64,000 nucleotides of DNA from an uncultured Verrucomicrobiota bacterium (GTDB taxonomy: Bacteria > Verrucomicrobiota > Kiritimatiellia > Kiritimatiellales > Tichowtungiaceae), in the NCBI GenBank assembly GCA_903826865.1, contig CAIKGD010000048.1:62001-126000 (forward strand). Reading direction: 5' to 3'. Positions 1 to 64,000 of the stretch are shown piece by piece. The notes below the pieces were generated by a model. That model was given only the letters and a program-made list of their open reading frames with translations, was not told where the DNA came from and searched no databases. The first letter of the stretch is position 1; each line of letters opens with the position of its first letter. The translations under genes and the position numbers were made by a program.

Positions 1-257
1 TTTTTGCCACCGACCGCGCTTTGGAACTGGTCGGGCAGGGCATGCCGTTCCGTGACGCTTACCAGTACGTCAAAGAAAACCTCGGCGAACTGGCGAATAT
101 GGATCCGGTCAAAGCGATCCTGCAGAAAACGCATCTTGGCGCACCGCTCGGCATCGACTGGGAACTGCTCAAAGACCGCGCCTCCGCCGTTGTTGAAACG
201 GTTCGCGAAGAGCGCCGTGTGATTGACCGTGCGGTCAGTAAACTAATGAAAGGCTGA
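1..257 (+). CDS. argH: argininosuccinate lyase, C-terminal part (5' end outside window)
   Basis: Open frame from the window edge, ATDRALELVGQGMPFRDAY.YVKENL...DPVKAILQKTHLGAP, matches the ArgH C-terminal region as recalled. Confidence 0.85.
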   Translation, partial: FATDRALELVGQGMPFRDAYQYVKENLGELANMDPVKAILQKTHLGAPLGIDWELLKDRASAVVETVREERRVIDRAVSKLMKG

Positions 258-259
258 AT

Positions 260-1027
260 ATGAAAACTATCATCTACTGGTTCTCGGGAACGGGAAATTC
301 ACTGAGCGTTGCCAAGGCGTTGGCAAAGCAGTGCGGCGATGCCGAGCTGATTCCAATAGCCAAGGCTGTTAAAAATCCGCCGCTGTCCGCAGAGCGCATT
401 GGATTGGTCTTTCCGGTTTACGGCTGGGGGCCGCCGGCTCTTGTCGCGAAGTTTGCCGAAAAACTTAATGCTTCGCCGGACGCCTATATTTTTGCAGTCG
501 TTACTTATGCGGGCAGTCAGGGCGGAACACTGGCGGTTTTGCGGAGGATATTGCAGAAGCGCGGACTCGATCTCGCCGCCGGATGGGGCGTGAAGATGCC
601 GGAAAATTATCCGCCGCTCGGCGGCGCGCCCGCTCCGGAAAAACAGCAGACGGTTAATGCGGCTGCTGAAGAACAGATCGGAAAGATCGCCGCAGAACTT
701 CAACGGTCGCCGCGCGGGCGGTACGAAAAATCCGCCGCGGTTTGGCGGATGCTGAGCCGGGTGATCTATCCGCTGTTTCAGAAAAATGTGCCGCGGGCCG
801 ACCGCTCTTTTCGCTCCGATGAAAAATGTAACGGATGCGGTATTTGCGCCAAGGTCTGCCCGGTGAAGGATATTGAAATGATCGGCGGAAAACCGAAGTG
901 GCTGGGGCATTGTGAGCAGTGCTATGCCTGTTTTCACTGGTGTCCGCAGAAGGCGGTGCAGTATGGACGGTCTTCAAAACAGCACCGTTACCATCATCCT
1001 GCTGCCGAACTTTCAGACTTTCTCTGA
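260..1027 (+). CDS. EFR1-type flavodoxin/4Fe-4S ferredoxin fusion protein
   Basis: N-terminal flavodoxin loop YWFSGTGNSLSVAKAL; C-terminal CNGCGICAKVCPV and CEQCYACFHWCP ferredoxin motifs. Confidence 0.85.
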   Translation: MKTIIYWFSGTGNSLSVAKALAKQCGDAELIPIAKAVKNPPLSAERIGLVFPVYGWGPPALVAKFAEKLNASPDAYIFAVVTYAGSQGGTLAVLRRILQKRGLDLAAGWGVKMPENYPPLGGAPAPEKQQTVNAAAEEQIGKIAAELQRSPRGRYEKSAAVWRMLSRVIYPLFQKNVPRADRSFRSDEKCNGCGICAKVCPVKDIEMIGGKPKWLGHCEQCYACFHWCPQKAVQYGRSSKQHRYHHPAAELSDFL

Positions 1028-1034
1028 GGCGTTT

Positions 1035-1253
1035 TTATTGGCCGGATAAAGCCGCTATGATGATGTCCTGAACCAGGTGGGTGTGGTCAGGGTTGAGCTC
1101 CGGCGGAATCCATTCGTGACCCACGGCGATGGCGATCCGCCGTCGTGCGCACAGCAGAGGGTTTCCTTTGCAGTAGGCTTCTTTCAATACGGCTATAGCT
1201 TCTGAACTTGTGCCGTTGAAAAACAGGCACTCTTCCAACAATCCGCAGTCCAT
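1035..1253 (-). CDS. small hypothetical protein (72 aa)
   Basis: ORF with plausible composition; no recognised family. Confidence 0.35.
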   Translation of the reverse strand: MDCGLLEECLFFNGTSSEAIAVLKEAYCKGNPLLCARRRIAIAVGHEWIPPELNPDHTHLVQDIIIAALSGQ

Positions 1254-1416
1254 AAAGTTCCTTTCTGACCGGGGAAACTAATCCCAGTTGAAAGGCGCGG
1301 CAATAAAAACCTGTAAGCATTTTAAAGAATATAATTTTTAAAATAATATAACCACGAAACAGAACGGCTGTTTTTGATAATCACTGTTCCGCAACGGGCA
1401 TTGATTCCGCCCTGTG

Positions 1417-2667
1417 CTAATTCCTGGCGGAATGGTTTTTCGGAGGAACCATTGCCATGATATCAGCGGCGGGACGTTCATTGCGAATGAGTTGCGCCAT
1501 GGTGCGCATGTACGGGTCAATATGGTGCAGAAACATCTTGTAGCCTTCGCACAGCCAGTTAAGTCCCGGTTCGCCGGTCGGAGTGGTGATGAAGCGGTGC
1601 TTTGGACATTCGCCGTGGCAGACAAACATGACATCGCATTTACGGCACCACTCAGGAAGTTTGTCGAATTTATCGTTACCAAACTTTTTCTGCTTTTCTG
1701 AGGCGGCCAGCGTGCTCATTGGCGTTTGGAGAATATTGCCGAGCAGGAAGTCGGGATAAACAAAGTGGTCACAGGCGTAGATGTCGCCGGTGTGTTCGAT
1801 GATCATCGCGGTGCCGCAACGTTCAGCGAAAACACAGAGCGGCGGCGGCATATCCATCCAGCCGTTGAGCATGACATCGAAAATCTGCACAAACATATTG
1901 CCGACATCGCGGCGCACCCATTCCTCGAAAATATCGATCAGAAATTGACCGTACTGCTTCGGCTGGACAGTCCACGGCATAACGCGGTCATCAATGTCTT
2001 CCGCGGCGAGATCGGGGGGCAGGGCGAGTTTCAGGCCGAGTCGCGCGGCGGCGTCATCGGGTTTGCGCTCGATGATGGGAATAAACTGCAGGAAGGTGCT
2101 GCCGGTACTTTTCAGAAAGTCATAAATCTCCAGTGCGTACTGCGCATTCTGGCGGGTGACACAGGTCAGCGTGTTGAAGTCCACCCGGCTGGCTTTCATC
2201 AGCTTGAGCGCTTTCATCACCCGGTCAAAGGTCGGTTTGCCGCCGCGATCAACGCGGAATTTATCGTGGATGTGGCGCGGGCCGTCGAGGCTCAGGCCGA
2301 TCAGGAATTTTTCTTTGGCCAGAAACTTGCACCAGTCATTGTCGATCAGCGTGCCGTTGGTCTGGAAGGCGTTTTGCACGGGGCGCCCGGCGGAATATTT
2401 TTTCTGGAGCTGAACCGCTTTCTGAAAGAACTCCACGCCCATCAGCGTCGGCTCTCCGCCCTGCCAGGCGAAAAGGATTTCCGGCGTATTCTGCGACTCG
2501 CAGTACTGCCTGATGTAGGTTTCGAGCACCTCATCGTTCATGCGGTGCATTTTGCTGTCCTTGAACAGCACTTCTTTTTCGAGATAAAAGCAGTACTTGC
2601 AGGCCAGATTGCAGTCCGGGCCCGCCGGTTTGGCCATCAGATGAAAAGGTTTTTTCTGAGCGATCAT
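1417..2667 (-). CDS. anaerobic sulfatase-maturating enzyme (radical SAM/SPASM)
   Basis: CNLACKYCFYLEK radical SAM motif, FAWQGGEPTLMG, and C-terminal CRKCDVMFVCHGECPKHRF cluster motif. Confidence 0.92.
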   Translation of the reverse strand: MIAQKKPFHLMAKPAGPDCNLACKYCFYLEKEVLFKDSKMHRMNDEVLETYIRQYCESQNTPEILFAWQGGEPTLMGVEFFQKAVQLQKKYSAGRPVQNAFQTNGTLIDNDWCKFLAKEKFLIGLSLDGPRHIHDKFRVDRGGKPTFDRVMKALKLMKASRVDFNTLTCVTRQNAQYALEIYDFLKSTGSTFLQFIPIIERKPDDAAARLGLKLALPPDLAAEDIDDRVMPWTVQPKQYGQFLIDIFEEWVRRDVGNMFVQIFDVMLNGWMDMPPPLCVFAERCGTAMIIEHTGDIYACDHFVYPDFLLGNILQTPMSTLAASEKQKKFGNDKFDKLPEWCRKCDVMFVCHGECPKHRFITTPTGEPGLNWLCEGYKMFLHHIDPYMRTMAQLIRNERPAADIMAMVPPKNHSARN

Positions 2668-2676
2668 TCGGGGAGA

Positions 2677-3423
2677 TTAGAATGAGGTGAGAATGGCGTC
2701 GAGCCATTCTTCTTTTTTCGACTGGAGCATCGGACTGGGATGAGCGGTCAGTACCGGATCGTTACCGGCGGGCACGGTGATGATTTTTCCGCCTGCGATA
2801 CGGCTCAGGCACTGCTTTGCCAGCGGAATAAGACCGGCATCCTGACCCCAGCCGATGATAAACGGCGCGCCGGTTTTACGATGGAGCATCGTTTCGCGTT
2901 CTGCGGTGCGGGCCTCACAGAACAGGCTGTGCGTTGCGCCGCCAGACAGGGCGGCCAGCTTTTGGGTGCGGGCGATAAAGCTCGGGCTCTTCGGGTCGCG
3001 CAGATCGGAAATATTCAGTACGCGGATGTGTTTCCAATGTTTGGAAACCATGATGCGCATAATCTGATACTGCGTATTGTCCGGTTGTGTCAGCACCAGC
3101 GGCTTCTTGAAACCGGCGGGCAGAGGCATCGTTAGCAGACTGTCGGTGTCACCGTCTTCAATCGGACGCGATGAGCCGGGATTCATCATAATCACTACCG
3201 CATCGGGCAGATTCCCTGTTGCGCCGGAATTGCTGAAAAGGTCGTTGGGGCCGGTTCCGGCACCGACCGCTTCACGCGGCAGAGAGGTAATCTCCAGCAC
3301 ACTCCGGCAAAGTTGCGGTTCTATCCCTTTGACGTGCAGGCGGTAGAAATGTCCGTAACAGCGGAAGGTCTTCTTCAGTTCGGCGGCGTAAGTGAATGTG
3401 GACATAGGCCTGAATTTAAACAC
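2677..3423 (-). CDS. hypothetical protein, possibly DUF1643-like
   Basis: Intact ORF with VIMMNPGSS, LNISDLRDP and FIIGWGQDAG motifs; family assignment tentative. Confidence 0.5.
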   Translation of the reverse strand: MFKFRPMSTFTYAAELKKTFRCYGHFYRLHVKGIEPQLCRSVLEITSLPREAVGAGTGPNDLFSNSGATGNLPDAVVIMMNPGSSRPIEDGDTDSLLTMPLPAGFKKPLVLTQPDNTQYQIMRIMVSKHWKHIRVLNISDLRDPKSPSFIARTQKLAALSGGATHSLFCEARTAERETMLHRKTGAPFIIGWGQDAGLIPLAKQCLSRIAGGKIITVPAGNDPVLTAHPSPMLQSKKEEWLDAILTSF

Positions 3424-3609
3424 GGTTGACGGAGTTTTCCAACCATGCGGTGATCTCTAGGCAGAGTTTTCTGTCACCATGCCGGAACTGCCGTCCAATG
3501 GCAACAAATCCCGATGGAGCGACCGCCGTCAGAACCATGAGTAAAACGACTTGGCGGGGGCTAATGCGGAAAACTCGCGCCGCTTAGCCGGTATGAGGCC
3601 GCACAACAA

Positions 3610-4218
3610 CATGTGTGGTCTTGACCTCTCCGGTATGCCCGTGGACTGTTCAGCGGCTCTGAACAGATCCGGAGCCTGCACAAATTTATTGAGACCCGGC
3701 GCAGGTTCGCCAGTGTTCTTCAGGATGCCATGAAAGCCGGAGAGCTTCAGAACCGCCTGATTCATGGTGACCCTAAAGGCAGCAATATCATGATCGACGA
3801 TGATTCCGGAAAGGGCACAGCCATCATTGATCTGGATACCGTTAAGCCGGGGTTGATTCATTATGACTTCGGGGATGCACCGCGGTCGCTTTGCAACCGG
3901 GCCGGTGAGGAAGCGGAAAATCTGTCTGATGTCGTTTTCGATCTGGATTTTTGCGACGCATTTGTACACGGCTACACGGTTAATGCAAAAAATTTCCTGA
4001 CTAAGACGGACCGGAAGTATCCGTATGACGCAATCCGGCTGATCGCCTTTGAACGGGGGATCCGGTTTTTTCAGGATCATCCGGCCGGCAACGTCTACTT
4101 CAAGATTCGCGTTCCCGGGCAGAATCTTCACCGGGCAAATGTTCAGTTCCGCCTGTGCGAGCGCATTGACATCCGCAAGCGGCAGATCAAGCAACTGCTC
4201 GACGAAGCCTTTCAATAA
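3610..4218 (+). pseudogene. 5'-truncated/frameshifted phosphotransferase (APH/NahK-like kinase) remnant
   Basis: C-terminal kinase lobe intact (LIHGDPKGSNIMIDDDSGKGTAIIDLDTVKPGLIHYDFGD); homology-like coding continues upstream of the 3730 ATG to an in-frame TGA at 3622-3624, and the N-lobe is missing. Confidence 0.7.
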
Positions 4219-4285
4219 AGGTCGAACCGTCGAAACAGGCCGCAGTGGGAAACAGGCCCCTACAGCACTCCATTTGTTCACTGCA

Positions 4286-5425
4286 TTAAGGTGCAGCGAT
4301 AAACTGCACGCAGGTCGGGCTGGGGACTTCGATGGTACTTCCGGTGAATTCAAGCTGGCCGGTTTTGCGGTTTATTCTGAACACGGTGACATTGCCGGAG
4401 TTCTGGTTGGCGGCGATCAGGTACGTTCCGGTCGGGTCGATGCGGAAGGCGCGCGGAATTTTTCCGCGGGTTGATTCACGACCGAGCAGAGTAAGTTTGC
4501 CGGTGGCGGCATCAATGGCAAAGATGGTCAGACTGTCATCGCCGCGGTTCCCGACATAAAGAAATCTTCCGTCCGGAGAGGTCAGGATTTCAGACGTGGT
4601 TTTTGTTTCGTCAAAACCGACCGGGATAGTGGCGATGCTCTGAATTTCAGTGAGGGTGCCTTTGTTCGCATCATACCGGAAGGCAACAACCTTATTGACG
4701 ATTTCGAGATTGGCGTAGGCGAATTTTCCGGACGGATGGAAGGTGAAGTGGCGCGGTCCGCCGCCGGGCTCGGTTGCGGTGAACGGCGGATCGTTTGGTG
4801 TGAGTGTTCCGGATGCCGCATCAAAGCGGTAGATCATGATTTTATCCATACCCAGATCGACCGCCATTGCGAAACGTCCGGCAGGATCGCAGTTGATGGA
4901 GTGGGTGTAAGCCTTGGTTTGCCGTTTCGGATGAACGCTGGAGCCGGTGTGCTGCTGCACAGAGGAGGGCGGCGCAAGCGATCCGTCGGGCTGGATGGGC
5001 AGTACGGAACAGCTGCCGCCGCTATAGTTGGCAACCAGCAGATTTTTTCCTGCCGGATCAATCGACACATAGCAGGGGCCCGTTCCTCCGGACGGCTGGG
5101 TATTGATAATAGTCAGTGTCCCGTCGGCTTCCGATAGGCTGAAGGCGTTGACCGTTCCTTTGCTCTCGCCGGTAGAGTAGATGTGGCGTCCGTCTGGATG
5201 GAGGGCAAGAAAGGCGGCACTGACTGCATTGCTGACGCGAACCGCCTGGCCCAATTGGCCGGTTCTCATATCAAGATCTGCCATGTAGATTCCGCACTTA
5301 TCCTGCTTGGCCGATGTTCCGAAATAAACGCGGTATGTACGGGCTGCGGGTGCCACTACGGTCGCGGTACATCCGGCAAGAAGGAGAACGGTAAGAGCGG
5401 CGGCGCAATCAAATGCTGTTTTCAT
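4286..5425 (-). CDS. lactonase family beta-propeller protein (6-phosphogluconolactonase/YbhE-like), lipoprotein signal
   Basis: Lipobox LLLAGCTA; repeats FLALHPDGRHIYSTGE, GGGPRHFTFHPSGKFAYANLE, ILTSPDGRFLYVGNRGDDSLTIF. Confidence 0.85.
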   Translation of the reverse strand: MKTAFDCAAALTVLLLAGCTATVVAPAARTYRVYFGTSAKQDKCGIYMADLDMRTGQLGQAVRVSNAVSAAFLALHPDGRHIYSTGESKGTVNAFSLSEADGTLTIINTQPSGGTGPCYVSIDPAGKNLLVANYSGGSCSVLPIQPDGSLAPPSSVQQHTGSSVHPKRQTKAYTHSINCDPAGRFAMAVDLGMDKIMIYRFDAASGTLTPNDPPFTATEPGGGPRHFTFHPSGKFAYANLEIVNKVVAFRYDANKGTLTEIQSIATIPVGFDETKTTSEILTSPDGRFLYVGNRGDDSLTIFAIDAATGKLTLLGRESTRGKIPRAFRIDPTGTYLIAANQNSGNVTVFRINRKTGQLEFTGSTIEVPSPTCVQFIAAP

Positions 5426-5499
5426 GAGGCGAACCTAGCAAAGCGGCTTCAGGTTGACCAGATCGGCTTTTCGTTGCGCATTTCTTTGAGGGGTAAGTT

Positions 5500-5510
5500 G
5501 ACAAGTTGTC
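5500..5510. promoter_or_regulatory. candidate operator/promoter of the TA operon
   Basis: Palindrome GACAAgTTGTC overlapping a TTGACA -35-like hexamer, ~40 bp upstream of the antitoxin ATG. Confidence 0.35.
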
Positions 5511-5547
5511 CCGTTAGTGTCAGGCTGTATCCAGAGGAATTAAACCT

Positions 5548-5790
5548 ATGAAGACATTGCCGGTGGGCGAATTTAAAACCCGTTTTTCCGATGTGCTGGA
5601 TCGCGTTCAGCATGGAGAGGAAATTGCGGTAAGCTATGGCCGCAAGAAAGAGAAGATTGCTGTCATCATTCCCTATTCTCATTACAAGCAGCCTGCGAAA
5701 CGCGTGTTGGGTGTGATGGAAGAAACGGCCTCGTATAAGGTAAAAGGCGATTTCAAAATCAGCACCGAAGAATTTCTGGGATTGGAATGA
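5548..5790 (+). CDS. type II antitoxin, Phd/YefM family
   Basis: MKTLPVGEFKTRFSDVLDRVQHGEEIAVSYGRKKEKIAVIIPY is Phd/YefM-like; overlaps the PIN toxin start by ATGA. Confidence 0.88.
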   Translation: MKTLPVGEFKTRFSDVLDRVQHGEEIAVSYGRKKEKIAVIIPYSHYKQPAKRVLGVMEETASYKVKGDFKISTEEFLGLE

Positions 5791-6185
5791 AATACCTGCT
5801 CGATACCCATGTGCTTTTATGGGCTCTTTTTGAACCCGCACGAATCAGTGTCCATGCCCGCAAGGTTATTGAAAATCCCGAAAGCGACGTTCATGTCAGC
5901 GCTCTTTCCTTCTGGGAGATTGCGCTTAAATACCAGATCGGCAAACTGGAACTGAAAGGCTGTGTCCCGGATGATTTACCGGCGCAGGTTGAGCGTATGG
6001 GAATAGAGATTCTTCCGCTGGATGCCGCATTGCTTTCCTCATCCTATCGCCTGCCGCTGGATGCGCACAAAGACCCGTTTGACCGCTTATTGGCATGCCA
6101 TGCGATACAGGGAAGCATGACTTTGATTACCAAAGACGAAGCTTTCGCGGAATACCTGAGCGTCGGGTTGAAAACGCTTTGGTAA
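5787..6185 (+). CDS. type II toxin, PIN domain (VapC-like)
   Basis: YLLDTHVLLWALFEP, VSALSFWEIALKYQIGKL, DPFDRLLACHAI.....LITKDEAF PIN acidic residues. Confidence 0.9.
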   Translation: MKYLLDTHVLLWALFEPARISVHARKVIENPESDVHVSALSFWEIALKYQIGKLELKGCVPDDLPAQVERMGIEILPLDAALLSSSYRLPLDAHKDPFDRLLACHAIQGSMTLITKDEAFAEYLSVGLKTLW

Positions 6186-6252
6186 TGGATAACACGGCTT
6201 GGCATTAAATGAGGCCGGGCCGCCGGGGGAGCGGCTCTTCTGCTGCACAGCC

Positions 6253-6280
6253 CGATAACCACGAACCTTTAACTGATAAC
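6253..6280. repeat. single-arm heptad-periodic sequence at the XRE gene 3' end
   Basis: CGATAAC CACGAAC CTTTAAC TGATAAC; contains the XRE stop codon. Confidence 0.55.
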
Positions 6281-6523
6281 CTTGTGGAACTCTTTCGCAA
6301 GTTCCGCATAAACAGCCTTGGCATCCTGGCCGAGTGCATTGCAGACCCAGAAAAATTCCACCACATCCAGTCGCCGTTCGCCGTGTTCAATCCGCCATAT
6401 AAACGAATTTTCCCGATCCATTTTTTCGGCAAGGTCGCGCTGTGTCAGTCCCGCCTCTTCTCGCATCTGAATCAGCTTTTGAAGCACAATGCCGTATTCG
6501 TCTGAATGGATGGATTTCTTCAT
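6269..6523 (-). CDS. XRE-family HTH transcriptional regulator (start taken at internal Met, 6521-6523)
   Basis: LIQMREEAGLTQRDLAEKMDRENSFIWRIEHGERRLDVVEFFWVCNALG is an XRE HTH; the longer 6613 start would read through both operator repeats. Confidence 0.82.
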   Translation of the reverse strand: MKKSIHSDEYGIVLQKLIQMREEAGLTQRDLAEKMDRENSFIWRIEHGERRLDVVEFFWVCNALGQDAKAVYAELAKEFHKVIS

Positions 6524-6524
6524 C

Positions 6525-6543
6525 TGACCGCATAATGCGGTCA
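6525..6543. promoter_or_regulatory. palindromic operator TGACCGCATAATGCGGTCA
   Basis: 19-bp palindrome (one central unpaired base) ending 1 nt before the XRE start codon; its first 15 nt recur at 6579-6593. Confidence 0.7.
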
Positions 6544-6578
6544 AGAGTCGTAAATTCGCAAAATGAGGCCAAAAGGCT

Positions 6579-6593
6579 TGACCGCATAATGCG
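6579..6593. promoter_or_regulatory. second operator copy TGACCGCATAATGCG
   Basis: Exact 15-nt repeat of the first operator, 54 bp away. Confidence 0.65.
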
Positions 6594-6649
6594 AGCAGAC
6601 TAGTTTTCCGCAAAACAGCGAGGCGAATATTTGATAAAAGGGGGATTCA

Positions 6650-7915
6650 ATGACTGATCAACTGAGATCAAACGAGAGAAGCCGGGCAACGAAATCCATG
6701 AAATTTTCTTGTGTGATTTTTTTGTTTTTACTGTGTACAGGACGCTCTTATGCGGGATTTAAAGATGCATTAAAATCAGCCGCTGGTGGTGCTTTGAGTG
6801 AAGTTGTAACAGCCGTTACTAACTCAACCGCTGAGCAGGCGACAGCCGGAGCCGCCAAAATCAACTCAACAGCTAACGCCGCAAACGGCACATTGGCAGA
6901 ACTTAAGGATGAATCTTCGATTTCCAAAGAGGATTTCATGAAAGCCAATAAATTTTCTGAGGCCGAGTATCTTCAGTGGTTGGGAGAGGTGACTAAACAA
7001 TTAACGAAAACTAAAGGTAATGGTGCTAAGTGGAGTCCTGTATCGGGAATTCCTGTAGAAGGGCTCATTATCGATAAACTGCGAGTTAAGCTTCCTGCTG
7101 ATGAAGCCGGTAAAGTTTTTTGCGTAGTCGAAAACAGCGGAATATTGCTGGCACAGGAATGTGCGTATATTTTGTCCGGCAATGTCTGCATAAAATTTAA
7201 TTACACAACACTCGCTGCCGGGAAATGTGATGAGCGCGGCGATGTAATGCGCAATCCTGAAGCTGGGAGGGTGATACATGTTATTGAAGGAATTTGTTTT
7301 TCTGCAACGGGAAAAATGACTGGCATTGCTAGCGAAAGACGCAAAGAAAGTGAGAAAGCGAAGGAGGGTCAAAGCAAGCAGGCCGAAAAAGAACGCTTAG
7401 AGAAGTTTCGGAGTGGTTTGGTTGCGTATGCTCCGAGTTCAATCCAATGGGGAGATTCGCCGGAAGTCTTAAATAAAATATGCGATATTTTTGTTTCGGA
7501 TAGTTATTACGATTCCAGCATTGATCAAGGCTATGCTAAGTTTTTTGACTCTGATAAAAGGCATGTTTACCTTTCCATTTATCCCGGCGTGGGGGTTTAC
7601 AGTATTTGTGTTGGATTTCCTTCGGGGTCTGTGACGCCAGAACAGTTAATTGAAAAATATACGAAGGAATTCGGATCGCCCGCCATAGAAGAAAAACGCG
7701 GCTTCAAGCAGATTCTTGACGAAGTAATTTATCGGTGGGATGCAAAAACGCACACAGTAGAAATCAGACTGCCTGGATTCGGAACTCCCAGTAGGCTGGA
7801 AGTAAAGCTAACGCGCCTTGAATTGCTCAAAGCGGTTGATGCATTGAAACAGAAGAAAAAGGATGATTCTACGGAAAAGCAGAAAGCGGAAACGCAAAAG
7901 ACATTAAATTTTTAA
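6650..7915 (+). CDS. secreted hypothetical protein (signal peptide; start may be 6698)
   Basis: MKFSCVIFLFLLCTGRSYAG signal-like N-terminus; no recognised domain. Confidence 0.65.
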   Translation: MTDQLRSNERSRATKSMKFSCVIFLFLLCTGRSYAGFKDALKSAAGGALSEVVTAVTNSTAEQATAGAAKINSTANAANGTLAELKDESSISKEDFMKANKFSEAEYLQWLGEVTKQLTKTKGNGAKWSPVSGIPVEGLIIDKLRVKLPADEAGKVFCVVENSGILLAQECAYILSGNVCIKFNYTTLAAGKCDERGDVMRNPEAGRVIHVIEGICFSATGKMTGIASERRKESEKAKEGQSKQAEKERLEKFRSGLVAYAPSSIQWGDSPEVLNKICDIFVSDSYYDSSIDQGYAKFFDSDKRHVYLSIYPGVGVYSICVGFPSGSVTPEQLIEKYTKEFGSPAIEEKRGFKQILDEVIYRWDAKTHTVEIRLPGFGTPSRLEVKLTRLELLKAVDALKQKKKDDSTEKQKAETQKTLNF

Positions 7916-7966
7916 GAGTAAGGGTCAGTAAGGGGAATGAGTTTGAAATCAGGGGGGAATTGTAAC

Positions 7967-8278
7967 ATGGCAATAAAATTAATAATGGAGCATCCGAACA
8001 CGGGAATTATCAAGCGGGCACCGATTGGTTATTCAGTAACCACATTATTTTTTGGCCCTCTTCCTGCGCTGTTGAGGGGTAATTTGAAATGGGCCGTTAT
8101 CATGGCACTTCTAGCTGGTACCGGCATTCCATGGCTGGTTTTCCCGTTCCTTTACAATAAGTTATATGTGAAAACGCTATTGAACAAGGGGTTTAAGGTC
8201 ATTGATGCGGAAGGTGCGTCTATTGAAAATATTAAACGCCTGCTTAATATTAATCTTCCCATGTTGGAGAAAAAGTGA
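7967..8278 (+). CDS. small membrane protein
   Basis: GGGGGAAT ribosome-binding site before ATG 7967; hydrophobic segments TTLFFGPLPALLRG and AVIMALLAGTGIPWLVFPFLY. Confidence 0.6.
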   Translation: MAIKLIMEHPNTGIIKRAPIGYSVTTLFFGPLPALLRGNLKWAVIMALLAGTGIPWLVFPFLYNKLYVKTLLNKGFKVIDAEGASIENIKRLLNINLPMLEKK

Positions 8279-8622
8279 CAGTTCTGGCAGACGATCATAA
8301 AAGCAACACGTTTTTTTGTCTCAAGTGCGGGCGTCCGAATCCCGGAGAGAGTTTTAAGTGCGTACAGTGCGGGTGCCTGTTGCCTGACAGTCCAAGAAGT
8401 AGCGATGAAAATGCCCCGGCTATTCTGTCACGTAGGCTTGCTATGTTTGCGTTAATCCCTGGACTGGGTTTTTTTCTGGGCATCCCAGCGATGATCTTAG
8501 CAAATCAGGGGTTGAGGTTTGCTAGAAGACACCCTAACCGGATCGGGAAAACGGCCTCATATGCCGGATTTTTTTTGGGTCTATTGGGGATGATTATCTC
8601 GGTGTGCTCTTTCTTCCCCTAA
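8275..8622 (+). CDS. zinc-ribbon membrane protein (DUF4190-like)
   Basis: FFCLKCGRPNPGESFKCVQCGCLL zinc ribbon plus two hydrophobic helices; GTG start overlapping upstream stop. Confidence 0.6.
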   Translation: MTVLADDHKSNTFFCLKCGRPNPGESFKCVQCGCLLPDSPRSSDENAPAILSRRLAMFALIPGLGFFLGIPAMILANQGLRFARRHPNRIGKTASYAGFFLGLLGMIISVCSFFP

Positions 8623-9595
8623 CTAGTTCGCGAATCTGCGCGACATCTTTTGCGATTTGCGCGATCAGCGTCTCTTTGGAAGGGAAAGGCTGAACGTCGC
8701 GAAGTTTTTTGACCAGACAGACTTCGATCTGCTGTCCGTAAAGGTTGCCGTCGAAATCCAGCAGATAGGCTTCGATCACCGGGTCTGGATCCTTAAAGGT
8801 TTTCCGTTCGCCGATGAAGACGGCGCTGGGAAACAGTTTAGAGTTCAGAGCTTTCGGTTCAGAGTTTTCTGAATTTGAACCCTGAACTTCGAACTCTGAA
8901 TTTTGAACTCGCGTATACGCGGCATAGACGCCGGGAGCGGGGATCAGTTCGTTTTCAGGGTCAACGTTGGCTGTGGGGAAACCGAGTCCGTGTCCGATGC
9001 CGCGGCCTTTGACGACGGTGCCGAAAATACAAAAGGGGCGGCCCAGCATCTGTTCGGCGAGCGGGATGTTGCCGTCGCGCACGGCCTGCCGGATGTGGGT
9101 GCTGGAGATTTTTTCTTCGTCGTAAAGAACCGGCTGCACGGCGGTGGCGGTGATGCCGTGTCCGGCGCAGAGGTTTTTTAAAGCCGGGAATTTTCCGCGC
9201 GCTTTGTAACCGAAGGACCAGTCGGTGCCGCAGACGACGCCGCAGAGGGTCGGCAGTTTTTTCCAAAGGCTGGAAAGGAACTGTTCCGGCTCTGTGTGCG
9301 CGAAAGATTTGTCGAACGGAATAGCGATAACGCCGTGTACGCCGAGTGCTTCGAACTGCCGCAGGCGGCAGGTCTCCGCGCTGATAAGCGGCGGCGCGGT
9401 TTTCGGGCTGAGGACTTTGGCGGGGTGCGGATTGAAAGTGAAGACCCACGCTTCGCCGCCGCGCGCTCCGGCTTGCTCGACGGCGGTGGCGATGACTTTC
9501 CGGTGACCGATGTGTACTCCATCGAAACATCCCATCGCGAGGACAATGGGTTTGTCGGTTTGCGGAATCTCTTCGAGGTTTCTAACGTGAAGCAT
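8594..9595 (-). CDS. ribF: bifunctional riboflavin kinase/FAD synthetase
   Basis: LAMGCFDGVHIGHRKVI, VVCGTDWSFGYKARG, GRGIGHGLGFPTANV, GVYAAYT...SAVFIGERKTF. Confidence 0.95.
   Translation of the reverse strand: MLHVRNLEEIPQTDKPIVLAMGCFDGVHIGHRKVIATAVEQAGARGGEAWVFTFNPHPAKVLSPKTAPPLISAETCRLRQFEALGVHGVIAIPFDKSFAHTEPEQFLSSLWKKLPTLCGVVCGTDWSFGYKARGKFPALKNLCAGHGITATAVQPVLYDEEKISSTHIRQAVRDGNIPLAEQMLGRPFCIFGTVVKGRGIGHGLGFPTANVDPENELIPAPGVYAAYTRVQNSEFEVQGSNSENSEPKALNSKLFPSAVFIGERKTFKDPDPVIEAYLLDFDGNLYGQQIEVCLVKKLRDVQPFPSKETLIAQIAKDVAQIRELVRGRKSTPR
8835..8910. repeat. heptad-periodic inverted repeat inside ribF
   Basis: GTTTAGA GTTCAGA GCTTTCG GTTCAGA GTTTTCT ... TTTGAAC CCTGAAC TTCGAAC TCTGAAT TTTGAAC. 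Confidence 0.75.
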
Positions 9596-10311
9596 CAGGC
9601 AAACTGATTAACAGAAATGATGTGTTTTTCAAGTTCCGTACGATCCCATTTCAGGACGTCGTCGAGTTTCCAGGCATCGGAAAGACTGAAATCTCCGGAC
9701 TGTGTGCGCCGCAATTGCGACAGGCAGGCGCCGCAGCCGAGGCGCCGGCCGAGGTCGTGGGCGAGGGTGCGCACATAGGTGCCCTTGGTGGATTTAACTT
9801 CGAAGGTAAAGCGCGGTGGGTTGAATTCATGCAGAGCGAATTTATAGATGTGGATGAAACGCGGCTCGCGTTCGACTTCCTGGCCCTTGCGGGCGAGTTT
9901 GTAGAGCGGGACGCCGTTCTGCTTGATAGCGGAAACCATGGGCGGCATCTGCATCTGATCGCCGAGCGCGGTTTTCATTTCGGCGCGGAGCTGTTCTTCA
10001 GTGACACCGGAAGGATCTTTTTCAGCTGTGATTTCGCCGTCGGTGTCCTGCGAGTTCGTTTCGACGCCGAGCAGGATTTCGCCTTCGTAGGTTTTGTCGC
10101 CGCCCATGATTTTTGCGGACAGCCGGGTTCCCCGTCCGATCAGCAGGACGACAAGACCGGTGGCGTTGGGGTCGAGTGTTCCGCCGTGACCGGTTTTGTT
10201 GAGCTGAAAATGGTTGCGGACTTTGGCGACAATATCGTGCGATGTCCATTCGCAGGGCTTGTCGATGAGAAGAACGCCGTCGGGGTCGGGCAGGAAGTTG
10301 CGCTTTTTCAT
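9595..10311 (-). CDS. truB: tRNA pseudouridine(55) synthase TruB
   Basis: DGVLLIDKPCEWTSHDIVAKVR, GHGGTLDPNATGLVVLLIGRGTRL, KGTYVRTLAHDLG. Confidence 0.95.
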   Translation of the reverse strand: MKKRNFLPDPDGVLLIDKPCEWTSHDIVAKVRNHFQLNKTGHGGTLDPNATGLVVLLIGRGTRLSAKIMGGDKTYEGEILLGVETNSQDTDGEITAEKDPSGVTEEQLRAEMKTALGDQMQMPPMVSAIKQNGVPLYKLARKGQEVEREPRFIHIYKFALHEFNPPRFTFEVKSTKGTYVRTLAHDLGRRLGCGACLSQLRRTQSGDFSLSDAWKLDDVLKWDRTELEKHIISVNQFA

Positions 10312-10334
10312 TTTCGATTTGGATTCCCGGTGGC

Positions 10335-10362
10335 CGGTTAATTGCGAGTTTCGTACTGCGAA
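10335..10362. repeat. single-arm heptad-periodic sequence between truB and rbfA
   Basis: TGCGAGT TTCGTAC TGCGAAC heptads. Confidence 0.45.
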
Positions 10363-10743
10363 CTAAAGCGTTTCTTCCGCCGGAGTATCATCTTCGGGGA
10401 TGTCGAGCTGCGCGAGGATACCCAGCACGCGATCGCCGTTTTCGATGGAGCTGTCGAGTTTGAAGTGCAGGCGCGGGGTATATTTCAGAATGACATGTTT
10501 ACTCATGCGCGCCTGAATGTCTTTACGGTGCGAGTTGAGAAAGCGGATCATCTTGGTGCGCCCCTCTTCGTGGCCGAAGATGGAGACATAGACGGTGGCA
10601 TCGTGCAGGTCGGGTGCGGTTTCGACGCCGGTGACGGTAATGGCGCTGGTGTCGAAATTACTGCTGGTGAAAAGCCGCGGAAGATCAACCGCGATCTCGC
10701 GTTTGAGCAGTTCGTTGACCCGGATGATGCGTGCGCTGGACAT
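10363..10743 (-). CDS. rbfA: ribosome-binding factor A
   Basis: RIIRVNELLKREIAVDLPRLF, DLHDATVYVSIFGHE, YTPRLHFKLDSSIENGDRV; operon context. Confidence 0.9.
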   Translation of the reverse strand: MSSARIIRVNELLKREIAVDLPRLFTSSNFDTSAITVTGVETAPDLHDATVYVSIFGHEEGRTKMIRFLNSHRKDIQARMSKHVILKYTPRLHFKLDSSIENGDRVLGILAQLDIPEDDTPAEETL

Positions 10744-10751
10744 AGGAAAAT

Positions 10752-10826
10752 CAGTTATGAGTTATGAATGATAAGTGATAAACGAAAAGATATTTCTGCT
10801 CATCATTCATCACTTATAATTTAGCA
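10752..10826. repeat. heptad-periodic inverted-repeat element between rbfA and infB
   Basis: AGTTATG AGTTATG AATGATA AGTGATA arm; opposite arm reverse-complements to AATTATA AGTGATG AATGATG. Confidence 0.7.
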
Positions 10827-10831
10827 TTTCC

Positions 10832-12904
10832 TTAAAGTTTCTGGGCGATTTTCTCGATGGTGTAAGCCTCGATGATATCGCCTTCCTGGAAATTGGCAAA
10901 ATTGTCGGGGCGGATACCGCATTCCTGCCCGTCGCGTACTTCGGCGGAATCGCTCTGGAAGCGTTTGAGCGAGCCGATGGTACCTTTGTAGAGCACTTCG
11001 CTGCCGCGTTTGATGCGGATGCTGGCCCGTGAGGTGACTTTGCCTTCAATAACCATGCAGCCGGCGACTTTATTGCGCTTGCCCATGTCAAAGATCGCTT
11101 TGATTTCGGCTTTTCCGAGGTAGGTTTCGCGCAGTTCGGGATCGAGCAGTCCGCACATGGCGGCTTCGACCTCTTCGAGCAGCTCATAAATAATGCTGTA
11201 GAGGCGGATTTCGACGCCTTCTTTTTTGGCGGCGGCGGTGACGCCGTTTTCTTTGGCAACGTGGAAGCCGAGAATGATCGCGTTGGAGGCGCTGGCCAGC
11301 ATGATATCGTTGGTGGTGATGTTGCCGACATCGCTGGAGAGAATCTTCAGTTTCACCTTATCGCTCTTGATTCCTGCGAGCGAATGGACAATGGCTTCGA
11401 CGGAACCCTGTACGTCACATTTAACAATGACATTGAGCTCTTTGATTTCGCCGGCACCGGCCTGTGCAAAAAGATCGTCGAGCGAGATTTTACCGCGCGA
11501 GGTCTGATTCAGATCGGCGGACTTAATGTCGGCCAGCAGCGTTTCAGAAAGCTGTCTGGCTTCGGCTGCACTGGCACATACCGTGAACTCATCACCTGCG
11601 CCGGGGACGCCGGTAAGGCCGAGACATTTTACGGCGCAGGACGGACCGGCCGTGCGGACCTGTTTGCCCTGATCGTTGATCAGTGCTTTGATGCGTCCGC
11701 ATTGGGCGCCGCAAATAACGTTGTCGCCGACTTTGAGAGTGCCGTCCCGCACGAGCAGTGTAGCCGTCGGACCCATGCCGGGCTCCATCTGTGCTTCAAT
11801 AACATAGCCGTTGGCCCGTTTATGCGCATTGGCCCGGAGTTCGAGCATTTCAGCGTCGAGCGAGATGCGTTCCAGCAGAGCATCTATGCCTGCGCCGGTG
11901 GCGGCGCTGACCGGAATACAGCCGACGGTTCCGCCCCATTCTTCAACCATAACACCGTGCTCGTTGAGCTGTTGCTTGATGCGGTCGGGATGAGTGCCGG
12001 GCAGATCCATCTTATTCAGGGCAACGATGATACAGACGCCTGCCGCTTTGGCGTGCTTGATGGCTTCGATCGTTTGCGGCATGACACCGTCATCGGCAGC
12101 GACGACGAGTACTGCAATATCGGTGACGTTGGCGCCGCGGGCGCGCATGGCGGTGAAGGCAGCATGGCCGGGTGTGTCGAGAAAGGTGATTTGTCGCGCA
12201 TCCATATCGACCGTATAGGCTCCGATATGCTGGGTGATGCCGCCGGATTCGCCAGCGACCACTTTGGTATTGCGGATGCGGTCGAGCAGTGAGGTTTTGC
12301 CGTGGTCGACATGGCCCATAAAAGTGACGATCGGCGGGCGGATTTCGAGATCTTCAGGCCGGTCTTTTTCGACCGGTGCCACCGGTTTGCGCGGCGTCGC
12401 TTCGGCCGGCTTGGACTGCGGTTTATCTTTTTTCTTCAGTTCAACCGTAAAACCGTGCTTTTCACCGATTTGTTTGGCGATCTTGATATCGATATCCTGA
12501 TTGATCGACGCAAAGATGTTCATTCTCATCAGCTCGGCGATAAGCTGGTTGGGCTTGAGAGCCATTTTTTCGGCCAGCTCTTTAACGGCGATTTGCGGCT
12601 TGGCGAAAGAGAGAATGAGGGAAGCTTCTTCGGCAGGCTCTTCCGTTTCTTCCGGTTCCGGAACAGACTCTTTTTGTTGTTGAGGAACTTCTGGTGCTGG
12701 TGCAGCAGCGGGAGCGTTCTTGGCCGCCTTGGCTGTACGGGCCGCTTCGATAGAAGCGAAACCGAGTTCATCGCAGACAATGGCGACCTGCTTATCGGCG
12801 ATAAGGCTCTGGCCGTCTTCGGCCTTGATCTCCACATCACTGAGGATTTCAAGCAGCTCTTCGACGGTCACGTCTAAATCAGTGGCTAGTTCGTGGACTC
12901 TCAT
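10832..12904 (-). CDS. infB: translation initiation factor IF-2
   Basis: [48 protein letters not shown] GTPase motifs; IF2 C-terminal domains. Confidence 0.97.
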
Positions 12905-14172
12905 TCTTTAATTTCACCATGTTTTGCCGTGTAGGCTTTTTCCGCAGCGCTCCAGAGAGCCTGCGCCTGTTCAGGGGTAACGTCCTCGATCTCTGCGAGG
13001 TCAGACAAATCCGCGGCCATAATGCCTTCAATAGACAGGAAGCCCGCGTAAACCAGTTTTTCAGCCCATTCTTCGCCGATTCCTGAAACGGCAGCCAGCC
13101 CGGAGACGGCGGCGGCGACGCGCTCTTCAAAATTCATGGCCTCTTCATCCTTCTGAATGTCGACGCGCCAGCCGATCAGTTTGGAGGTGAGACGGGCGTT
13201 CTGGCCGCGTTTGCCGATAGCTAGCGACAGCTGGTCGGCATCAACCGTGACGGTGACGGTGTGGGTCGGTTCGTCCACGGCGACGGTTTTGAGCTTGGCA
13301 GGGGCGAGTGCGTTGACGACCAGCGTCTTGATATCATCGCTCCAGCGGACGATATCGATCTTCTCGCCATTGAGTTCGCGAACGATGTTTTTGACGCGCA
13401 TGCCGCGGATGCCGACGCAGGCTCCGACGGGATCAACCCGTTCGTCGTGTGAAATAACCGCCACTTTGCTGCGGCAGCCGGCTTCGCGGGCAATACCGCG
13501 GATTTCCATAGTTCCGTCGGCAATTTCCGAGACTTCCAGTTCGAAAAGGCGGCGGACAAAGTCCGGATGGCTGCGGGAAAGAAGAATTTCAGGACCGGAT
13601 TCCCGTTCCTTGATGGAGACGATATAGGCACGAATGCGTTCGCCGACTTCGTATTCTTCGGTCGGAACGCGCTCTTTGGAAGGCATTGTGCCTTCGGCGC
13701 CGTGGTCGAGTTCGATAATTACGGTGCTGCGCTCGAAGCGACGCACTGTACCAGTGACAATTTCTCCGGTGCGGTTTTTGTAATCTTCGAAAATCCGGCT
13801 CTTTTCCGCCTGCCGGATGCGTTGCAGAATAGTTTGCTTGGCGGTCTGCGCGGCGATACGACCGAAATTGCGCGGTGTGGATTCAATTTCGACGATTTCA
13901 TCGAGCTGGGCGGAGGGATTGGTGCGACGGGCTTCAGCCAGACTGACTTCGTTGTAGCGATCATTGACTGCAATGACTACCTTCTTTCGCGCAAAGGCTT
14001 TTATATCAAGGGTTTCCCTGCTTATTTCAACGCGCAGATCCTCAGCGTCGGCTATGCTTTTGCTGGCGGCATTCTGTAAAGCAGATTCAATTGCACCGAT
14101 AATGGTTTCGCGATCAACTCCGCGCTCACGTTCCATGTATTCCACAACGGCACTCAGTTCGCTGTTCATCAT
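12901..14172 (-). CDS. nusA: transcription termination/antitermination protein NusA
   Basis: S1/KH domains, GACVGIRGMRVKNIVRELNGEKIDIV; overlaps infB start. Confidence 0.96.
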   Translation of the reverse strand: MMNSELSAVVEYMERERGVDRETIIGAIESALQNAASKSIADAEDLRVEISRETLDIKAFARKKVVIAVNDRYNEVSLAEARRTNPSAQLDEIVEIESTPRNFGRIAAQTAKQTILQRIRQAEKSRIFEDYKNRTGEIVTGTVRRFERSTVIIELDHGAEGTMPSKERVPTEEYEVGERIRAYIVSIKERESGPEILLSRSHPDFVRRLFELEVSEIADGTMEIRGIAREAGCRSKVAVISHDERVDPVGACVGIRGMRVKNIVRELNGEKIDIVRWSDDIKTLVVNALAPAKLKTVAVDEPTHTVTVTVDADQLSLAIGKRGQNARLTSKLIGWRVDIQKDEEAMNFEERVAAAVSGLAAVSGIGEEWAEKLVYAGFLSIEGIMAADLSDLAEIEDVTPEQAQALWSAAEKAYTAKHGEIKE

Positions 14173-14215
14173 TTCCTCCCGATTTCAAAAAGCTTTAAAA
14201 TAACAGGTTCTTTTA

Positions 14216-14246
14216 GAAAAAAAGAGCGGACCGAGGGCCCGCTCTC
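14216..14246 (-). terminator. Rho-independent terminator downstream of the rhomboid gene
   Basis: Minus strand GAGCGG-gccctcggt-CCGCTC followed by TTTTTTT. Confidence 0.7.
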
Positions 14247-14328
14247 TTCCATTAGAGACCAGTTTCAAAGCCTGCAATCTACGCTTCCGGAGAAGGCGGG
14301 TCAAGGGGTTTTTGAACAGGACATTTTC

Positions 14329-14356
14329 CGTATTACTTATTACACATTATTGTTTC
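14329..14356. repeat. single-arm heptad-periodic sequence at 3' end of the rhomboid gene
   Basis: CGTATTA CTTATTA CACATTA TTG heptads overlapping the stop codon. Confidence 0.5.
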
Positions 14357-15114
14357 CCGGCGCGTTTCAGCAAGTCGCGTTCGCGGCTTGTCAGCGAATG
14401 CATGCCTTGCTGTGCGGCTTTGTCGAGGATTCTGTCTATCTCAGCGCGGCTGACGGGCGGGTTTCCTTTCGGGCGGAACTTTTCCTTAATTTTATGCAGA
14501 ATGTCAGGTCGGCCGATGATGGTGGCATAGATATAACCGGCAATACCTCCGCCGAGATGCGCGGCGTTGGCAATATGTCCGCCGGGCCCGGCGAGAGTGT
14601 GCATGAATTCGTAGGCACCGAGCAGGAGGACGAAAAGCCACGCTTTGATGGGCACAAAAGGCATAAAAATAAGGATGAGTTCGCGCTTAGGGTAGAGCGC
14701 AGCATAAGCGCCGAGTACTCCAAAGACGGCACCGGAGGCGCCGATACAGGAACCGTAAGGCGAGAGAAGTGACCATCCCAAGCCGCCGAGGATACCGCTT
14801 AGGAAATAAAGGGCGAAGAAGCGGTTGGTGCCGAGCGTACGCTCGGTTTCCGGCCCCAGAAAGTACAGTCCCATCATATTGGAGAACAGATGACCGATCC
14901 CCTGATGAATAAACTGATAGGTCACAAGCTGCCAGAAACTGAATGTGGTCCACCAGTTGACTCGCAGGGCGCCGAACCGGCTCAGCGGGTAATGGAAAAC
15001 GTATTCAATAACATAGGCGGCGATGTTGGCAAAGATTAGCATCTGCACGCCAAAGGTCATTTGGGTCGGGTTGCCGTGGATATCTTGAGTTGCGGTTCGC
15101 ATGGTCGGCATCAT
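14347..15114 (-). CDS. rhomboid family intramembrane serine protease
   Basis: YQFIHQGIGHLFSNMMGLYFLG, CIGASGAVFGVLGAYAALYP (GASG serine), AHLGGGIAGYIYA (His). Confidence 0.93.
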   Translation of the reverse strand: MMPTMRTATQDIHGNPTQMTFGVQMLIFANIAAYVIEYVFHYPLSRFGALRVNWWTTFSFWQLVTYQFIHQGIGHLFSNMMGLYFLGPETERTLGTNRFFALYFLSGILGGLGWSLLSPYGSCIGASGAVFGVLGAYAALYPKRELILIFMPFVPIKAWLFVLLLGAYEFMHTLAGPGGHIANAAHLGGGIAGYIYATIIGRPDILHKIKEKFRPKGNPPVSRAEIDRILDKAAQQGMHSLTSRERDLLKRAGKQ

Positions 15115-15175
15115 AGCCGATTTTTAATGGATTGCAAAAGCGTATGGTTTGAATTAGTTTCCTCCCCCAATTGCA

Positions 15176-16174
15176 GTGTTTCGGGATAGAAAAATGACAG
15201 ATATTTTTGTAAAATCTTATGACGAACAGCGCAAACCTCCTTCGAGGTTTATTGTGACCGGATTGGTTGTGCTGGCTGTAACCGTAGTTGTGATCGGCCT
15301 GTGCCTATGGATGGACAGCCGTTCGGTTAAAGCATCTGCGGCAAAGTCGGCGGCTCAGGAAAAGCCGGTTGCCGCGCCGGTTAAACCTCCGGTTCCGGCA
15401 CCCGCGCCGGTTGCTCCGGCTCCGGCCGCTCCGGCTGTTCCGCCTGCCGATCTTAAAGCACAGCAGCTTTTCACCCGCGCCCAGAGCCTTGCCGCCGCCG
15501 GCAGTCTGGCTCAGGCGCGCGACCTGCTCGGCGAAGTAATCGCGACGGCTTCTGAAGAAAGCCTAAAAAACAACGCTCTGCGCGTTCAGGGGCGTATTAA
15601 TGTACAACTTTTCCTTTCCACGACGCCGACCCCGGAAAAGAAAAACTATGTCATCCAGCCTGGTGATTCATTCGATAAAATTGCGCGGCAGAACAAGACT
15701 ACGGTTGAGCTGATCCGCAAAATGAACAAAATTGAAAACAACATGATTTATCCCGGCGGACGCCTGCTCATTCCTGCCGCACCGTTTGTTGTACAGGTCG
15801 ATAAATCCGCTAAAACTGTTGATTTGACCATGAACGGAAAACTGTTTAAGCGTTACATCGCCGGACTCGGCATGAACGGCAAAACGCCGCTTGGCACGTT
15901 CCGCACCGTCGTGCACCAGACCAATCCCGCCTGGACGCCGCCGGGCGGCGGCATCATCCCCTTCGGCGATCCGCGCAATCTGCTTGGCACCCGCTGGATG
16001 TCTATTCAGGACTCAACCCGGCCTGAAATCAAAGGCTTCGGTATTCACGGCACTCCTGCGCGCGACAGTATCGGCGCTGAAACCAGCAATGGGTGTATCC
16101 GGATGCTGAACGAGGATGTCGAAGAACTCTACCTGCTGATTCCCCGCGGGACGGATGTCATCATCAGCGAATAA
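15176..16174 (+). CDS. LysM domain L,D-transpeptidase (YkuD)
   Basis: YVIQPGDSFDKIARQNKTTVELIRKMN LysM; IHGTPARDSIGAETSNGCIRMLNEDVEEL YkuD HXX14-17SXGCXR. Confidence 0.92.
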   Translation: MFRDRKMTDIFVKSYDEQRKPPSRFIVTGLVVLAVTVVVIGLCLWMDSRSVKASAAKSAAQEKPVAAPVKPPVPAPAPVAPAPAAPAVPPADLKAQQLFTRAQSLAAAGSLAQARDLLGEVIATASEESLKNNALRVQGRINVQLFLSTTPTPEKKNYVIQPGDSFDKIARQNKTTVELIRKMNKIENNMIYPGGRLLIPAAPFVVQVDKSAKTVDLTMNGKLFKRYIAGLGMNGKTPLGTFRTVVHQTNPAWTPPGGGIIPFGDPRNLLGTRWMSIQDSTRPEIKGFGIHGTPARDSIGAETSNGCIRMLNEDVEELYLLIPRGTDVIISE

Positions 16175-16195
16175 CCAACCTTTAGGAGTTGTGCT

Positions 16196-17152
16196 ATGCC
16201 GCCTTTTACACTGCCTTTTGAAAAACCTGTTTTTGAGCTCGAGAAAAAACTGCACGAGCTGGAGGCCTTCAGCAAGAAACAGGACATTGATGTCTCGCAT
16301 GAAATCGAGCGCATGAAAGAAAAGATTGCGGCGACCCGCGGGCAGATTTACGGCAACCTGACGGCCTGGCAGAAAGTTCAGGTCGCCCGTCATCCCGAGC
16401 GGCCCTACACCATGGACTACATCCGGAATATGACTACGGACTTCGTTGAAATCCACGGTGACCGCATCCATGCCGACGACCGCGCCATTATCGGCGGCTT
16501 TGCTAAAATCGACGGACAGAAGGTCATGATCATCGGTTCGCAGAAAGGGCGCGACACCCGGAGCAATCTTGAATGCAACTTCGGCTGCGCCTATCCGGAA
16601 GGTTACCGCAAGGCGCTGCGCCTCATGCGGCTCGCCGACAAATTCAACGTGCCGATCATAACGCTTATCGACACCCCCGGCGCATTTCCAGGCCTTGAAT
16701 CTGAAGAGCGTCACATTGCCGAGGCCATCGCCGTCAACCTGCGCGAAATGTTCAACATCCGCGTGCCGATCATTGTCACTATCATCGGTGAAGGCGGCTC
16801 CGGCGGCGCGCTCGGCATCGGCATCGGTGATCGTATTCTGATTTTTGAACACGCCTATTATTCGGTCATTTCTCCCGAAGGTTGCGCCGCGATTCTGTTC
16901 AAAGACCGCGCCTATGCCGACCAGTCGGCCGAAGCGCTGAAAATAACCGCCCAGCATCTGATCGAAAACAAGCTGGCCGATGAAATTGTACCCGAGCCGA
17001 AGGGCGGGGCGCATACCGATCAAAAAGCCGCGGCGGACAATCTTAAAGCCGCGCTTCTGCGCAACCTGGCCGAACTTAAAGCGCAGACGGCTGAACAGCT
17101 CATGATCGCGCGCTACGACAAATTCCGCGCCATGGGTGTGTTTCAGGAGTGA
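16196..17152 (+). CDS. accA: acetyl-CoA carboxylase carboxyltransferase subunit alpha
   Basis: ELEKKLHELE, DIDVSHEIERM, DFVEIHGDRIHADDRAIIGG, LIDTPGAFPGLESEERHIAEAIA. Confidence 0.97.
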   Translation: MPPFTLPFEKPVFELEKKLHELEAFSKKQDIDVSHEIERMKEKIAATRGQIYGNLTAWQKVQVARHPERPYTMDYIRNMTTDFVEIHGDRIHADDRAIIGGFAKIDGQKVMIIGSQKGRDTRSNLECNFGCAYPEGYRKALRLMRLADKFNVPIITLIDTPGAFPGLESEERHIAEAIAVNLREMFNIRVPIIVTIIGEGGSGGALGIGIGDRILIFEHAYYSVISPEGCAAILFKDRAYADQSAEALKITAQHLIENKLADEIVPEPKGGAHTDQKAAADNLKAALLRNLAELKAQTAEQLMIARYDKFRAMGVFQE

Positions 17153-17258
17153 TGCGTACGACGTATTGCGTACTGCGTATCGCGTAACAGTCGTATTTCC
17201 GGACTTCGGGAAGTTCCGTGCTTTTGTGCAATACGCAGTACCCGTTACGGATTACGTT
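17153..17258. repeat. heptad-periodic inverted-repeat element between accA and folB
   Basis: ACGTATT GCGTACT GCGTATC GCGTAAC; opposite arm reverse-complements to ACGTAAT CCGTAAC GGGTACT GCGTATT. Confidence 0.75.
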
Positions 17259-17601
17259 TTCTTGTGATTTCAACCGCAACACTGCGGGCAAAGCGCAATG
17301 CGCCGGGCTTATCAATGGTAACCGTTGCGCTTTGAATGCGGGCATCTTTCAGGCAGATTGCCGCAATATTTTCGGCCAACGATTCAATCAGCTTGAGGCG
17401 GCTGTTTTCGACAAAATCAAGAATCGCCACTTTGATCGCTTTGTAGTCTGCCGTATCGTTGAGCTCATCGCTCTTTCCGGCGGCGCGCAGGTCGGTTTCC
17501 ATCATGACATTGATGAGAACGTCCTGCTTATTTTTCCGCTCTGCAGGGTAAAGTCCGATGATGCATCTCAGCGCCAGGTCTCTGATATAAATTTTATCCA
17601 T
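17245..17601 (-). CDS. folB: dihydroneopterin aldolase
   Basis: MDKIYIRDLALRCIIGLYPAERKNKQDVLINVMMETDLRAAGKSDELNDTADYKAI. Confidence 0.92.
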   Translation of the reverse strand: MDKIYIRDLALRCIIGLYPAERKNKQDVLINVMMETDLRAAGKSDELNDTADYKAIKVAILDFVENSRLKLIESLAENIAAICLKDARIQSATVTIDKPGALRFARSVAVEITRKRNP

Positions 17602-17611
17602 CGTCCTGCTT

Positions 17612-18328
17612 TCAGGTTTCTAAAAGGTTTTGTCCTCCGTCGACAAAAATCGTCTGTCCGGTGATATGGTCACTTTTCAGCAGATAGAGAACGGCGCCGG
17701 CGACGTCGGCGGGAGTCGGGCGTTTACTGAGCGGGATGGTTCCGGCATATTCCCACGCCGGATTATCACGATCTTTCGGCGGCGGAAGTATTGCCCCGGG
17801 CGCGACGGCATTGACGGTGATGCCGGGGGCGAGGTCGAGCGCTGCCAGTTTAGTCAGTTCCTCAAGTGCTTTTTTACTGAGCATATACGGCACGCAGGTC
17901 GTGTCGTGTGACGTGACGCGGCGGTCGAGCAGGTTGATGATCTTTCCGGTTTTCGTCTGCCTCGCAAACCCTCGGATCAGCGCCAACGGCGCGAGCAGGT
18001 TCGGCTGTAGCTCTTTTATCGCCGCGTCATAGGTGGCGTCAATGAGCCGGGTCTGGTGAAAAACGCTGGCGTTGTTAACGAGAATGTCGATTGGCCCGAA
18101 CTGCTGCGCAGTGCGTTCCAGCAGCGTTTCACACTGCGCCGGATCGTTCATATCGGCTTGGATGATGTTCGGCCAGAAGGCGCCGGCTTCTTTTTCCGAT
18201 GTTAGGAAATGGACGATTACTTCTGCGCCTTCGGCAAGCAGAGCTTCGGTAATCGCGCGGCCGATACGCACTGCGCCGCCCGTCACCAATGCCCGTTTGC
18301 CTTTCAGTATCATGCTTACATTATGCAC
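17612..18328 (-). CDS. SDR family oxidoreductase (pteridine reductase/FolM-like)
   Basis: RALVTGGAVRIGRAITEAL, LVNNASVF, YMLSKKALEELTKLAALDLAP; next to folB. Confidence 0.85.
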   Translation of the reverse strand: MHNVSMILKGKRALVTGGAVRIGRAITEALLAEGAEVIVHFLTSEKEAGAFWPNIIQADMNDPAQCETLLERTAQQFGPIDILVNNASVFHQTRLIDATYDAAIKELQPNLLAPLALIRGFARQTKTGKIINLLDRRVTSHDTTCVPYMLSKKALEELTKLAALDLAPGITVNAVAPGAILPPPKDRDNPAWEYAGTIPLSKRPTPADVAGAVLYLLKSDHITGQTIFVDGGQNLLET

Positions 18329-18515
18329 AAACGATCAGGTTGGTGCAACGGCTGTTATCGGCTCATGCGCAGAGGTGTTCAGTGAATTGTGCTGCCGGTA
18401 TGCGCAGGACGGAGAGCAGTGCGAGACCTTGGTGGCAATCGGCTTTTCGTGTCCGTATGAAAAGGCACATCAAATTTAGATAGACAGTGGGCTTTGTAAT
18501 TCTAATTATCGCGCC

Positions 18516-19802
18516 ATGCATAATTACAAAACGGCGCTGGTGATCGGATGCGGGCGCAGCGGGCGTGCCGCAGAGGCGCTGTTGCGTTCCGAGGGCGTGA
18601 CGACGGTCAGTATCTGTCAGGAAATTACTCCGGATTACCGCTACGAAGACCTGTACTTTACTCCTGACGTTGCCATCATAAGTCCAGGTTTTTCGCTTAA
18701 GCATCCGTGGATAAACGATTTGATTGAGCGGGGCATTCCGTTGCTTTCCGAACTGGAACTGGGCTGGTCGCGCCGTCACTGCCCGGTGATCGCCGTCACC
18801 GGATCCAACGGCAAGAGCACGGTTGTTAAATGGATTACTGATGCCTTGGCGCAGGCTGGACAGAGGGCTGTGCCCTGCGGCAATTACGGCTTTCCGGTCT
18901 GTGCCGCAGTGATGCTTCATGATGTACCGGACTGGCTGGTAATCGAAGTCAGTTCATTTCAGTTGGAGACAATGCAGGAGTTTCGTCCGGATATCGGTCT
19001 GCTGCTCAACGTGTTACCGAACCACCTCGACCGCCACGGAAGCATGGAAAATTATCGGAATCTCAAATTTCGCCTGTTCGCGAATATCCTGACAACTGAT
19101 ACCGTGGTCATTCCCTGTGCAATGGTTTCAAACACCGCGAATAAAATTTCCGGTGTTTTGAAAACATTTGGTACAGAACAGGAAGCGGATTTCCGTTATA
19201 GCGATGGTCGGGTCGGTGAAATCAATCTGAATGGCACCCTTTTTGCCAACGAAATTCTCGGTGTTGCAGGCGGGGCTGTGGCCGCCGTCTGCGCGGCCTG
19301 CGGCATTCCACCTGCGGCGGTGGAGGCGAGCGCACGGGTTTTTGAGCCGCTTCCGCACCGGACGGCACTGGTGGCGGAGATCGGCGGGGTTAAATATGTG
19401 GATGATTCCAAAGCTACTAATATCGTTGCCATGTGCGCGGCAGTTAAAATGTGTTCCAGAAGCGGTAAGGTTCACTTAATTGCCGGCGGGCGGGCCAAGG
19501 AGCGTGATTTAAGTTTGGCAAAAGATTTACTGGCGCAACGGGTTTCGCACCTATATCTTATCGGGGAAGCATCGGGTATGATGCAGGCTGCGTGGGGGGA
19601 CGCGGTTCGGTGTATTTCCTGCGGAACTTTAGGAGCGGCCGTTGAAGCCGCACAGAAGCAGGCGAAGCCGGGCGATACTGTTCTTCTTTCTCCTGCATGT
19701 ACCAGCTTTGATCAGTTTCGCGATTTTAACGAACGCGGCGATTGTTTCGCCGCCGCCGTCTGCGGGCTGAGAGAAACGGGTAGAAGTGTAGGAAACGGGT
19801 AA
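18516..19802 (+). CDS. murD: UDP-N-acetylmuramoyl-L-alanine--D-glutamate ligase
   Basis: IAVTGSNGKSTVVKWI, VIEVSSFQLETM, LLNVLPNHLDRHGSMENYRNLK, YVDDSKATN. Confidence 0.93.
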   Translation: MHNYKTALVIGCGRSGRAAEALLRSEGVTTVSICQEITPDYRYEDLYFTPDVAIISPGFSLKHPWINDLIERGIPLLSELELGWSRRHCPVIAVTGSNGKSTVVKWITDALAQAGQRAVPCGNYGFPVCAAVMLHDVPDWLVIEVSSFQLETMQEFRPDIGLLLNVLPNHLDRHGSMENYRNLKFRLFANILTTDTVVIPCAMVSNTANKISGVLKTFGTEQEADFRYSDGRVGEINLNGTLFANEILGVAGGAVAAVCAACGIPPAAVEASARVFEPLPHRTALVAEIGGVKYVDDSKATNIVAMCAAVKMCSRSGKVHLIAGGRAKERDLSLAKDLLAQRVSHLYLIGEASGMMQAAWGDAVRCISCGTLGAAVEAAQKQAKPGDTVLLSPACTSFDQFRDFNERGDCFAAAVCGLRETGRSVGNG

Positions 19803-19819
19803 GGTTATATAAGAAGGAG

Positions 19820-20749
19820 TTGCTCATGAAGGCGAAGGTTACAGGGTTACTGGTTTTGGCAATGCATATGGTGGTGCTGACCGGTTTTTTGTGTATGCAA
19901 GGTTGCAAAACGGCTAAAGTCGGCAGTGTTCAGCAGGATCAGCCGGTGGTTCTTCCGGCCGGTGATGTTTCCGGCGGCAGTACACTTGCAGTTCCCGCCG
20001 TTCCAAGCGCAAAGGTTTACAGTGTTAAAAAAGGCGACACTCTTTCGTCTATTGCTTCTGCGCACGGTACGACTTGGAAAAAGCTGGCCGAGTACAACAA
20101 TCTCTCCAACCCCAATGAGCTGAAGGTGGGACAGGAAATTCGTATTACTGAATCTTCCGGCGCCGCCGTTTCGTCTAAACACACCGCTCCGGTCTCCAGC
20201 CGTCCGGTTACAGGTGCCATCAAACAGGGAAGCACCTATGTTATTCAAAAGGGCGACATGCTTTCAGCAATTGCCAAACGCAGCGGACTGACGACTGCCG
20301 AACTCAGAACGGCAAACAGTCTGACGAGTGACAGCCTTGTTGTCGGCAAAAGTCTGACTATTCCAAAGAAGGGTGCAGTTAAAGCCCCGGCCGCTGCCAA
20401 GAAGACTCCGGCTGCAGCCAAAGTAGCGGCTCCTGCGCCTGTTAAGGCCGCTGCCGCCGAACCTGTGCCGGCTCCTGCTCCGCTTGCGGACGCCGCCCCG
20501 GCTGCTACTGGTGCAGTAGCTTCATCTGCAGTTGCTCCGGCGGCTTCGCCTGCAGTTGTTCCAGCGGCTCCGGCGGCCAAACCGGCCGGCGCTCCGGTTT
20601 ACGAACATGTACTTTATCCGGGTGAAACGCTGGACGATGTAGCCCGCCAGTACGGCAGTTCGCAACAGGAAATCATGAAGCTGAACAACATCACCGATGC
20701 CGCTTCGGTTAAACCCGGCACCAAGCTGCTGGTTCCGATTCCGGAATAG
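19820..20749 (+). CDS. LysM repeat lipoprotein
   Basis: Three LysM modules (YSVKKGDTLSSIASAHGTTW, YVIQKGDMLSAIAKRSGLT, HVLYPGETLDDVARQYGSS) with an Ala/Pro-rich linker; lipobox-like FLCMQGCK. Confidence 0.88.
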   Translation: MLMKAKVTGLLVLAMHMVVLTGFLCMQGCKTAKVGSVQQDQPVVLPAGDVSGGSTLAVPAVPSAKVYSVKKGDTLSSIASAHGTTWKKLAEYNNLSNPNELKVGQEIRITESSGAAVSSKHTAPVSSRPVTGAIKQGSTYVIQKGDMLSAIAKRSGLTTAELRTANSLTSDSLVVGKSLTIPKKGAVKAPAAAKKTPAAAKVAAPAPVKAAAAEPVPAPAPLADAAPAATGAVASSAVAPAASPAVVPAAPAAKPAGAPVYEHVLYPGETLDDVARQYGSSQQEIMKLNNITDAASVKPGTKLLVPIPE

Positions 20750-20766
20750 TTGTCCGGGCGGTTGTT

Positions 20767-20798
20767 AAAAGGGACGCCTTGCGGCGTCCCTTTTTTTT
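20767..20798 (+). terminator. Rho-independent terminator
   Basis: AAAAGGGACGCC-TTGC-GGCGTCCCTTTTTTTT perfect 8-bp stem. Confidence 0.9.
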
Positions 20799-20835
20799 CA
20801 TTCTCATTCCGGAATCTTCATGGGATAGTTTCCTT

Positions 20836-21975
20836 ATGCAACGAACCATTTCTGTATTGATTGCGGCGGTGCTCATTCTGGCTACCATCGGTCTGGTTAT
20901 GTTGTTTAGCGCCAGCATGGTGCGCGGCGATGCTGACTTTCATGATACCGGCTATTTTATAAAAAAGCAGGGAATCTGGATGTTATTGTCCCTGATTGTA
21001 GCCATCAGCTGTACGCGGCTGGATATGCGCTGGCTGCGCATAGCGGCACTGCCGACGGCTGGTATTTGTGTGCTGCTTTTGATTTTAGTTTTTGTTCCCG
21101 GTATTGGCGTTAAAACCAACGGCAGTTGGCGCTGGCTTCAACTCGGGCCGCTGCGGTTGCAGCCTTCCGAGTTTGCAAAGATCAGTATCATTCTGGCTTT
21201 TGCATGGTGGATTTCCCGCCGCCGCCGTTATATGCACACTTTTAAAAGAGGGTTGTTGCCGCCTCTGGTGGCGCTTGGCCTTTTTGCCATGCTGCTGATA
21301 GTCGAGCCGGACTTTGGAACGACGGTACTTGTGGGGCTTGTGACAATGGGCTTGCTTTACATTGGGGGAGCACGTCCACGCCATTTACTCGGGTTTGCCG
21401 GTGCCGGTGTCGGTGCTTTGGCGGTGCTTCTGACGCACAATGCTAACCGCATGGATCGCTTCCTCGCCTTTTTTCATCCGGAAGAGAATGCGCAAGGGGC
21501 AGCGTGGCAACTTATCAACGGTCTCATTGCTTTTGCTTCGGGCGGCGCGCACGGCACCGGACTTGGCAATAGTATCCAGAAATATCACTATCTGCCGGAA
21601 GCACACACTGACTTTATTCTGCCGATCATCGGCGAAGAATTCGGTCTCGTTGCCACGCTGGTGGTACTGATCCTTTTTGTTGTTATTTTTATTTGCGGTC
21701 TGCGTATTGCCGGGCGTGCTTCGGATGACTTCGGACGGTTCACTGCGCTGGGTATAACGCTTATGATCACCTTGCAGGCTATGATCAATCTGGCTGTAGT
21801 TACCGGCTGTGTGCCCACTAAAGGAATTGCGCTTCCTTTTATCAGCTACGGCGGATCGAGCTTGCTTGTTTCGTCGGCTATGGTCGGTCTACTGGTCAAC
21901 GTGGCTCATACGGCGCTTGATCCAAAGGTCAAAACCCGCACAGCACTTTTCAAGGATCGTATCCGGACGGCTTAA
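20836..21975 (+). CDS. ftsW: FtsW/RodA/SpoVE family (SEDS) peptidoglycan glycosyltransferase
   Basis: GLVMLFSASM, LQLGPLRLQPSEFAK, YHYLPEAHTDFILPIIGEEFG, GIALPFISYGGSSL; near murD. FtsW versus RodA not resolved. Confidence 0.88.
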   Translation: MQRTISVLIAAVLILATIGLVMLFSASMVRGDADFHDTGYFIKKQGIWMLLSLIVAISCTRLDMRWLRIAALPTAGICVLLLILVFVPGIGVKTNGSWRWLQLGPLRLQPSEFAKISIILAFAWWISRRRRYMHTFKRGLLPPLVALGLFAMLLIVEPDFGTTVLVGLVTMGLLYIGGARPRHLLGFAGAGVGALAVLLTHNANRMDRFLAFFHPEENAQGAAWQLINGLIAFASGGAHGTGLGNSIQKYHYLPEAHTDFILPIIGEEFGLVATLVVLILFVVIFICGLRIAGRASDDFGRFTALGITLMITLQAMINLAVVTGCVPTKGIALPFISYGGSSLLVSSAMVGLLVNVAHTALDPKVKTRTALFKDRIRTA

Positions 21976-21977
21976 GG

Positions 21978-22916
21978 TCACTTGCAGCGTAACGTGTGTA
22001 CCGTGATTTCCGGCGGACAGTTGAACCGCACTGCTACTGACGAAGTCCCTGCGCCCCGCGAAGTATAGCCGGTCATTTCTTCAAAACGCCACAGGCCGGC
22101 GTGGAATTCGCGCGGGCATTTGCTGTTGGTGAGCAGCGGACGTCCGCCCGGCAGACAGATCTGTCCTGCATGGGTATGACCGCAAAGATAAAGATTTATG
22201 CCTGCGAAGGCGGCCTTCCGGCAGATCTCGGGCGAATGGGCCAGCAGGATTTTGAAATCGTTTTCCGGAACGCCTTCCAGCGCCTTGTCGAGATTGTCGG
22301 TTTCGTAGTAGTGCGGATCGTCCACGCCTGCCAGACAGATGCTTGAGCCGCCGTGTTCCAGCATGACGTGTTCGTTGAGCAGCAGGCGGATGCCGCCTGT
22401 TTCAAGCGCCGGAACCATTTCAATTGCATCGTGGTTGCCGAGGATCGCATAGGTTTTGGTTTTGATATGGCGGTGCAATTCAAGCATCCGGCGCACCGGC
22501 ATTTCATAATCCTCAAAAGTGCCTTCGCGAAAATCGCCGGTGAATACACACACATCATATTCAAGCGGCTCAATCAGCCGGATCAGAATGTCTAGCAGTT
22601 CGGGATTGGCATCAATGTGGGTATCGCTGATGTGCAGCAGGCGAAAGCCGGCGAAAGCTTCCGGCAGGTCGGGGCAGGGAAGATCGTCGGAATTCACCTG
22701 TACGGTCAGCGCGTTGCGGTGGCCGCGCCAATAAAGCCCGGCGGCTTTCAGCAGATTGCGGATGATACGGTGGAGCAGGCGGATGTGTTCAATATGAAAC
22801 CAGACCTTGCCGCTGCCGAAAAGCCGCGCCACATGATGCGTCTGAATTTTCAGGCGCTGCGCCAGCAGAGCCCGGCCCAGCCGCGCCTCAAGGTGTTGAT
22901 AGTCTACATCAGCCAT
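21978..22916 (-). CDS. metallophosphoesterase
   Basis: LLHISDTHIDANPE, VCVFTGDFREG, YAILGNHDAIE, LLAHSPEI, LYLCGHTHAGQICLPG. Confidence 0.93.
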   Translation of the reverse strand: MADVDYQHLEARLGRALLAQRLKIQTHHVARLFGSGKVWFHIEHIRLLHRIIRNLLKAAGLYWRGHRNALTVQVNSDDLPCPDLPEAFAGFRLLHISDTHIDANPELLDILIRLIEPLEYDVCVFTGDFREGTFEDYEMPVRRMLELHRHIKTKTYAILGNHDAIEMVPALETGGIRLLLNEHVMLEHGGSSICLAGVDDPHYYETDNLDKALEGVPENDFKILLAHSPEICRKAAFAGINLYLCGHTHAGQICLPGGRPLLTNSKCPREFHAGLWRFEEMTGYTSRGAGTSSVAVRFNCPPEITVHTLRCK

Positions 22917-22966
22917 TGAGATATCCTTTCGCTGTGACTATATTCGCTCATCAACCGGCTTTAAAG

Positions 22967-25153
22967 ATGAATACCGCTCGAACAAAAGACCAGAACCGCC
23001 GCCTCGATGGACAGATTGAGCGGGCCGTTTTCCGCAACGAGGAAAACGGTTATGCCGTTTTGCGCGTTAAAGTCCGCGGACACAAAGACCTCGTCACAGT
23101 TGTCGGTACGGTTTCAAGCGCCAACCCCGGCGAATGGCTGGCCGCCGACGGCGAATGGATCACCGATGCCCATTACGGCCAGCAGTTCAAAGCCGAGTCT
23201 ATGCGGATTTCCCAGCCCGACACGCTGGACGGTATCAAAAAATTTCTCGGTTCAGGAATGATTCGCGGCATTGGCAAAGAGTATGCTGAACGGCTGGTGC
23301 AGGCTTTCGGGCGCGATGTTTTTGATGTGATCGAAAACTCTTCGGCCAAGCTGCTCAAAGTGGAGGGCATCGGTCCAGGACGGCGTGCCAGCATTCGCGC
23401 GGCGTGGGCGGAGCAGAAGGGCGTTCGCGAAATCATGAGTTTTCTCTTCAGCCACGGCGTGAGTACTGCGCGCGCTTTCCGGATTTATAAAGCCTACGGC
23501 GAACGATCGATTGAACTGATTCAGCGCGATCCGTACTGTCTGGCCCGCGACATCCACGGTATCGGCTTTTTGATTGCCGACGGCATTGCGCAGAAACTCG
23601 GCATTGCCAAAGATTCCGAACTGCGCGCCCGCGCCGGAATTGAATATGTCCTGCAGGAGCTGACCACCAGCGGCCACTGCGCCTCGCCGCGCGGCGATTT
23701 ACAAAGCAAAACTGTCGAACTGCTGGATATTCAACCCGAACAGATCGCCGGTGCGCTTGATTGGCTGATCAACGAAAAACGGCTCATCCTGGATGAAGAC
23801 CGGCAGGGCCGCGCGCTGGTCTATCTGCCGAAGCTTTACTTTGCCGAATGGGCCTTCGCCAAAAAACTGACCGAACTGAATTACGGCAAACATCCCTGCC
23901 CGAAGATCGATTTTGAAAAAGCGCTCGACTGGGTGCAGAAGAAAACAAAAATCCAGCTGTCAGAAAACCAGTGCGAAGCACTGCGTCTTGCTGTGCAGGC
24001 CAAAGTCATGGTTATCACCGGCGGCCCCGGCGTCGGTAAAACCACGCTGGTGAATTCAATCATTCAGGTTTTATCGGCGAAAAAACTGACGGTCTTGCTT
24101 TGCGCGCCGACGGGTCGCGCGGCCAAGCGGCTGAGCGAAACGACTGGGCTGGAGGCCAAGACGATTCACCGTCTGCTCCAGTTCAATCCCGGAACCGGCG
24201 GATTCCGGCATACGGAAGAGAATCCGCTCGAAGGCGATGTTTTCATCATTGATGAAGCCAGTATGATTGATCAAGTACTGGCCTATCAGCTGTTGCAGGC
24301 AATTCCGCAGCGCGCGGCGGTGATTTTTGTCGGCGATGCCGACCAGCTTCCGTCCGTCGGACCGGGCCGTGTGCTTTGCGATATTATAGCGTCTGGTGCC
24401 GTGCCGGTCGTCGCGCTCACCGAAATTTTCCGGCAGGCTGCCGAAAGCCGGATCGTCACCGGTGCACACCGCATTAACCACGGACAGCTTCCGGAATTTC
24501 CGGAAGAAGGCGACAAATCGTCCGATCTCTATTTTGTCGAAGCCGAAGAAGCGCAGAAGGTGATCGGCGTGATCAGTAAAATGGTCAGCGAATCGCTTCC
24601 GCAGCGGCTTGGCTTTAACCCGATTGATGACATCCAGATACTGACGCCGATGCAGCGCGGCGAACTCGGCGCGCGCAATCTCAATCAGGTGATGCAGGGA
24701 CTGCTGAATCCGGCTGGGCGCGAAATTGAACGCTTCGGCATGGTTTTCCGCGAAGGCGACCGCGTCATGCAGACCGAGAACGACTACGACAAAGAGGTTT
24801 TTAACGGCGACCTTGGACGCATCGTGGCGATTGACGAAGAACAGCGCGAAGTGGTGGTAAAAATTGATGAGCGCCGCGTGAAGTATGAATTTCGCGAACT
24901 CGATGAACTGGTACACGCCTACGCCGTCACCATCCATAAATCACAGGGCAGTGAATATCCCTGCGTGATTATCCCGGTTCACACCCAGCATTTTGTCATG
25001 CTCCAGCGTAGCCTGCTCTACACCGCCGTCACGCGCGCCAAGAAATTCGCCGTGCTGGTCGGAACGAAAAAAGCGATGGGACTGGCCGTCAGTCGCGCCG
25101 AATCCCGCGAACGCGTCACCACGCTCAAAGAACGGCTTCAAAGCCAGAAGTAG
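22967..25153 (+). CDS. recD2: SF1B helicase RecD2
   Basis: VVGTVSSANPGEWL, GSGMIRGIGKEYAERLV HhH, VITGGPGVGKTTLVNSI Walker A, FIIDEASMID, VHAYAVTIHKSQGSEYPCVIIP; start taken at 22967. Confidence 0.94.
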   Translation: MNTARTKDQNRRLDGQIERAVFRNEENGYAVLRVKVRGHKDLVTVVGTVSSANPGEWLAADGEWITDAHYGQQFKAESMRISQPDTLDGIKKFLGSGMIRGIGKEYAERLVQAFGRDVFDVIENSSAKLLKVEGIGPGRRASIRAAWAEQKGVREIMSFLFSHGVSTARAFRIYKAYGERSIELIQRDPYCLARDIHGIGFLIADGIAQKLGIAKDSELRARAGIEYVLQELTTSGHCASPRGDLQSKTVELLDIQPEQIAGALDWLINEKRLILDEDRQGRALVYLPKLYFAEWAFAKKLTELNYGKHPCPKIDFEKALDWVQKKTKIQLSENQCEALRLAVQAKVMVITGGPGVGKTTLVNSIIQVLSAKKLTVLLCAPTGRAAKRLSETTGLEAKTIHRLLQFNPGTGGFRHTEENPLEGDVFIIDEASMIDQVLAYQLLQAIPQRAAVIFVGDADQLPSVGPGRVLCDIIASGAVPVVALTEIFRQAAESRIVTGAHRINHGQLPEFPEEGDKSSDLYFVEAEEAQKVIGVISKMVSESLPQRLGFNPIDDIQILTPMQRGELGARNLNQVMQGLLNPAGREIERFGMVFREGDRVMQTENDYDKEVFNGDLGRIVAIDEEQREVVVKIDERRVKYEFRELDELVHAYAVTIHKSQGSEYPCVIIPVHTQHFVMLQRSLLYTAVTRAKKFAVLVGTKKAMGLAVSRAESRERVTTLKERLQSQK

Positions 25154-25162
25154 AGAGAGTTT

Positions 25163-25188
25163 CGCGCAAAGCCGCAAAGGCGCAGAGA
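25163..25188. repeat. octad-periodic repeat downstream of recD2
   Basis: GCGCAAAG CCGCAAAG GCGCAGAG. Confidence 0.5.
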
Positions 25189-25205
25189 GTTTTCAAACAC
25201 CGGAA

Positions 25206-25844
25206 CTAATGATTGGCGGCAAGGGACTTTGGAAATGGTGTAAACTCAGCATTTTTGATGAATCCATCGGCCAGTTCTTGGAAGTTTGTAACCGTGTTTT
25301 CTGGCTTAGAACGCTGAGACAGAATAATTGAAGCAGCCACATTTTTGTTCTCGGGATGACGACACATAATCCCGATATCTTCAACGATAAGACAGGAACA
25401 TCCTTCTGGCAGATTCTTTGCCCCGAAATCTTTGTATTTGGTATGAATGCGAACACCAAGTGTGTTCTTTTCGCATGAAACAGTTTCTTCATCCACGAGG
25501 TATTCATACCGCGGATCCCCCACGTTTCGGTGCCTTTGTTTAGACACCACCTCAAGAAACTCTGCTTCTGATCCAATGTCAGGTAATTTGCTTAATACCA
25601 CCGCGCCGATAACCGATTGGTCGCTTGTATTGCCTGGTTTTCCAAATGTTATTCGTGCTGGATGATTTCTGATGTAACTCCAGCCCTCTCTTTGGGGCGG
25701 AAGCAGGGACATCCCGAGAATCTCTATCCTATTTGTCATGCTCGTCACACGGGTTGCTTCCGACCATTCTGAGGCGCATCCGCAAGTTGATCCTAACAAG
25801 AAAGCAATGAGAAGGATGGCTGCTTTAGGTTTTGCTGGCTTCAT
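25206..25844 (-). CDS. hypothetical lipoprotein
   Basis: AILLIAFLLGSTCGCASE signal/lipobox-like; intact 212-aa ORF. Confidence 0.55.
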   Translation of the reverse strand: MKPAKPKAAILLIAFLLGSTCGCASEWSEATRVTSMTNRIEILGMSLLPPQREGWSYIRNHPARITFGKPGNTSDQSVIGAVVLSKLPDIGSEAEFLEVVSKQRHRNVGDPRYEYLVDEETVSCEKNTLGVRIHTKYKDFGAKNLPEGCSCLIVEDIGIMCRHPENKNVAASIILSQRSKPENTVTNFQELADGFIKNAEFTPFPKSLAANH

Positions 25845-26055
25845 AATCTTCCTTTCCTGTCAGTTAATCTCATGGAATATGGTGATTCGTATAAATGTAC
25901 ATGACGTCCGGAAAGTTTTAGCAGTTCATAAGGTATGCGGCAAAGAGGTTTCTGCTAGAGAGGTTCCAACCATTGGGAAAATCAGTGTGCCGTTCTCACT
26001 GAGCGAAGAATTAACTCTGTCCGGAATCCTCTCGAAAACGATAAAGGGGTTTGGC

Positions 26056-26826
26056 ATGGTAGTGGGCACAATGATGAGTGGAAAAAAAATCGTGGTGGTT
26101 ATGCCGGCTTACAATGCAGCGAAAACACTGCGCAAAACCTATGATGAGGTGATGGTGCAAGGGGTCGTTGATCAGATTGTTGTGGTGGACGATTCAAGTT
26201 GCGACGAAACCGCTTCGATCGCAAGAAGCCTGAGCGGTGTTCAACTGCACATTCACTCCAAGAACCGGGGCTACGGCGGAAACCAGAAAACCTGTTACCG
26301 GCTGGCGCTGGAGGCAGACGCGGATATCATTATTATGATTCATCCCGACTATCAGTACACTCCTGCACTGATCCCGGCGATGGCGTCCATGATTGCGAGC
26401 GGGCTCTATCCGTGTGTGCTGGGTTCACGCATTCTCGGGGGCGGCGCACTGAAAGGCGGGATGCCGTGGTGGAAATATATTTCCAACCGTGTTCTGACGG
26501 CGGTGGAGAATGTACTGCTTGGGGCGAAGCTCTCTGAATACCATACCGGATACCGCGCGTTTTCCAGCGAACTGCTTAAGCAGCTTCAATTGGAAGAAAA
26601 TTCCGATGATTTCGTTTTCGACAACCAGATGCTGGCGCAGATTCTCTGGCGGAATCAAACCGTTGCAGAGATAAGCTGTCCGACGAAATATTTTCCGGAA
26701 GCTTCTTCGATTAATTTTAAACGCAGTTTCTTTTACGGACTCGGTTGTCTGTGGACGGGTCTTTCTTTCCGTCTTTGCCGGATGGGAATATTCCGTTCCC
26801 GCCTGTTCAGGCAGCCGGTCGTATAA
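26056..26826 (+). CDS. glycosyltransferase family 2
   Basis: KIVVVMPAYNAAKTLRKTYDEV, IVVVDDSSCDET, HSKNRGYGGNQKTCYRLALEADADIIIMIHPDYQY; homology begins near 26056 although the ORF opens at 25738. Confidence 0.88.
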   Translation: MVVGTMMSGKKIVVVMPAYNAAKTLRKTYDEVMVQGVVDQIVVVDDSSCDETASIARSLSGVQLHIHSKNRGYGGNQKTCYRLALEADADIIIMIHPDYQYTPALIPAMASMIASGLYPCVLGSRILGGGALKGGMPWWKYISNRVLTAVENVLLGAKLSEYHTGYRAFSSELLKQLQLEENSDDFVFDNQMLAQILWRNQTVAEISCPTKYFPEASSINFKRSFFYGLGCLWTGLSFRLCRMGIFRSRLFRQPVV

Positions 26827-26841
26827 ATTGATGGATAACCC

Positions 26842-28509
26842 ATGGATTATCGATCGTCAGAACTAACTCGTTTGACTGCTGTTGGAGTCGGTTTAATCCT
26901 TGTGCTGATGGTCTGGTTTGTTTTCGGGCAGACGATCCAGTATGGCTTTATTAATTTTGATGATCCCGGGTATGTGTACGCGAATCCTGCGGTTACAAAC
27001 GGATTGACGGCGGAAAGCGTTCAGTGGGCTTTTACGCATCGGCATGGAGGCAACTGGCATCCGCTCACCTCCCTGTCGCATATGCTTGATTGTCAGTTAT
27101 TCGGTCTGAATCCTGCCGGGCCGCACTTGATAAATATAATTCTCCATTTAGTGACGACGCTTCTTCTGTTTTCGGTTTTGCGGCAAATGACCGGTTTTTT
27201 CTGGCGCAGTGCCGTTGTTGCAGCCATGTTTGCCATTCATCCTCTGCGCGTCGAATCGGTTGTGTGGATCGCAGAACGCAAGGATGTGTTAAGCGGTTTG
27301 TTTTTTATGCTGACCTTGCGGGCGTATATTCACTATGTCCGGCGAGTATTTTCGTTACGGCGGTATTTATTGGTCGTGTTGGTTTTTCTGCCGGGGTTGC
27401 TGTCTAAACCCATGCTGGTTACGCTGCCCTTCATACTTCTTCTAATGGATTACTGGCCGCTGAAGCGAATGAACAGTTCTTCTGAACGGTTTGTTTTACT
27501 CCGGTATTTGATCGCTGAAAAAATTCCGCTGTTTCTGTTTTCGGCCTTAGTCTGTGTGTCTACGGTTTGGGCTCAGGAGCACGCTCTGGCGAAAATCGAA
27601 GTGCCTTTTCTTTACCGGATATGTAACGCGGCTGTTTCGTATCTGATTTACCTGAAACAGTTTATTTATCCGTTTGATCTGGCTCTGGTTTATCCTCATC
27701 CGGGCTGCCGAGTGGCATTTTGGCAAGCCGGGTCAGCTATGCTGTTGCTCGCGGGGGTGTCTATTTTGGCTTGGGCGGGACGGAAAACCCGACCGTGGTT
27801 TTTGATGGGGTGGATGTGGTATGTCGGGATGCTTGTGCCTGTAATTGGATTGATCCAGGTCGGGGTGCAGGCGCATGCCGACCGTTACACCTATCTCCCT
27901 CACATCGGCCTGTGTTTTCTGTTCGTGTGGGCCGTTGCAGAGCAGCCGGTTTTTCAGAGATGCCGGCGGAGTGTTTGGTATATTTCGATAACAGCTGTTT
28001 TGATAACACTCATGCTGATTGCCCGGGCACAGGCCGCGTTCTGGCGCAGCGATATTGTTTTATGGAGCCATACCTTGGCGTGTACCGAAAATAATACGAC
28101 AGCGCTTGTGAATTTGGGCGCAGCTCTTTTTGCTGAAGGCAAGGGGAGTGCCGCTGAGACCTGTTTTGCAAAGGCGCTGGAAATTGATTCGGGCGATGTA
28201 GATGCACTTTATAATTTGGGATACGCTTTTGTTTCCCGGGGCGTTTTCGACGAAGGCATAATCCATCTCCAGAACGCATTGCGATTGGATCCGGATTATT
28301 TTGATGCCCATAAGGCTCTTGGCGCGGCACTGATTCTGCAGGGGCGTCTTGACGAGGGCATCGGACATTCGGTGCAGGCATTGCAATTGCGACCGAGTGA
28401 TGCCGGGACGCTCCGCAATTTAGAAGTCGCCCGAACTCTTGCAGGAGAAAAACAGAAAATTTCTGAAAAAGGATCGGTGCCCGTTCCTGCCGCACATCCA
28501 GGCGATTAG
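26842..28509 (+). CDS. multi-pass membrane protein with C-terminal TPRs (TMTC-like / O-mannosyltransferase-like)
   Basis: INFDDPGYVYANPAVTNGLT, GNWHPLTSLSHMLDCQLFGLNPAGPHLINIILH, HPLRVESVVWIAERKDVLS; C-terminal TPRs. Confidence 0.8.
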   Translation: MDYRSSELTRLTAVGVGLILVLMVWFVFGQTIQYGFINFDDPGYVYANPAVTNGLTAESVQWAFTHRHGGNWHPLTSLSHMLDCQLFGLNPAGPHLINIILHLVTTLLLFSVLRQMTGFFWRSAVVAAMFAIHPLRVESVVWIAERKDVLSGLFFMLTLRAYIHYVRRVFSLRRYLLVVLVFLPGLLSKPMLVTLPFILLLMDYWPLKRMNSSSERFVLLRYLIAEKIPLFLFSALVCVSTVWAQEHALAKIEVPFLYRICNAAVSYLIYLKQFIYPFDLALVYPHPGCRVAFWQAGSAMLLLAGVSILAWAGRKTRPWFLMGWMWYVGMLVPVIGLIQVGVQAHADRYTYLPHIGLCFLFVWAVAEQPVFQRCRRSVWYISITAVLITLMLIARAQAAFWRSDIVLWSHTLACTENNTTALVNLGAALFAEGKGSAAETCFAKALEIDSGDVDALYNLGYAFVSRGVFDEGIIHLQNALRLDPDYFDAHKALGAALILQGRLDEGIGHSVQALQLRPSDAGTLRNLEVARTLAGEKQKISEKGSVPVPAAHPGD

Positions 28510-28533
28510 ACGGTTTGCTGCATGGCTTAATGT

Positions 28534-29166
28534 CTATCTTGCGGCCTGCTGCATGAAAAAGTTAGTGCGTTTTTCGCAGCCGATGGTGGTGCTCTCGTTG
28601 TGCCCGGCATAAACGGTGACATCGTCGGGCAGCGCGGCCAGTTTCCTGAGCGACTTTGCAAGAACGCGTCCGTCGCCGCCAGGCAGGTCGGTGCGACCGC
28701 AGGTTCCTTTGAAAAGGGTGTCGCCGGTGAAGATGACTTTTTCCTGCTCAAAGTAGTAGCAGACGCATCCTTTGGTGTGGCCGGGAGTTTCCAAACACTG
28801 AAAACTCAAATCAGCAATTGTCCAATGTTCAGCAGTTTCCGGCTGGATGAATCCGGTAGCGGGTTTTCCAGGGACAGGGTAGTAGGGCTGAATCTGGTTT
28901 TGCTGGCCGAAGGCCCATTTGAAATCTTCGGCGTGGATGTAAAAGGGCGCGGGGCAGGCGGCGTGCAGGTCGGCGAGGGCGCAAAGGTGATCGGCATGAC
29001 CGTGGGTGAGCAGGTAGGCGGCGACAGTTAGTCCGTTACTTTTCAGTGCGGCTTCGAGGCTGGCGGCATCATGGCCGGGGTCAATGACGAGCGCCTGCTT
29101 TTCTTTACCCCAGACGATGTAGCAGTTTACTTCAAAGGGGCCGACAATGACGGTTTCAACATTCAT
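28534..29166 (-). CDS. MBL-fold metallohydrolase (glyoxalase II-like)
   Basis: LLTHGHADHLCALADL, LETPGHTKGCVCYY, VIFTGDTLFKGTCGRTDLPGGD, VYAGHNEST. Confidence 0.92.
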   Translation of the reverse strand: MNVETVIVGPFEVNCYIVWGKEKQALVIDPGHDAASLEAALKSNGLTVAAYLLTHGHADHLCALADLHAACPAPFYIHAEDFKWAFGQQNQIQPYYPVPGKPATGFIQPETAEHWTIADLSFQCLETPGHTKGCVCYYFEQEKVIFTGDTLFKGTCGRTDLPGGDGRVLAKSLRKLAALPDDVTVYAGHNESTTIGCEKRTNFFMQQAAR

Positions 29167-29337
29167 GCGGGAGAGAATAGGGAAGGCGGGCGCGGCGGAA
29201 AAGCGGGAACCGCGAAAATATCACGGAAGCACTCATAAATTTATGGCTTAGGAGGTTGACTTGCCGGAGTCATTTCCGCACCTTATGCAGAATTTTAACC
29301 GGATTCGATGGCTTGTAACTTAGTGGAGGATTGCAAA

Positions 29338-31146
29338 ATGACGGTACCGACCAAAAATAAGAAGCTGCTCAGCTGGGTGGCTGAAGTGCAAAAAATGTGT
29401 ACCCCGGACCGCGTGGTTTGGTGTGACGGCTCGAAAAAAGAATATGACAGCCTGATGGCTGAAATGGTGGCCAGCGGCGCGGCGATTAAGCTGGACGAGA
29501 AGAAACGTCCGAACAGCTTCGCTTTCAATTCCGATGCGTCCGACGTGGCCCGCGTCGAAAACCGTACCTATATCGCTTCGGTGAAACAGGAAGATGCCGG
29601 TCCGACGAACAACTGGATTGATCCGGTGGAACTCAAGAAGACGATGACGAAGCTTTACACCGGCTGTATGCAAGGCCGCACGATGTACGTCATTCCGTTC
29701 TCAATGGGTCCGATCGGCTCGCCGATTGCCAAGGTTGGTGTCGAAATAACAGATTCTCCGTATGTTGTATGCAATATGCACATCATGACCCGCGTCAGCA
29801 CGAAAGTGCTCGAAGTTCTCGGCGACGATGGCGAATTTATTCCGTGTCTGCACTCGGTCGGCGCTCCGCTTAAGCCGGGTCAGCAGGACAGCCGCTGGCC
29901 GTGCGCTCCGATTGAGCAGAAGTATATTGCCCACTTCACGGATGAGAACCTGATTTGGTCCTACGGTTCCGGTTACGGCGGAAACGCGTTGCTCGGCAAA
30001 AAATGTCTGGCACTGCGTATTGCTTCCAATATGGCCCGTCACGAAGGTTGGATGGCTGAGCATATGCTCATCCTGCGCTTCACCAGCCCGCAGGGTAAAA
30101 AGTTCCACATCGCGGCGGCTTTTCCTTCGGCTTGCGGGAAAACCAATCTGGCGATGCTTCAGTCCACGGTCCCGGGCTGGAAAGTCGAAACCATCGGTGA
30201 CGATATCGCGTGGATGAAACCGGGTAAAGACGGACGTCTTTATGCTATCAATCCGGAAGCCGGATTTTTCGGTGTGGCGCCGGGAACGTCGAAAGCTTCC
30301 AACCCGATGGCGCTGGCCAGTTGCAGCAAAAACTCGATTTTCACCAACGTGGTGGTCACAGACGACGGCGATGTCTGGTGGGAAGATATGGGCGTGGACT
30401 GCGCCGGTGGTACCGACTGGAAAAACAATCCGTGGAAGCCGGGCATGAAGGACGCTGAAGGTAAGAAGATTCCCGGCGCACATCCGAACAGCCGCTTTAC
30501 CGCGCCTGCCGCGCAGTGTCCGGTAATCTGCGCAGACTGGGAAAACCCGGCCGGTGTGCCGATTGACATCTTTGTTTTCGGCGGACGCCGCACCACCACG
30601 ATGCCGCTGGTTCACGAAGCCTTCAATTTCAACCACGGTGTCTACATGGGCGCGACAGCCGCTTCCGAGCCGACTGCTGCCGCACTGGACGTTAAGCAGT
30701 CCCTGCGTTTCGATCCCTTCGCAATGACACCGTTCATCGGGTACCATGCCGGCGACTACATGGCACACTGGTTCGAAATGGGCGATCTGCTGGGCGATAA
30801 AGCTCCGCGCTGTTTCTACGTCAACTGGTTCCGCAAGGACAAGAACGGCAAATGGCTCTGGCCCGGCTTCGGCGACAACAGCCGCGTCCTTAAGTGGATG
30901 TGCGAACGTGTTGAAGGAAAAGTCGGCACCAAAGAAACACCGATCGGTCTGATGCCGAAAGACGGCGACCTAACTCTTGATGGACTGAACATTCCGGCTG
31001 AAGACTGGGCGGAGCTGATGAAAGTGGACAAAGAACTTTTCAAAGCGACGCTGGCTGACGCCAAGGAGTATCTGGCGAAACTCGGTTCCAAACTGCCGGC
31101 CCGTATGACGGAGCAGTCCGAAGCGCTCAAAAACCGCCTTGGCTGA
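29338..31146 (+). CDS. pckG: phosphoenolpyruvate carboxykinase (GTP)
   Basis: GTGGAGG ribosome-binding site before ATG 29338; [51 protein letters not shown]. Confidence 0.95.
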
Positions 31147-31162
31147 ACGCCGGCGGCTGAAA

Positions 31163-31205
31163 AGCAAAAGGCGCTCCGGATTTCCAGAGCGCTTTTTGCT
31201 TTTTT
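31163..31205 (+). terminator. Rho-independent terminator of pckG
   Basis: AGCAAAAGGCGCTC-cggatttcca-GAGCGCTTTTTGCT then T-run. Confidence 0.85.
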
Positions 31206-31226
31206 AAACACACGAAAAACGATTGC

Positions 31227-31263
31227 GACGGAGCGCAACCCTCCCGGAGGGCGCTGCTTCGTC
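31227..31263. repeat. REP-like GC-rich hairpin
   Basis: GACGGAGCGC-aa-CCCTCCcGGAGGG-cGCTgCTTCGTC nested stem without a T-run. Confidence 0.5.
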
Positions 31264-31275
31264 AGCGCCGGAAAA

Positions 31276-32409
31276 TCAGTTGAGGCGTGGGAAGGCGAGG
31301 GTAACGAGCGCACCGGTGCCGGTCTGGTTGTTAGCGAGGATGAGTGACCCGCCGTGTGCTTCCATGATATTTTTGGTGATAAAGAGACCGAGCCCCATGC
31401 CGCCGGATGCACCCTTGGTGGTGTAATGCTTAGTTTGCATATCAGCCAGTTTTTCGAGCTTAAAGCCGCCGCCGTTGTCCTCGACTTCAACAAGTGCGCG
31501 GCGGCCGTCTGTCCTCCAGCAGATTTTGAGATCACCGCCGGAGGCGGGCAAGGCTTCGATGGCGTTGCCGACAATATTTTGGATGGCTCGGAATATCTGC
31601 ACGTTGTCGCCTTCGATGAGGCAGTCTGACGGGCCGCGAGTGAAGTGTGCTTGCGCGGATTTTCCGATAACAAGTGTCTGTGCATTGACAGCGACTTCGG
31701 TTACAAGGTCACCGAGCGCGATTTTCTTAATGGATGATTCAGCTCTTTTGGAGCGCTCTCGCCAGAGGGTGAGCATATCGCGGCAGCGCGAGACACTCTT
31801 TTCGATCTGCTCCAGATAGTTGACGTTGATTTCTTTGCCCTGAGTCTTTTTGTCCTTGATGTCTTTGATGAGAATCTGGACATAGCCGTTGATGATGCTG
31901 AGCGGATTGCCGAGGTCGTGCACAAATTCCGAAGACTCTTCGCCAAGCGAGGCCAGTTTTTCTTTGGCGTTGAGCTGCTGCTGCAACTGAGTCGTGAGAT
32001 TTTCGAGATGGTCAGTGGCGGCAACCCGTTTACGGTTGATTTTAGTGCGTTTGACGTAACCGGCCACTACTTCGCGGATTTCATCCGTGTCGAAAGGTTT
32101 TTTTAGATAATCTGTGGCACCGTGGCGAATGGCTTCCTGCGCGGTTTCGAGTGAGCCGAAGCCGGTGAGCATGATGATAGAGACCTGCTGGTCGATGGCG
32201 CGGATTTCCTTAAGGCCTTGAATACCTGTTTTGCCCGGCATTTTGATGTCCATGATGAGGGTGTCGGGCGGATTTTTTTTTAGCGCTTCAACACCCTTGT
32301 CTACTGAATCGGCGCAGGTCACATCGTAGGTGTCCTTGAAAAGAAAGCGAAGGCTTTCCCGCGGTCCGAGTTCATCGTCGATTACCAGTAGACGATCTTT
32401 TGTTGTCAT
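31276..32409 (-). CDS. response regulator receiver fused to histidine kinase
   Basis: N-terminal REC (VIDDELGPRESLRFLF, LIMDIKMPGKTG, KKPFD); HDLGNPLSIINGY; HATPase GGFKLEKL, GGMGLGLFITKNIMEAHGG. Confidence 0.9.
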   Translation of the reverse strand: MTTKDRLLVIDDELGPRESLRFLFKDTYDVTCADSVDKGVEALKKNPPDTLIMDIKMPGKTGIQGLKEIRAIDQQVSIIMLTGFGSLETAQEAIRHGATDYLKKPFDTDEIREVVAGYVKRTKINRKRVAATDHLENLTTQLQQQLNAKEKLASLGEESSEFVHDLGNPLSIINGYVQILIKDIKDKKTQGKEINVNYLEQIEKSVSRCRDMLTLWRERSKRAESSIKKIALGDLVTEVAVNAQTLVIGKSAQAHFTRGPSDCLIEGDNVQIFRAIQNIVGNAIEALPASGGDLKICWRTDGRRALVEVEDNGGGFKLEKLADMQTKHYTTKGASGGMGLGLFITKNIMEAHGGSLILANNQTGTGALVTLAFPRLN

Positions 32410-32418
32410 GGGGTTATC

Positions 32419-33639
32419 CTAAAATTTATAGCCCAAGGAGAGACTCAGAAGGTGTACGTTGTAGTCATACTTTCCATCTGGACTGTTCAAGGAATCGCTG
32501 ACATTCCGTCCGTCAAACAGGCCGTAAGCATAACCTAAATCGATCGTGTAATGGTCTGTTTCGTATCCAAGCCCCACTGAAACAACCCCTTGGTCTTCGT
32601 CAGGGCCCAACGGACCGTAGGTTTTATCCGGGGTGGGGTTCTTTAAATACATGAAACCAGAGCGGAGCGCCCATTGTGGTATGAATTTCCATTCCGCACC
32701 GATACCGGCGGTCCAGGTTTCTTTCAACTGCTGCTGAACAGTTGCAGCAAAACGGGGATCTGTATCATTGATTTTCAATTCCTCGTATTGGGAGAAATCA
32801 ATCCACTCGCCGTTTACTTCGGCGCGCAGGGTGTCAGTTAATTCAATTCCATAAGCAAGGCCGATGATCGTGGGGTATTCTATTTCTGCATCGACATCGC
32901 TTTTTCCGCCGCTTGAAAGCTCGTTGTCACCTTTGTACTTTATAGTGAAAGGGGAACGGTAGGTCGCGGCCAGCCGTTGTTTTTCAGTCATCTTCCAGGT
33001 GACCGCCGTATTCCAGCCGATGGCTTCCCCGTCTGCAGTCAGTTTGGATTCGGTTCCGGACGGCAGGCCGAATAAGTAAGCCGCCATACCTGAAAAGATG
33101 GTTTTCTGTTCCACTTTGCCGTAATAGAGGTCTGGGCCAATACCAAAGGAGATCGAGTCGGTCAACCGCATGGCGAAATTCGGAGTGATGTCAGCAACGG
33201 TCATACTTCCGGCATACGAAATATTGTTTTTGGCAAAAAAACTGTCGTTGGCCCATTGAACGGACCGGCCATACGGGACGTAGGCGGCGAGGCCAAACGC
33301 ATACTTGCCGTCTTTAAACGGGACGGCAGCAGAAAAGCCGGGGATGGCGAAGAACGGATTTTCTGTTTTATCGGAAACGCCGGTTGTATCAAAAGTTGTC
33401 CGTCCGTAACCGAATGTGGTGTTGGCTTGAACCATGGGCTGTTTGAGATCAACAAGATTGGCCGAGTTATGGATGGCTGCATTTGCATCATCCGCAAACG
33501 CTCTGTGCCCGCCGATTGCTCCGATGGCGCGTGCACCCTCCGGAGAATTGCGAAATCCCTCCGCGAGGAGGACAGACGCGGAGATCATTGTGGTGAAAAA
33601 AACTGCGAGTGAGGCTGTAAAACAAGGTTTTCCGATCAT
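32419..33639 (-). CDS. OmpP1/FadL-family outer membrane transporter
   Basis: Signal peptide, NSPEGARAIGAIGGHRAFADDANAAIHNSANLVDLKQP, C-terminal beta-strand LSLSLGYKF. Confidence 0.85.
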   Translation of the reverse strand: MIGKPCFTASLAVFFTTMISASVLLAEGFRNSPEGARAIGAIGGHRAFADDANAAIHNSANLVDLKQPMVQANTTFGYGRTTFDTTGVSDKTENPFFAIPGFSAAVPFKDGKYAFGLAAYVPYGRSVQWANDSFFAKNNISYAGSMTVADITPNFAMRLTDSISFGIGPDLYYGKVEQKTIFSGMAAYLFGLPSGTESKLTADGEAIGWNTAVTWKMTEKQRLAATYRSPFTIKYKGDNELSSGGKSDVDAEIEYPTIIGLAYGIELTDTLRAEVNGEWIDFSQYEELKINDTDPRFAATVQQQLKETWTAGIGAEWKFIPQWALRSGFMYLKNPTPDKTYGPLGPDEDQGVVSVGLGYETDHYTIDLGYAYGLFDGRNVSDSLNSPDGKYDYNVHLLSLSLGYKF

Positions 33640-33735
33640 CTTTACTGTCTCCTGTTTTTTGTTTGTAATTGTCCGGAACAATCCAATTCAACTTCAATAA
33701 TTTGCGCCAGTCTAGTTTCCTCAGTTATATTTTTC

Positions 33736-33757
33736 CACATAAAAATTTATTTATGTG
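33736..33757. promoter_or_regulatory. inverted repeat CACATAAA-N6-TTTATGTG
   Basis: Perfect 8-bp arms in the fadL-like/ketosynthase divergent intergenic region. Confidence 0.5.
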
Positions 33758-33815
33758 CAAAAATGACAGGACGATTTGTTGTCTTTTATCTTAGCATTTC
33801 CGGATGAAGTCTTAA

Positions 33816-33831
33816 TGCACAAATATGTGCA
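33816..33831. promoter_or_regulatory. inverted repeat TGCACA-N4-TGTGCA
   Basis: Perfect 6-bp arms. Confidence 0.5.
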
Positions 33832-33840
33832 CGTCCGCCT

Positions 33841-33860
33841 GCTGTGAGCTGATTCACAGC
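33841..33860. promoter_or_regulatory. CRP/FNR-type palindrome GCTGTGA-N6-TCACAGC
   Basis: Perfect TGTGA-N6-TCACA core with 7-bp arms. Confidence 0.65.
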
Positions 33861-33897
33861 GATTTGATGTCTGGAATTTTTTTCCTGACAATCTTGA

Positions 33898-33915
33898 GTG
33901 TACAAATCTGTACAC
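33898..33915. promoter_or_regulatory. inverted repeat GTGTACA-N4-TGTACAC
   Basis: Perfect 7-bp arms; same N4 geometry and AAT-containing spacer as 33816-33831. Confidence 0.55.
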
Positions 33916-33977
33916 CTTTATTATTCTCCGCTGAACACTTTTGAATATTCCTCATTTAAAGAAAGACTGGAGTTGAA

Positions 33978-35189
33978 GTGGATACACAACCTCGGGTAGT
34001 CGTCACCGGCATGGGCGTTGTTGCCCCCAACGGTATAGGTTTGGATGCCTACTGGGATTCGCTGATCAATTGCAAAAGCGGTATCGGGCCGATTACGCTG
34101 TTTGATGCGACGGGGTTACGGTGTCAAATTTCGGGCGAAGTGCGCGGTTTTAATCCACATGATTATATTGATCCTGAACTGAAGCCTGAAAAACGAATGT
34201 CGCGGGCATCTCAATTCGCCATTGCTGCGGCTCGGATGGCCTTTGAAGATGCGGCTTTTGATTACCAAAATGCCGGCCGGATTCCCGTTGTAATGGGAGT
34301 CAGTACGACGGCTATGGACTTGCGTGCGCAACCATCCCGGCCTTGGTCAGCTGTAGCGGGGGTGCCGCATGCCGTTGGCAGTTCGGTCGCATACACGCTG
34401 GGACTTCTGGCAGAGCTTACAACAGTTTCTGATGGCTGTGCTTCCGGATTGGACGCGATTGCTGCGGCCTCACATAAAATCATGCAAGGTCAATTTGATA
34501 TTGCGCTTGCCGGAGCCGCCGACAGTTCCATGGAACGCTATTCATTTGAGTGCTTTGACAAATCCCGCAAAATTTCTATTCGAAACACCGAACCTCACAG
34601 GGCCAGCCGTCCCTTTGATCTTGACCGTGACGGCGGCCTCGTGGCTGAAGGATCCGGTGTTGTTGTGCTTGAAAATCTGGAACATGCATTAGCACGAGGG
34701 GCTGTTCCTTACGCTGAAATAGTTGGATATGGGAATGCTGCGGATGCTCCCCGTTCAGATGAGGGAGCGGGGATGGAGGATGCGATAAAAACAGCCTTAC
34801 TTAATGCCGCATTGTCCCCTGCAGATATTGATATGATCAGCGCTCATGCACCGAGCGATCCTCATATGGATGTTGTAGAAGTAAATGCAATCAAGAGAAT
34901 TTTTGGAGATCATTCTTATAAAATACCGGTTACATCAATTAAAGGAATAACCGGCAATGCGCTTGGTGCGGGATGTGCGCACCAGTTTATTGCGGCTGTT
35001 CTGTCTCTGAAAAATTCGTTTGTTACGCCCACTGCTAACTTAGAAGTGCCCGACCCTTTATGTGATTTAGATCATGTTCCGTTGACGGGACGGAGTCAGA
35101 CCTTAAAATATTGTATGATCAACACGCACGGGTTTGGGCGGGGAAACAGTACCTTGATATTGAAAAAGTATATTTCCGATGTCATTTAA
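33978..35189 (+). CDS. beta-ketoacyl-ACP synthase-like protein (KAS II fold, altered active site)
   Basis: RVVVTGMGVVAPNGIGLDAYWDSL; SDGCASGLDAI (Cys), SAHAPSDPHMD (His), KGITGNALGAG (Asn where FabF has His). Confidence 0.88.
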   Translation: MDTQPRVVVTGMGVVAPNGIGLDAYWDSLINCKSGIGPITLFDATGLRCQISGEVRGFNPHDYIDPELKPEKRMSRASQFAIAAARMAFEDAAFDYQNAGRIPVVMGVSTTAMDLRAQPSRPWSAVAGVPHAVGSSVAYTLGLLAELTTVSDGCASGLDAIAAASHKIMQGQFDIALAGAADSSMERYSFECFDKSRKISIRNTEPHRASRPFDLDRDGGLVAEGSGVVVLENLEHALARGAVPYAEIVGYGNAADAPRSDEGAGMEDAIKTALLNAALSPADIDMISAHAPSDPHMDVVEVNAIKRIFGDHSYKIPVTSIKGITGNALGAGCAHQFIAAVLSLKNSFVTPTANLEVPDPLCDLDHVPLTGRSQTLKYCMINTHGFGRGNSTLILKKYISDVI

Positions 35190-37683
35190 TATCTTCCAGA
35201 TTGTTGCCACGACGGCATTGTTGACTAATGCGGTGCTTGGTGTTGCAATTTACCGTATTAACCCTGTCCGCAGGTCAAATCAGTGTTTCCTTATAACCTC
35301 GCTTGCTTTTGATTTTTGGATGGCTTGTTTGCTGATTGGATCGCAGGAAACGCGACCGGAAAACCTGATGTTCTGGATGCGGTATGCAGGGATTGCTTCA
35401 GCACTGCTGCCATTTACCTTCGACCTCCTGCGTTTGGCAATTGCCAAACCCGCTGCTTCCGCCGGCGAAATGATTCGGGAATTGTGGATATGGGGCGTAC
35501 TTCTCGTTATCAATAGTTTTACCTGCTTTCATCCGGCTTTCGTAAGGGGGGTTGACTTCGGATCCGATGGGTTTGCTCAGCCGCAATACGGAAGCGCGCA
35601 GTGGGTGTATGCCGGCTATTGGTTGATTGCACTGACGGTTCTCTCTGTTCGTTGCACTCGCGACTTCCGCCGGTTGCGGGGAGTCGCCCGCACAGAATTG
35701 CAGTTTATCCTTCTAGCCTCGAGCGTGAGTATTATCGTAGGGGTGTCACTTGCGCAAATCATACCGCTATTAACCGCCTATAAAGGCTGGATACAATTTA
35801 CCCCGCTTTGTGTGGTGTTGTTAGACGGGATCATGGCATACGGCATTGCAACCAGAAGGATCATGGCGGTTTCTGTGGTTTTGCAACGCTCGTTATCCTA
35901 CGCCCTGCTAATCAGTTATCTGACAGTATTGTATATTACGGTTCATTATATTGTTCGTAAAACAGGCGGTCTGCTGTTTGCAGACCTTTCATATTTTGCG
36001 CATCTGGGAGCTGCGATTGTGGTTGCGCTTTCTGTGGCACCGGCAAACGGGTGGATGCAAAAAGTTTCAAATCTTCTTTTTATAAATGCCGATACCGTTG
36101 ACATCGATAAAGTTGTTCAACGGGCAAGCCGCATGCTGCGGTCTGTTACAACAGTAGACAGTTTATGCAAAGAGTTTTCTGAGCTTATACAGCAATCGTT
36201 TGGAACGAGTGAGGCATTGATTCTTCTGAGCCCAAGCGACCAGCATGTACAGATGTATCCATGGGTCGAAAATGGTTCAGAGCGTTGTAAATTGTCTAAA
36301 AATTCCGCGGTATCAAAAATACTGCTCAGGGACGGAAAGCCGGTTGTTAAGGACATGTTGCCCCGTCTTCGCCTCGGGGAGATTTCATCAATCGCGTGGG
36401 CTGAAATGCAGGAAATAGATGCTGAGGTAGCGATTGGAATTATTTCAAAGAAGGAAATGGGCGGTATTGTTTTATTGCGGCAGAAAATGTCTGGACGCAT
36501 TTACGATGAGACCGAACAGCATGCATTGCAACTGCTCTGTGATCAGCTTGCGGTAGCGTTGGAAAATGCGAATCTCTATACTGCCGTTCAAAACGGAAAA
36601 ATTTATAACGACATCCTGCTCGATTCGCTCACCAGCGGCATTGTGGCGGTCAATTCCAGCCGTGTCGTGACGGTGTTTAATCAACGCGCTCAAAGGCTGA
36701 CAGGGCTTGCCGAGTTTGCAGTGGTTGATCGGCCGATGGATGTACTGCCGCCCGCTCTGATTGAGGGGCTGGAAACGATTCTGAATACACAAGTCGGATT
36801 TCGCGACAGGAATCTGTGCATCATGCTTAGAGGCGAAGAAATTCCTATCCGCGTCAGCGGGGCTATTTTCCGCAGTCATACCGGCAAATTGCTTGGTGCG
36901 TTGCTGGCATTTGACGACATGACGGTACTCAGGAAAATGGAAGAGCAGATCCGCCGCACCGACCGGCTCTCCAGTATCGGAACACTTTCTGCAGGAATGG
37001 CGCATGAGATCAAAAATCCGCTTGTAACCATCAAAACTTTTACACAGCTTCTGCCTCAGCAGTACAGCGATGCCGAATTCCGCCATACCTTCTTTGATCT
37101 GGTCGGTCAGGAAGTGAAACGCATCGACACGATTGTCAATCGCCTGCTCAATTTTGCCCGTCCGGCTAAAGCCGCCCTCAAGCCTGTTTCTTTACATGAA
37201 ATCATTGAAAATTCGCTGCGGCTGGTGGAACAGCAGCTTGCTCAACACGAGATCAGCTTAACGCGGCATTTGAATGCCAGACGCCACATCATCGAGGCCG
37301 ATGCCGAGCAGCTGAATCAGACTTTTATCAACTTTTTCCTCAATGCCATTCACGCCATGAACAAAGGCGGTACGCTACTGGTGCGCACAGCGACCATCAA
37401 ACATTCAACGGACATTCTTCAAACCGGCAGCCTGTCGGCCGGCGACCGCATTCAAGTTGATGTTCAGGATACCGGTTGCGGCATTACGCCTGAGAATCTG
37501 AGCAAGATATTCGATCCGTTTTTCACCACCAAAGAGCATGGCGTTGGGTTGGGACTTTCAGTCTCGCATGGAATAATTCAGGAACACAGCGGAACGATTG
37601 ATGTGGAAAGCGAAAAAGGCAAGGGTACTGTTTTTCATGTGCAGTTTCCTCTGTTAAAACCGCAGGAGAAAAAAGAAGAATGA
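35179..37683 (+). CDS. membrane sensor histidine kinase (N-terminal multi-TM, GAF, PAS, HisKA, HATPase)
   Basis: Multiple N-terminal TM helices; MAHEIKNPLVTIKTFTQLLPQQY H-box; DTGCGITPENLSKIFDPFFTTKEHGVGLGLSV. Confidence 0.92.
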   Translation: MSFNIFQIVATTALLTNAVLGVAIYRINPVRRSNQCFLITSLAFDFWMACLLIGSQETRPENLMFWMRYAGIASALLPFTFDLLRLAIAKPAASAGEMIRELWIWGVLLVINSFTCFHPAFVRGVDFGSDGFAQPQYGSAQWVYAGYWLIALTVLSVRCTRDFRRLRGVARTELQFILLASSVSIIVGVSLAQIIPLLTAYKGWIQFTPLCVVLLDGIMAYGIATRRIMAVSVVLQRSLSYALLISYLTVLYITVHYIVRKTGGLLFADLSYFAHLGAAIVVALSVAPANGWMQKVSNLLFINADTVDIDKVVQRASRMLRSVTTVDSLCKEFSELIQQSFGTSEALILLSPSDQHVQMYPWVENGSERCKLSKNSAVSKILLRDGKPVVKDMLPRLRLGEISSIAWAEMQEIDAEVAIGIISKKEMGGIVLLRQKMSGRIYDETEQHALQLLCDQLAVALENANLYTAVQNGKIYNDILLDSLTSGIVAVNSSRVVTVFNQRAQRLTGLAEFAVVDRPMDVLPPALIEGLETILNTQVGFRDRNLCIMLRGEEIPIRVSGAIFRSHTGKLLGALLAFDDMTVLRKMEEQIRRTDRLSSIGTLSAGMAHEIKNPLVTIKTFTQLLPQQYSDAEFRHTFFDLVGQEVKRIDTIVNRLLNFARPAKAALKPVSLHEIIENSLRLVEQQLAQHEISLTRHLNARRHIIEADAEQLNQTFINFFLNAIHAMNKGGTLLVRTATIKHSTDILQTGSLSAGDRIQVDVQDTGCGITPENLSKIFDPFFTTKEHGVGLGLSVSHGIIQEHSGTIDVESEKGKGTVFHVQFPLLKPQEKKEE

Positions 37684-39665
37684 GCACACTGCCGGTCAGC
37701 ATAATGTACACTCAGGACGGCGTACTGCTTCAACGTATACGCGGTTATCTCCATTCGCGTTCAACAGTACGCCATGTCAACGATCCGTCCGAACTTGAGC
37801 TGCTTCTGCATCAGCATCACGACACGCTTCTCTTCATGGATTTGCGTGCCGCAGACTGTATGGCGGCTCTTGCGGAATTGGTCAAAGAATTTCCGGACAC
37901 GGTGATTGTTGCGCTGGGCGCGGCCCGGTCCGATCCCGGCTTGAAGGCCGCTTCAGCTGGTATCTACGCCATTGAACCGGGTGAAGTCGACCGTTTGCGG
38001 TTGCAAACCCTTTTTGATCAGGCACAGGCACATCTGAGACTTCAGAAGGAAAACCGTGTGCTTAAAGAAGATCTGCAACGGCCTGCCGCGCCGGTAGCCC
38101 CCTTACGCGAAAACATTGCGCCGTCGCTCTACCATTTTTCCAGCGCCTTCCGCCGTTTCGACAATATCGGCATCATGCTCGAAAGCATTGTTGAAGGGGT
38201 CGCCAGTTGCGCACGCGTATCGCGTGTTGCTGTATTCTCCATTACACCTGCCGAGCTTTATTGTTTCCGCGCCGGTATCAAATGCATGGAAGACACCCGC
38301 TCACTTGAATTTAAAAAAACGCATCCGTTTGTTCAGTGGCTTCAGATTCACGCGCACAGTATCTCGCGTTCCATGTTGCGCCACATTGAATCCATGGAAG
38401 AGCGCCTGCTGATCGAAAAAACACTCGATCTGGCCGGTGCGGAAGCCATTCTGCCTCTCTTTGGACGCGAACGCCTCATCGGCTGGCTCTGCCTTGGGCG
38501 ATCCTCATCCGGTGCGCCGTTTGAACAGCGCGATATCGAAGAACTTACACTTCTTGCCGAGCATGTCTCGGTCACCATTGAAAACTCCTTGTTACACGAA
38601 AACATCGCCATCCAGAAAGCGCTGGCCGAAAACCTCCTGCAGGCCATACCGGTTGGCATTATCGCCACTGGAGCCGACGGTGCCATCCGCTGGTTTAATA
38701 GCGGAGCCGAAGCGTTGCTCAATGTCGCTGCCGCCGACCTTATCGGCCGACCGATCGAGCGGCTTTCCAGCTATATTGCCTCGCTGCTCAACCGGTGCAT
38801 GGCGGGCGAAAAAGCGGTTGGCCCGGTTGAGTGGACTGAACCGCGCACCCGGCGCGGGCTTTCCATCCAGATACGCCGTCTTCAGCAGCACGGGCAGTGC
38901 ATGGGTGCCATGGCGGTACTCAACGACCTTACCGAAGAGCGGATTCTGCGCGAAAAGCAGAATAATCTTGAGCGCGCTACCTTCTGGAACGAATTGGCTA
39001 CTGCCATCTCGCACGAGGTGCGCAATCCGCTTGTTGCCATCAGTACTTTTTCCCAGCTCCTGCCTGAGCGTTACAGTGATGAAGAATTCCGCACACAGTT
39101 TCGTGACCTCACCACGCAGGAAGTGGCCCGCCTTAACGGTATGATTGATCAGCTTGATGAATACGCCAACCCGCCCAAGCTTGAGTTCGCGCCGGTAAAT
39201 GCAGGCGAACTGCTCGAAACCGCGCTTTACAAGGCACGGAACGGCGATGTTATTTCGCAGGAGGTTCGTGTTGAAGTGGAATCCGGACTTCCTTCCATTG
39301 AAGGTGATATCGTCGTTCTTGCCGACTCCATTGCCCGCCTTCTTCACAATACCTTCACGGCGGTCGAAGGTAACGCACAGCCGCGCGTGTCACTCAGAGC
39401 ATTTGCGGGAGAAATCGGTACCGGTCGCCCTGCTGTCATCATCGAAGTGCGCGACAACGGCACTGGTATTCCCGCCGAGTTGCGCGAAAAAGTTTTTTCG
39501 CCTTTTTGCACAACCAAAGCGCGTGGAGTAGGACTGGGTCTGCCCATCGTCCGCCGCACCATGATTGACCACGGAGGATTGGTGACTATCGAAACCGGCG
39601 AACCCGGAACGGTCGTGCGCCTTTCACTGCCTGCGCTCTATAACGGGGAAGGAGTCTCCGTATGA
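37680..39665 (+). CDS. sensor histidine kinase (GAF, PAS, HisKA, HATPase)
   Basis: ISHEVRNPLVAISTFSQLLPERYSDEEFRTQF H-box paralogous to the upstream kinase; DNGTGIPAELREKVFSPFCTTKARGVGLGLPIV. Confidence 0.92.
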   Translation: MSTLPVSIMYTQDGVLLQRIRGYLHSRSTVRHVNDPSELELLLHQHHDTLLFMDLRAADCMAALAELVKEFPDTVIVALGAARSDPGLKAASAGIYAIEPGEVDRLRLQTLFDQAQAHLRLQKENRVLKEDLQRPAAPVAPLRENIAPSLYHFSSAFRRFDNIGIMLESIVEGVASCARVSRVAVFSITPAELYCFRAGIKCMEDTRSLEFKKTHPFVQWLQIHAHSISRSMLRHIESMEERLLIEKTLDLAGAEAILPLFGRERLIGWLCLGRSSSGAPFEQRDIEELTLLAEHVSVTIENSLLHENIAIQKALAENLLQAIPVGIIATGADGAIRWFNSGAEALLNVAAADLIGRPIERLSSYIASLLNRCMAGEKAVGPVEWTEPRTRRGLSIQIRRLQQHGQCMGAMAVLNDLTEERILREKQNNLERATFWNELATAISHEVRNPLVAISTFSQLLPERYSDEEFRTQFRDLTTQEVARLNGMIDQLDEYANPPKLEFAPVNAGELLETALYKARNGDVISQEVRVEVESGLPSIEGDIVVLADSIARLLHNTFTAVEGNAQPRVSLRAFAGEIGTGRPAVIIEVRDNGTGIPAELREKVFSPFCTTKARGVGLGLPIVRRTMIDHGGLVTIETGEPGTVVRLSLPALYNGEGVSV

Positions 39666-40261
39666 AAAAGCTGCTCATCGTGGATGACGATCCCTATCTG
39701 CTTGAATCATTACGCATCGTTTTTGGCGGGCTCTACGAAGTGAGTACCGCACTTTCAGCAGAAGAAGCCTCCGAAGCAGTTGAGCAGGAACAGCCGGATA
39801 TCATGCTGCTTGACATTATACTGCCGGGCAAAGACGGGATTGAGTTTCTGCATGCAATACGCAAAAAATATTCCCGTCTGCCGGTCGTCATGATCAGCGG
39901 AGCACCTTCCATCCGGCCTGTCATGAAAGCGCTCGAACTTGGTGCATCCGACTACATCCGTAAACCGTTCGATATTGATGAACTGCGACTGGTTGTCGCC
40001 CGCGCATTGCATCTGGGTGACCTGCGGCATCAGGTCGCCGGGCTGGAGCGCGAACTGGCCCGCCGTCCCTTTGTGGCCGAGCCCGACGGCCGGCCCATAA
40101 AAGAAGTACTTGAGGACTTTGAGCGTACGATTATCCGCAAGGCGCTTCAGCGTGCTGGCGGCGTTCAAACCCGCGCCGCCCGAGTACTCGGAACCACACG
40201 CCGCATTTTGCGCTATCGGATTGAAAAATTGAAAATTGTCTCCGAAGATCAATCCGCCTGA
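39662..40261 (+). CDS. response regulator with REC and Fis-type HTH, no AAA+ domain
   Basis: LLIVDDDPYLLESL, IMLLDIILPGKDG, YIRKPFD; C-terminal IIRKALQRAGGVQTRAARVLGTTRRILRYRIEKL. Confidence 0.9.
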   Translation: MKKLLIVDDDPYLLESLRIVFGGLYEVSTALSAEEASEAVEQEQPDIMLLDIILPGKDGIEFLHAIRKKYSRLPVVMISGAPSIRPVMKALELGASDYIRKPFDIDELRLVVARALHLGDLRHQVAGLERELARRPFVAEPDGRPIKEVLEDFERTIIRKALQRAGGVQTRAARVLGTTRRILRYRIEKLKIVSEDQSA

Positions 40262-40332
40262 CGCGAAAAATCCCTTTCCTTTTATGCCGTTCTGTGCATA
40301 ATCCGCCGCTTAATTTTGCCAAGGAGAAGAGC

Positions 40333-40902
40333 ATGTACGACGTATCCGAACTGAAAAAAGGACTGAAAATTGAACTCGATGGTGCCCCGTGCATCGTTAC
40401 CGATTTCCAGTTCTCCAAACCCGGCAAAGGACAGGCCATCTACCGTTGCAAACTCAAAAACCTCTCTACCGGCAGTACCTTTGAAAAAAGTTACCGTTCC
40501 GGCGATAAAGTGGACAAAGCCAACCTGGAATCCCGCACATTCACCTTCTCCTACCACAACGGTGATGACTTTGTTTTTTCCGACAACGAAACCTTTGAAG
40601 AAATCCATCTGACGGCTGAACAGCTCGGCAAAAATCAATACTTTATTGTTGAAGAAATGGAAGTGGACATTCTCTTCCATAAAGAAAAGGCGCTGGATAT
40701 CAGCCTGCCGACCTTCATTGAAAAAGTCATTACCGAGACCGAGCCGGGTGCCCGCGGCAATACCGCCAGCAGCAACGTCCAGAAGCCGGCCAGAATCGAC
40801 AATGGCTACGAATTCTCGGTTCCGCTTTTTATCAACGAAGGCGACATTGTCCGTATTGACACCCGCACCGGCGAATATTCCGATCGCGTTTCAAAAAAAT
40901 GA
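40333..40902 (+). CDS. efp: elongation factor P
   Basis: MYDVSELKKGLKIELDGAPCIVTDFQFSKPGKGQAIYRCKLKNLSTGSTFEKSYRSGDKV; AAGGAGAAG ribosome-binding site. Confidence 0.95.
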   Translation: MYDVSELKKGLKIELDGAPCIVTDFQFSKPGKGQAIYRCKLKNLSTGSTFEKSYRSGDKVDKANLESRTFTFSYHNGDDFVFSDNETFEEIHLTAEQLGKNQYFIVEEMEVDILFHKEKALDISLPTFIEKVITETEPGARGNTASSNVQKPARIDNGYEFSVPLFINEGDIVRIDTRTGEYSDRVSKK

Positions 40903-41783
40903 TGACCTTGATCGAAAAACTGAAAGTGCGCGACGCCCTGATGCAAAGCATCCGGGCGTTTTTTCATTCTGCGGGATTTGTCGAAGTCGAAACTCCGATC
41001 CGGATGAAAACCCCATGCATGGAACTGCACATTGATGCCGAACCATCCGGTGATCGCTGGTTGCGCACTTCGCCCGAGCTGTATCATAAAAAACTGCTGG
41101 CGCAGGGCGCGGAAAAAATCTTTGAGATCGGTAAATGCTTCCGGCAGGGCGAGCGCGGCGACCGGCATCATCCTGAATACACTATGCTTGAATGGTACCG
41201 GGCTGACGGCGACTGTAACGACATGCTCGCCGACGTGCAAAACCTGTTTGCTTCTTTGGAATCCCCTCCGGCGGAGGGGTGCCCGTCAGGGCGGGGTGGG
41301 TTTTCAAAACCTTTTAAAATCCTGACCATTGCCGAGGTCTACGAAAAATTTGCAGGCTGGAACCCGGTCGAAAACTTTGATGCTGATCGCTTTGACTTCG
41401 ACATGGTCGAAAAAATTGAACCCGCACTTCCGAAAGATGTTCCGGTGATCCTGAAGGACTATCCTGCCGAATGCTGCGCACTGGCGCGGCTGAAACCGGA
41501 CAACCCGAAAGTCGCTGAGCGCTGGGAGCTTTATCTTGGCGGTATCGAAATCGCCAATGCCTACAGCGAACTGACCGATCCGGACGAACAGCGCGCCCGC
41601 TTTTTAAAGTGGGGAGCGCAGCGCAAAGCGCTTGGCAAAACCGACTATCCGATTGACGAAGAATTTATCCAATGTCTGAAAACCATGCCGCCTTCCGGCG
41701 GCTGCGCACTCGGTATCGACCGGCTTCTAATGGCGTTGACCGGTGGCAAAAGCCTCGATGACATCCTGCCGTTCCGCGACTGA
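40899..41783 (+). CDS. epmA: EF-P lysine aminoacylase (EpmA/PoxA/GenX)
   Basis: Class II LysRS-like core: FVEVETPIRMKTPCMELHIDAE, LRTSPELYHKKLLAQGAEKIFEIGKCFRQGERGDRHHPEYTMLEWYRA, GGCALGIDRLLMALTG; overlaps efp. Confidence 0.94.
   Translation: MMTLIEKLKVRDALMQSIRAFFHSAGFVEVETPIRMKTPCMELHIDAEPSGDRWLRTSPELYHKKLLAQGAEKIFEIGKCFRQGERGDRHHPEYTMLEWYRADGDCNDMLADVQNLFASLESPPAEGCPSGRGGFSKPFKILTIAEVYEKFAGWNPVENFDADRFDFDMVEKIEPALPKDVPVILKDYPAECCALARLKPDNPKVAERWELYLGGIEIANAYSELTDPDEQRARFLKWGAQRKALGKTDYPIDEEFIQCLKTMPPSGGCALGIDRLLMALTGGKSLDDILPFRD
41259..41303. repeat. REP-like palindromic insertion in epmA
   Basis: CCCCTCCG-g-CGGAGGGG followed by GCCC-gtca-GGGC; encodes PPAEGCPSGRGG, atypical for the family. 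Confidence 0.65.
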
Positions 41784-41844
41784 TAAAAATCTGCGGAGTT
41801 GCGTTCCCGGCTGTTTATGTAATCATATCCATGCCTCAAACAAC

Positions 41845-42201
41845 GGGGGTGACTGGTTTCGACGTTTAAGTTGAAGCTTCAGTGGCGTGTCGAGGATGCC
41901 GGTTGGCCTCGTTAAACCTCCGGCAAAAACAATAAGTGCCAACGAACAGTACGCACTCGCTGCCTAATTAAAGGCGCGACGTATTCCCTCTGACACCTGC
42001 TGAGAGGATGAATACGACGACAGCAGGATAGTCCCAGAGCCGGGCATCCGGGCCGCGGGGCGAAACCTAACAGGATGCTGGCGTTCGTGATGGCCCTGTC
42101 TGCTGACAGTCACGAAGGCGAGACCTTAAAGGCAGACTACACACGTAGAAGCTGTTGTGACGCTTGGGCGGACGGGGGTTCGATTCCCCCCACCTCCACC
42201 A
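41845..42201 (+). ncRNA. ssrA: transfer-messenger RNA (tmRNA)
   Basis: 5' GGGGGTGACTGGTTTCGAC, tag reading frame, 3' GGACGGGGGTTCGATTCCCCCCACCTCCACCA T-arm/acceptor. Confidence 0.97.
41938..41967 (+). other. tmRNA proteolysis tag reading frame: ANEQYALAA*
   Basis: GCC AAC GAA CAG TAC GCA CTC GCT GCC TAA within ssrA; YALAA C-terminus. Confidence 0.9.
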
Positions 42202-42224
42202 TTTTGAATTTTCCGATCAATAAA

Positions 42225-42252
42225 AAATCTCTGCACTGAAGTGCAGAGATTT
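42225..42252. terminator. hairpin between ssrA and the convergent gene (possibly bidirectional terminator)
   Basis: AAATCTCTGCAC-TGAA-GTGCAGAGATTT perfect 12-bp stem. Confidence 0.7.
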
Positions 42253-42275
42253 CATCAATAAGCTGGCTGTTTATT

Positions 42276-42647
42276 TTACTTAGCGTGTTGCCAGACATAA
42301 TCAGGATTCATGAGACTGGCATATCCATTTTCATAATCGAACGGCAGCGGGAAGGTCACTACTTCTATGATACCGGCACCCGTTCTTACAAAAGCCATGA
42401 ATACCCCGTTGATGATCCCTGTAGGGATTCCTACAAGGCCGTCTTCTTTAGTCAAAATAACAGGCTGCCGAATGATTTCTCCGACTCCTGTAAATGTATT
42501 AACAAATCCGCGCCAAAGCTTTACGCTTGCTGGTTTTATTGAGTATTCAGGGTCTCCCAGTCTGGTTTTTTCTGCGAAGGAAGCCTGAGTAAGGAAAACA
42601 GTCAGAAGAAATATACCTGTAACCATCGTTCTGCGTGAATGGGTCAT
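42276..42647 (-). CDS. exosortase system-associated protein, TIGR04073 family
   Basis: Signal peptide; KLWRGFVNTFTGVGEIIRQP...GIINGVFMAFVRTGAGIIEVVTFPLPFDYENGYASLMNPDYVW. Confidence 0.75.
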   Translation of the reverse strand: MTHSRRTMVTGIFLLTVFLTQASFAEKTRLGDPEYSIKPASVKLWRGFVNTFTGVGEIIRQPVILTKEDGLVGIPTGIINGVFMAFVRTGAGIIEVVTFPLPFDYENGYASLMNPDYVWQHAK

Positions 42648-42876
42648 GCCTAACTCCTTTCATTTCGTTTAGCTAAGTACCATTTCCGGAGATTACTAAC
42701 AGACTGGAAAGATGCGTGCAAGGGAAAAACATCTAATGGCAGATAAATTGCCAAGGAAAAGGCGCGTGAGTCCTTAAAAGGTGTGAAATTTTTCGGCGGG
42801 TGATCCTTACAGCACGCCTTGTTAAATTCCTGTACACGGTTTGGAATATGCAGTGAATCCATTCCAGTTTTTCGCG

Positions 42877-44355
42877 CTATAAAACCGGCGTCATGAGGCT
42901 GGCCAGGTTTTCGAGCAGGCGGCGATAGGCCGGGCGGTTTTGCCAGTCGGTGAGAAGGACTTCGTCGCTGGAATCGATGTCTTCATGAATGATGTCTTTC
43001 ATGACGTCGGCGAATTCGGCACCATAAACGGCGAGGCAGGTTTCATAGTTCAGGCTGAGGCTGCGTACATCGAGGTTGGCCGTGCCGACGAGGGCGAATT
43101 CCCCGTCCACGACCAGTGCTTTCGCGTGCATGAAGGGCGGACGACGTTCGAAGATGCGCACGCCGGCCAGCAGGAGTTCTTCGTAAAGGGCGCGGCTGGC
43201 GTAACCGGCGCAAAAGTGATTGTTTTTTTCCGGTACCACTAAGCATACATCCACGCCGCGCAGCGCGGCGGAGCGCAGAGCGCGCAGGATATCCGCAGGC
43301 GGCACGAAGTAGGGCGTGACGGCGAGGATTTGTTTTTTGGCGAGTACGATGCTGTTGAAGAAGCTCTCGATGGCGACGTCTTCAGCGGTGGACGGGCCGC
43401 TGTTGATAAGGCGCGCCGTGACTGTTCCGGCGGGTTCGGTGTGCGGAAAATATTCTTCGGTCAGGAGCATCTCCGGCGATTCTTCGGTGATGAAATACCA
43501 GTCGTGCAGGAAGGAGTATTGCAGTTCCTGCACAATGGAACCTTCGGCTTCGAAGTGGTAGTCGCGGATGGGCGGTTTCCCCGGCCGGGTGATGTGCCCG
43601 TCAAGCAGGTTGATGCCGCCGAAAAACCCGGTTTTTCCGTCAACGATAAGTGTTTTGCGATGGTTGCGCAGATTAATCTGGAACTGACGTTTAAGCAGAT
43701 TAGCCTGTGTCCAGCCGGAAACTTTGAAACCGGGTATTTTGCCGGCTTTGCGGAAAAGCCCGCCGAAGAGAGCGCGGGTTGAACCGAAGCGGTCGTAAAG
43801 CAGGCGGACTTGTACACCTTCAGCCGCTTTGGCTGCGAGAGCGTTCATAAACTCGCGGCTGACGGCGTCGTTACCAATGATATAGCTTTGGAGATGGATA
43901 TGGCGTTTGGCGCTGCGGATAGCCGCAAGCATGCGCGGATAGGCTTCATCGCCGTCCACCAGCGGGGTGAGACGGTTGCCGGAGAGTGCGGGATGGTCGG
44001 GGATGAGAGCGTCGAGTGTGCGGTTGAATTCGCGCTGGAATTCGTTTTCAGCCGGCGCCCCGGTCAGTTCATGCCAGTAGGCGCGCGGCGCGGCGGCCTT
44101 TGTGTCTTTGCGGGTTTTCAGCAGGTGTTCATCCGCAAGGAATTTCAGAAAGCCGCGGTCGCCGACGCGGTCGATGCCGAAGCTAAGGTAGAAAAGCGGT
44201 CCAATGATTGGAACCGACCAGGCGATGAATATCCAGAGAAGAGTGGAGCTGGCGTTGCGGCGGCGCTGAAGGCAGTGCATGGCAATCAGCGCAAATATGA
44301 TGGAATGGATGGTCCATCCGGCGATCCATAGGATGGTCTGATGGCTCAGTTGCAT
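42877..44355 (-). CDS. cls: cardiolipin synthase (two PLD/HKD motifs)
   Basis: N-terminal TM helices; HRKTLIVDGKTGFFGGINL and HAKALVVDGEFALVGTANLDVRS. Confidence 0.93.
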   Translation of the reverse strand: MQLSHQTILWIAGWTIHSIIFALIAMHCLQRRRNASSTLLWIFIAWSVPIIGPLFYLSFGIDRVGDRGFLKFLADEHLLKTRKDTKAAAPRAYWHELTGAPAENEFQREFNRTLDALIPDHPALSGNRLTPLVDGDEAYPRMLAAIRSAKRHIHLQSYIIGNDAVSREFMNALAAKAAEGVQVRLLYDRFGSTRALFGGLFRKAGKIPGFKVSGWTQANLLKRQFQINLRNHRKTLIVDGKTGFFGGINLLDGHITRPGKPPIRDYHFEAEGSIVQELQYSFLHDWYFITEESPEMLLTEEYFPHTEPAGTVTARLINSGPSTAEDVAIESFFNSIVLAKKQILAVTPYFVPPADILRALRSAALRGVDVCLVVPEKNNHFCAGYASRALYEELLLAGVRIFERRPPFMHAKALVVDGEFALVGTANLDVRSLSLNYETCLAVYGAEFADVMKDIIHEDIDSSDEVLLTDWQNRPAYRRLLENLASLMTPVL

Positions 44356-44362
44356 AGATGTC

Positions 44363-45493
44363 TCAGCTGTTCAGCGCCTCCCGGATATCATTTTCGTAAA
44401 GGTGCGGTTCCAGCAGGAAGGAGTCGTGGCCTTTATTTGAATGTACGGTGACATGCTTGACCGGAACGCAGCCTTCTTCGAGCTTTTTCCGGTAGTATTC
44501 CTGTTCTTCAGGATAGAAGCAGTAGTCGTCGTCGATGGTGAAAATCAGATAGTGCTGGTTTTTGCAGTGCTTGAACAAGGTGGCGTAATCCGGCGCGCCG
44601 GTATCGCGCAGCAGGTGGTAATCCGACCAGGCGGCGATGATCTGCAGATAGGTGTTGGCATCGAAACGGCGCACGAGTTTGCGACCCTGATGCAGGATGT
44701 AGGATTCGAGCGGCGTGCGGACTTTGTACCACGAAAACTCATCATATTCCTGCTCCCAGCGGTTGTGGGCGCGCTCCTCGATGAAGTCGAGTGATACATA
44801 AGTTTTGTGCGAAATCATCCGGGCCAGTGCGAGCCCGCGCGCGGGCGGTTTGCCGTCGTAGTAGTCACCGTTGCGGAAGTTCGGATCGTTTTCGATGGCC
44901 AGAATCTGCTCAATGTTGTGGGCACGGATCAGTGTGGTCGGTTCAATGCCGCAGGCAATGGCGATAATGCGATCCGTGAGTTGCGGGTATCGTGCGGCCA
45001 GATTGGCGGTGAGCATGCCGCCGAGCGATGCGCCGAGGATGGCGTGCAGCTTTTTAATACCAAGGTGCGCAAGAAGCGGAAGTTGTGAATCTACAATATC
45101 GCTGAAGTGAATATGGGGGAAGCTGCCGCCGTAGGGCTTGCCGGTGGCGGGATTGATCGAGGACGGTCCGGTACTGCCGTAGCATCCGCCGAAATAGTTA
45201 ACGCAGATTACAAAAAAGCGGCTGGTATCAATTATTTTTTCCGGGCCGATGAAGTCGCTCCACCAGCCGGTGTGACACTCGGGGTTCCATTTTTCGCCGA
45301 CGCCGGGTACGGCAGGATTTAAGCCGGCGGCGTGTTGTGAGCCGGAAAGCGCGTGAAACAGCAGAATGGCGTTGTCGCACTTTTCATTGAGTGCGCCATA
45401 CGTTTCATACGCCAGTGTAACGGGGCCGAAGCTGATTCCGCTCCGCAGCGTTAACGTGTCGTAAGTGAAGAACTGTGTTTCAACGTTTTTCAT
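44363..45493 (-). CDS. metX: homoserine O-acetyltransferase
   Basis: LAYETYGALN, LLFHALSGSQHAAG, ILGASLGGMLTANLAARYP, NKGHDSFLLE. Confidence 0.93.
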   Translation of the reverse strand: MKNVETQFFTYDTLTLRSGISFGPVTLAYETYGALNEKCDNAILLFHALSGSQHAAGLNPAVPGVGEKWNPECHTGWWSDFIGPEKIIDTSRFFVICVNYFGGCYGSTGPSSINPATGKPYGGSFPHIHFSDIVDSQLPLLAHLGIKKLHAILGASLGGMLTANLAARYPQLTDRIIAIACGIEPTTLIRAHNIEQILAIENDPNFRNGDYYDGKPPARGLALARMISHKTYVSLDFIEERAHNRWEQEYDEFSWYKVRTPLESYILHQGRKLVRRFDANTYLQIIAAWSDYHLLRDTGAPDYATLFKHCKNQHYLIFTIDDDYCFYPEEQEYYRKKLEEGCVPVKHVTVHSNKGHDSFLLEPHLYENDIREALNS

Positions 45494-45507
45494 AGTGGTG
45501 GGCGAAA

Positions 45508-45579
45508 TATGAACTATGAACGATGAACTATGGAAGCGGTATTTTCACCGAATCCACAGTCATCATTCATAATTCATAG
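45508..45579. repeat. heptad-periodic inverted-repeat element between metX and metY
   Basis: TATGAAC TATGAAC GATGAAC TATGG; other arm reverse-complements to CTATGAA TTATGAA TGATGAC TGTGG. Confidence 0.75.
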
Positions 45580-45588
45580 CGCATCTTC

Positions 45589-46863
45589 CTATTTTAACGC
45601 CTGCTTGAGGTCGGCAAGAATGTCGTCGATGTGCTCAAGCCCGACCGATAGACGGACGAGACCGGGCGTGATGCCGCCTGCCGCCTGCTGTTCGGGAGTA
45701 AGCTGCGAGTGCGTCGTGGTGGCCGGATGAATCGCCAGACTCTTTGCGTCGCCGACGTTGGCGAGGTGCGAAAAAATCTTAAGCTTTTCAATGAATTTTT
45801 TGCCGGCTTTTTCGCCGCCTTTGACTTCAAAGACCACCGTTGCGCCGAATCCGTTTTTAAACAGTTTCTTTGCGATCTTATACGACGGATGGCTTTCGAG
45901 TCCCGGGAAGCGGACCCATTCGACTTCGGCCTGTTTTTCCAGAAACTTCGCAACAGCCAGCGCGTTTTCGCCGTGGCGCTCCATGCGCAGAGCCAGCGTC
46001 TCAATGCCTTGCAGGAACTGCCACGCGTTATCGGGCGAAAGGCAGGCGCCGAGGTTGCGCAGCGGAACCAGCCTCATCCTCAGGATGTAGGCGAGCGGAG
46101 CCAGTGAGGGCGGCAGGTCGTGCGCGTAGCGGATGCCGTGATAGCTGTCGTCCGGCTCGGAAAGCAGAGGATGTTTGCCGGCTGCCCAGTTGAATTTGCC
46201 GGAGTCCACCACGATGCCGCCGATGCCGTTGCCGTGTCCGCCCAGCCATTTGGTGAGCGAATGCACAACAATATCCGCGCCGTGTTCAATCGGGCGCAGC
46301 AGATGCGGCGTGGTGAAAGTGCTGTCCACGATCAGCGGCAGACCGTTGGCGTGCGCGATTTTCGCGATCGCTTCAATATCTGACACGTCGAGCGACGGAT
46401 TGCCGATGGTTTCGGTGTAGAGCGCCTTCGTTTTTTTCGTAATTGCTTTGGCGAAGTTTTGCGGATCGGACGGATCGACAAACTTCACGGTAATGCCCAG
46501 CTGCGGCAGGATATTGTTGAACTGCGTGTAAGTTCCGCCGTAGAGGTTGCTCGACGATACAATCTCATCGCCCGCCTGTGCGAGATTGATGACGCTGTAG
46601 AAGATGGCGGCCGTGCCGGACGCCAGCGCCAGAGCGCCGGCTCCGCCTTCGAGCGCCGCGACGCGCTGTTCGAGCACATCGTTCGTCGGGTTCATCAGCC
46701 GCGTATAAATGTTGCCCAGCTCTTTAAGGCCGAACAAGTTTGCGGCGTGCTCGGTGTCCCGGAAGACATAAGCACTGGTTCTGTAGACCGGAACCGCACA
46801 GCTGCCTGTTGAGTCCGGGGAGTAGCCGGCATGAAGCGCCAGCGTTTCGGTGTTCTTACTCAT
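45589..46863 (-). CDS. metY: O-acetylhomoserine aminocarboxypropyltransferase/cysteine synthase
   Basis: TLALHAGYSPDSTGSCAVPVYRTSAYVF, YTRLMNPTNDVLEQRVAALEGG, VDSTFTTPHLLRPIEHGADIVVHSLTKWLGGHG. Confidence 0.94.
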   Translation of the reverse strand: MSKNTETLALHAGYSPDSTGSCAVPVYRTSAYVFRDTEHAANLFGLKELGNIYTRLMNPTNDVLEQRVAALEGGAGALALASGTAAIFYSVINLAQAGDEIVSSSNLYGGTYTQFNNILPQLGITVKFVDPSDPQNFAKAITKKTKALYTETIGNPSLDVSDIEAIAKIAHANGLPLIVDSTFTTPHLLRPIEHGADIVVHSLTKWLGGHGNGIGGIVVDSGKFNWAAGKHPLLSEPDDSYHGIRYAHDLPPSLAPLAYILRMRLVPLRNLGACLSPDNAWQFLQGIETLALRMERHGENALAVAKFLEKQAEVEWVRFPGLESHPSYKIAKKLFKNGFGATVVFEVKGGEKAGKKFIEKLKIFSHLANVGDAKSLAIHPATTTHSQLTPEQQAAGGITPGLVRLSVGLEHIDDILADLKQALK

Positions 46864-46869
46864 TTCTGT

Positions 46870-47018
46870 CCCTCTCTTTACTATGTTCAGTTATAGAGAG
46901 GGCGGAGGTGAGATGCGGTTGATCATCAACTTTCCCCTTGCGGGGCGCATCGCCTTTTGCAAGGCCGTGGCACCTTTTGTTGTCAGGTTGCCGGGCGTTA
47001 ACCTCACGCCTCTCTTAA
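46870..47018 (-). promoter_or_regulatory. candidate SAM-family riboswitch in the metY leader, with alternative hairpin at the metY SD
   Basis: Minus strand AAGAGAGGCGUGAGGUUAACGCCCGGCAACCUGACAACAAAAGGUGCCACGGCC resembles the SAM-I clan core (AGAGAGG, CCCGGCAACC, GGUGCC); upstream of metY-metX. Confidence 0.6.
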
Positions 47019-47355
47019 TGCATGGAACACAAGTTACGCTTTTCTGTGAAACTGTCAAATAAAAATCTGATGAAAAGGATAACTAATACCGTGAATACAA
47101 AGTTAATCAATATTTTCAGGGTTTTTAAATACCATCAACCAATTCAAACGTCTGGTAAAGCCGTTAAGGTGTACAACATATGCAGTTTTTTTGCAGTTGC
47201 AGACGGACTCGTTTTGTTGCAGGACGCAACATTCGCTGCCCAGCAGGTTTTACCGGGGCACTCAAAAGCATTGCCAATAGAACAGACTGAAGGAACATCC
47301 GGCTTTCGCCTTGAGCTTCAACGGGTTTGGGGTAAAGTCGGCGCTCACTGAAAAG

Positions 47356-47438
47356 GCATTAGGCTTTGAGCCTTAGACCTTAGGGTTTTGGAAATCTGTA
47401 TTTGCCTGAAGCCTCAAGTCTAAAGTCTCAGGCCTGCC
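47356..47438. repeat. heptad-periodic inverted-repeat element upstream of hom
   Basis: GCATTAG GCTTTGA GCCTTAG ACCTTAG ... GCCTGAA GCCTCAA GTCTAAA GTCTCAG GCC. Confidence 0.75.
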
Positions 47439-47451
47439 CGAAGGGCGATTT

Positions 47452-48738
47452 ATGAAAGAAGTAAAAATAGGCATTCTGGGGTTCGGCACGGTCGGTGCGG
47501 GCGTGGTTGAGGGTATCCTCAAAAACGGCGAACTGATGGCGCAGCGCACCGGTATTTTTCCGAAGATCGGGAAAATCGCCGACCTCGACATTAAAAGCGA
47601 CCGCGGCGTCAAAGTGGATAAAGCCATTCTGACGACCGACGCGCTTTCTGTGATCAACGATCCGGAAATTGATGTGATCGTCGAACTGATCGGCGGCGTC
47701 AGGATCGCCAGGGATTTTGTGCTGCGAGCCTTGGAGAACGGCAAACCGGTGGTAACCGCTAATAAAGCACTGCTGGCCGAGGCCGGCCGCGAACTGTTTG
47801 AAGCCTCCGCAAAAAGCGGCGCAGGACTCTATTTCGAGGCCAGCGTCGGCGGCGGCATTCCGGTGCTCCGCGCTCTGCGCGACGGGCTGGTCGGCAACCG
47901 GATTAAAAGCATGTACGGCATTTTGAACGGAACCTGCAATTACATCCTGACCCGCATGGAGCGCGAAGGACTCGATTTTGACGCGGTGCTGGCCGACGCC
48001 CAGAAGCTCGGCTATGCCGAAACGCCGCCGGATCTGGATATTGACGGTATCGATACCGCGCACAAAGCGGTGGTGTTGGCTTCGCTGGCGTACGGCGCGC
48101 CGGTTTCGATGGATGCGTTCACGATTGAAGGCATCCGCGGACTGTCGCACCGCGAAATTGAATATGCCGGTGAACTGGGCTACCGCATAAAACTGCTGGC
48201 GGCCATTCGCGAAGTGAACGGCGAAATCGAAATGCGCGTGGAACCTTCACTGGTGCCGAAGAAGCACCTGCTGGCGTCGGTGCACGATGCGTACAACGCG
48301 GTTTTTATCGAAGGCGATGTGGTTGGCAGCACGCTCTATTACGGGCGCGGCGCAGGCCGTCTGCCGACCGCCAGTGCGGTGATCGGCGACATCATGGAAG
48401 CAGCGGCGGGCAAAGGCGGATGCAGCGCATGGCTGCTGAACCATAAAGTGCTGCCGGTGTGCGACGCGAAGAATATTTCAATTCGCTGTTATCTGCGGTT
48501 GTCGCTGAAGGATCAGCCGGACGTGATCGCTCAGGTCGCGCATGTGCTCGGCAAAAACAAGATCAGCATCGCGTCGATGATTCAAAAAGAGCAAAACGCC
48601 GGCGAACAGGTGCCGGTGGTGTTTCTGACCCACAAGGCGCTGGAAAAGAATTATGCCGTCGCGATGGAAGAAATTGAAGCGCTGGATGTCGTAGACGGCA
48701 AGCCTGTTCGCATGGCAATCGAGGACTTTGAGGGATAA
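47452..48738 (+). CDS. hom: homoserine dehydrogenase
   Basis: IGILGFGTVGAGVVEGI, VVTANKALLAEAG, GILNGTCNYILTRM, C-terminal ACT domain. Confidence 0.95.
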   Translation: MKEVKIGILGFGTVGAGVVEGILKNGELMAQRTGIFPKIGKIADLDIKSDRGVKVDKAILTTDALSVINDPEIDVIVELIGGVRIARDFVLRALENGKPVVTANKALLAEAGRELFEASAKSGAGLYFEASVGGGIPVLRALRDGLVGNRIKSMYGILNGTCNYILTRMEREGLDFDAVLADAQKLGYAETPPDLDIDGIDTAHKAVVLASLAYGAPVSMDAFTIEGIRGLSHREIEYAGELGYRIKLLAAIREVNGEIEMRVEPSLVPKKHLLASVHDAYNAVFIEGDVVGSTLYYGRGAGRLPTASAVIGDIMEAAAGKGGCSAWLLNHKVLPVCDAKNISIRCYLRLSLKDQPDVIAQVAHVLGKNKISIASMIQKEQNAGEQVPVVFLTHKALEKNYAVAMEEIEALDVVDGKPVRMAIEDFEG

Positions 48739-48741
48739 TGG

Positions 48742-48771
48742 AACCGCGAATAGACGCGAATGCACACGAAT
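48742..48771 (+). repeat. left terminal inverted repeat of the GxxExxY cassette
   Basis: AACCGCGAATAGACGCGAATGCACACGAAT, 25/30 match to the reverse complement of 49145-49174. Confidence 0.75.
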
Positions 48772-49155
48772 ATCAAGTTGCAAGAGCAGGAGATAGTTTA
48801 TCAGATTGCCGGATGTGCAATGGAAGTCCTCAATGTGATCGGTCACGGACTGCGGGAAAAAACCTATGAACGGGCGCTTTGCCGGGAATTCGATCTTCAG
48901 GGAATAAAATATTCACAGCAGACTGTTTTCCCGGTTGAATACAAAGGGGAAATGATAGATGAGTATATTCCGGATCTCATAGTTGAGGGTCGGATTGTTA
49001 TCGACGCAAAAACAATTGATGGTATCGGGAAAAACGAGGTTGGGCAGATGCTCAACTATCTGAAGATCATAAAGTTGAATGTAGGTTTGATTATAAATTT
49101 TAAAAATCCGAAGTTGGAGTGGAAGCGGGTTCTGCTGAGTGAACATTCGCGTTAA
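48760..49155 (+). CDS. GxxExxY protein (PD-(D/E)XK nuclease-like)
   Basis: GHGLREKTYERALCREF (GxxExxY), YIPDLIVEGRIVIDAKTID D...DAK pattern. Confidence 0.9.
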   Translation: MHTNIKLQEQEIVYQIAGCAMEVLNVIGHGLREKTYERALCREFDLQGIKYSQQTVFPVEYKGEMIDEYIPDLIVEGRIVIDAKTIDGIGKNEVGQMLNYLKIIKLNVGLIINFKNPKLEWKRVLLSEHSR

Positions 49156-49174
49156 TTCGTGTCCATTCGCGGTT
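49145..49174 (-). repeat. right terminal inverted repeat of the GxxExxY cassette
   Basis: ATTCGCGTTAATTCGTGTCCATTCGCGGTT. Confidence 0.75.
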
Positions 49175-49189
49175 GAATTGAGGTCGAAA

Positions 49190-50542
49190 ATGAAAGTAGT
49201 GAAATTCGGCGGAACATCCGTCGCCAATGCAGAACAGATTTCGAAGATCATTAAAATTGTCACTGCCGACGCCGACCGCCGCATCGTGGTGGTTTCCGCG
49301 CCGGGTAAGCGGGACAAAGCCGACACCAAGGTCACCGACCTGCTGATCGCGCTGGCCAACACCGTGATCGCCGGAAAAAACTTCGAGGCCGATCTGATGG
49401 CGGTGGTAAACCGCTACGCCGAAATCCAGCGCGACCTGAAACTGCCGGAAGCGGTGACCGGAACCATCGAAGCCGATTTGCGCGGACGCATTAAAGGCCG
49501 CGGCAAAAACGACGCCCAGTTCATGGACGCGATGAAAGCCGCCGGCGAAGACTGCGCCGCCCGCGTAATCGCCGAAGCTTTTACCAAGGCCGGATTCCCG
49601 GCTAAATATGTCAATCCCGGCGATGCGGGCATGCTGTTGAGCGATGACTTTGGCAACGCGCAGGTGCTCGACGAGTCGTATGCGAAACTGGCCGCACTGA
49701 AAAACGTCAAAGAAATCGTGATTTTTCCCGGTTTCTTCGGCGTCACCAAAGGCGGTGACGTGGCGACTTTCCCTCGCGGCGGATCGGATATCACCGGCGC
49801 GATTCTCGCGGCGGCGGTCAAAGCCGATGTCTATGAAAATTTCACCGACGTGGATTCCGTCTGTTCGATGGATCCGCGCATCATTGAAAATCCGCCCGCC
49901 ATTGACTGCATGACTTACCGCGAAATGCGCGAACTTTCCTATGCCGGGTTCGGCGTTTTTCACGACGAGGCGATTGTTCCCGCCGTTCGCGCCAACATTC
50001 CGATCTGCATCAAGAATACCAATAATCCGGCGGCTCCCGGCACGATGGTTGTGCCGAAGCGCGCGCCCGGTGAGCGGACGGTGGTTGGTATTTCGAGCGC
50101 GCCCGGTTTCTGCGCCATCTACATTGATAAATATATGATGAACCGCGAAATCGGTTTCGGCCGCCGCCTGCTCCAGATTCTGGAAGACGAAAAAATATCT
50201 TTCGAACACACGCCGTCAGGGATTGATAATATTTCCGCGATTCTCTCTTCGGCCAATCTGACTCCGGCTAAACAGGAAAAGGTTGTGGCCCGCATCAAAA
50301 CTGAGCTGAAACCCGATGCGGTGCTGGTTGAACACGGACTGGCGCTGATTATGGTTGTAGGCGAAGGGATGCACTATACGCCCGGTATGGCGGCTAAAGC
50401 CACGCAGGCCATGTCCGCCGCCGGCGTGAACCTGGAAATGATCAATCAGGGCGCGTCCGAAATCAGCATGATGTTCGCCGTCAAAAACGACGACCGTGAA
50501 AAAGCTCTTCGCGCTCTCGGCAAAGCATTTTTCGGGATTTAA
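49190..50542 (+). CDS. lysC: aspartate kinase
   Basis: MKVVKFGGTSVANAEQ, PGFFGVTKGGDVATFPRGGSDITGAILAAAVKAD, C-terminal ACT domains. Confidence 0.94.
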   Translation: MKVVKFGGTSVANAEQISKIIKIVTADADRRIVVVSAPGKRDKADTKVTDLLIALANTVIAGKNFEADLMAVVNRYAEIQRDLKLPEAVTGTIEADLRGRIKGRGKNDAQFMDAMKAAGEDCAARVIAEAFTKAGFPAKYVNPGDAGMLLSDDFGNAQVLDESYAKLAALKNVKEIVIFPGFFGVTKGGDVATFPRGGSDITGAILAAAVKADVYENFTDVDSVCSMDPRIIENPPAIDCMTYREMRELSYAGFGVFHDEAIVPAVRANIPICIKNTNNPAAPGTMVVPKRAPGERTVVGISSAPGFCAIYIDKYMMNREIGFGRRLLQILEDEKISFEHTPSGIDNISAILSSANLTPAKQEKVVARIKTELKPDAVLVEHGLALIMVVGEGMHYTPGMAAKATQAMSAAGVNLEMINQGASEISMMFAVKNDDREKALRALGKAFFGI

Positions 50543-50586
50543 CTTAATTTCGGTGAGCGGGAGATGACGAAGCATCAGGACGCTGT

Positions 50587-51366
50587 ATGAAACAAAAAAT
50601 AACTGCGTGTATTATTACCAAAAATGAAGAGGCGAAAATCAGGCGCTGCCTCAAGAGTCTGGTATGGTGCGATGAAATTATCGTGGTGGACAGCTTCAGT
50701 TCCGACCGGACTGTCGAAATCGCCCGCGAATTTTCAAGCAGGGTTTTTGAGCGCGAGTGGGCCGGTTACGCCGCGCAGAAGCAGTTTGCCTGGGATCAGG
50801 CGTCGAACGAATGGGTCTTTTGGGTTGATGCCGATGAAGAGGTCTCTGACGCGCTTCGGGATGAGATTATCCGGCGTTTCGAATCCGGCAGTCTGCCCGA
50901 TGGATTCGAGATGCCAAGAATGGTACATTATCTTGGGCAATGGATTCGGCATGGTAACTGGTATCCAGATGTGAAACTAAGGCTGTTCCGGCGGAGTGCC
51001 GTCAGGGTTTCCGGCCGGCGCATCCATGAAAAAGCCGAAGTGGACGGGGCGACGGAGCGCTTAAAAAATCTTCTTTTTCACTACACCTACGACAGCATTG
51101 CCGACCAGCTGGATACAATCATCCGGTTTTCAAAGCTTTCTGCGGAGGAAAAATTTTCCAGCGGCAAGCGCTGCCGGTGGACGGATCTTTTTTTCCGTCC
51201 GGCGAGTATATTTATTCGCGGTTATTTTATTAAGCAGGGCTTTCTGGATGGAATGCGCGGAATGGTAATTGCCATAATGAATGCAGTGGATACTGCGTTG
51301 AAGTACGCCTGTCTCTATGAAATGCAAACAGCCGGGAAAACAACAAACAGCCGGTCGGTACAATGA
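50587..51366 (+). CDS. glycosyltransferase family 2 (WaaE/KdtX-like)
   Basis: ITACIITKNEEAKIRRCLKSLVWCDEIIVVDSFSSDRTVEIA, WVFWVDADEEVS. Confidence 0.9.
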   Translation: MKQKITACIITKNEEAKIRRCLKSLVWCDEIIVVDSFSSDRTVEIAREFSSRVFEREWAGYAAQKQFAWDQASNEWVFWVDADEEVSDALRDEIIRRFESGSLPDGFEMPRMVHYLGQWIRHGNWYPDVKLRLFRRSAVRVSGRRIHEKAEVDGATERLKNLLFHYTYDSIADQLDTIIRFSKLSAEEKFSSGKRCRWTDLFFRPASIFIRGYFIKQGFLDGMRGMVIAIMNAVDTALKYACLYEMQTAGKTTNSRSVQ

Positions 51367-52478
51367 GAATTGCTTTTATTAAACAACGCTATGTTCCGTT
51401 CGGCGGCGGGGAAGGCTATCTGGAGCGTTTGATGAAGGGGTGCGCTCAGGAAGGGCATTCTGTCCATCTGATTACAATGGACTGGGCGTCAGGAGATTCC
51501 GCATTTCCGCTGGAAATTCACCCGGTCAAGTTGCATTACAGTATGCGTTCAACTAAAGCCAAAGCCTTTGCCGCCGAAGCGGCGGCCTGTGTTGCCGGGA
51601 ACAACTTTGACGTGGTGTTCAGTCTGGAGCGAACAAACTGCCAGCAAATCTGGCGCGGCGGCGAGGGGGTTCACCGTATCTGGCTGGATCAGCGCACGAA
51701 ATATGAGTCAGCCGTGAGGAGCTGGTGGAATGAGCGGAGCCGGTTTCAGAAAAATATGCTGGCGCTGGAGCGGGAATGTATTTTGAACACGCCGTTTCTG
51801 ATCGCTAATTCCGGAATGGTCAAACGCGATTTACTTGAAGTTTTTCCTGATCTGAAAGGTGAAGTTCACGTTGTTCAAAACGGCTTTGATCCCGGGCAGT
51901 TCTCGATTCGCGGGCGGGATGAAAACCGGCGGCGGATCAGAGCTGAATTCGATATTGCGGAGTCGGCCCGGTTGTTGCTTTTTCCCGGCAGCGGGTTCCG
52001 GCGGAAAGGGCTTACTGAAATGCTTCGGGTCATGAAGATTCTGCCGGATTTTACGCTGCTGGTTATCGGCCGGGATGATACCGGTTACTGGCAGCAACTG
52101 GCCCGCTGGCTGGGAGTTTCTGAACGGGTGCGCTTTCCTGCTCCGCGGCGCGATTTGTGCCGAGTGTACCACGCCGTCGATAGTACTGTGCTTCCATCGT
52201 GGTACGATCCATTCGGAAATGTCGGTGTTGAATCATTGGCTTGCGGGACGCCTTTGGTTTCGACCGTGTTCACCGGGGCTTCGGAGCTGATTCAGCCGGG
52301 CATAAACGGAGTCAGAATATCCAGTCCCGCCGAGATTGAAGAGCTTGCAAATGCCATACGGCAGGCCGTGAACATTTCCGGCGGAGCTGCCGTGGCGGAG
52401 ACCGTGAAGAACAACTCCATTGAGCAGAATATAAAGCAAACGCTGCGCATTGTTTCGAAGGCGGCGGCCCGGGAATAA
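51363..52478 (+). CDS. glycosyltransferase family 4 (WaaG-like)
   Basis: FIKQRYVPFGGGEGYLERLMKG, LLFPGSGFRRKGLTEML, VLPSWYDPFGNVGVESLACGTPLVST. Confidence 0.9.
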   Translation: MRIAFIKQRYVPFGGGEGYLERLMKGCAQEGHSVHLITMDWASGDSAFPLEIHPVKLHYSMRSTKAKAFAAEAAACVAGNNFDVVFSLERTNCQQIWRGGEGVHRIWLDQRTKYESAVRSWWNERSRFQKNMLALERECILNTPFLIANSGMVKRDLLEVFPDLKGEVHVVQNGFDPGQFSIRGRDENRRRIRAEFDIAESARLLLFPGSGFRRKGLTEMLRVMKILPDFTLLVIGRDDTGYWQQLARWLGVSERVRFPAPRRDLCRVYHAVDSTVLPSWYDPFGNVGVESLACGTPLVSTVFTGASELIQPGINGVRISSPAEIEELANAIRQAVNISGGAAVAETVKNNSIEQNIKQTLRIVSKAAARE

Positions 52479-52506
52479 CTGAATTTGATGGCGGTATTCC
52501 GCTGAA

Positions 52507-53673
52507 TCAGCGCAGTCGTGCGGCGATGACATCAAGAATGATTTTTGCCCGGTTGTCCCATGTATATACCAAAGATTTTTGTCGTGCGTTTTCTGCAATC
52601 AGGGCGGCCTGTTGCGGATTTCTCAGGACAGCAAGAAGGCCTTGGGAAAAGCTTTCCGCGCTCTCGCTTTGTGCGAAATAAACGCAATGTTCATCAACCA
52701 CATCACGGATTGAAGGCAGGTCGGATATGACGACCGGCTTTTTCATGGCCATATACTCAAAAAGCTTCAGCGGAGAAGTATAGCGGCTGCCAATGCTGGT
52801 TTTTGTTAACGGCAAGACGCAGATATCGCATTTATCGATCAATTCAAATCTGGATTTCGGCGGAACATAGCCCAAAAATTCTACGCGATCACTTACGCCC
52901 AGCTGCGCGGCGAAATTCAGCAGCGCGGTGATCTGTTTTTCATCGCCACCGGCAATAACCAGCGAAGCCGGCTTCACGTATTGCATGGCTTCTATCACCG
53001 TCGGCACGCCCTTCCAGGGATGCAAGCTGCCGAGGTAGAGGATTTTTGCCGGGGTGTGAAGCTGCCACGGGGATTGCTTATAAGCCTTGTCAGCCGCCAG
53101 AAGATCAACGCCATCTGCTGCAATTACGATTGGCCGGGAGGTGCCGTACGTTGAAGCAATGTCGTCGGCCAGCAGGGAGGTTAAGGCAAAAATACCCGTT
53201 GCATGCCGGTAAATGAACTGCTCTCGTTTTTGCAGTATCAGGCGTTTTCTGCGGTTCTGGCTGCGGCGGAGATCGTGCGATTCGGAAAAAGATTGGGCGA
53301 ACAGTTCGTGCGTTTCGAAAAAAAGCGGGGTGTCCGGAATATGACGTAACAGAAAATCTGCCAGCTTCAGGTTCCGGGTAAACACTGCATCGACCGGATT
53401 TTTTTTCAGCCAGGCGTGCGCCTGCCGGAAAAAAAACTTCTGCGAGTTAAAGGGGAAATACCATTTTTTACGAACGCTTTTTAATCCATGCAGCGTTACG
53501 CCGGGGTGCAGTGCGCGTCCCAATAAATCATCCGCGGATATGGGGCTTTCGGGTGTTACGAGGGAAACGTGCGCGGCCTGACGTGCAAATGCATCTGCAT
53601 TTTGCAGGATCTGCAGTGATGCGACCCGGGTGTCCGGTACCGCATAGGGGTCAAGATAGGCGATTTTTATCAT
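52507..53673 (-). CDS. glycosyltransferase family 4
   Basis: MIKIAYLDPYAVPDTRVASLQ start; ILYLGSLHPWKGVPTVIEAMQYV, SPLKLFEYMAMKKPVVISDLPSIRDVV. Confidence 0.88.
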   Translation of the reverse strand: MIKIAYLDPYAVPDTRVASLQILQNADAFARQAAHVSLVTPESPISADDLLGRALHPGVTLHGLKSVRKKWYFPFNSQKFFFRQAHAWLKKNPVDAVFTRNLKLADFLLRHIPDTPLFFETHELFAQSFSESHDLRRSQNRRKRLILQKREQFIYRHATGIFALTSLLADDIASTYGTSRPIVIAADGVDLLAADKAYKQSPWQLHTPAKILYLGSLHPWKGVPTVIEAMQYVKPASLVIAGGDEKQITALLNFAAQLGVSDRVEFLGYVPPKSRFELIDKCDICVLPLTKTSIGSRYTSPLKLFEYMAMKKPVVISDLPSIRDVVDEHCVYFAQSESAESFSQGLLAVLRNPQQAALIAENARQKSLVYTWDNRAKIILDVIAARLR

Positions 53674-54820
53674 GGTATAAGGCGGCAAGCAGACGGGTTG
53701 CTGAATGGTGCCAGGTGTAAAGCGTTTGAATGCGCTTGCGTGCATTTTCACCTTTTCCGCGACCGCGGTCAGGAAGAGCCATTAATTGCTCAACAGCAGC
53801 CGTGATCGCTTGAGGATCGCCAGGGGTCACGAGTATTCCGGCGGTGCCTTCGTTGCCCACCACTTCAGGAATGCCGCCAATATAACTGGCGATCACCGGT
53901 CTGGCACAGGCCATGGCCTCTGCAATGGAAATACCGAAAGCCTCGTCTGCAATGCTCGGAAAGATTCCGGCATCTGCCGCAGCGTAATAATCGGGCAGTA
54001 CATCGTGACTGACGGCCGGGTGGAAAACAACTTTATGGCCGACGCCCGATTCCGCAGCCAGAGATTTCAAGCGTTGTTCTTCTTCGCCGCCGCCCATAAT
54101 CAGCAGGGAGACAGGTGCATCCTTCAGCTCTTGAAGTGCTTTTATTGCGATATGCAATCCCTTTAATCCAACCAGGCGCCCGGCAAAGACCAGCAGGAAA
54201 GTGTTTGGTGATATGTTTAATGTCTGGCGCACTGCGGACTCTCGCGGAGAAAACTTTTCGATATCGACGCCGTTAAATATCACCTGAGGAAAGTGCTTGA
54301 AATGATGTTGAATCTGCCAGGCATTGAACTGACTGCAAGCGACCCAGACATCTATTTTTTTACTTAAATAACGATCACCCCGGAAAAAGCTGGTTCCGCC
54401 GCTCATATAGCAGAATTTTGTTTTGGAGTCAGCCGTCAGGAGTCGCGGCCAAAAGAAATCAAACGGTTTGGTCAGTACAATCCAGTCTAAATCCAATTCA
54501 ATAACCTTTTTCCGGGCATGCCGGGCAAAGGAGGCACGCTCAACAATGCGCTGGAAACGGCGGCCCAGATCGGGGGCTTTATCCCTGGGGATGAAAGGGA
54601 AGGTATGAACGCCGATGCATCGCTTTCCTAACTCCGGACGGATGTCACCGGTTCCGCCAAAAACATGGATCTCGTGGCCAAGGTCCGCAAGTGTTTTGGC
54701 CAATTCCCAAACAGCAGTTTGAATGCCGCCAAACGACATGGTTACGGTTACATCGATCAGACCGATTTTCATTCCCTGTTCCTGTTCTTTTTCATGACCT
54801 TTTTCAGCCGGCGGGAGCAT
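53651..54820 (-). CDS. glycosyltransferase family 4
   Basis: FGGIQTAVWELAKTLADLGHEIHVFGG, LLVFAGRLVGLKGLHIAIKAL, FPSIADEAFGISIAEAMACARPVIAS. Confidence 0.9.
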   Translation of the reverse strand: MLPPAEKGHEKEQEQGMKIGLIDVTVTMSFGGIQTAVWELAKTLADLGHEIHVFGGTGDIRPELGKRCIGVHTFPFIPRDKAPDLGRRFQRIVERASFARHARKKVIELDLDWIVLTKPFDFFWPRLLTADSKTKFCYMSGGTSFFRGDRYLSKKIDVWVACSQFNAWQIQHHFKHFPQVIFNGVDIEKFSPRESAVRQTLNISPNTFLLVFAGRLVGLKGLHIAIKALQELKDAPVSLLIMGGGEEEQRLKSLAAESGVGHKVVFHPAVSHDVLPDYYAAADAGIFPSIADEAFGISIAEAMACARPVIASYIGGIPEVVGNEGTAGILVTPGDPQAITAAVEQLMALPDRGRGKGENARKRIQTLYTWHHSATRLLAALYHDKNRLS

Positions 54821-55001
54821 GGTAAGAGTTCGGACTCCTTGTTATGAAGATGGCTGAATTGGACAGAGGGGTCAAGATTGAGGTGAAGAATACGCTTACC
54901 GCATCGGCAATCTTGCATTCCTCCGGTTGATTTTGCATCATCCGCCTGATGAACGTGCATGATGACTCATTAAAAGCTATTGAGCCTCAGCGGAGATCTG
55001 T

Positions 55002-56264
55002 ATGAGATTGCATCACCGGCTGCCTGCCGGCGACCGTCTGGTCGCTCTCATTTTGTTTGTTTTCCTTGCTTCGCGGGATGTCACAGGATTGTCGGCCTTG
55101 CGGAGCCTGATCGAAGTACTTCTGTTTTCGGCCGCAGTGATCGAGCTGATTAGGGGTGTCAAGGGCGGGAGCCGGCTGCTTATAAATCCGGTATTTCTGA
55201 CGGTTTCTCTTTTTATTCTTTCGGTTTTTTTCGCCTGTGCAATTTCGCCTTTGCCTTTGGCCGGCTTGTGCGAAATGCAAGATCCGGTGTTTAAAGGAAT
55301 CGTGCTGACTCCGTTGGCTTTGTCAATTTGCGCGCTTGGGCTGATCCGGCGCGGGTGGGCTGCTGACAAAGTTGCATTGCTGCTTATCGTCGCGTTCAGC
55401 TTTTCCGGACTGGGGCATTTAATCTGGATACTTACCAGTTATGCCGGCTTTTTTTTGGGTGCAGGGTTTTCTGCGAAAGACATCAGTTTTCACCGCTTTA
55501 AGATGTATGCCGTACTGGCGGCGTTTCCTTTTGCGCTGACCGCCATTCGCTGTATTCCCAAAAGGTGGGCATGGCTGATGGTGCTGGTCAGCGCAGGACT
55601 CGCAACGGTAACGATTGCCAGCAACTCGCGCGGTGCGTGGCTGGCCTTGCTGATCTCAGTCATCTATTTTTCCATTGTCCATCGCTCCGGTATCAACCGG
55701 AAAATTGTTTTTTCAACTCTGTCTGTGGTCGGCCTCCTTTTCAGTGTGGTCGCGCTTACTCCGTTGTCTGATCAGATAGGCGCAAGGCTTTCGGAGGGCT
55801 TCAACACAACCCATCGCATCGGCAATGGCATTTGGGGAGCCACAATGGACATGATTATGCAGAATCCGTGGCGCGGTTACGGCTATGGGGATGAGGTATA
55901 CAACCGAACATATAATGCCTTGGCGGCGAACCGTCCCGGCTGGCTTGTTCTGGAGTCAAGAGGTGCGCACAATATCATCCTTACGCACTGGGTTGCTGCG
56001 GGTGTTTTCGGGCTGGGGGCAATCCTTGCGTTGTACGCCGGATTTCTGGCCGGAACCTGGCGGTTGATCCGTGCCAATCAGCGGTGCCCGGTTGTGCTGG
56101 ATTTGCTGCATGCCTGTATCGCGGCATTCATCTCGATTTATTTAGTGCGGGGCCAGTTTGAAACAGAGCGCTGGAACGTGTTCGGAATTCTGGTATCGAT
56201 CATTTTATGGCTTTTTGTCCTGCGTGAAAAGTCTCGCTCTGCTCACTCAACCTCAGCAAGCTAG
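55002..56264 (+). CDS. O-antigen ligase family protein
   Basis: Multi-TM; ASNSRGAWLALLISVIYF, NPWRGYGYGDEVY, SRGAHNIILTHWVAAGVFGL Wzy_C-like. Confidence 0.85.
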   Translation: MRLHHRLPAGDRLVALILFVFLASRDVTGLSALRSLIEVLLFSAAVIELIRGVKGGSRLLINPVFLTVSLFILSVFFACAISPLPLAGLCEMQDPVFKGIVLTPLALSICALGLIRRGWAADKVALLLIVAFSFSGLGHLIWILTSYAGFFLGAGFSAKDISFHRFKMYAVLAAFPFALTAIRCIPKRWAWLMVLVSAGLATVTIASNSRGAWLALLISVIYFSIVHRSGINRKIVFSTLSVVGLLFSVVALTPLSDQIGARLSEGFNTTHRIGNGIWGATMDMIMQNPWRGYGYGDEVYNRTYNALAANRPGWLVLESRGAHNIILTHWVAAGVFGLGAILALYAGFLAGTWRLIRANQRCPVVLDLLHACIAAFISIYLVRGQFETERWNVFGILVSIILWLFVLREKSRSAHSTSAS

Positions 56265-56291
56265 GCGGTAAAAGATCCCGGGAGAAAGATA

Positions 56292-57521
56292 ATGAACTGT
56301 TGCCTTCCTTACGGCCGTCAGGCCATTGATGAACTGGACATTCAGGCGGTTGTAAAGGTGCTGCGCAGCGACTGGCTGACCTGCGGCCCGGCGGTTACTG
56401 AATTTGAACGCGTTGTGCGCGAATACATCGGCGTAAAACATGCCATTGCGGTGAGCAATGGAACGGCGGCGCTGCATCTCTGCTGCATGGCGCTGGGCGT
56501 TCAGCCCGGCGATGTCGGCGTTACTTCGCCGTTGACGTTTCTGGCCTCGGCCAATTGCATTGCTTATTGCGGCGGGCGTCCGGATTTTGCGGACATCGAT
56601 TCAACCACCTATTGTCTCAGTCCGGACCGTCTGGAGGAATACATCCGGAAAAACGGCGTGCCTAAAGTGGTTATTCCTGTGGATTTTGCCGGGGTTCCGG
56701 CTGATCTGCCGCGTATTTATGCCATGGCGAAGCGGTACGGTTTTGCCGTGATTGAGGATGCGGCGCATTCTATCGGCAGTACCTATATCCATGAGGGTAA
56801 AATCATTCGCTGCGGCGCTTGTGTTCATTCCGATCTGGCAATTTTTTCGTTTCATCCGGTCAAGACCGTTACGGCGGGCGAGGGCGGAATGGTGCTGACC
56901 AATGATGATGCGCTGGCGGCCAAAGTCCAGATGCTGGCCAGTCACGGTATGGAACGGAGCCCTGCACTTTTTCAGCCGTGGCCGGTACGCAATGCGGACG
57001 GCACCTTGCAGGAACAGCCGCTGCCGGCCGATCCGGACTTTGTAAAAGCTCCCTGGCTCTACCAGCAGCAGGAACTGGGCTACAACTACCGGGTCACTGA
57101 CATTCAGTGTGCTCTCGGTACCTCGCAGTTCGGCCGGCTGGATGAAATTATGCAGCGGCGCAGGGTTCTTTTTGACCAATACCAGCGGGCGTTCGGATCG
57201 AATCCGCAGCTGATCTGTCCGCCGTGTCCGGAAGGAAGCGATCCGGCCTATCATCTGTACGTTCTTCGCTTTAAAGAGGGGGCGGAATCCCTGCGGCTTG
57301 CGGCCTGCGCTACATTGCGCGAAAATGGGATTTTTGCGCAGGTTCACTATCTTCCGGTTTACCTGCAACCATGGTACCAGCGGCAGTACGGCTATCCGCG
57401 CGGGAAATGTCCCGAAGCGGAAGCGGTGTATGGCGACTGTCTGAGCATCCCGCTTTTTCCGGGTATGACGGAAGAGGATATGCAGAAGGTGATACGAATC
57501 ATAAACGGGCTTACTGTTTGA
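56292..57521 (+). CDS. pseC: DegT/DnrJ/EryC1/StrS aminotransferase, PseC-like
   Basis: LPYGRQAIDELDIQAVVKVLRSDWLTCGPAVTEFE, VIEDAAHSIGS, DLAIFSFHPVKTVTAGEGGMVLTND. Confidence 0.87.
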   Translation: MNCCLPYGRQAIDELDIQAVVKVLRSDWLTCGPAVTEFERVVREYIGVKHAIAVSNGTAALHLCCMALGVQPGDVGVTSPLTFLASANCIAYCGGRPDFADIDSTTYCLSPDRLEEYIRKNGVPKVVIPVDFAGVPADLPRIYAMAKRYGFAVIEDAAHSIGSTYIHEGKIIRCGACVHSDLAIFSFHPVKTVTAGEGGMVLTNDDALAAKVQMLASHGMERSPALFQPWPVRNADGTLQEQPLPADPDFVKAPWLYQQQELGYNYRVTDIQCALGTSQFGRLDEIMQRRRVLFDQYQRAFGSNPQLICPPCPEGSDPAYHLYVLRFKEGAESLRLAACATLRENGIFAQVHYLPVYLQPWYQRQYGYPRGKCPEAEAVYGDCLSIPLFPGMTEEDMQKVIRIINGLTV

Positions 57522-57551
57522 TGATCGCCGCTAAACTGATACGGGGCGGAA

Positions 57552-58208
57552 ATGGCTGAGAAACAGAAAGATATATTTCTTCAATCGGAAGGCGACGAGT
57601 GGTTTTCAAGAAACCGTCAGGCGCTTGCTGTCCGGAAATTTCCGGAAGGGGATGCAATACTCGAGGAGTTGCTGGACATCCTGTCCGGAAAAACCTGCGG
57701 CCGGAAACTGAAAGTGCTGGAAATTGGTTGCGGGGACGGCGGAAGACTGGCGTGGTTGCAGCAAAACTGCGCGGTTGATTGCTATGGAGTTGATCCTTCG
57801 GCCAAAGCGGTTGAAGCCGCCGCTTCCTGCGGAATCAATGCGGCTAAAGCGGTCGCCGATGATCTGCCGTTCAAGGACGGAGAGTTCGATGTGGTTATCT
57901 TCGGTTTCTGTCTTTATCTGTGCGACCGGAGCGATCTTTTCCGTATTGCCTGTGAGGCCGACCGCGTACTTTGTTCTCCGGGCTGGCTGCTCATTCAGGA
58001 TTTTTTCAGTCCGATTCCCCGGTCCAGAATTTATCATCACCGGCCCGGTGTAATGACCTATAAGATGGATTACCGGAATCTGTTTTCGTGGCATCCCGGC
58101 TATGAGTGCATAACTCATAAAGTCAGAGGCCACCAGAACGGATCGTATACCGATGATCCGGAAGAGTGGACTGCAATTTCTGTTCTACGAAAAGCGAACT
58201 GCGGTTAA
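57552..58208 (+). CDS. class I SAM-dependent methyltransferase
   Basis: KVLEIGCGDGGRLAWLQQNCAVDCYGVDPSAKAVEAA, LPFKDGEFDVVIFGFCLYLC. Confidence 0.88.
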   Translation: MAEKQKDIFLQSEGDEWFSRNRQALAVRKFPEGDAILEELLDILSGKTCGRKLKVLEIGCGDGGRLAWLQQNCAVDCYGVDPSAKAVEAAASCGINAAKAVADDLPFKDGEFDVVIFGFCLYLCDRSDLFRIACEADRVLCSPGWLLIQDFFSPIPRSRIYHHRPGVMTYKMDYRNLFSWHPGYECITHKVRGHQNGSYTDDPEEWTAISVLRKANCG

Positions 58209-58223
58209 TGGAGACTTTCCTTT

Positions 58224-59540
58224 ATGAATATCGAAAAAAGTTTGGCGATGCAGAAAAAAGCCGCGGCACTTATTCCCGGCATGACTCAATTACTGTCCAA
58301 GCGGCCCGACATGTTCAGCTATGGTGTCTGGCCCGGATATTACAGCCGGGCTGAAGGCTGTGAGGTATGGGACCTCGACGGCAACCGCTACACCGACATG
58401 AGTATTGCCGGCATCGGGGCCAATATTCTCGGGTACGCTGTTCCCGAAGTGGATGATGCTGTGCGCCGTGCGATTGCGGCCGGCAGCAGTTCTTCTCTCA
58501 ACTGCCCTGAAGAAGTCGAGTTGGCCGAGCTGCTCTGCGAATTGCATCCCTGGGCGAAAATGGCCCGCTTTACACGCGGCGGCGGCGAATCCATGGCTGT
58601 TGCTGTGCGGATTGCCCGGGCGCATACCTGCCGCGACCGCATTGCTTTCTGCGGTTATCACGGCTGGCATGACTGGTACCTCGCCGCAAACGTCGGCACC
58701 GAAGATGCGCTGGGCGAACATCTGCTGAGCGGACTCAGTCCGTCCGGCGTTCCGCGCGGACTTAAAGGAACGGCGCTGCCGTTCCGCTATAATCAGCCGG
58801 AAGAGCTGGAAGCCATCGCAAAAAAATATCCCGGCGAGCTGGCGGCGATCGTCATGGAGCCGATCCGCAACTCGCCGCCTGCGCCCGGCTTTTTTGAAAC
58901 CGTCCGCCGGATTGCCGATGAAACGGGAGCCGTTCTGATCGTAGATGAAATTTCGGCCGGACTTCGCATGAATACCGGCGGGGCACATTTGAAAATCGGG
59001 TTGCATCCTGACATTGCTGTTTTTTCAAAATCGCTCGGCAACGGCTATCCGATCGGCGCGGTCATCGGTAAACGGGAAGTGATGCAGGCCGCTCAATGTA
59101 CTTTTATCAGCAGTACTTGCTGGACCGAACGAACCGGCCCGGCGGCGGCCGTTGCGACGCTGCGGCGTCATCGCGAATTGGATGCCGGACCTTATTTAAT
59201 GAAGCTCGGCGAATCTGTACAGGCTGGCTGGCAGGCGGCGGCTGACAAGCACGGAATCCATGTGCATGTCGGCGGACTGCCGGCCATGAGTCACTTCAGT
59301 TTCGAACATGAAACGCCGCTTGCACTCAAAGCGCTTTTTGTTCAGTTGATGCTGGAAAAAGGGTTTCTGGCAACGACGGCTTATTACGCGATGGCCGCGC
59401 ATCGGCAGGAGCATGTCACCGCCTATTTGAAGGCGGTTGATTCGGTCTTTGCTGAAATGGCCGTCATCATTGCCGGAAAAAGCGTTATGAAGCATCTTAA
59501 AGGCCGGCCGGCGTCTGCCGGATTCAAACGCCTGACATGA
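58224..59540 (+). CDS. class III aminotransferase (glutamate-1-semialdehyde aminomutase-like)
   Basis: RFTRGGGESMAVAVRIARAHTCRDRIAFCGYHGWHDWY, LIVDEISAGLRMNTGGAH, AVFSKSLGNGYPIGAVIGK. Confidence 0.92.
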   Translation: MNIEKSLAMQKKAAALIPGMTQLLSKRPDMFSYGVWPGYYSRAEGCEVWDLDGNRYTDMSIAGIGANILGYAVPEVDDAVRRAIAAGSSSSLNCPEEVELAELLCELHPWAKMARFTRGGGESMAVAVRIARAHTCRDRIAFCGYHGWHDWYLAANVGTEDALGEHLLSGLSPSGVPRGLKGTALPFRYNQPEELEAIAKKYPGELAAIVMEPIRNSPPAPGFFETVRRIADETGAVLIVDEISAGLRMNTGGAHLKIGLHPDIAVFSKSLGNGYPIGAVIGKREVMQAAQCTFISSTCWTERTGPAAAVATLRRHRELDAGPYLMKLGESVQAGWQAAADKHGIHVHVGGLPAMSHFSFEHETPLALKALFVQLMLEKGFLATTAYYAMAAHRQEHVTAYLKAVDSVFAEMAVIIAGKSVMKHLKGRPASAGFKRLT

Positions 59541-60436
59541 GCAACGACTCATCCAGATTGGTTTTAGGAACTGTGCAGCTCGGCATGCCCTATGGCGTTG
59601 CAAACCGCGCAGGGAAGCCTGATGCCGCCGCCGCAACCGCTGTCGTTGATGCCGCATGGAGGGGAGGTATCCGTTACTTTGATACCGCACAGGCTTACGG
59701 CGACAGCGAAACGGTTCTGGGAAAAATTTTTCAAACATTGAAAATTTCTGATCAGGTCAAAGTAATCAGCAAACTGCCGCCGGACATTGACGGAGCGGAT
59801 CAGGTCGCTGTTTTTCAAAGTTTGGAAAAATCAGTTGAGCACTTGCGGGTGCCGGTGCTTTACGGGCTGATGTTGCATCGTGAAGAAATGCTGGATAATT
59901 GGAACAAGGGATTGGGCGAGGCGCTGGCCGGATTCAAGGCGTCCGGGCGGGCACAGCATATCGGCGTTTCGGTCTACACCCCGGAGCGTGCTTTCCAGGC
60001 ATTGGAAACCAAAGGCATTGATCTGATTCAAATTCCAGCCAGCCTGTTTGACCGGCGTTTTGAAAAATCGGGCCTGGCCTCGCAGGCAGACCGCTGCGGC
60101 TGTGAACTGCACATCCGCAGTGTATTTCTCCAGGGTTTGCTGCTGATGCCGCCTGAGAAGCTGCCGATTTCGATGTGTTTTGCAAAACCGGCGCTCGCCC
60201 GGTTTGCGGAACTGGCCGTCGAAACCGGCCTGACGCAACAGCAGGCCGCGTTGCTTTACATCCGTGAACGCTGGCCGCAGGCGCACGTGCTTTTTGGCGC
60301 TGAAAATGCAGAGCAGGTTCACTCCAATATCGCCTGCTGGCAGAAACCGGTTGATCCGGCGGTGTTTGATAAGTTTAATGAAGCATTAAGTAACGTAGAC
60401 GAAAAAATAATCCGACCGGACAGGTGGCCGAAATGA
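59537..60436 (+). CDS. aldo/keto reductase
   Basis: LVLGTVQLGMPYGVANRAG, YFDTAQAYGDSETVLGK, HIGVSVYTPERAFQAL. Confidence 0.9.
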   Translation: MSNDSSRLVLGTVQLGMPYGVANRAGKPDAAAATAVVDAAWRGGIRYFDTAQAYGDSETVLGKIFQTLKISDQVKVISKLPPDIDGADQVAVFQSLEKSVEHLRVPVLYGLMLHREEMLDNWNKGLGEALAGFKASGRAQHIGVSVYTPERAFQALETKGIDLIQIPASLFDRRFEKSGLASQADRCGCELHIRSVFLQGLLLMPPEKLPISMCFAKPALARFAELAVETGLTQQQAALLYIRERWPQAHVLFGAENAEQVHSNIACWQKPVDPAVFDKFNEALSNVDEKIIRPDRWPK

Positions 60437-61185
60437 AAACAGTTGTCATTATACAAGCACGGATGGGTTCGAGCCGGCTGCCCGGCAAAGTATTGATGCC
60501 GCTCGGCGGGAAACCTTCGGTACAGCACGTCATTGAACGTGCCCGGCTGATTCGCGGAGTTGATGAAGTGGTGCTGGCAACGTCGGTTGCCTCGATTGAT
60601 GATCCGCTGGCCGCTTTTTGCAAGACCTTCGGCGTGACCGTTGTGCGCGGAAGCGAGGATGATGTACTCGACCGATATTATCAGGCCGCCAAAGCAGCCC
60701 GGGCGGATGCGGTTATCCGTATCACAGGCGACTGCCCGCTGCTTGATCCGGTCGAAAGCGCAAAAGTGCTGGATGCGTTCCGTTCATCCGGGGCTGATTA
60801 TGTTTCGAATGTTAATCCGCCGACTTTGCCGGACGGGCTGGATACGGAAGTTTTCCTTTTCAGCGCTTTGGAAACCGCCTGGAAACAGGCCGGCAAAAAA
60901 TCAGAACGCGAGCATGTCACACTGTATATTTCCACCCATCCTGAACTGTTCCGTATTGAGAGCATAAGCAATCCGGTTGATTGGAGCGGGCACCGCTGGA
61001 CGCTGGATGAAGAGCGCGACTACCGCATGCTCAGCGCCGTGTATGACGAACTGTCTCTGCGCGGCGAATTCGGTGCTCTCGCTGAAGTGCTTTGCATTCT
61101 CCGCGACTATCCTGAAATCGCCCGTCTGAACGGCTCCATCGAACGTAACGAAGGGCTGAAAAAATCGCAGCAGGAAGATGAATAA
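60433..61185 (+). CDS. SpsF/PseF-like cytidylyltransferase (glycosyltransferase family protein)
   Basis: KTVVIIQARMGSSRLPGKVLMPLGGKPSVQHVIER, GSEDDVLDRYYQAAK, RITGDCPLLDP. Confidence 0.9.
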   Translation: MKTVVIIQARMGSSRLPGKVLMPLGGKPSVQHVIERARLIRGVDEVVLATSVASIDDPLAAFCKTFGVTVVRGSEDDVLDRYYQAAKAARADAVIRITGDCPLLDPVESAKVLDAFRSSGADYVSNVNPPTLPDGLDTEVFLFSALETAWKQAGKKSEREHVTLYISTHPELFRIESISNPVDWSGHRWTLDEERDYRMLSAVYDELSLRGEFGALAEVLCILRDYPEIARLNGSIERNEGLKKSQQEDE

Positions 61186-62761
61186 ACCACCACTTTTTAT
61201 TCGCGCCGACGCTAATACCCGGATAGGAACGGGCCATGTGATGCGTTGTATTGCGCTGGGGCAGGCGTGGCAGGACGCCGGAGAACAGAAGTCAGAGATC
61301 AGAGAGCGGCCGCCTGTTCTATTCATCTGTGCAGGAATTCCCGAGACTCTTGCAGAGCTTATTCAATCTGAAGGATTCGGCTTGATCCGTATTGAGGCTG
61401 AGCCGGGAACTCCTGAAGATATTCGCCAAACTCTGGAAGTTCTTTCAGGTTTCAGGTCTCATCCTTCATCCTTTTCTCCGTGGCTGGTTCTGGACGGCTA
61501 TCACTTCGATCTCGAATATCAGCGCGCTGTGCGCAAAGCCGGATGCAAGCTGCTGCTGATTGATGATTACAACCATCAGGCTGAATACGAGTGCGATATT
61601 CTGCTCAATCAGAACATCAATGCCTTCGATCTGAACTATAAAATTAATCCGGATGCCCGGTTGCTGCTTGGTACCGGTTATTCGCTGCTTCGACGGGAAT
61701 TCCGAGCCTTGGAACAAAAAGGGCGGGTGTGTCCAAGCATTGGAAAAAATATACTGGTGACGCTCGGCGGTGCGGATCCGGACAATGTGACATTGAAGGT
61801 GATCGAAGCGCTCCGGTTGATCAACCGGTCTGATCTTCATGCGGAAATTGTTGTTGGTCCCGCCAATCCCCATCTCAATTCCCTCCGGCAGGCGGTTGCC
61901 GCGTCAGCCGTCAGCTGCGAACTCATCAGCGCTGTCCGGGATATGTCCGGACTGATGCGCCGGGCCGATCTGGCCGTTTCGGCCGGAGGCAGCACATGCT
62001 GGGAGCTCTGCTGTCTCGGGGTTCCGTTCATGACGCTTGTACTTGCCGAAAATCAGCGCGGGCTTGCGGAGGGACTGAACCGTCGCGGCATTGCCGGAAA
62101 TGCCGGGGAGGGCGCGCAGATTGGATCGCAGGAAATAGCGGCGCGGCTGACCGCGTTACTGGACGATCCGGCGGAGCGGGAGCTAATGAGTATTGCGGGG
62201 CGCGCGCTGATTGATGGGTTTGGAGTGCATCGTGTTCTGTGCCGGCCCGCCAAAGATGCCGGACTGGATCTGTTTGCCGGGCGGCTGACGCTCCGTTGTG
62301 CCGGAGAGCACGATCTGGAGCGGCTGTGGCTCTGGGCCAATGACCCGGCGGTTCGCGCCAATTCGTATCAACCCGAACCGATTCCCTTTGCCGAGCATCA
62401 AAAATGGTTTAAAAAGAAGCTCGGCACGCCAGACTCTCTGATTTTGATTCTTGAGCTGGATGGCACCGCCGCAGGACAGGTCCGTTATGACCGGGTTGAT
62501 CAGGAAGCGGCCGAAATCGATTTTTCAATTGATGCAAAATTCCGCGGACTCGGGCTTGGAGACCGGCTGATTAAACTCAGTCTGGACAAGGCGGCGAAAC
62601 GACTTGGTGTGCGCACATTGCGTGCGCTGGTGATGGAAAGAAATAAACCGTCAAGCCGGGTATTTGAAACCGCTGGGTTTGAACAGCAGGGTTTTGAAAT
62701 GCGGGCGGGTGTGCGAAGCGTCCGCTTTGAAAAAGGTTTTATAATTACATCGGGAGAATGA
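61178..62761 (+). CDS. PseG-like nucleotide-sugar hydrolase fused to a PseH-like GNAT acetyltransferase
   Basis: PseG: FIRADANTRIGTGHVMRCIALGQAW, LVLDGYHFD, SAGGSTCWELCCLGVPF. GNAT: LRCAGEHDLERLWLWANDPAVRANSYQPEPI, IDFSIDAKFRGLGLGDRLIKLSL. Confidence 0.9.
   Translation: MNKPPLFIRADANTRIGTGHVMRCIALGQAWQDAGEQKSEIRERPPVLFICAGIPETLAELIQSEGFGLIRIEAEPGTPEDIRQTLEVLSGFRSHPSSFSPWLVLDGYHFDLEYQRAVRKAGCKLLLIDDYNHQAEYECDILLNQNINAFDLNYKINPDARLLLGTGYSLLRREFRALEQKGRVCPSIGKNILVTLGGADPDNVTLKVIEALRLINRSDLHAEIVVGPANPHLNSLRQAVAASAVSCELISAVRDMSGLMRRADLAVSAGGSTCWELCCLGVPFMTLVLAENQRGLAEGLNRRGIAGNAGEGAQIGSQEIAARLTALLDDPAERELMSIAGRALIDGFGVHRVLCRPAKDAGLDLFAGRLTLRCAGEHDLERLWLWANDPAVRANSYQPEPIPFAEHQKWFKKKLGTPDSLILILELDGTAAGQVRYDRVDQEAAEIDFSIDAKFRGLGLGDRLIKLSLDKAAKRLGVRTLRALVMERNKPSSRVFETAGFEQQGFEMRAGVRSVRFEKGFIITSGE
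61281..61308. repeat. heptad-periodic in-frame insertion 1 in pseG domain
   Basis: GAGAACA GAAGTCA GAGATCA GAGAGCG. Confidence 0.6.
61443..61476. repeat. heptad-periodic in-frame insertion 2 in pseG domain
   Basis: CTTTCAG GTTTCAG GTCTCAT CCTTCAT CCTTTTC. Confidence 0.6.
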
Positions 62762-62832
62762 TCCCGTTATTATTGGGTCAATGATAAGAGGTCGGGGATA
62801 GCAGTACATAAGGGGGCGATATTTGTGAGGAT

Positions 62833-62854
62833 GGACAGACAGGAGTGTCTGTCC
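62833..62854. repeat. REP-like hairpin GGACAGACA-ggag-TGTCTGTCC
   Basis: Perfect 9-bp arms in the intergenic region between pseG/H and the ATP-grasp gene. Confidence 0.65.
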
Positions 62855-62953
62855 TACGATGGTTGCCGTTGCCAATAAATACCGAATGTTATGCGAGGTT
62901 GGTGTGAGATAAACCGCGAAAAGCTGGATTGAAAATCATCGAAAGTTGAACTA

Positions 62954-63892
62954 ATGAAAAAGATTCTTTTTACCGGCGGCGGCGGGGCCGGCAATGAAGC
63001 TTTATTCCGGCTTCTGAAAGACCGCTATGAAATGCACTTTGCCGATGCCGATCTTCAAGCCATTGATCCGGCTATTCCGGCGTCGCAGCGCCACGCTGTT
63101 CCCTTTGCCAACGATCCGGTTTTTGCCGATCAGCTGTGCGGTCTGATCAAGCGCTATAAAATTGATCTGCTGGTGCCCGGCGTTGATGAAGAGTTGTTGA
63201 CGGTTGCGAAGCTGGCGGCAGACGGCAAAGTGGCGGCCCTGTTGCCGCCGGAGCGGTTTGTCCGTCGACATCTCGATAAATTTTATTCGATGCGGTTTCT
63301 CAATGAACGGAAACTTGCGGCGCCGCGCACTGTGCTCGCCGCGCAGGCGGAAATGATCGGGTTTCCCTGTATCGTAAAACCCCGGCGGGGCCGGGGATCG
63401 CGCGGAGTTGTGCAGATCAGTTCCCGTAAACAGCTCGACGCTTATCTCGCGTACACTGGCGGAATGGACGACTGGATCGCTCAGGAACAGGGGCAAGGCG
63501 AGGAGTTTACGGTCATGATGGCGGCTGCTGCAGACGGTACACTGCGGGCGGTTGTGCCGGTGGCTGTTGAAGTGAAACGCGGTATCACCTTGCGGGCGCA
63601 AACCTGCCGGAACCGTGAGGTCGAAGAGGCCTGCCGCAAAGTGCATGAAGCCGATCCGGTTGCCGGATGCTATAACATTCAACTGATCCGGCAGGCCGAT
63701 GAACGGATTCTGATTTTTGAAATCAACCCGCGAGTGTCCACCACGCTCTGTCTGGGGGTTGCCGCCGGCGTTGACCCCGTTGCCGTATTTCTGGAGCAAT
63801 CACCGGATGGAAACGCGGCGCTACTGCCGTTCAAAGAAAAACTGCACTTACAACGCAACTGGGTGAATCATATTCAAGGGGTTTCGGTTTGA
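62954..63892 (+). CDS. ATP-grasp domain protein (carbamoyl-phosphate-synthase-like)
   Basis: ILFTGGGGAGNEALFRLL, FPCIVKPRRGRGSRGVVQISS, EEFTVMMAAAADG, LIFEINPRVST. Confidence 0.88.
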   Translation: MKKILFTGGGGAGNEALFRLLKDRYEMHFADADLQAIDPAIPASQRHAVPFANDPVFADQLCGLIKRYKIDLLVPGVDEELLTVAKLAADGKVAALLPPERFVRRHLDKFYSMRFLNERKLAAPRTVLAAQAEMIGFPCIVKPRRGRGSRGVVQISSRKQLDAYLAYTGGMDDWIAQEQGQGEEFTVMMAAAADGTLRAVVPVAVEVKRGITLRAQTCRNREVEEACRKVHEADPVAGCYNIQLIRQADERILIFEINPRVSTTLCLGVAAGVDPVAVFLEQSPDGNAALLPFKEKLHLQRNWVNHIQGVSV

Positions 63893-64000
63893 TCCAACGG
63901 CATTTCCAGGAGAATCCCGGTATTGACGGAACCGCCATGGAGCAGCTCGGCCGGATCGGACGCGATTTGCGGTCTGAAAGGGGGGCGGAATGCGGCGGAA
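63889..64000 (+). CDS. possible next ORF, truncated by window edge
   Basis: TTG start overlapping the upstream stop, open to the end of the window; product unknown. Confidence 0.3.
   Translation, partial: MIQRHFQENPGIDGTAMEQLGRIGRDLRSERGAECGG

Follow-up and report, generated by a model that had tools for sequence, protein, structure and literature searches.

A GxxExxY nuclease gene between inverted arrays of a seven-base-pair word: evidence for a family of small, probably mobile elements

The proteins of the GxxExxY family, which are common in environmental bacteria and present in some archaea, are uncharacterised. In a window of 64,000 nucleotides from an uncultured bacterium of the Verrucomicrobiota (the whole stretch of DNA that was analysed, from whose first letter all window coordinates are counted), one such gene is found between the genes for homoserine dehydrogenase (hom) and aspartate kinase (lysC), with its start and stop codons embedded in a pair of inverted repeats. 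This locus raises the question of what the repeats are for: do they delimit a mobile element, do they control a resident gene, or do they act in the transcript? And if the unit is mobile, is the encoded protein its mover or its passenger?

The location between hom and lysC, given in the first-pass annotation, was confirmed: the upstream neighbour hom spans positions 47452–48738 of the forward strand, and the downstream neighbour lysC, which is named from that annotation and from its conservation beside hom, spans positions 49190–50542 of the same strand, so that both are co-directional with the gene between them. The whole cassette, counted from array to array, measures 433 bp (48742–49174, forward strand); its boundaries are inferred from a sister cassette, for which an empty site exists, and from further copies, whose homology across contexts reaches no further than the outer ends of the arrays. 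The left array (48742–48771, forward strand) starts with an AACC end and continues in 10-nt steps with the words CGCGAAT (48745–48751), CGCGAAT (48755–48761) and CACGAAT (48765–48771). The right array (49145–49174) lies inverted on the reverse strand and consists of ATTCGCG (49145–49151), ATTCGTG (49155–49161) and ATTCGCG (49165–49171), followed by a GGTT end. The arms are identical at 25 of 30 positions, in agreement with the imperfect 30-nt inverted repeats of 10-nt period described before. The GxxExxY gene itself (48760–49155, forward strand; 131 amino acids) has its ATG (48760) within the left array and its TAA (49153–49155) within the right one. While this packing is exact in the window, it is not so in every copy of related genomes: in 54 intact copies, the stop codons cluster around the inner boundary of the right array, lying inside or touching it in 20 and at most 3 nt outside in 16 more.

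The nuclease fold ascribed to this ORF is borne out both by family matches and by a structural model. The ORF matches TIGR04256 (E=3e-37; 127 bits against a curated cut-off of 35 bits) and PF13366 PDDEXK_3 (E=3e-35; 122 bits against a curated cut-off of 22 bits); PDDEXK_3/GxxExxY profiles are the only ones that match it, and no known transposase domain was found there. The motif G-x-x-E-x-x-Y corresponds to G30-x-x-E33-x-x-Y36, and the conserved residues comprise E33, D72, D82 (E in most relatives), K84, Q96 and Y100, with D72, D82, K84 and Q96 representing an intact PD-(D/E)XK active site. The AlphaFold2 model (pLDDT 94.6, pTM 0.86) adopts a PD-(D/E)XK fold, and the closest solved folds are SSO0001/Cas4, LHK-Exo and MGME1, all of them PD-(D/E)XK proteins whose substrates are DNA ends or single strands. 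The window protein is, by prediction, an intact Cas4/RecB-like PD-(D/E)XK nuclease; an HUH (Y1) transposase domain was found neither in profile searches nor in the fold comparison. A likeness to T7 endonuclease I in sequence (E=0.17, a lead only) is unsupported by the fold ranking and was set aside. As the window protein has no match in PADLOC, where a relative shows a weak resemblance to Cas4 (E=0.011), its filing as a defence system was also dropped. Where dN/dS could be measured, it amounts to 0.05–0.12, values that indicate purifying selection on the GxxExxY gene.

To judge how far the repeats are a property of this gene, we used a repeat score, i.e. the local alignment of the upstream flank with the reverse complement of the downstream flank. 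The window gene scores 21, a value reached by 0.36% of 832 other ORFs of its own genome. Relatives of the window protein occur in 37 of 40 related genomes, with up to 14 per genome, and 67 of the 72 GxxExxY loci in related genomes score at least 14, compared to 5.9% of the 832 own-genome ORFs. Likewise, in an independent set of 80 GxxExxY genes from another clade, spread over more than 15 phyla and with two archaea among them, which was picked by protein pattern with the flanks disregarded, 53 of the 74 usable loci score at least 18; in shifted controls, 384 windows displaced within the loci of these same 74, the proportion is 1.8%. The association of flanking repeats with other GxxExxY genes, which had been set beforehand as a test, thus holds at nearly all loci tested, and the repeats belong to the gene family rather than to the window genome. 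A survey of inverted repeats over 464 kb of the own genome with ungapped scoring gave 12 against 2 in mirror controls at score 16, but was too insensitive for this result to be a count of elements. By a rough call from ORF lengths that omits unclear cases, 56 GxxExxY cassettes are co-directional with both neighbours and 2 are opposed to both.

On closer view, a short word makes up the flanking repeats, arrayed mostly in 10-nt or 9-nt steps and inverted between the two ends. The words include CGCGAAT, as in the window, CACGGAT, CACTAAT, CACAGAG, GCAAAG, ACAGGAT and others, and the outer ends often read (A)ACC...GGT(T). The usual array of a gene-bearing element has three 7-bp words spaced 9–10 bp apart, about one turn of DNA, and such words at helical spacing resemble an array that proteins might bind. 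For gene-less copies in one related genome (G025), the arms agree at 0.79–1.0 of the word positions versus 0.07–0.21 at the three spacer positions; in GxxExxY cassettes of period 10, agreement between the arms is 0.69–0.96 in the word phases, as against 0.22 and 0.37 in the two spacer phases that vary most freely. Furthermore, mismatches in the sense strand are G.U in 141 and A.C in 133 cases (p=0.67), while the tRNAs of these genomes, as a control for the wobble test, give 18 and 0. Because G.U and A.C are equally frequent where tRNAs give 18:0, the constraint appears to act on words in DNA and not on RNA pairing. The repeat hairpin that had been proposed fits less well than inverted arrays of a 7-nt word, since the spacers are unpaired and wobble pairs give no sign of selection at the RNA level. 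The gene-less CACTAAT pairs of G025 (L305–L320) have unrelated loops, and their spacers agree at about 0.16, below the expectation from base composition.

These observations bear directly on the idea of an RNA-level element akin to the intervening sequence (IVS) of 23S rRNA, in which pairing of the repeats takes place in the transcript, RNase III excises the gene from the operon mRNA and any mobility proceeds via RNA. The resemblance in outline is close, as the IVS of Coxiella burnetii measures 428 nt against the 433 bp of the cassette and likewise has inverted ends and one small ORF, S23p (PMC4990558); moreover, the cassettes lie co-directionally between host genes, and S23-like genes show the same layout. 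Yet the unpaired spacers and the symmetry of the wobble test against its tRNA control led us to reject an RNA stem, an Rfam search gave no match of note, and we consider the RNA-level element highly improbable.

If the arrays delimit a unit in DNA, close copies at unrelated sites should be alike only from array to array, and this is what we found. Among cassettes with at least 68% protein identity, 80 pairs differ in context and 30 share it; in the former, the outer limits of the arrays mark where DNA homology begins and ends, mostly to within a few nucleotides. For instance, the loci L163, L143 and L033 occupy three unrelated sites in three species at 91–95% protein identity, and the homology of L163 to the other two spans from ACCACC to GGTGGT. 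Homology is limited to the arrays in a similar way in L158/L030/L165/L172, in L010/L012 and in L164/L171, the last being two copies in one genome with 84% identical DNA. Conversely, the cassette L017/L002 is missing from two close relatives (G008 and G005) with flanks of 90–91% identity, which at the empty site abut but for a single base. Filled and empty alleles differ by 470 nt, corresponding to the array-to-array unit and about 24 nt of flank, and due to these additional nucleotides the exact chemistry of insertion cannot be read from this site. At the empty site (L293 in G008, L294 in G005), the two host genes overlap (GTGA), whereas in the filled allele a stop codon of its own and a spacer precede the downstream ATG, so that the coupling of the two host genes differs between these states.

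The spacer between hom and lysC presents a comparable series. The window, G028 and G043 have a full cassette there, and G006 has one with an internal deletion that keeps both ends; a gene-less word pair is present in G008, G013, G010, G003 and others, while in G017, G033, G022 and G009 the spacer is 10–13 nt long or the genes overlap. Relatives that lack the gene between hom and lysC, the second test set beforehand, therefore exist, besides the empty L017/L002 site. The mobile cassette proposed in the first-pass annotation has thus survived both tests, with homology in unrelated contexts ending at the arrays, while its self-mobilisation is something that we infer. As far as sequence comparison can tell, arrays and gene form one unit that is found at unrelated sites and missing at orthologous ones, and mobility of this unit over evolutionary time appears well supported. 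Among 59 elements, no target-site duplication was found above chance, and among the genomes compared, neither a transposition event nor an insertion polymorphic within a species was observed. Movement seems to be rare, since many copies are vertically inherited and reside at a single site. Searches of phage records and of viral contigs gave no GxxExxY match, and carriage by phages was dropped as an explanation; plasmid records yielded only 8 matches, of which at least one (Bacteroides finegoldii, beside radA) looks chromosomal by its gene content.

This residence invites the converse interpretation that the gene belongs to the host, for example as a defence or repair nuclease, with the arrays as autoregulatory operators and scattered arrays as its regulon. 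The low dN/dS is in keeping with it, as are the arrays that indeed occur scattered and the same-site orthologues L150, L153, L155 and L168 from two families, which keep all 24 CACTAAT words despite strongly diverged synonymous sites and thereby indicate that resident copies are maintained. A regulated host gene would, however, not lead one to expect copies at unrelated sites that are homologous only from array to array, empty sites, arrays on both sides of the gene, or an internally deleted copy that retains both ends; together with the missing PADLOC match, this makes a resident gene improbable.

A single unit also predicts that arrays and gene are inherited together, and the two do correspond. 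Over 120 cassettes, protein identity correlates with array similarity (Mantel r=0.38, null SD 0.035), with none of 2000 permutations above 0.143, so that the word type goes with the GxxExxY protein clade, a correlation that partly stems from this co-inheritance. Some genomes additionally contain many gene-less copies of about 80 nt; in G025, these lie at about 17 unrelated sites with differing loops and outnumber the gene-bearing ones. CACTAAT array matches number 49–80 in the four genomes with a CACTAAT-type GxxExxY gene and have a median of 5 in the other 39 (p=0.0007), with GxxExxY loci incompletely sampled in this comparison. For CGCGAAT, the word of the window, the link between array number and window-clade GxxExxY is not clean: it was not upheld, as such arrays are also frequent in G013 and G003, which have no known CGCGAAT-type GxxExxY among their partly sampled loci. 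The own genome has about 15 further CGCGAAT sites, mostly single arrays starting with AACC. At its loci L052–L075, AACCGCGAATNNACGCGAAT arrays stand singly with no partner, and these may be remnants of one end or independent units. Gene-less inverted pairs with other 7-nt words are also present in the window, at 17155–17256 (about 100 bp, CGTATTG/CGTACTG type), 8838–8910 (about 70 bp, GTTCAGA type) and 45509–45580 (GAACTAT type, ATGAACTATGAACGATGAACTATG ... CATTCATAATTCATAG), the last of which lies in the gap between the ORFs 44363–45493 and 45589–46863.

GxxExxY genes are not the only ones between such arrays. The S23-like four-helix-bundle family TIGR02436 has 18 matches in the own genome (L034–L049), most of which are flanked by inverted arrays of tandem 7-nt words, usually with a word specific to the locus. 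The repeat score is at least 14 at 32 of 37 four-helix-bundle loci, and the word again follows the protein (r=0.64); a period of 7 nt dominates here, separating this family from GxxExxY with its 9–10-nt period. Furthermore, CGCGAAT arrays bracket a DUF2971 gene of 298 amino acids in the own genome (L057, G000:C7:149625-150558), with a TAA enclosed by the right array just like that of the window gene. Since four-helix-bundle proteins are not expected to be enzymes and their genes share the architecture, it does not have to be the encoded protein that mobilises the unit. Accordingly, the array pair alone might be the mobile part, with its movement due to some unrelated enzyme or to the replication and repair of the host, and with GxxExxY, DUF2971 and four-helix genes as occasional passengers. 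The bracketed DUF2971 gene, the surplus of gene-less copies in G025 and a layout common to two unrelated protein families would fit such an arrangement; by contrast, it would not require the word to track the GxxExxY clade across phyla and the four-helix clade as well, nor does it account for the period that separates the two protein families or for the strong purifying selection on the GxxExxY gene. We regard it as unlikely.

In our assessment, the unit in the window is probably one copy of a family of mobile elements whose nuclease recognises its own word array. A gene-bearing element would consist of an inverted array pair, usually of three 7-bp words, around a single GxxExxY gene, whose Cas4/RecB-like product might bind the word array of its own clade and cut or process the element ends. 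Host repair or replication could then complete the insertion without target duplication, and gene-less array pairs could move in trans. Insertion between co-directional genes might provide for expression from the host operon, which would account for the preferred orientation as well as for start and stop codons that lie so tightly against the arrays. While GxxExxY itself may thus be the mover, our main doubt concerns whether it is mobiliser or passenger, as other genes sit between the same arrays. More tentatively, we can envisage an undescribed class, in which a Cas4-like nuclease is combined with inverted, helically phased arrays of 7-bp words, word and enzyme changing together to produce many specificities, and in which S23-like four-helix bundles run the same scheme with 7-bp tandem words.

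For GxxExxY proteins, the sequence comparison offers a candidate role with defined substrates, namely the binding and processing of the word array that belongs to their own clade, and if the nuclease reads a clade-specific word, many natural DNA specificities would exist within a family of 130-residue proteins. The cassette family also ties together scattered tandem heptamers and decamers between genes, S23-like four-helix genes and the question of IVS-like mobility. No link between GxxExxY and repeats was found in the literature searched, 5.4 million papers of which two mention the family name and neither deals with repeats. Several known systems are reminiscent of the cassette in part. With the 23S rRNA IVS, it shares a length of about 430 bp, a small ORF, ends that are inverted over about 30 bp and a suspected mobility, and the four-helix-bundle cassettes of these genomes resemble the IVS in layout; yet it lies between hom and lysC without an rRNA match, encodes a nuclease in place of a four-helix bundle and has word arrays in 9–10-nt steps with no sign of a pairing constraint at the RNA level. 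RAYT proteins, which accompany REP/REPIN sequences, are HUH (Y1) enzymes, and their palindromes are tagged by GTAG/CGTC. The cassette differs from them in its PD-(D/E)XK fold and in 7-bp word arrays that vary with the protein clade. Nonetheless, both systems have scattered short inverted units, one gene flanked by the same units and gene-less copies that outnumber the gene (PMC3116915; PMC3733652), the latter in G025 and less cleanly for CGCGAAT. IS elements and MITEs share the terminal inverted repeats, the single gene and a deletion derivative with both ends, as at hom-lysC in G006, whereas the cassette has neither a DDE, HUH or recombinase domain nor a target-site duplication, and its ends are tandem words. 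Tandem 7-nt words between genes are found in many bacteria: those of cyanobacteria and Beggiatoaceae, such as TAACTGA, are direct repeats with no such gene partner (PMC4679880), while the heptamer arrays described here bracket four-helix-bundle genes in inverted pairs. Lastly, genes for PD-(D/E)XK homing endonucleases are small nuclease genes between host genes as well, but homing enzymes act on a single site, whose empty allele they cut, whereas close copies of the cassette occupy several unrelated sites and have self-contained inverted ends. IVS, REPIN/RAYT and heptamer repeats each share a part of these properties and none of them fits on the features tested; we place the cassette among the small inverted-repeat mobile elements, with a fair chance that it forms a class by itself.
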